The notes under the pieces were generated by a model, which saw only the letters and a program-made list of their open reading frames with translations, was not told the DNA's origin and ran no database searches. 20,795 nucleotides of DNA. Source: a virus. This document shows, piece after piece, positions 1 to 20,795 of this stretch (the stretch's first letter is position 1; every line of letters starts with the position of its first letter). Both the position numbers and the translations under genes were made by a program. The stretch lies in IMG/VR virus record IMGVR_UViG_3300037189_015223, positions 1 through 20,795 of that record; one strand, given 5' to 3'.

Positions 1-527
1 AATGCCTGAGTAATAGAAGCAACAGGATTAAGTAAAGTACCATTACCTGTAGTGTCATTACCATCTATTTGGCTAACGTGTATCTCACATTGAAAATTTG
101 ACGAAACATTATAATATGTTGTTGCTGATATCGTATTTGCGGTTACACCCCCCGTAAAGTTAGTCGCACCAGTTACGGTACCACCAGTAAAGGTACCACC
201 ACCACTTGTAACGGTAAACCCACTTACAGTAAATGTGCCACCTGTGTTATTTTTAAAGGTAGCAGTACCATTTGAGTATGTACCACCAGTAACACGAATA
301 TCAATTGGTAAATTTTGATATGTAGTGGCACTTATCGAATTAATAACAATTGAATCACCAGATAATTGACCAATAAATTTTATTGTATTAACCCCTAATA
401 ATATTTGAGTATTACCAGTACAACTACCAATAATATTAGTATAAAACCCAGTACATGCTGATAATGACTCACCTGCTGGTTCAATAATAAAAGTTTCATT
501 TACATTTGTATTTCCAAAGCAACTCAT
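1..527 (-). CDS. Tail-fibre/appendage-like protein, N-terminal part (cut by window edge)
   Basis: The frame opens at ATG 527 and stays open for 175 codons to the window edge, so only the N-terminus is present. Its ATG overlaps the TGA of the upstream gene (ATGA), which suggests translational coupling. The protein is rich in Thr, Gly, Ser and Asn, with short beta-type repeats: ISATTYQNLP near residue 65 and ISATTYYNVS near 133, and several TFTGGTV-like units between. This composition is typical of phage fibre or appendage proteins. The last visible part (residues 155-175) reads DGNDTTGNGTLLNPVASI, which resembles the start of a right-handed beta-helix domain (DUF1565/pectate-lyase-like, G-D-x-x-G-N-G-T-x-x-x-P-x-x-S-I). 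I therefore infer a fibre with a beta-helix body beyond the window. Its specific role and receptor cannot be read. Confidence 0.7.
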   Translation of the reverse strand, partial: MSCFGNTNVNETFIIEPAGESLSACTGFYTNIIGSCTGNTQILLGVNTIKFIGQLSGDSIVINSISATTYQNLPIDIRVTGGTYSNGTATFKNNTGGTFTVSGFTVTSGGGTFTGGTVTGATNFTGGVTANTISATTYYNVSSNFQCEIHVSQIDGNDTTGNGTLLNPVASITQA

Positions 528-1588
528 TGTATATATCCGATTAATTCTAGTTTACAAATTGTGAAATTATTTTTAGTTACACTAAATGTTATTTCATCGT
601 TTGCATTTATGTTTATTGGTGTTGTGATTGTTAAACCACTAAATACTTGAATATTATTTACCTTAATAATAATATTTGTAATATTTTTAAAATTAGCGAT
701 TCCAGTAAAGGTTAAAGCATATGGTGCTGTAATAGAAAAATCTGGATTTGAAAGTTGTTTATAAATAATTGTATAATTTAATTTATTACTACCATCAATT
801 TTAGTTGTTAAATTAACAGCTTTAAGATTTCTATTAATTTGTTCATCATCTAACTCATAAGCTAAGAATAAACGATTTGCTGTAGGTACAATTTCAAAAT
901 CATCTTCGTCTAGTAAATACCCCATCAACCTCATTTCAAAATTTTGAACATAGAATCTTCTTTCTTCAAAATTTTCAATATTACTGTCATCACCAATATT
1001 CTCTAACAATACTGGCATTGGATGCCCCTTTACATCAATATAATATTGTCTAGATTGAAATGTTCGATGAATTTTTGAGTTAAATTTATTTAAGTCTTTC
1101 ATCCTACCAGTGAATATTCTCACCTCATATGTAATATCAACTGAAGTTGGCTGAGGAACCTTATATAAATCCACCCCCTTCCTAACACCATCCCAAGTTG
1201 GAACTTTCATGTAAGTATAGGTATAGTTGCCAGGGATATTAAATAACCCAGCTTGATTTTGACCAACTTGAATATCTGGCCTTCTAACCACTGTAACGAA
1301 TGGAATGGTAATATCCTTGTATTTATCTGTAAATTGCCAAGTTTTCGTAAATTCGGACCATCTTTGTATTGTTAAAAAAATAACTGGAACTTTATTTCCG
1401 TCAATGGTTAAACTTAATTCATCTTGAACAAAACTAATAAACCTTTCATCCATATCTTCTTCAGATACACCTCTAGGCAAAAAAGTTCCATTATCTTCAA
1501 TTCCATGAAGAATTTCTTCTCTTCTCTCATATCCAATTTTACTTGGATTTATGTTAATATTTGTCTTAAAATTTTTTGGAACTGCCAT
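524..1588 (-). CDS. Candidate tail-completion/sheath-stabiliser protein (T4 gp15-like)
   Basis: A 354-residue protein starting at ATG 1588, 2 nt after the stop of the upstream neck candidate; its stop overlaps the next ATG. Residues 1-250 carry a pattern I associate with T4 gp15, the protein that caps the tail: an early strand (VPVIFLTIQRWSEFTKTW), a middle region, then P-x-S-V-D-I-T-Y-E-V-R-I-F-T, a segment around FNSKIHRTF, and a strand ending FEMRLMGYLLDEDDFEI. T4 gp15 has a comparable order (P-x-x-I-x-Y-E-L-x-I-F-T, then a late beta strand), recalled from memory and not aligned. Residues 255-354 form an extra beta-rich tail that gp15 does not obviously have. The position next to a neck candidate supports a head-tail junction role. 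An unassigned virion protein is the main alternative. Confidence 0.5.
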   Translation of the reverse strand: MAVPKNFKTNININPSKIGYERREEILHGIEDNGTFLPRGVSEEDMDERFISFVQDELSLTIDGNKVPVIFLTIQRWSEFTKTWQFTDKYKDITIPFVTVVRRPDIQVGQNQAGLFNIPGNYTYTYMKVPTWDGVRKGVDLYKVPQPTSVDITYEVRIFTGRMKDLNKFNSKIHRTFQSRQYYIDVKGHPMPVLLENIGDDSNIENFEERRFYVQNFEMRLMGYLLDEDDFEIVPTANRLFLAYELDDEQINRNLKAVNLTTKIDGSNKLNYTIIYKQLSNPDFSITAPYALTFTGIANFKNITNIIIKVNNIQVFSGLTITTPININANDEITFSVTKNNFTICKLELIGYIQ

Positions 1589-1590
1589 AA

Positions 1591-2115
1591 TTAAACTCCT
1601 TTAAACTCTGATAACCCAGTTGGTACACAAGAAATTGTTCTAAACGCTCCCTTATATCCCATTATTGTATGCTTATTGTCCCAATTTTTCTTACCATCAT
1701 TAGTAACAGTGTAATATCTTGTAGTTGTTTCATCAACAACATATCCGATATAATCACCATAATTTATCTCTGTTTCTAGTTCTTTTAATTGGGCATCATA
1801 TATACCAAATTTTAATGGACCATCTTGTAAGAATCTAACTGTACCATTAGGATTATAAGTTTTATTCTCAGCCTCATCAAAAATTGGGATAACCTTTAAT
1901 TCAACTGGTGGAAAGTATCTTATTCCGTCTGCACTTGCTTCACCATAAACTGCATCAAATTCTGTTGAATCTCTATCAACACAATAAAGAATAATTGTAA
2001 AATTTCCGTCTCCTTCGATAGCTTCTCTTCCCATATTAATTTCTAATGAAAAATCTTCTTGAGAAAAAAACTTATTAATTCTTGTTACAGGGACTATCTT
2101 ATTATTACTATTCAT
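1591..2115 (-). CDS. Candidate neck/head-closure protein
   Basis: A 174-residue soluble protein. Its ATG (2115) lies 8 nt inside the end of the GIY-YIG endonuclease gene, so the two are probably read from one transcript. Features seen: an N-terminal acidic beta region, CVDRDSTEFDAVYGEA near residue 45, and a core INYGDYIGYVVDETTTRYYTV (about 117-137) followed by NDGKKNWDNKHTIMGYKG. A G-D-Y-I-G-Y strand followed by R-Y-Y-T-V recalls small beta-barrel head-closure (stopper) proteins, and T4 gp14 has a comparable G-D-L-I-Y-F-P segment. It is shorter than T4 gp14 (about 256 residues). Its neighbour is a gp15-like candidate, and a gp13-like candidate lies 3.5 kb away, which makes a neck module plausible. 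The function is inferred from pattern and context. Confidence 0.5.
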   Translation of the reverse strand: MNSNNKIVPVTRINKFFSQEDFSLEINMGREAIEGDGNFTIILYCVDRDSTEFDAVYGEASADGIRYFPPVELKVIPIFDEAENKTYNPNGTVRFLQDGPLKFGIYDAQLKELETEINYGDYIGYVVDETTTRYYTVTNDGKKNWDNKHTIMGYKGAFRTISCVPTGLSEFKGV

Positions 2116-2872
2116 TTTTTTTATATATAAATTTAAAATTATTAGTCGATTTTAACCTACCAGCTAAAACATTAGAAATACCCGAACTTCGAATACCTAA
2201 AGATTTAGCTGCTTCCGCAATACTTGGCCATTCTCTTAATATTATTCCGTCAGTCGTCAGCTGTATTATTTTTTTTTGTTTATTAATAAATGTACCTTCT
2301 TTATGCTTTTTACCAAAAAAACTATTTTTTACACCTAAATGCGATTCACTCATTTTTTTTTTAGTTTCAATTGATGGGACTTTACCTAATTTAGCTGAAC
2401 TGATTTTAGCTTTAGTTTCACTACTCATTTTTTTTCTATTAACTAATTTTTGTGATTCACTCATTTTTCGTCTAGTTTCATCGGATATTTTTTTTCCGAC
2501 ATGTGCATTACTTAAATTTTTTTTATGCTCCTCAGTAAATATGATACCCTTTCGACTATTACTCATTTGCTTTTTAGTTTTTTCTGACATTTTTCGATTT
2601 AATGTAGTCCCGTTACGACCACCAATTGAAATATTATACCCAGTTAATTTATTTGTTGAATCAAATTCTTTAATAAAAAATCGTTCATATTCATCTAAAT
2701 CTATTTGGTTATCACATATTATTAATATTTCTTTTTTAAAATTATCCTTTCCGTATTTTTCAATAGCCTTTTTAATTAAATCTCCAGACCCAATATATTT
2801 TGGATTATTATTTTTATCTTGGCCGATATAAATTTTTCCATTTACTAAATTTGTTGTTTTATAAATTACCAT
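2108..2872 (-). CDS. Free-standing GIY-YIG homing endonuclease with NUMOD3 repeats
   Basis: A 254-residue protein. The N-terminus VIYKTTNLVNGKIYIG contains the GIY-YIG nuclease signature (VIY at 2-4, YIG at 15-17), followed by YIGSGDLIKKAIEKYGKDNF and a glutamate-containing helix (LDEYERFFI) that fits the catalytic Glu position. Residues about 92-195 hold five NUMOD3-like DNA-binding units of the form (S/T)-x-E-(T/H)-(K/R)-(K/R)-K-(M/I/L)-S-x-(S/A). The C-terminal 50 residues (IIQLTTDGIILREWPSIAEA, then SLGIRSSGISNVLAGR) look like a NUMOD1/IENR1 helix-turn-helix unit. Such proteins cut intron-less or element-less alleles and copy themselves in. The gene sits directly upstream of, and overlaps, the neck candidate, so that gene or its flank is the likely target. 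No splice-like RNA structure was recognised around it. Confidence 0.9.
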   Translation of the reverse strand: MVIYKTTNLVNGKIYIGQDKNNNPKYIGSGDLIKKAIEKYGKDNFKKEILIICDNQIDLDEYERFFIKEFDSTNKLTGYNISIGGRNGTTLNRKMSEKTKKQMSNSRKGIIFTEEHKKNLSNAHVGKKISDETRRKMSESQKLVNRKKMSSETKAKISSAKLGKVPSIETKKKMSESHLGVKNSFFGKKHKEGTFINKQKKIIQLTTDGIILREWPSIAEAAKSLGIRSSGISNVLAGRLKSTNNFKFIYKKNE

Positions 2873-2905
2873 ATATTTCTTTCTATATAAATATATTAAC
2901 TTTTC

Positions 2906-2913
2906 TATTTATT
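2906..2913 (-). promoter_or_regulatory. Possible late-type promoter box AATAAATA before the GIY-YIG/neck genes
   Basis: Read on the minus strand, AATAAATA ends 33 nt before ATG 2872. It differs from the T4 late -10 box TATAAATA only at the first base. Its distance to the start codon matches that of similar boxes before other virion genes in this window. The flanking sequence is very AT-rich, so a chance match is possible. Confidence 0.3.
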
Positions 2914-3041
2914 TAAGTAATTGGTATTATTTCTTATCTATTCTATTAATTGGGATATTTCTTTGATTCATATATGAATTTAATTAATTTTATCTGTTAT
3001 TATTAATAAATATTTAATTAAACGTAATTATTGGTAAACAC

Positions 3042-3073
3042 TTGATTTTTTGTGAAAAAAATACTATATTGTG
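3042..3073 (+). promoter_or_regulatory. Possible Bacteroidota-type promoter for the helicase gene
   Basis: TTG at 3042-3044 is followed by exactly 20 nt and then TATATTGTG (3065-3073), a near match to the Bacteroidota -7 box TAnnTTTG. The spacer equals that of both promoters upstream of the DNA polymerase gene. The predicted start of transcription near 3080 would give a leader of roughly 25-30 nt before the TTG start codon at 3107. No ATAAATA-type late box lies within 50 nt of this gene. Confidence 0.4.
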
Positions 3074-3084
3074 CAAACACAATA
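3067..3084. repeat. Inverted repeat TATTGTG-CAAA-CACAATA over the helicase promoter
   Basis: Perfect 7-bp arms (3067-3073 and 3078-3084) flank a 4-bp centre. The left arm is part of the -7 box, and the right arm would cover the predicted start of transcription. That is the usual place for a repressor operator. There is no T-tract after it, so it is not a terminator. The regulator is unknown. Confidence 0.35.
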
Positions 3085-3106
3085 ATATTTAATAAAATTA
3101 AAAAAA

Positions 3107-4939
3107 TTGATAAATTTAGATGATATAAAGGGTAGAAGTGCGATTTCAATTTTGGAAAAGTATAATGGTATTAATCCATATATTAAAAAAATGCAAATCG
3201 AACTTAAAAAAAATGGAAAAATCAAATTAACTGAAGGTCAGACAAAATATATTGTTGATAATCATGAAACTGAACCGATTTTAGTTAATCGAGTTGTTAG
3301 TATTTCAAAATTTTTAGGTGACGAATTACAAAAACAAGAAAACCTTTCTTTTACACCTGAAAGAATCTTAGTTGAGTATATATTAGCCGATAACGATAAA
3401 GTATTTCATGTTTATGGTAAGTTAAAGAAAAATCAAGAAGTTTCTAAGATGTATTTTTTACCTAAGACACAAGTTCTTGATGACCCATATTATGAAGAAA
3501 TAAAGATAGATGTTAATTTTGATAAATATAGTAAGGATGGTTCCCAACTATATGAACATCAAAAAGAAGGTATTAAGTTCTTATTAACAAGAAATGGTTG
3601 TATATTAGCTGATGATATGGGATTAGGAAAAACAAGACAATCAATTATAGCGGCATTAGAAAGTGGTGCTAAGAATATACTTATTGTTTGCCCATCATCT
3701 GTTAAGATTAACTGGAAACGCGAAATTGAAGTCTTTTGTGATGATGTAACAATTGTAAGTGGTCGTAAATGGGACAGAGCTAAATTTACGATTATTAATT
3801 ATGATATACTTAAAAATTTTCACACTTTAGGTGATGGAAAAAAGAACGATGATTTTGACCCAGTAATTGAATATAATAGACACTTAGTAAATAGTAATTT
3901 TGACTTAATAATTGCCGATGAAGCACATGCATTGAAAAACAATAAGAGTATACGTGGAGAAATCATGTATGAATTATCAGTTAAATACGGTGTTGAACGT
4001 GTTTGGTTATTAACTGGTACACCAGTCGCAAATAGACCTATGGATTTTTATAATCTACTTAGATTAATAAAATCACCAATTGTTGACAATTGGCAATATT
4101 TTGTTACTAGATACTGTGATGCAAGGAAAATGTTTAGAACCTTAAAAAATGGTAAGAAAAAACAAATTTGGATTACCGATGGAGCATCAAATCTTGAAGA
4201 ACTTTCACAGAAGACTAAAAATCTTATTATTAGACGTTTAAAAACAGAAGTTCTAGATATGCCAGAAAAAATCATAAGCCCAATGTATTATGAATTAACT
4301 GATAATGAATGGGAAGAATATGATAAATTATGGGATGAATACCTTGAAAAAAGAAATGTTGAAAATAAAACGAGTTCAATACAACGAGATTTAGTTGAAT
4401 TAATATTGCTTCGAAAATTCATCGCAATGACAGCAATACAAAAAACAATTGAATTAGCTGAAACAGCACTTGAAAATGATGAAAAAGTAATTATATTTAC
4501 TAGCTTTACAGATGAGTTAAATGAATTAACAGAACACTTTGGTAAATCATGCGTAACACATAATGGACCAATGTCAGATAGAGAAAAACAAAAATCTGTT
4601 GATTCTTTTCAAACAAATCCTAAAAAGAAAGTATTTATCGGTAATATTAAATCGGCTGGCGTTGGTATTACATTAACTCAAGCAACAGTTGTAATATTTA
4701 ATTCATTTGATTGGGTACCAGGTATTAACGAACAAGCTGAAGATAGAGCCTATAGAATTGGGCAAAAGAATTGTGTAAATGTATACTACCAACTTTTTGA
4801 AAAAACAATTTCAACAAGAATGTGGGACGTATTAAGAAATAAAAAAGATATCATTTCAACCATTATGGGTGATACCAAGTTAACTGACAATGAAGTTCTT
4901 GAATTATTAATGGATAAATTTTTATTAGAAAATGGTTAG
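3107..4939 (+). CDS. SNF2-family DEAH helicase/translocase (SMARCAL1/UvsW-like role)
   Basis: A 610-residue ATP-dependent DNA translocase. Motif I is ADDMGLGKT (D169-T176) and motif II is DEAH (271-274); motif III (LLTGTPVANRP) follows. The C-terminal RecA lobe has EKVIIFTSFTDELNEL, SAGVGITLTQA and the SNF2 hallmark QAEDRAYRIGQ (543-553). In T4-like phages a helicase such as UvsW remodels forks and R-loops and helps the switch from origin- to recombination-driven replication. By domain type this protein is closer to SNF2/SMARCAL1, so the same role is inferred only. The start is TTG at 3107: the first in-frame ATG (3191) would remove GRSAISILEKYNGINPYIKK, which looks like a genuine conserved N-terminus. 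The gene overlaps the glutaredoxin gene by 8 nt. Confidence 0.92.
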   Translation: MINLDDIKGRSAISILEKYNGINPYIKKMQIELKKNGKIKLTEGQTKYIVDNHETEPILVNRVVSISKFLGDELQKQENLSFTPERILVEYILADNDKVFHVYGKLKKNQEVSKMYFLPKTQVLDDPYYEEIKIDVNFDKYSKDGSQLYEHQKEGIKFLLTRNGCILADDMGLGKTRQSIIAALESGAKNILIVCPSSVKINWKREIEVFCDDVTIVSGRKWDRAKFTIINYDILKNFHTLGDGKKNDDFDPVIEYNRHLVNSNFDLIIADEAHALKNNKSIRGEIMYELSVKYGVERVWLLTGTPVANRPMDFYNLLRLIKSPIVDNWQYFVTRYCDARKMFRTLKNGKKKQIWITDGASNLEELSQKTKNLIIRRLKTEVLDMPEKIISPMYYELTDNEWEEYDKLWDEYLEKRNVENKTSSIQRDLVELILLRKFIAMTAIQKTIELAETALENDEKVIIFTSFTDELNELTEHFGKSCVTHNGPMSDREKQKSVDSFQTNPKKKVFIGNIKSAGVGITLTQATVVIFNSFDWVPGINEQAEDRAYRIGQKNCVNVYYQLFEKTISTRMWDVLRNKKDIISTIMGDTKLTDNEVLELLMDKFLLENG

Positions 4940-5183
4940 GATTTATAGCACACCAGAATGCCCTTATTGTAATGAATTAAAAGAAATTCTTAGGGAAAAA
5001 GACATCAAATTTGTTGATGTAAACGTTAATGCTGACGAAAACGAAAACGAGTTTAAAAAACTCTATGATGTAACAAAATGCGATGATGTACCTATGGTAA
5101 AAATAGATAAACAAATATTCATCCCAAATATTTCATTTAAGAGTATATCAGAATTAGTTGAATTAATTGAACACTTTAATTAA
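4932..5183 (+). CDS. Glutaredoxin
   Basis: An 83-residue thioredoxin-fold protein with the dithiol active site C-P-Y-C at residues 10-13 (IYSTPECPYC), and the cis-proline segment DVPMVKI near residue 52. Its length is typical of phage glutaredoxins. In T4-type phages such proteins reduce ribonucleotide reductase and so support dNTP supply; no reductase gene is visible here, so the partner is inferred. Its ATG lies 8 nt inside the end of the helicase gene, and it is probably read from the same transcript. Its 3' end overlaps the convergent M15 peptidase gene by 8 nt (5176-5183), with no terminator between them. Confidence 0.93.
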   Translation: MVRIYSTPECPYCNELKEILREKDIKFVDVNVNADENENEFKKLYDVTKCDDVPMVKIDKQIFIPNISFKSISELVELIEHFN

Positions 5184-5646
5184 TTTTTTGGTAATTGGTT
5201 TGTCCACTTGAATTCCTAGTTGCTTTAAGGATTTCTTTACGTTGTTTTCCAGTAGAACTGTAAGATACGTGAACCCAATCTGGATTTTCATTATTACCAA
5301 ATTCCCAAATTAATTGGTCAAAATTAATATTACTTTTAATATAGTCAAAAATCATTTTATTGGTGATTCGACCAGAAGTTCCATCCATATCAATATCGAT
5401 AGCTTCACCCTTACAATGTTGTGATGTCGATGAACCACCAATAGCCTCATTTAATGCTTTACTTCTATACCCAGAAGAAATAATAATTGGTTGATTAAAA
5501 TTTTTACGTATTGGTTCAAATACATTTTCAGCCAATTTTTTAAAGTTTTCTAAGTGTTGTGGTGTTGGTTGATTTGAAATTCCTTTTCTTTTTGCCATAT
5601 CACTACGCATTACTTCAGATAAATCTAAGTGTTCTGATATTTTCAT
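5176..5646 (-). CDS. Zinc M15-type peptidoglycan peptidase (Peptidase_M15_3-like, possible endolysin)
   Basis: A 156-residue protein with the family's ordered signatures: N-terminal MKISEHLDLSE, the segment SSGYRSKALNEAIGGSSTSQH, then H77-x6-D84 (HCKGEAID) and a later H126 in WVHVSY. These supply the His/Asp/His zinc ligands of D-Ala-D-Ala carboxypeptidase and L-Ala-D-Glu endopeptidase enzymes. It would cleave peptide bonds in peptidoglycan, as a lysis enzyme or as a virion-associated wall peptidase. No signal peptide or membrane segment is visible, so export would need a holin or virion delivery. It stands alone on the minus strand, preceded by a perfect TATAAATA box (5681-5688), which suggests late expression. 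Which of the two M15 specificities applies cannot be told. Confidence 0.88.
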   Translation of the reverse strand: MKISEHLDLSEVMRSDMAKRKGISNQPTPQHLENFKKLAENVFEPIRKNFNQPIIISSGYRSKALNEAIGGSSTSQHCKGEAIDIDMDGTSGRITNKMIFDYIKSNINFDQLIWEFGNNENPDWVHVSYSSTGKQRKEILKATRNSSGQTNYQKIN

Positions 5647-5659
5647 AATTTAATTTTTA

Positions 5660-5667
5660 GATAAATA
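5660..5667 (+). promoter_or_regulatory. Possible late-type promoter box GATAAATA for the gp13-like gene
   Basis: GATAAATA ends 32 nt before ATG 5700 and matches TATAAATA at 7 of 8 positions. It overlaps the alternative upstream ATG at 5667. If it is a true -10 box, that ATG is not transcribed and the 5700 start is right. It forms a divergent pair with the box at 5681-5688. Confidence 0.35.
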
Positions 5668-5680
5668 TGCTCTATTCACA

Positions 5681-5688
5681 TATTTATA
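5681..5688 (-). promoter_or_regulatory. Possible late-type promoter box TATAAATA for the M15 peptidase gene
   Basis: On the minus strand the sequence is a perfect TATAAATA, the T4 late -10 consensus, ending 34 nt before ATG 5646. The gene is a lysis or virion enzyme, a class expected to be expressed late. Confidence 0.45.
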
Positions 5689-5699
5689 AGAAAAAGATT

Positions 5700-6848
5700 A
5701 TGTCAGTTAGTACAACAGAACTTGAAAAATTATATAGACAATTTAGACACTCATTGGGTGCACCAATTCGTCAGATAGAATTAACCGATGACCAACTTTG
5801 CACACTTCTAGAAATTTGTATCGAAGATTATGCGCAGTATGTTCAAGAATGGCTTATAGAACACCAATGGCAATCGTTATTAGGTCAAAATATTGATACA
5901 ACAGATATGGCATTTGCCCTAAGTGTTAGAAATTTTGATTTAACAAGTCAATATACCTATGCTTACTCAAAACAAGTTGGGTTACAAACTAATGGCCCTT
6001 GGGAATTAAAAAAAGATTATGTGACGCTAGAAGAAGGTAGACAAGTTTACCAAATCCCAGCTGGTAGAGAAATAAATGAAGTTCTTTGGTTAACCCCTGG
6101 TGCAGTAAGCCAAGCATTATTAGCAAATTATGGTGGTATTGACTATGGATTTGGTGGTGGCTTCGCTCAAATGGGTGGTGGTTACGGAACAGCTGGTACA
6201 GGAACTGGCGGTGGCCGTAGCGGCTATTATATCGCACCAGCTTTTGACATTCTTCTTACCGCGGCAGATATGAATCTTAAAAACAGAATAGTAAGAAGTG
6301 ATTTAGTTTATAAGGTTACAGCTGGACCAGATGGTACCAAATTATTACACTTATTAAGCACCCCAGGTTCAAAACTATCATTCGGTGCTGGTATTGGCAA
6401 TATCGGTAGCTCAATGTCAGTAGCTGGTTGTCAAGTATGGTATTATTATTACGAAACTGATACAGCAAATAAGGACCAATGTAGAAAAGATAACCCAGAT
6501 ATTATCAAGTTACCAAATGAGGTCCCTTTAACTAAATTAGATTATGCAACCTTTAACGACCCAACAAAAACTCTAATAAGACAATTATTTATAGCTGAGG
6601 GTAAAAGAACATTAGGTAGAGTTAGAGGTAAATTTGGTGGTATTGTTGGCCCACCAGAAGCTGAGAGAACAATGGATTACGAAACACTATTATCTGAAGG
6701 TAATGAAGAAAAAAAATCTGTGTTAGAAAGATTAGATACTAGACTTACTAGATTATCATCGACTTCACAATTAGAAAGAGCAGCTAAAGAATCAACAGAT
6801 ATGAATACGAGTTTACGTTTTAGACCTTTAGGTTTTTGGGTATATTAA
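5700..6848 (+). CDS. Neck/head-completion protein (T4 gp13-like)
   Basis: A 382-residue protein with the start placed at ATG 5700 (MSVSTTELEKLYRQFRHSLG), not the in-frame ATG at 5667, because the extra residues (MLYSHIYKKKI) look non-conserved and overlap a possible promoter box. The N-terminal helical region, LYRQFRHSLGAPIRQIEL followed by DDQLCTLLEICIEDYAQYVQE, is the pattern seen in T4-type neck proteins (L-G-x-P-x-x-x-I-x-x-x-D-x-Q-x-x-x-x-I-x-x-A-x-x-x-Y). A long Gly-rich stretch lies at 145-175, and the C-terminus ends with arginine-rich and coiled segments. The protein would sit between portal and tail. The gene ends 3 nt before a hairpin terminator. The match is by pattern only, and an unassigned head-tail connector is the alternative. 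Confidence 0.65.
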   Translation: MSVSTTELEKLYRQFRHSLGAPIRQIELTDDQLCTLLEICIEDYAQYVQEWLIEHQWQSLLGQNIDTTDMAFALSVRNFDLTSQYTYAYSKQVGLQTNGPWELKKDYVTLEEGRQVYQIPAGREINEVLWLTPGAVSQALLANYGGIDYGFGGGFAQMGGGYGTAGTGTGGGRSGYYIAPAFDILLTAADMNLKNRIVRSDLVYKVTAGPDGTKLLHLLSTPGSKLSFGAGIGNIGSSMSVAGCQVWYYYYETDTANKDQCRKDNPDIIKLPNEVPLTKLDYATFNDPTKTLIRQLFIAEGKRTLGRVRGKFGGIVGPPEAERTMDYETLLSEGNEEKKSVLERLDTRLTRLSSTSQLERAAKESTDMNTSLRFRPLGFWVY

Positions 6849-6851
6849 TAT

Positions 6852-6878
6852 AAATGGGGCTTTCGCCCCATTTTTTAT
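6852..6878. terminator. Hairpin terminator between convergent neck and polymerase genes
   Basis: A 9-bp perfect stem, AAATGGGGC (6852-6860) and GCCCCATTT (6865-6873), closes a 4-nt loop and runs into a T-tract at 6871-6876. It terminates the plus-strand neck gene. On the minus strand the same stem has the stable GNRA-type loop GAAA just after the polymerase stop codon, followed by ATTTATATT, so it may also stop polymerase transcripts. Confidence 0.9.
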
Positions 6879-9800
6879 TAGAAATTCCATTCATCCTCTT
6901 CTTCCTCAACTGGCTTAGTTTCGATTATTAATTCCTCATTTTCTTCTTCAGCATCTATGATGTCAAACACTGGTTTTATATTATCGACCTCAACTAAAAA
7001 TTCAAATTTTTGAATATTATTACTAAAGTCATCAATTGTTTGGTGTTGAACGTCGTCATCATCCTCATCTTCAGTATTAACAACTAGTTTTTTTTGTTTC
7101 CTTTTTGGTAATAATTTTTTAGTGTTTATATCAGCTTCTTTTACCACTTCTTCAATTCCATCGGCACTTTGAACTATAAAGTCTAAAGTTTTACCAGAAT
7201 AAAATTCTAAATTGTTCTTATAATCAATCCATCTTTCATATCTATCATCTGCTTTATTTTGTGTTAACTCATACCAGCTATTCCTTTCAAAGATTTCATT
7301 TTCATACTTTAATATGTCCGTAATATCAGCTAATTTACCACCCCATTTAATTGATACAATCGAATTATTATCAAAATCAAAATCACCGATAGAATATATC
7401 TCATGTGGAATTTCGTCACCATTTTTTATTCTTACTAATTCATCGTATTCAAACTTCTTAAAGATATTATCTAATAACACTTTCTCGTGTTTAATACCAT
7501 CAATTCTTTCAATTTCTTTTTTCTCAAAATAATTAACCTTAACTTCCTCCCATTTATCGATATCAATATCATTAGGGGTTTTATTTACACTAACCCAAAA
7601 CTTAATTTCTTTGTCTTCCATTGTCATTAGTTCCTCATATGTATCTTGGTCACCTTCTTTATTTGGTATACCAAAAACCAATTCACATTCAGATTCAGTG
7701 AAAAATTTTCTATCTTTCAATTTCTCTAACTTAGTTTTTTTATCTTTTATAATAGATAACAAAACATCTTCTCTTATTACTGAATTAAAACACACTAACA
7801 ATGGTTTAACCTTCTTATTAAACGCTTCTAAGTATTTTGCAACGTTATACGTGGTTGTATCCAACTCAGATTCAATCTTAGCTATTGTGTTATTTAACAC
7901 ATTAATTTTTTCTTCATCAGTTTCAGTTAATAATATTTTTTGTAATGATTCGATTTCTTTAAGTAACTCAAGATTAGACTCAACAATATTCGAATCAATT
8001 AATTCACAATTAATTTGTAATTCAGTTTCAAAATTTGGTTGGAAACCATTATTAATTTCATAATCTAAGATTTCTTTTTTTGTCATCTTACTTCTAATCA
8101 AAGTTTTTATATCACCAGTTCCTTTACTAGAACCTGTGTTTACATAATAAATCGTATCACCTAAGTTGACATCTAAATTATTTATTATCGCTAATTCCAT
8201 ATGTGCTTGTCTTGGCATTGGATTACCAGCCTTATTCTTAGTCTTAGCTTTTTTCTTATAATCAGAAACATTTGATTTAACCTTAGATTTAGAAGCAATT
8301 TTAACTACTGGAATACTGTAATTATAGATTAAATCAACATAATCGTAATAATAATTTATAAATTCATAACCCTTACCATTTAATAACATCTTAATAGCCT
8401 TTTGTAAGAATTCCTCAATATAAACTGGCATTTTTTTAGATTTAATCGAGTTTCCAACTAATTTAATCTTACTATCTAATAAATTCGCGTAATTTTTTCT
8501 AGCAAAATTAATCGTAGACTCATATATATCATCAATATCTAATCCCATTCTACCAATCATAAAACCCTCATTAAATTCTGCCAATACAGCATCAAGTCCA
8601 CTCAATTCCTTTCCAGCATATTCAGTTGTTTTCCAGTGATTACCCTTTGCAATATATTTTACATTATCAATATCATCTGGGAATGCAAAGTTGAAGCCAT
8701 CGGTGTTATGAGCTATAATACCATTTATTCCACAAATAAAAGTACCGTCCTCTGTTGATACATCATAAACAAAATTATTTTTATCTTTATTTATTATTAT
8801 TTCATTTTTCCAAATTTCATTTGTTTTCTTTTTTGTTTTTTCAGTAAACGATGAGTTATTTCTATTATTGTTTTTTAAAATAAAAGTGACAAAATTCTCT
8901 TTATCTTTCCTTGTTTTTATTTTATATTCGATTCCAAGTTCTTTAAGTAATAAACCAATACCACTCATAGCTATTTGTGATTTCATACCAATCTCAGAAC
9001 ATTCTAATATTGTATCTCCATAACCATCAGAAGCAAAAACCCCTTCAATAAATGATTTTTTTATTTTGATATCAGCATTTAAAATAGTTTTAGGAACTTT
9101 TTTTTCTCTATAAGATGTGTAAAAAATATCACAAAAAGTATTTGAAAACACTGAATTATGGACAACTAGATTATGAACACCACTTGATTTTAAATGGTTT
9201 TTAATCAACCCTTCAACACCAAAACTATCCTTTAGAATTGTTTTTAATTTCTCTAAATGGGTTAATTTGGTGTTTGATATTTTCCAATTACTTCTTTTAG
9301 ATAGATATGTCTTAATTTCACCAGTTTTTTTAGATGTGTAATTAACTTTTCTTTTTGAATTCATAGATGAACCATCACCTAAGAAAAAACCATATAAAAA
9401 TGCTTCATCTTCTGTTAAAAATATTTGTTTATTGGTATTAAAAGGAACCTCATAAGTATCAATTAAATCACCTTGGATTAAAGATGATGGTTTAACCTCA
9501 ACACCGTTTTGGAATAATGAATGGTCCTCAGTAACGTTAATCATCCTATCTTTTGTTGTTATTCTATGAATTTTCTTATCGGTTCCATGTCTATAAACGT
9601 ACTTTATATTTTTCCAACCACCTCTAGTTAATATTTCATAAGGTTTCTCTTCATAATCTCTTAATTTTTCATTATCTAAATAAATAGAATTTTCGTTAAA
9701 TAAATCACAAATAGGTTGAATGTCTATAGTGTTATTCTTTTTATTCCTCAAATATACTGGTGTATCGTATGTGACAGAATCGCCAACTAATGGTTGAAAA

Positions 9801-11623
9801 TTATATTTTTCATGGAAGTGTTTAACCATAAGTCTTAAGTATTGTCTACCACGACAAGTTGTTTCTTCAGCACAGTCAGATGCACCCCAATTAAAGATAT
9901 ATGGAGCACCATAAGCACCAAACCAAGAGTTTGCTAATATTTTTAATGGTAATTGTTTTTTATCGTAAAGATTGGCTAACGCCTTGTTTTCTTTTATTTG
10001 TGCCTTTAACTCTTCAATTTTTTCTGGAGAATAATCATTATTATCTAACTCTTCTTGAATATTTTTAGCTATCTTCTTGTGCTTACCTGTTAAAAATTTA
10101 AACGTATCACGAGTATCAACAACATAAGTAAGTAACCCTTCCATTACACCACTAATGTCTAAGTCTGGAAAGATTTTGTTTGTTAATTGATTCTTTGGGT
10201 ATAACGCTGCATAGTCAAATTTAACAACATTCTTCGCAAACCCAACTTTAAGCAACCTTGAAAGTCCACCAGTAAAATCACGCTTAGGTTCTGTTTCTGG
10301 TATGGCTAAATTGTTTTCATATGACCAAGCGGCCATGATTAGTTTCCACTGACTAGCAGTACCCATGGTTGAACTTCTACTATAAGTAGTTGGTAATAAC
10401 TTAGCAATTAAGAATGCAGCTTGATTAAATATTGTATCTACTTGTTCTGTTTCCCATAAATCATCCAATAAGTATCTTTGTACAATAAACGCGCCAGTCT
10501 TTATTTCATAATCATCTTTTAATGGCATTTTTTCAGAAATCTTGTACCAATCACCATTTTTATTATTAAATGCGTATTGATTAACTGTATCTGACCATGT
10601 ACTATGAATTTTATCACCTGACACGTAAACACGATTTTCTTTATTTAATTCTGAATATTTTGTTATGTATTTTAGACCCCAACTCTTAATGTCAGAGTTA
10701 ATCGCTTGTGCCCTTCTAACTGAGTGAGCAATATCAATAATATTATAACCATACATATACGTTTGTTCGTATGGTTCCATTTCATTACCTAATTTTAAAA
10801 TTGATGGTTTTCGTTTTAACGAAGTAGTTCCATCAAGACCCTTAGCAATCTGAGTAATATCTAAGTCTAATCGTTGACATCTTTGTACTATGAAATTCCA
10901 ATCAAATGATTCTGAGTTATAACCAGTAATAGTATCTGGTTGTATCATAGAAATTCTTTTAAAGAATTCTTTAATATTATCACGTTCGCTTTCCCTACGT
11001 TCCTTAGGCGTATCACCAATAGTTTCAAGAACAAACTCAAAACCACGATTATCACGCATACCAATTTGAAACATACCGTCTTTAGATGGTAATAATCCTT
11101 CGGTTTCTAAGTCAAATTGAAATCTATGAAGGTCGTTATAATCCTCCATACCCTTAAACATACGAATTCCAGTTTGAATCATAAACTGTTCAACTGGTGT
11201 GAAAGCAAAAAATAATTTTGAAAAACTTTTATTGAATATATCGACACCACCAGCTTTAAAATATTGTACTAAATCATTGTAAGATTTTTCTGAAGTTGCA
11301 ATAAATTTATAGCCATTTTCCAAACGCTTAGGTACGTTTCCATTAACATCGCTTATCTTTAAGCGTTTACTCTTAACACCATACTTTTGGGCTTCAGTAA
11401 TTGCCTTTAATTTACTACCATTGTAAAGCAATTTTGAAACATCCTCTTTAAACCAAATAAATGGTTTATATGGATGTTTTTCAATCCTCTTCCCTGTTTG
11501 TGGGTCGTTAATAATAAGGTTAACAAACTTATCGGTATAATTAGCCTCGATACCAACAACGTATTGTTTTGGGTTATTTCCATTTAGGAAATTTTCAATT
11601 GTTTTACTGTCTACATTAATCAT
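6878..11623 (-). CDS. Family-B DNA polymerase (T4 gp43-like) interrupted by an intein
   Basis: A 1581-residue precursor and replicative DNA polymerase with a 3'-5' exonuclease. Exo I is DLETEG (D171, E173), Exo II is GYNSESFD (N236, D241) and Exo III fits Y384-x3-D388. Polymerase motif A is KFDYAALYP (D470), and motif B is KILANSWFG (561-569). Motif C is split: PLVGD stops at D615, a 358-residue intein follows, then TDGFNF resumes at T974, giving GDTDG after splicing. The spliced product would be 1223 residues, longer than T4 gp43 (898). The C-terminus is very acidic, with HQTIDDF as a weak clamp-binding-like motif and a final EEEEDEWNF. The start is ATG 11623: an in-frame GTG at 11653 lies inside the promoter -7 box and would not be transcribed. 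Two tandem host-like promoters lie upstream. Confidence 0.95.
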   Translation of the reverse strand: MINVDSKTIENFLNGNNPKQYVVGIEANYTDKFVNLIINDPQTGKRIEKHPYKPFIWFKEDVSKLLYNGSKLKAITEAQKYGVKSKRLKISDVNGNVPKRLENGYKFIATSEKSYNDLVQYFKAGGVDIFNKSFSKLFFAFTPVEQFMIQTGIRMFKGMEDYNDLHRFQFDLETEGLLPSKDGMFQIGMRDNRGFEFVLETIGDTPKERRESERDNIKEFFKRISMIQPDTITGYNSESFDWNFIVQRCQRLDLDITQIAKGLDGTTSLKRKPSILKLGNEMEPYEQTYMYGYNIIDIAHSVRRAQAINSDIKSWGLKYITKYSELNKENRVYVSGDKIHSTWSDTVNQYAFNNKNGDWYKISEKMPLKDDYEIKTGAFIVQRYLLDDLWETEQVDTIFNQAAFLIAKLLPTTYSRSSTMGTASQWKLIMAAWSYENNLAIPETEPKRDFTGGLSRLLKVGFAKNVVKFDYAALYPKNQLTNKIFPDLDISGVMEGLLTYVVDTRDTFKFLTGKHKKIAKNIQEELDNNDYSPEKIEELKAQIKENKALANLYDKKQLPLKILANSWFGAYGAPYIFNWGASDCAEETTCRGRQYLRLMVKHFHEKYNFQPLVGDSVTYDTPVYLRNKKNNTIDIQPICDLFNENSIYLDNEKLRDYEEKPYEILTRGGWKNIKYVYRHGTDKKIHRITTKDRMINVTEDHSLFQNGVEVKPSSLIQGDLIDTYEVPFNTNKQIFLTEDEAFLYGFFLGDGSSMNSKRKVNYTSKKTGEIKTYLSKRSNWKISNTKLTHLEKLKTILKDSFGVEGLIKNHLKSSGVHNLVVHNSVFSNTFCDIFYTSYREKKVPKTILNADIKIKKSFIEGVFASDGYGDTILECSEIGMKSQIAMSGIGLLLKELGIEYKIKTRKDKENFVTFILKNNNRNNSSFTEKTKKKTNEIWKNEIIINKDKNNFVYDVSTEDGTFICGINGIIAHNTDGFNFAFPDDIDNVKYIAKGNHWKTTEYAGKELSGLDAVLAEFNEGFMIGRMGLDIDDIYESTINFARKNYANLLDSKIKLVGNSIKSKKMPVYIEEFLQKAIKMLLNGKGYEFINYYYDYVDLIYNYSIPVVKIASKSKVKSNVSDYKKKAKTKNKAGNPMPRQAHMELAIINNLDVNLGDTIYYVNTGSSKGTGDIKTLIRSKMTKKEILDYEINNGFQPNFETELQINCELIDSNIVESNLELLKEIESLQKILLTETDEEKINVLNNTIAKIESELDTTTYNVAKYLEAFNKKVKPLLVCFNSVIREDVLLSIIKDKKTKLEKLKDRKFFTESECELVFGIPNKEGDQDTYEELMTMEDKEIKFWVSVNKTPNDIDIDKWEEVKVNYFEKKEIERIDGIKHEKVLLDNIFKKFEYDELVRIKNGDEIPHEIYSIGDFDFDNNSIVSIKWGGKLADITDILKYENEIFERNSWYELTQNKADDRYERWIDYKNNLEFYSGKTLDFIVQSADGIEEVVKEADINTKKLLPKRKQKKLVVNTEDEDDDDVQHQTIDDFSNNIQKFEFLVEVDNIKPVFDIIDAEEENEELIIETKPVEEEEDEWNF
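8705..9778 (-). mobile_element. Intein with LAGLIDADG homing endonuclease in polymerase motif C
   Basis: In-frame insertion of 358 residues, from Ser1 (codon at 9778-9776; SVTYDTPVYL) to Asn358 (codon 8707-8705; GIIAHN), followed by Thr as the +1 residue. Splicing block B is VTEDHS (T83-x2-H86), and the C-terminal blocks are FVYDVSTEDGTFICG and INGIIAHN, with the penultimate His. The endonuclease has both LAGLIDADG helices, LYGFFLGDG (128-136) and FIEGVFASDG (243-252), each with its acidic residue, so it appears active. It is inserted between GD and TDG of motif C, a known insertion site in family-B polymerases. The polymerase cannot be active until the intein is removed. The junction uses Ser and Thr nucleophiles, not Cys. 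Confidence 0.95.
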
Positions 11624-11642
11624 TTCTGTGAATATATTTTTA

Positions 11643-11673
11643 CAAATATACACACACTTTAATCAAAAAACAA
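11643..11673 (-). promoter_or_regulatory. Proximal DNA polymerase promoter, Bacteroidota type
   Basis: On the minus strand: TTG (11673-11671), a 20-nt spacer, then TATATTTG (11650-11643), a perfect TAnnTTTG box. The ATG follows 19 nt after the box, giving a leader of only about 12-15 nt. This arrangement rules out the GTG at 11653 as the start. Confidence 0.65.
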
Positions 11674-11683
11674 ATTAATTTTT

Positions 11684-11708
11684 TTTGTTAAGTTAATAAC
11701 TTAACAAA
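11684..11708. repeat. 25-bp palindrome between the two polymerase promoters (operator-like)
   Basis: Perfect 12-bp arms, TTTGTTAAGTTA (11684-11695) and TAACTTAACAAA (11697-11708), flank one central base. The right arm shares four bases with the -7 box of the distal promoter (11705-11712), and the left arm ends 11 bp upstream of the proximal promoter's TTG. Symmetry about a single base, and no T-tract on either strand after the arms, fit a protein-binding site better than a terminator. Confidence 0.6.
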
Positions 11709-11735
11709 GATACGAATATTTTATTATAAATACAA
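11705..11735 (-). promoter_or_regulatory. Distal DNA polymerase promoter, Bacteroidota type
   Basis: On the minus strand: TTG (11735-11733), a 20-nt spacer, then TATCTTTG (11712-11705), a second perfect TAnnTTTG box. The TTG lies inside the last codons of the upstream metallopeptidase gene. The -7 box is partly inside the 25-bp palindrome. Confidence 0.55.
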
Positions 11736-12929
11736 GTTTTCGTCTATTTGTTTTCTTTCAGCAACTTTATCAATAGCATCAATAATAAATTTAGCTACTT
11801 CAGAAATTACACGAATATTAGCAAGTATTTTTTCTTTATTACCCTTCCATAATGCAATATATGTTGGTTGATGTTGAACTGGTAAATCATAATGTTTCAT
11901 TACGGTATATGCAACACTTTCTGCTTGTAATTCTTTTATCGCACTATCAAATTTAACATCATCACCTTGATAAAATAATGATGTTTTTTTCCAGTGCATT
12001 AATTCATGTGCAAATTCATGAATAAGAGTTGATAACTCTCCAGCACCCTCAACACTTGATGACATATTAATATGGTCTCCAGCCGAATAACCCTTTTCAC
12101 CACCCTTAGCATCACCCATGGTTATTTTTATTCCAATATCTTCAGCGGCTTCTTTTACATAAGAGAATAATTCTTTTGTTCTTTCAGTTGGTTCGCTTTC
12201 CGTAAACCATTCTGGTGTTTTTGGTACCTCGCCCTTTTCATTCATTGGTTCAGTGTCAGCAATATCAAAAACATTAACAGGTCTAAATCTAACTGGTATT
12301 GTACTTAGAGCGGATTTATCAATACTACCATCATCTTCAATATCATCTGTTTTATCTTTTTTTGAAAACATTGGTGCGAATATCATAATTGATTTTGCAC
12401 CCTTAACAACTCTTCGATTAAATTTATCTTGCCATTGTCTAAAACCAGCAACTTTTGTTGCGTTTGGATTTTGAATCCAAATTAACATTGTATTGTAAAA
12501 ACTATGACCTCTAAATCTAGCAAAGAAATCAAAATATTTTTTAAGTTCAGCTGAAACTGCTCTATCATCTGTTGCGTTTGCTAAATCACTAATATACATA
12601 TTAATTTTATCCATTAAATTACTCTTACCTTGAAAATCTTCAGAATTTTCAACAAAATCTTGTAATTCCTCTAATTTTCCAACAAATTCACTAGATTTAT
12701 TAATTTTTGATAGTGTCTCTTTAGCGGTTTCAAAATTATTTATATCGGTAGTCCAAAAATTGTTAACCCATTTAAATCCATTTGCCTTTAAAGCTTCTTT
12801 ATTTCTAAATGTTTCTTGTGAAGCTTTTTTTGCATCTGGTTCATTCGACTGAACAATCAATTTATTATTTGGTTTATCAACCTTAAGAATTAAGGCTTCG
12901 TAAAGAAATTTTTTAATTAACTTTTTCAT
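11724..12929 (-). CDS. ArdC-like antirestriction protein with zinc metallopeptidase domain; possible capsid-targeting N-terminus
   Basis: A 401-residue protein. Residues about 105-260 match the ArdC N-terminal ssDNA-binding type: FRGHSFYNTMLIWIQNPNAT, GFRQWQDKF and VVKGAKSIMIFAP. The C-terminal part is a gluzincin-like peptidase with H304-E-F-A-H308 and a later Glu (E337 in LQAES) as zinc ligands. A short region at 40-75 (ALKANGFKWVNNFWT) resembles DUF5710-like modules. ArdC proteins protect incoming DNA from host restriction. The N-terminus MKKLIKKFLYEA is amphipathic and ends in L-x-E before Ala, like T4 capsid-targeting sequences cut by the prohead protease. The gene is the last of a virion-gene run, 2 nt behind a structural gene. 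Together these suggest, but do not prove, that it is packaged and injected. Confidence 0.85.
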   Translation of the reverse strand: MKKLIKKFLYEALILKVDKPNNKLIVQSNEPDAKKASQETFRNKEALKANGFKWVNNFWTTDINNFETAKETLSKINKSSEFVGKLEELQDFVENSEDFQGKSNLMDKINMYISDLANATDDRAVSAELKKYFDFFARFRGHSFYNTMLIWIQNPNATKVAGFRQWQDKFNRRVVKGAKSIMIFAPMFSKKDKTDDIEDDGSIDKSALSTIPVRFRPVNVFDIADTEPMNEKGEVPKTPEWFTESEPTERTKELFSYVKEAAEDIGIKITMGDAKGGEKGYSAGDHINMSSSVEGAGELSTLIHEFAHELMHWKKTSLFYQGDDVKFDSAIKELQAESVAYTVMKHYDLPVQHQPTYIALWKGNKEKILANIRVISEVAKFIIDAIDKVAERKQIDENLYL

Positions 12930-12931
12930 AA

Positions 12932-13303
12932 TTATTTTTTTATATTGTTATCTAATATATTGATATATAGTGATTCTCTTATTGGTACAATTAAAGTACC
13001 AGTGTTATCTAAAAATTTTATGGTAAATTGACCTAAATAACGGCCATACTTATTAGTATCTAACGATGTAAATTGATATACAATGTAATACTCCTCACCA
13101 ACACAACTTTCTGGTACTACCAATGAAACAGTTGCTGGGGACATACCAATTTTTTTTATTCCAGTAATCACATCAGTCATACTAAAGTATATTTCAGCAT
13201 TTTGAATCTTTTCAAAGAATTTTTGAAAGTCATTCCTACCGTCTTGAATTAATTCAAGCTTTAATACTGGAAGCGTAGCGTTTTTATTTATAAAGAATTC
13301 CAT
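12932..13303 (-). CDS. Small beta-rich virion protein, unassigned
   Basis: A 123-residue protein with no membrane segment. It has an N-terminal strand (MEFFINKNATLPVLKLELIQDG), a helix (FQKFFEKIQNAEIYFSM), then beta segments EEYYIVYQFTSLDTNKYGRY and LGQFTIKFLDNTGTLIVPI. The order looks like an Ig- or baseplate-type beta sandwich, and I associate such sequences with structural proteins of large phages. Its ATG overlaps the stop codon of the upstream gene by one base (TAATG), and the antirestriction gene follows after 2 nt. An AATAAATA sequence on the minus strand at 13336-13329, inside the upstream gene, lies 25 nt before the start and could be an internal late promoter. The exact function is unknown. 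Confidence 0.75.
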   Translation of the reverse strand: MEFFINKNATLPVLKLELIQDGRNDFQKFFEKIQNAEIYFSMTDVITGIKKIGMSPATVSLVVPESCVGEEYYIVYQFTSLDTNKYGRYLGQFTIKFLDNTGTLIVPIRESLYINILDNNIKK

Positions 13304-13545
13304 TATTTTTGAAACATTTCTTTTAATCTATTTATTACATCATCATCAGTCCATTGACCAATTAAATCATAATCATCACCTTCCCAAATAGTTATAATAC
13401 CAATTGGTAAATCTGTAATCACTCTGACCACTCTTTGTTGAGCGTTATCACTTATTTCTAAAACTCTAATTGATTCAATCCTTATTGGACTTACTGGCGG
13501 TGTATAATATGTTCCCCCAGTAAAATTAATTATTAATCTTTCCAT
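13303..13545 (-). CDS. Small hypothetical protein in tail-gene cluster
   Basis: An 80-residue protein that I do not recognise. The N-terminal half is proline- and beta-rich (FTGGTYYTPPVSPIRIESIR), the middle has RVVRVITDLPIGIITIWEGDDYD, and the C-terminus is a short acidic helix (WTDDDVINRLKEMFQK). It starts 3 nt after the fibre-like gene's stop codon and overlaps the next ATG by one base, so it is coupled within the operon. A minor virion or fibre-attachment role is a guess from position. Confidence 0.7.
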   Translation of the reverse strand: MERLIINFTGGTYYTPPVSPIRIESIRVLEISDNAQQRVVRVITDLPIGIITIWEGDDYDLIGQWTDDDVINRLKEMFQK

Positions 13546-13548
13546 AAA

Positions 13549-14676
13549 TTAAGTTGTGTTTATTATTAAATATCCGACAGAATCGGTATCGCCATTCGCA
13601 GACGAAATTATTGTAAAAGAACCATTAGTTTTTGTTAAAATTGATGCAGTTCCAGCACTATAAACAGCTGTTTGTTTAGTTAATAAGATTAAACTAGTTG
13701 TTTTTACTAGTGAATTATTAACAACAACCGTTGACGGATTACCACCTGTTAAGATAACAACATCAGTTGTTTTATTTGTACCAGAAGTTAGAGTTAAGTC
13801 ACCATTTAATCTTGTTGTTCCAGATACATTAAGCTTGAAACCGCTATCAACTGTTGTACCAATTAATGTATTACCACTTGTTGTTCCAAATAAATTATTA
13901 CCTGTAACCGTTTCAATTGCAATGTGGTTTGTGTTTGTTAAAGATGATAATACTGGATTATAATAAATACCTCTTATAATTGCTGTACCTGTTGTACCTG
14001 TATTATTATAAGTTGGATTTATATGAAGTATATTAGCAACAGGACTTGCTTGTTGTTGAGCAACTGTTACAGCAATACGAAATGCATTTTGTGTAATTCC
14101 AGCCGCACCTAAAAGTGAACCTTGAACAGTCATTAACATCGCATCACCAGCACTACCTACTCTATTGATTGTTTCAAGAGTTCCAACATTGGTTAAATAA
14201 TTTTGACCAAGACTGACTTGTCCAGCATTTAAGAAAATTCTATTACTTGGTCCAAAAGTAATATTTTCACCAGCTGGACCTCCCGTTATTACTTGCGTGT
14301 TAATTGCTGTTTTTGCAATAGTTAAATTTGTACCAGTAAAAGATGAATTTTGAACGTTTATAGTACCATTAACTGTTAAACCAGTCATTGTATTAAATAA
14401 TACATTAAAAGATGTTCCAGAATTATTATTAAATGTAAATGTATTATTTGAATAAGTTGCTCCAGTTGTATATGTATTAATACTACTTAAATCTACTAAT
14501 AGGTTATCCCCTGAATATCTCTCTAATGATAATATGTTTCCGTTTAATGACAAATTAGTTGAATCCAATCCCTTTAATGTAATGAAATTAGTATCAAGCT
14601 CTGTTTGACTTAAAACACTACCTTTATTTGTATCACCATAAGGGCTATTTGTTGCTCTTAATATTAAATCTGGCAT
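13549..14676 (-). CDS. Tail-fibre-like protein
   Basis: A 375-residue Thr/Asn/Ser/Gly-rich protein. The N-terminus (LILRATNSPYGDTNKGSVLS, then QTELDTNFITLKG) looks like a fibre-anchoring segment repeated at the start of many phage fibres. A beta-repeat, TGATYSNNTFTFNNNSGTSF (71-90), matches a segment of the fibre-like protein at 1-527. A late segment, GFKLNVSGTTRLNGDLTL, recalls fibre shaft repeats of Bacteroidota phages. No enzymatic motif and no chaperone domain were seen. It is likely a virion appendage involved in host contact. The preceding gap of 42 nt to the next gene holds a weak late-type box (14709-14716). Confidence 0.75.
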   Translation of the reverse strand: MPDLILRATNSPYGDTNKGSVLSQTELDTNFITLKGLDSTNLSLNGNILSLERYSGDNLLVDLSSINTYTTGATYSNNTFTFNNNSGTSFNVLFNTMTGLTVNGTINVQNSSFTGTNLTIAKTAINTQVITGGPAGENITFGPSNRIFLNAGQVSLGQNYLTNVGTLETINRVGSAGDAMLMTVQGSLLGAAGITQNAFRIAVTVAQQQASPVANILHINPTYNNTGTTGTAIIRGIYYNPVLSSLTNTNHIAIETVTGNNLFGTTSGNTLIGTTVDSGFKLNVSGTTRLNGDLTLTSGTNKTTDVVILTGGNPSTVVVNNSLVKTTSLILLTKQTAVYSAGTASILTKTNGSFTIISSANGDTDSVGYLIINTT

Positions 14677-14708
14677 TATTGTTAAATATGTTTAAAATAA
14701 ATATTGTT

Positions 14709-14716
14709 AATTTATG
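14709..14716 (-). promoter_or_regulatory. Weak late-type promoter box CATAAATT
   Basis: Read on the minus strand, CATAAATT ends 32 nt before ATG 14676 and differs from TATAAATA at the first and last base. It is listed only because its spacing matches the other boxes. Confidence 0.2.
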
Positions 14717-14718
14717 TT

Positions 14719-16452
14719 TTATATGCTATTATTAACATCTAAACCGTAATTGTAAAGTATATTTGTGTAATCTAAGTCACAAATATTAAATCTAAATTTA
14801 AATATACTACCAATAAAAGTTCCAGCAAAATTTTCTTGAATCGGCAAATTCAAATCCTTTTCATCAATCCCATCAAATGTTAGGGTCTCAATTAATCCTT
14901 GTGACCCACCACCTAAACTCATATTATAAGGAACACCAATTTGTTTTTCCATATGGTCATTTAATTTATTCATAATTAATTCGTTAAAATCAACAACAAC
15001 AAATTTTAATTTCCCATTAATATAAAACATTAATCTACCCTTTCTCTTAGGTTTATAGGTTAATTGACAATCATCATAGTAATCTGACATTGAATATCTA
15101 ATAACAACACTTGTCCACAAATCATTTGGAACTAACCCTACTTCAGAGTATTTCTCTTCAACGGTAACACCAGTTACGTAGGTATCACCTGAACATTGCC
15201 CAGTTACGGTTAACAATCTATACCCAATACTACCATCATCTTTTATTCTGAATCCTAGTGCATTATCAATAATATCTAATTTATAATCTAAATTATCAAA
15301 TTCAATTGATTTTGAAAACCCAGAAAAACTACAAGCGGTTTCTTGGTTATAAGGCATTTGTTTACCACAGCTCCAACACATACTCGAACCACTATATGAA
15401 CGACCATAGACTAAAAATGGGTTTCGTTTATCTGTAACTACGGTTTTTGGTTTTGTAACCTTTATAGGCTCGCCATCCCAACTACAAACCGTTTGACTTG
15501 CTAAACCATCATATGTTTCAGCACAACTATGACAAATACCATTAGGGTGACTTCTACCGTAAATTAAAAATGGGTTAGTAATTTCAGTTGTTACAGTTTG
15601 GTCAGGGTATAAAGAAATAAGTGTTGTTCCAGTGCTAGATGTAAACCCATTTGGTAATATCTTTATATCGCTTTCTTTTGGAACAGTACACCATGTGCTA
15701 ACACTACCAGTACATGAACCAGTTGCTGTACAACCACTAGTACATCCAGTACTAGCACCATCAAATTTATCCCAAAATTTATTTTCAGCTCTAGTTCCAA
15801 GGTAAAAGAAAAATCCCTTATTATTTGGATATTCATCATTTAAAGTTGTACCAGTATAAGCATTACAAGCATTGGTATCAACCCTTAAATTAAATTCTGC
15901 AACCCATCCTTTATTAACCCTATTTGGTAAAACACTATAATTTGAACCATCAATCTTATAATATCCTTGATAAAAGCCACCACAAAATTTTGCGTATTTT
16001 TTATTATTATTGTTTATAATATTAATTGGATAAATATAATTACCTGTATATCCAGTAACTCTAGTTAAGTGTAATCTACTATCACCAGATGGTATAACCA
16101 ATGTTGTACCAGTTAATGCTGATAAAAGAGCTAAATTTTTTGGGTCATTCGGAACTTTCTTATATGGTATCACACCATTATCTAAACCAGTTAAACCAAA
16201 AGTATTAAAGGTGTATCCAGTATTTGTGGCTCCAGTCCAATAAACAAGACTTGAAATCGTATCAGCTGATGTTGTACCGCTAGAATAAATATTGTTATTA
16301 TTAAAGTCAAAATTTACGACCAAACAATCACCACTAGTCACAACTAAACTAGGTAAAGATGTTGCATCAGTTGATAAATAGAAATCCCAATAATCACTAT
16401 TTGATAGTTTTAAATCTAATTTATTTGCGTTAAAATTGTTTATATTTCCCAT
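14719..16452 (-). CDS. Large virion appendage protein with duplicated Cys motif and LamG-like C-terminal region
   Basis: A 577-residue protein. Residues 1-230 are Thr/Asn/Gly-rich beta regions. Residues 236-256 hold several cysteines (GCTSGCTATGSC, then WC). Then come two copies, 51 residues apart, of N-P-F-L-x-Y-G-R-S followed by C-x2-C and, 12-13 residues later, T-x-C-S (293-324 and 344-375). The C-terminal part (about 380-577) resembles a concanavalin/laminin-G-type sandwich: LWTSVVIRY, KGRLMFYINGKLKFVVVDF and GVPYNMSLGGGSQGL. It is probably a tail or baseplate appendage with carbohydrate-binding potential, and the paired Cys motifs may bind metal. Translation starts at ATG 16452, 51 nt after the HNH gene. 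Confidence 0.75.
   Translation of the reverse strand: MGNINNFNANKLDLKLSNSDYWDFYLSTDATSLPSLVVTSGDCLVVNFDFNNNNIYSSGTTSADTISSLVYWTGATNTGYTFNTFGLTGLDNGVIPYKKVPNDPKNLALLSALTGTTLVIPSGDSRLHLTRVTGYTGNYIYPINIINNNNKKYAKFCGGFYQGYYKIDGSNYSVLPNRVNKGWVAEFNLRVDTNACNAYTGTTLNDEYPNNKGFFFYLGTRAENKFWDKFDGASTGCTSGCTATGSCTGSVSTWCTVPKESDIKILPNGFTSSTGTTLISLYPDQTVTTEITNPFLIYGRSHPNGICHSCAETYDGLASQTVCSWDGEPIKVTKPKTVVTDKRNPFLVYGRSYSGSSMCWSCGKQMPYNQETACSFSGFSKSIEFDNLDYKLDIIDNALGFRIKDDGSIGYRLLTVTGQCSGDTYVTGVTVEEKYSEVGLVPNDLWTSVVIRYSMSDYYDDCQLTYKPKRKGRLMFYINGKLKFVVVDFNELIMNKLNDHMEKQIGVPYNMSLGGGSQGLIETLTFDGIDEKDLNLPIQENFAGTFIGSIFKFRFNICDLDYTNILYNYGLDVNNSI
15328..15576 (-). repeat. Two-copy CxxC motif repeat within the appendage gene
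   Basis: Copy one covers residues 293-324 (15576-15481) and copy two residues 344-375 (15423-15328). The shared pattern is N-P-F-L-(I/V)-Y-G-R-S, C-x2-C, T-(V/A)-C-S-(W/F). The DNA copies differ clearly, so the duplication is not recent. Confidence 0.8.
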
Positions 16453-16503
16453 TTATCAATAAGTTGTTGGTTAAATTTGTACGGTTGATACCATAATATT
16501 TTA

Positions 16504-16557
16504 TTAAAATCCTGAAAGCGCTGCTCTTTTCCATGTATTTGTGGCAACACAAACATA
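16504..16557 (-). pseudogene. Remnant of a tail-gene 3' end, fused to the HNH gene
   Basis: This 54-nt stretch (17 codons plus TAA) aligns without gaps to the end of the tail gene at 17197-17250. About 36 of 54 bases are identical, including the first 12 (TATGTTTGTGTT). It probably marks the insertion boundary of the endonuclease gene. Confidence 0.7.
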
Positions 16558-17193
16558 ATTTTCGAAAAACTTTTTATGTGAATAATTATTTCTACCACAT
16601 ATTTTATGTATTTCGTTATGACAATTTTTACATAATAAAATAATGTTAGATTCGTCAAATCGTAACAATGGAAACTCTTTCCAAGACTTTATATGATGCA
16701 TATGTTCACCAATATCACCACAAATTCTACATTTATTATTATCCCTTTTATGGATTTCTTTTTTTAAAATCTTATATTCAATCCAATTTCGTTTTGTTTG
16801 AATTCCTCTATTTTCTAAACCTTTATACCTAAAATGATTTTCACCCTTAGCATTATTCATACATATTTTAGAACAATATTTTTTACGTCTATATGGTTTA
16901 TCTGAAAACTCTTTATTACACACACAGCATTTGTGAGTAACATTACCACAACCCTTATTTTTACTTACCCTACCAACATTGACTTTTTTTAAAAACTCAA
17001 GTTGTTCAATTGTTTTTATTTTATTTTTTGGGTTACTTCTACCTTTATTAAATGTGTTACCAATTAACTCTAACCCATATTTATAAAACCAGTTTCTTAC
17101 CGTTCTATCCGTTATTGAATATAATTCAGCTATTTTAATTGAAGATAATTTTTGATTATAATGTAAATCGTATAATATTTCTTTAGTTATCAT
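16504..17193 (-). CDS. HNH homing endonuclease with tail-gene C-terminus fused in frame
   Basis: A 229-residue protein. Residues 1-45 form a helix-turn-helix (SSIKIAELYSITDRTVRNWF). Residues 89-111 form a zinc finger of the type C-x2-C-x14-C-x3-C (C89, C92, C107, C111). The HNH nuclease has C155-x2-C158, H166/H167, N183, C188-x2-C191 and H192/H196. The last 17 residues (YVCVATNTWKRAALSGF, 213-229) are unrelated to HNH enzymes but match the C-terminus of the neighbouring tail protein (YVCVSNNVWKRASLSSF) at 12 of 17 positions. The gene starts 3 nt after that tail gene. It thus seems to be a mobile gene inserted at the 3' end of a tail gene and now fused to the leftover end. Confidence 0.9.
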   Translation of the reverse strand: MITKEILYDLHYNQKLSSIKIAELYSITDRTVRNWFYKYGLELIGNTFNKGRSNPKNKIKTIEQLEFLKKVNVGRVSKNKGCGNVTHKCCVCNKEFSDKPYRRKKYCSKICMNNAKGENHFRYKGLENRGIQTKRNWIEYKILKKEIHKRDNNKCRICGDIGEHMHHIKSWKEFPLLRFDESNIILLCKNCHNEIHKICGRNNYSHKKFFENYVCVATNTWKRAALSGF

Positions 17194-17196
17194 ATA

Positions 17197-17877
17197 TTAA
17201 AATGAAGATAATGAAGCTCGCTTCCAAACATTATTACTAACACAAACATATATGTAACCATTTGTTATTTTAATTTGACCCTCAGTTCCAGTCGCACCAG
17301 ACGATGCTGGGGCTGTATTCATTCCAGATAATTGTAGATTATCCGCTAAGAGTGTATTAGTTCTTGTTATACCAGAAACATCAACCCATATTGTACGACC
17401 AGTAAAATCCAACGTACCAGCACTATAAAAATTTATTGTCTCACTATATGATGTTCCAGTGTAATTACCACCACCAAGACTTGCCATAGCAATAGGTACT
17501 ATATCAAAACTAACACCTGTATAGGTTAAGTTAACTGTATTTCCATCAATAATTGTTGTAGTTGCAGATGTAAGAACTAGTCCAGTATTTTGTGTTATAC
17601 CACTATTTGAAGGGGTTATTGCCGATAATGTGCTATTGGCAACTTGCATCCCAGAATTATACCAAGTATAAACGGTTGTACCAGAATTTCCTGAAAACGT
17701 ACTTAAGTTACCACCATCATATGTAGTTGTTATAGCTGTTGTTGTTAAATCTGGCCCAGTTGCTAATGCACTAAACGGAACACCAAAAACTGTGGCACCA
17801 GATAAATGTGTGCTTGTTTCTGGGTATTGCTTTACTTGTCTATTTGTTGAAAAGTCTAATTTTGTAATAAAATTCAT
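17197..17877 (-). CDS. Tail-fibre-like protein ahead of the HNH gene
   Basis: A 226-residue protein rich in Thr, Ser and Gly. The N-terminus MNFITKLDFSTNRQVKQYPE, followed by a segment containing LSGATVFGVPF, looks like an attachment region. The middle is beta-rich repeats. The C-terminus GTEGQIKITNGYIYVCVSNN, then VWKRASLSSF, is a terminal module that I associate with fibre proteins of such phages (G-Q-I-x-x-x-x-x-Y-I-Y-V-C-x-x-x-x-x-W-K-R-A). It is the first gene of a minus-strand run of virion genes and has a late-type box 39 nt upstream. Its 3' end is directly followed by the HNH endonuclease, which carries a diverged copy of the last 17 codons. Confidence 0.75.
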   Translation of the reverse strand: MNFITKLDFSTNRQVKQYPETSTHLSGATVFGVPFSALATGPDLTTTAITTTYDGGNLSTFSGNSGTTVYTWYNSGMQVANSTLSAITPSNSGITQNTGLVLTSATTTIIDGNTVNLTYTGVSFDIVPIAMASLGGGNYTGTSYSETINFYSAGTLDFTGRTIWVDVSGITRTNTLLADNLQLSGMNTAPASSGATGTEGQIKITNGYIYVCVSNNVWKRASLSSF

Positions 17878-17892
17878 TTTTATCGGTTTATT

Positions 17893-17900
17893 AATAAATA
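17893..17900 (+). promoter_or_regulatory. Possible late-type promoter box AATAAATA for the plus-strand operon
   Basis: AATAAATA ends 39 nt before ATG 17940. It faces away from an identical minus-strand box at 17917-17924, the two being at equal distance from their genes. Confidence 0.35.
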
Positions 17901-17916
17901 TTCGATGTTTCCAATA

Positions 17917-17924
17917 TATTTATT
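17917..17924 (-). promoter_or_regulatory. Possible late-type promoter box AATAAATA for the minus-strand tail operon
   Basis: On the minus strand AATAAATA ends 39 nt before ATG 17877, the first gene of the tail run. It is part of the second divergent pair in the window. Confidence 0.35.
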
Positions 17925-17939
17925 GATAAATGATTATTT

Positions 17940-18617
17940 ATGAAAAGCATTAAAGTAAAGGATATCAAACCAAAAACTGAATTGGATGAATTTGTGGATG
18001 CAAATGGTGGTATTATTAGCGGTGATAGAAACGTAACATCAAATAGTGAAATTGAAACAGGACCAGTTCAAAAACCGTGGAATGACGATTCTAAATATGA
18101 AAAAGGTGTGTCAACAACTACCGATAGAGCTAGTTTATATAGACAAAGTATACCTTGGTTTGCTGTTTATAGCTATCGTGGTCAATCTGGTAGAGGACTT
18201 CCAGTAAACGAAACTAAGAAAAAAATTACAAAAAAAGAACTTGAAGAAGAAATTGTAAAAAGGTCTAAAAAAGACAGAGAACTCTTTGAAAAAGATTTTG
18301 ACGGAAAAATAGAAAAAATAGTTGATATGATAGACGATGGTGAGTTTTCTAAAAATCAATTAGAAAAAATAAAAACTACAGTTCTTAATAAAATTAAAGG
18401 TAATGTAAACGAAAATAAAAATGTTAGAACAATAAAATTAACATTAACAGCTGGAACATTAAAAAGAATAAAAACAACACCAGTTTTTAAACAAATGTTT
18501 CACGATAATCAACTTAAAAGTTTAAAAGAAGGTGAAAATGTGCTAACTGTTAATATGACAATGTGGGGTAAAATTAAAAACATGTTCGGGGACGATGTTC
18601 AAGATATAACCAAATAA
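17940..18617 (+). CDS. Hypothetical protein, first gene of late-type operon
   Basis: A 225-residue protein, not recognised. The N-terminal 95 residues are low in hydrophobic content with a short aromatic patch (SIPWFAVYSYRGQSGRG). Residues about 97-150 are a strongly charged, probably coiled-coil region (KKKITKKELEEEIVKRSKKD). The C-terminus has TIKLTLTAGTLKRIKTTPVF and MTMWGKIKNMFGDD. No catalytic motif or membrane segment is visible. It begins a co-directional set of five genes with gaps of 9, 4 and 5 nt and one single-base overlap, so they are probably co-transcribed. A virion or scaffold role is a guess from context and from the late-type promoter box. Confidence 0.75.
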   Translation: MKSIKVKDIKPKTELDEFVDANGGIISGDRNVTSNSEIETGPVQKPWNDDSKYEKGVSTTTDRASLYRQSIPWFAVYSYRGQSGRGLPVNETKKKITKKELEEEIVKRSKKDRELFEKDFDGKIEKIVDMIDDGEFSKNQLEKIKTTVLNKIKGNVNENKNVRTIKLTLTAGTLKRIKTTPVFKQMFHDNQLKSLKEGENVLTVNMTMWGKIKNMFGDDVQDITK

Positions 18618-18626
18618 ATAAGTAAT

Positions 18627-19082
18627 ATGCCTAATTCAAAAATGCAAGGAAAGACATATCCAGTTCCTGAAGAACTTATAAATTTTTTAGGAAATACTGT
18701 AACATATGAAAATCTAAAAATGCTAAAAAGTAGACTTAACAAAGCAAAAAAAGAAGAAAATTTAGAAGAATTTAATAGAAAAGGTGGGGATTCAGCATTA
18801 AAATGGATTGAACAAACGTTAAAAACTGATAGAGACACTATTTATAATACAAAGAAGGTTGGTATGGATGCAGGGCGTGAGAATCAATTTTTAAAAACTC
18901 ACGATAAAGATAAGGATAATGCTAACCCAACTAGAGTAGGTGGATTACCAAAGATTAATAAGGGTAATATATACCGAAAAATTATGACTAATAAAGAAGT
19001 TTATAATGAATCATTAAAAAAAGAAATAAATCAAATAAAATATTTGATTGAATATATGAATAACAATAAAATAAAAATTTAA
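18627..19082 (+). CDS. Hypothetical charged protein
   Basis: A 151-residue, lysine- and asparagine-rich protein, not recognised. It has N-terminal helices (LINFLGNTVTYENLKMLKSR) and an RKGGDSALKWIEQTLKTDRD segment. A likely disordered linker rich in charged residues (HDKDKDNANPTRVGGLP) follows, then a C-terminal helix (NESLKKEINQIKYLIEYMNN). There is no enzyme motif and no transmembrane segment. It starts 9 nt after the previous stop codon and ends 4 nt before the next gene, in the middle of the five-gene operon. Confidence 0.75.
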   Translation: MPNSKMQGKTYPVPEELINFLGNTVTYENLKMLKSRLNKAKKEENLEEFNRKGGDSALKWIEQTLKTDRDTIYNTKKVGMDAGRENQFLKTHDKDKDNANPTRVGGLPKINKGNIYRKIMTNKEVYNESLKKEINQIKYLIEYMNNNKIKI

Positions 19083-19086
19083 AACT

Positions 19087-19518
19087 ATGCCATTCGGACC
19101 AGGTAATCCATACAACGGAAATCAATCACCATTAGAATATTATGCAATTAATGGAAACACATTAAATGGTGGTTTAGGTAGAACTAAATCATTAAACGCT
19201 ACCACATTATATTATGGGCAATCATTTAAGAACCCAGTTATAACAAGCAACCCAAATGACAAATACTCATCAACGCACACTAATGCGATTTCTGATGCAA
19301 AAACACCATATAGAGGTAAAGGTACTTCTGGATTTTTAGACATCACAAATCAAAATGGTGGTGATGATTTTGATAGATTTGGAGCAACTAGTTGGATTGG
19401 TTCTGGTAGATATGCTGCTTATGCCAATAATTTAGGCACTTGGGGTTATGATTACCAAGCTGGGCATTCATATACCCAACCAAACACATCACTTAATATT
19501 GGTCAAGTTATAATATAA
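19087..19518 (+). CDS. Hypothetical Gly/Asn/Tyr-rich protein, possible minor virion protein
   Basis: A 143-residue protein, not recognised. It is rich in Gly, Asn, Tyr and Thr with few charged residues (MPFGPGNPYNGNQSPLEYYA; WIGSGRYAAYANNLGTWGYD). There is no predicted membrane segment and no cysteine. The composition differs from its lysine-rich neighbours and fits an extended or filament-like surface protein, which would suit a virion component. Its stop codon overlaps the ATG of the next gene by one base (TAATG), pointing to coupled translation. Confidence 0.7.
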   Translation: MPFGPGNPYNGNQSPLEYYAINGNTLNGGLGRTKSLNATTLYYGQSFKNPVITSNPNDKYSSTHTNAISDAKTPYRGKGTSGFLDITNQNGGDDFDRFGATSWIGSGRYAAYANNLGTWGYDYQAGHSYTQPNTSLNIGQVII

Positions 19519-20114
19519 TGAAACTTTACAATTTATTTAATGATATTATATTAGAAGAGTCTAAAAAATTGTTAACAGAAAATGTATCTGAAGAACAAGT
19601 TAAGGATGCGATAGAAAATAAGTATAATGTAAACATACTTTATGACGATTATCCAGATGCTGTTCCTTCAGTTCAACCAAGCAAGAGATATATTCAAGTA
19701 TATAATTTTGCAGAAACAAAAGCTGGTAACAAAGCAATTAGAGCTTTTCAAATTTTTGGTGGGTCAAAAACTACACCAAAAGAAGGGGCGTGGAAAATAT
19801 TTAGATTAGATAGAATTAGAGGTTGGTATCCAACAAAAATGAAGTTTACCAAACCAGTTTCTAATTTAGACCCAAATTTACCTAAGTATAATAATAATGG
19901 TGATAGAACAATGCGTAGTGTATTTAATAAGGTTGATTTTAATAAAATAAAACCAGAGCAAGATACTAATATTACCCCTTTACCACCAAAAAAACAAAAA
20001 AATGTTAAACAAAAATCTAGTTATATGGCTAGTGGAAACCCTAAACCAGAAAAACCTGTCGGTGCAACTGGTTTAATAAAAAAACCAATAAATACAAGTA
20101 ACACAACAAAATAA
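19518..20114 (+). CDS. WYL-like domain protein with possible capsid-targeting N-terminus
   Basis: A 198-residue protein. Residues about 33-115 carry a WYL-like pattern: a strand VNILYDDY, KRYIQVYNFAETKAGNKAIR, AFQIFGGSK, then AWKIFRLDRIRGWYPTKMKF. The W-K-x-F-R-L-D-R-I signature is the most typical part. WYL domains sense ligands or nucleic acids, usually next to an HTH; no HTH is present here. The N-terminus MKLYNLFNDIILEES is amphipathic and ends with L-E-E (or I-L-E) before Ser/Glu, as in T4 capsid-targeting peptides. The C-terminal 70 residues are Lys/Pro/Asn-rich and probably disordered. It overlaps the previous gene by one base. Whether it is packaged or regulatory is unknown. Confidence 0.75.
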   Translation: MKLYNLFNDIILEESKKLLTENVSEEQVKDAIENKYNVNILYDDYPDAVPSVQPSKRYIQVYNFAETKAGNKAIRAFQIFGGSKTTPKEGAWKIFRLDRIRGWYPTKMKFTKPVSNLDPNLPKYNNNGDRTMRSVFNKVDFNKIKPEQDTNITPLPPKKQKNVKQKSSYMASGNPKPEKPVGATGLIKKPINTSNTTK

Positions 20115-20119
20115 GCAAT

Positions 20120-20737
20120 ATGTCAACACCAATACCAGTAGATTTAAGTAAATTAGGCGCTATTTTGAACAAATCAAGACAAGTAATGAATAAGATTGAA
20201 TCTGAAAAGCCAGTTGTACAATCACCAAGAATTACAGAAGGTTTAACTAATGATAACGATACACAATCAAGACGTTCAAGTAAAAGCGGTTCTTTCTATA
20301 GTGAAAATGATGAAAAAGACATGGTTTTTGAAACTAATGTTTCAGTTCAACAATCAAATGTTTATAATTATTCTGACGAACAAGTTTCTAATTCAAAATT
20401 ACCAGATGCAATAAAAAAAGTAATGCTCGAGAAAAGAATCCCAAAATTAGCAACACCTCCATCTAGATTTACAACTGAAGATTTAGCGGCTGCATCTGGA
20501 ATAGAACTTAATAAACCTACACAAAAACAAAGATTAAACGAGAATATATCTAATAATGGTGATTTAATCACAGTTAGTAAAACTCAACTTACTGAAATGG
20601 TAAATAATTTAGTTGAAAAGAAATTATTAGAATATTTTAATAAGAATTATAATAAAATGATAACGCAAGAAGCAGTAAAAACAACAATAAATACACTAAT
20701 TAGAGAGGGTAAAATTGTTAAAAAGAAAAGTTTATAA
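20120..20737 (+). CDS. Hypothetical protein, last gene of operon
   Basis: A 205-residue protein, not recognised. The N-terminal segment (PIPVDLSKLGAILNKSRQVM) is a short helix. Residues 40-95 are Ser/Asn/Asp-rich and likely disordered (RRSSKSGSFYSENDEKD). The middle has SKLPDAIKKVMLEKRIPKLA and RFTTEDLAAASGIEL. The C-terminal 60 residues form a helical region (LITVSKTQLTEMVNNLVEKK through INTLIREGKIVKKKSL) that could oligomerise. There is no catalytic motif. It starts 5 nt after the WYL-like gene and is followed by a clear terminator, so it closes the unit. A scaffold or minor virion role is only a contextual guess. Confidence 0.75.
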   Translation: MSTPIPVDLSKLGAILNKSRQVMNKIESEKPVVQSPRITEGLTNDNDTQSRRSSKSGSFYSENDEKDMVFETNVSVQQSNVYNYSDEQVSNSKLPDAIKKVMLEKRIPKLATPPSRFTTEDLAAASGIELNKPTQKQRLNENISNNGDLITVSKTQLTEMVNNLVEKKLLEYFNKNYNKMITQEAVKTTINTLIREGKIVKKKSL

Positions 20738-20758
20738 ATATTCAAAATAAAAAAAATT

Positions 20759-20780
20759 GGCCCTTAGTGGGCCTTTTTTT
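20759..20780 (+). terminator. Rho-independent terminator ending the plus-strand operon
   Basis: A GC stem, GGCCC (20759-20763) and GGGCC (20769-20773), with loop TTAGT, is followed by seven T residues. It lies 21 nt after the stop codon of the last gene and is among the few GC-rich runs in the window. Confidence 0.85.
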
Positions 20781-20795
20781 ATTGACAATTTTAAT

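What the first reader, a model, noticed from the sequence alone, without database searches (positions are those of the whole stretch)
16504..17250. HNH endonuclease gene carries a copy of the neighbouring tail gene's last 17 codons
The HNH protein ends YVCVATNTWKRAALSGF. The tail protein directly upstream ends YVCVSNNVWKRASLSSF. They share 12 of 17 residues, end at the same position, and the first 12 bases of the two 54-nt stretches are identical, with about 67 percent identity overall. Two readings: the element inserted into the 3' end of a tail gene while bringing its own replacement C-terminus, leaving the original end fused to the endonuclease; or it overwrote most of a second tail gene with the same terminal module. 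The first would be a 'bring your own C-terminus' homing strategy, similar to one I recall for a fungal mitochondrial atp6 element. I know of no well-described phage tail-gene case.
Basis: partly seen in the sequence, partly recalled or inferred. Interest (0 to 1): 0.78.

Follow-up and report, generated by a model that had tools for sequence, protein, structure and literature searches.

The report
Homing element replaces phage tail tip
A selfish DNA-cutting gene has landed in the last few codons of a phage tail gene and supplied a substitute ending so the tail protein stays whole, and three unrelated phage contigs carry relatives of it at the same spot, so this looks like a small family of elements that live off one shared tail-tip module.

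Summary
The HNH gene (17193..16504, -) ends in YVCVATNTWKRAALSGF and the upstream tail gene in YVCVSNNVWKRASLSSF. An element-free relative (L003; tail protein 77% identical, neighbours syntenic) ends in YVCVATNTWKRATLSGF. The HNH-fused copy matches it at 48/54 nt (88% over 67 bp, running past the stop into the flank). The tail gene's present end matches at 35/54, and that similarity stops at the 12-bp shared sequence. So the native tail end is now fused to the HNH gene, and the tail gene ends in a foreign replacement.

It is not a one-off. Three other IMG/VR contigs carry full-length relatives of this HNH protein (34-37% to the window's). Each lies at the 3' end of an otherwise unrelated tail gene sharing only the ~50-residue C-terminal module; two show a leftover second copy beyond the HNH gene, the third is cut by the contig end. 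The replacement ends depart from the usual ATNT core in 4/4 (52/62 other modules have it).

Best reading: a homing element that brings its own recoded C-terminus, as yeast WHO elements and fungal mitochondrial mORFs do. I found no phage precedent. Cleavage and mobility are inferred, not shown.

The parts
17197..17877 (-). Host tail/structural gene (226 aa), now chimeric: native body plus replaced last 13 codons
   Evidence: ORF; C-terminus matches PHROG 17312 'tail protein'; 77% identical over its length to the element-free homologue L003
17197..17346 (-). C-terminal ~50-residue module of the tail protein (consensus ...TGTxGxIRxDAxYIYVCVATNTWKRAALxTW)
   Evidence: Found in over 500 IMG/VR stretches and in cyanophage, Klebsiella, Mycobacterium and Sphingomonas phage tail proteins; AF2 model with 62 sequences has mean pLDDT 90.7 and three terminal beta-strands
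17197..17238 (-). Foreign replacement end brought by the element (SNNVWKRASLSSF, stop): recoded core
   Evidence: 20/39 nt match to L003 in the distal part against ~78% background (P = 2e-4); the CVSNNVWK codon pattern occurs in only one other IMG/VR contig, beside a related HNH gene
17239..17250 (-). Junction copy 1: TATGTTTGTGTT (YVCV), last native bases of the tail gene
   Evidence: Similarity of the tail gene to L003 stops here (blastn 24 bp, 87.5%)
16504..17193 (-). HNH endonuclease gene (229 aa) including the fused native tail end
   Evidence: ORF; Pfam HNH 6e-7; homologous over 206-220 aa to the HNH proteins of L032, L122, L125
17077..17163 (-). N-terminal helix-turn-helix region, presumed DNA recognition
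   Evidence: HTH_23 weak here (E 0.04), above cut-off in the L032 homologue; helices in the AF2 model
16603..16731 (-). HNH catalytic domain with Cys pairs
   Evidence: Pfam PF01844, residues 155-197
16546..16557 (-). Junction copy 2: TATGTTTGTGTT at the start of the displaced native end
   Evidence: Identical 12 bp; similarity to L003 starts here
16504..16545 (-). Displaced native tail-gene end (ATNTWKRAALSGF, stop), now read as the C-terminus of the HNH protein
   Evidence: 33/39 nt identity to L003 distal part; 48/54 overall
16488..16503 (-). Original 3' flank of the tail gene, still downstream of the displaced end
   Evidence: A-to-L003 alignment (67 bp, 88%) continues past the stop into TAAAAT..TTATGG

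Best explanation
This is a homing element made of an HNH endonuclease gene plus a short replacement 3' end for its target gene. It is inserted inside the codons YVCV of a conserved C-terminal module of a phage tail protein. Shown by sequence: the tail gene was contiguous before, its native end (last 13 codons and 3' flank) now lies behind the HNH gene, the tail protein has been given a complete but foreign end, and the same HNH clade occupies the same site in three unrelated tail genes (both sides readable in two of them). Inferred: in a mixed infection the HNH enzyme cuts or nicks the element-free module near TGYGTN-GCNACNAAYACN-TGGAAR. Repair from the element-bearing genome, using homology up to the cut on one side and the leftover end on the other, then copies in the recoded end plus the HNH gene. 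The recoded core (ATNT to SNNV and similar) keeps the restored module from being cut again, and the displaced end is left to decay. In the window the HNH gene points the same way as the tail gene, so it is read through into the leftover and gains 17 tail residues.
For: Mosaic footprint against the element-free relative: the tail gene matches L003 up to TATGTTTGTGTT and then fails; the HNH end matches from TATGTTTGTGTT through the stop into the flank; 14 to 1 discordant sites, P = 2e-4 for the foreign end. Neighbouring genes are syntenic. L032: tailspike gene 1448-4069 ends in ICVSNNVWKKAAISTW, HNH gene 4766-4056 on the other strand, then the leftover HICTATNTWKKVAIATW at 4764-4817; the new end is 36% GC in a 56% GC gene while the leftover is 52%. 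L125: the same convergent layout with a decayed leftover '*VAPNVWKF' just beyond the HNH gene. L122: the same convergent layout, other side cut by the contig end. Among 101 module ends examined, a second distal copy within 2.5 kb downstream occurs only in the HNH bearers. A motif scan of all IMG/VR for this HNH subfamily returns exactly L032, L122 and L125. The four form one clade, 99/96 support once three long-branch outgroups are left out. Replacement ends lack the ATNT core in 4/4 against 10/62 of other modules, Fisher P = 0.0014.
Against: Only one independent element-free relative of the window's own tail gene was found; L003, L004 and L005 are near-identical copies. No cleavage or mobility was tested. 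The HNH gene is codirectional with the tail gene in the window and convergent in the other three, so the element has not stayed structurally constant. L122 shows only one side. The L125 leftover is short and decayed. With long-branch outgroups included, the tree does not resolve the four as one group. The ATNT count comes partly from loci chosen by the module search itself.
Confidence: 0.85

Rival explanations
1. The HNH element overwrote most of a second tail gene that ended in the same module.
For: Tail genes with this module can occur next to each other, e.g. L088 has two similar genes in a row.
Against: L003 has a single tail gene with one module there, and its end plus 3' flank match the HNH-fused copy. 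The upstream part of the same L003 gene matches the window's tail gene. Two more phages show the same split at the same codons.
Confidence: 0.05
2. A free-standing HNH gene simply landed downstream of an intact tail gene, carrying the 17 residues as its own C-terminus or as an accidental recombination scar.
For: Free-standing HNH genes between phage genes are common (PMC2988022).
Against: None of ten HNH homologues has these residues. The tail gene's present end is foreign relative to L003 (51% against ~78% background in the distal 39 nt), and the fused end lies in its native flank.
Confidence: 0.05
3. The element is real but immobile now: the recoded end is only drift after an old insertion, not a protected allele.
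For: Leftovers decay (L125), and recoding might follow relaxed constraint.
Against: The working copy, not the spare, is the one that departs from the consensus in all four. SNNV is shared by the window and L032 and was found nowhere else in IMG/VR with that codon pattern. The L032 new end has foreign base composition.
Confidence: 0.15

Closest known systems
WHO elements of Torulaspora and Lachancea yeasts (Coughlan et al. 2020, PMC7282813)
   Same: Endonuclease gene directly downstream of its target; each homing replaces the target's 3' end with a divergent, resistant version and pushes the old 3' end behind the endonuclease gene, where it can decay.
   Different: WHO proteins are intein-like endonucleases with zinc fingers, target mainly one housekeeping gene (FBA1) and leave ~400 bp fragments; here the enzyme is HTH-HNH, the replaced piece is ~42 bp, and the target is a module shared by unrelated tail genes.
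Mobile ORFs with foreign C-termini in fungal mitochondria: Allomyces atp6; Glomus atp6, atp9, cox2, nad3 (Beaudet et al. 2013, PMC3630166)
   Same: Same sequence signature: the displaced native end is 91-98% identical to an element-free relative, the inserted end 64-81% (here 89% and 65%).
   Different: LAGLIDADG or GIY-YIG enzymes in organelles, and much longer replaced ends; here an HNH enzyme in phage tail genes.
mobA/gene 60 and mobE/nrdA insertions of T4-type phages (reviewed in PMC2988022)
   Same: HNH-type phage homing genes inserted inside an essential gene.
   Different: Those split the gene into two polypeptides; here the gene is kept whole by a supplied replacement end.
Phage HNH families PHROG 1271 and 8446
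   Same: HNH proteins related in sequence.
   Different: The phage HNH homologues examined (not checked for PHROG membership) sit beside unrelated genes (helicase, tape measure, SprT and others) and lack the tail module.

Membership tests
HNH homing endonuclease gene | HNH catalytic domain plus DNA-binding domain | tested here: met
   Pfam HNH above cut-off in all four; HTH_23 above cut-off in L032, weaker in the others
HNH homing endonuclease gene | Cuts the element-free allele at the insertion site | not testable with these tools
   Needs purified protein
HNH homing endonuclease gene | Presence/absence polymorphism at one site in related genomes | tested here: met
   Window has it, syntenic L003 lacks it; same codons occupied in L032 and L125, same gene end in L122
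C-terminus-replacing element (WHO/mORF type) | Native 3' end displaced behind the endonuclease gene | tested here: met
   HNH end against L003 88% over 67 bp including flank; leftovers in L032 and L125
C-terminus-replacing element (WHO/mORF type) | Host gene ends in a foreign, functional replacement | tested here: met
   Distal 39 nt 51% against 78% background; invariant module residues Y, C and W kept; function itself not tested
C-terminus-replacing element (WHO/mORF type) | Replacement allele resistant to the enzyme | not testable with these tools
   Only indirect: 4/4 replacement ends lack the consensus ATNT core
WHO family proper | Intein-like endonuclease domain plus zinc finger | tested here: not met
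   Protein is HTH-HNH; it works like WHO but is not a member
Group I intron or intein | Self-splicing RNA or protein reconnects the host product | tested here: not met
   Tail ORF is complete and ends with its own stop before the HNH start, so no splicing is needed; no dedicated intron scan was run

The most novel reading that the evidence does not exclude
A dedicated lineage of phage HNH elements has taken a portable protein module as its homing site. Because the module is shuffled between unrelated tail fibres and tailspikes, one endonuclease lineage can invade different genes in distant phages, and every homing event rewrites the last residues of the tail tip with its own cut-proof version.
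Probability: 0.6. Interest if true: 0.82.

Novelty: new variant of a known kind. Interest (0 to 1): 0.74.

Why it matters
Homing elements usually keep their host gene alive by splicing or by sitting between genes. A third way, giving the host gene a new end, has been described in yeast nuclei and fungal mitochondria; I found no description in phages. Here it occurs in at least three and probably four unrelated phage tail genes. The target is a module that phages exchange, which explains how one element lineage reaches unrelated genes. It also means a selfish gene can edit the very end of a tail protein, a region that phages vary for host contact. The prediction (ATNT modules cut, SNNV modules not) is testable in a single gel.

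Tried and rejected
Single-protein searches of IMG/VR with the window HNH and with the downstream structural gene found nothing; the two-sequence HNH profile and a motif pattern were needed. GTDB genomes hold no member matching the patterns. No solved structure matches the module by sequence, and Foldseek hits for the module and the HNH model are not significant (the module hits lean to chitinases, E >= 0.28, not used). I looked for other nucleases or scars behind nine non-ATNT modules and saw none. Literature searches for a phage tail case found none; subscription journals are mostly absent from that library. Assembly artefact was considered and rejected because the arrangement recurs in independent contigs from different samples.

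Full report
Observation. The two genes are adjacent on the minus strand. The tail gene runs 17877..17197 and the HNH gene 17193..16504, starting 3 bp after the tail stop. Their last 17 residues match at 12 positions and the last 54 nt at 36, with the first 12 nt (TATGTTTGTGTT) identical. Chance does not give this (0 of 200,000 draws).

What the module is. The last ~50 residues of the tail protein belong to a C-terminal module found in tail proteins of cyanophages, Klebsiella phages, Sphingomonas phage PAU and more than 500 IMG/VR stretches. Y44, C46 and W52 of the 60-residue alignment are invariant in 62 sequences. A confident model shows three terminal strands; the junction falls inside the second. 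An insertion here without a replacement end would remove the final hairpin.

Which copy is native. L003 (with L004 and L005, near-identical contigs of one phage) encodes a tail protein 77% identical over its whole length, with the neighbouring genes in the same order. It has no HNH gene there and ends in YVCVATNTWKRATLSGF. The HNH-fused copy matches at 48/54 nt, the tail gene's present end at 35/54; background along the gene is about 78%. In the distal 39 nt the counts are 33 and 20, and where only one copy agrees with L003 it is the HNH-fused one at 14 of 15 sites. blastn shows the join cleanly: tail gene against L003 runs up to the 12-bp sequence and stops; HNH end against L003 runs from that sequence through the stop codon into the flank (67 bp, 88%). 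The native end therefore sits behind the HNH gene, and the tail gene ends in a foreign piece.

Independent cases. Scanning the module hits for a second distal copy gave L032, an unrelated GC-rich contig with a pectate-lyase-like tailspike gene. Its tail gene ends in ICVSNNVWKKAAISTW. A homologous HNH gene (34% over 206 aa, E 1e-39) follows on the opposite strand, and behind it stands HICTATNTWKKVAIATW and then the next gene. The new end has 36% GC, the tail gene 56%, the leftover 52%. Profile and motif searches added L122 (convergent, contig ends inside the HNH gene) and L125 (convergent, with a decayed leftover '*VAPNVWKF' abutting the next gene). The motif scan covered all of IMG/VR and returned only these three contigs; the window's own record is left out of such scans. 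Apart from the module, the four tail genes are unrelated in the comparisons made. In the three convergent cases the HNH gene's last codons overlap the tail gene's last codons by about 14-26 bp on the other strand (coordinates), so the replacement end is physically part of the HNH gene. The four HNH proteins form one clade (99/96 without three long-branch outgroups; unresolved with them). Seven other phage HNH relatives lack the module, most ending where the three convergent ones do.

Recoding. Of 66 distinct modules, 52 have ATNT at the four positions before the invariant W. None of the four HNH-bearing ends does (SNNV, SNNV, ASNT, QTNV), P = 0.0014. The two undecayed leftovers are both ATNT. 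The codon pattern for CVSNNVWK occurs once in IMG/VR outside the window, in L032. The simplest reading is that ATNT codons form the core of the cleavage site and the element carries a version that escapes it. This step is inferred.

Mechanism and comparison. The arrangement and the numbers parallel mORF insertions in fungal mitochondria (native end 91-98% identical to an element-free relative, inserted end 64-81%; PMC3630166), and the model matches WHO elements, which replace the 3' end of FBA1, make it resistant and leave the old end behind (PMC7282813). In T4-type phages, HNH insertions into genes split the product instead (PMC2988022). The fused 17 residues on the window HNH protein are a by-product of its codirectional orientation: homologues stop a few residues further on, and here the reading frame runs into the leftover end.

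Limits. There is one independent element-free relative for the window, none yet for the other three, and no biochemical test. The orientation difference between the window and the other three means either an inversion or separate assembly of the element. Novelty is judged against the open literature held here and my own knowledge.

Noticed in passing
window 2108-2872 (-): GIY-YIG + NUMOD3 endonuclease gene whose end overlaps the start of structural gene 1591-2115 (-) by 8 bp; a second free-standing homing-type gene beside a structural gene.
   Followed up: no
window 6878-11653 (-): Family-B DNA polymerase gene carries a LAGLIDADG domain in what looks like an intein, so three homing-endonuclease classes occur in 20.8 kb.
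   Followed up: no
window 16453-16503: The 50 bp between the HNH stop and the next gene resemble the start of an extra gene that L003 keeps at this place; the window seems to have lost most of that gene.
   Followed up: partly
L006-L031, L033: The first ~180 residues of the tail protein are shared by nearly 30 phages, most of which carry a long repeat region and chaperone-like end ending in a related GWKR.xLE.F motif instead of the short module.
   Followed up: partly
L088 3710-4702: Two adjacent similar tail genes, at least the first ending in the module: a natural tandem arrangement.
   Followed up: no
window 13549-14676 (-): Tail protein ending in a K1-lyase_C domain (PF24146), another portable C-terminal module.
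   Followed up: no
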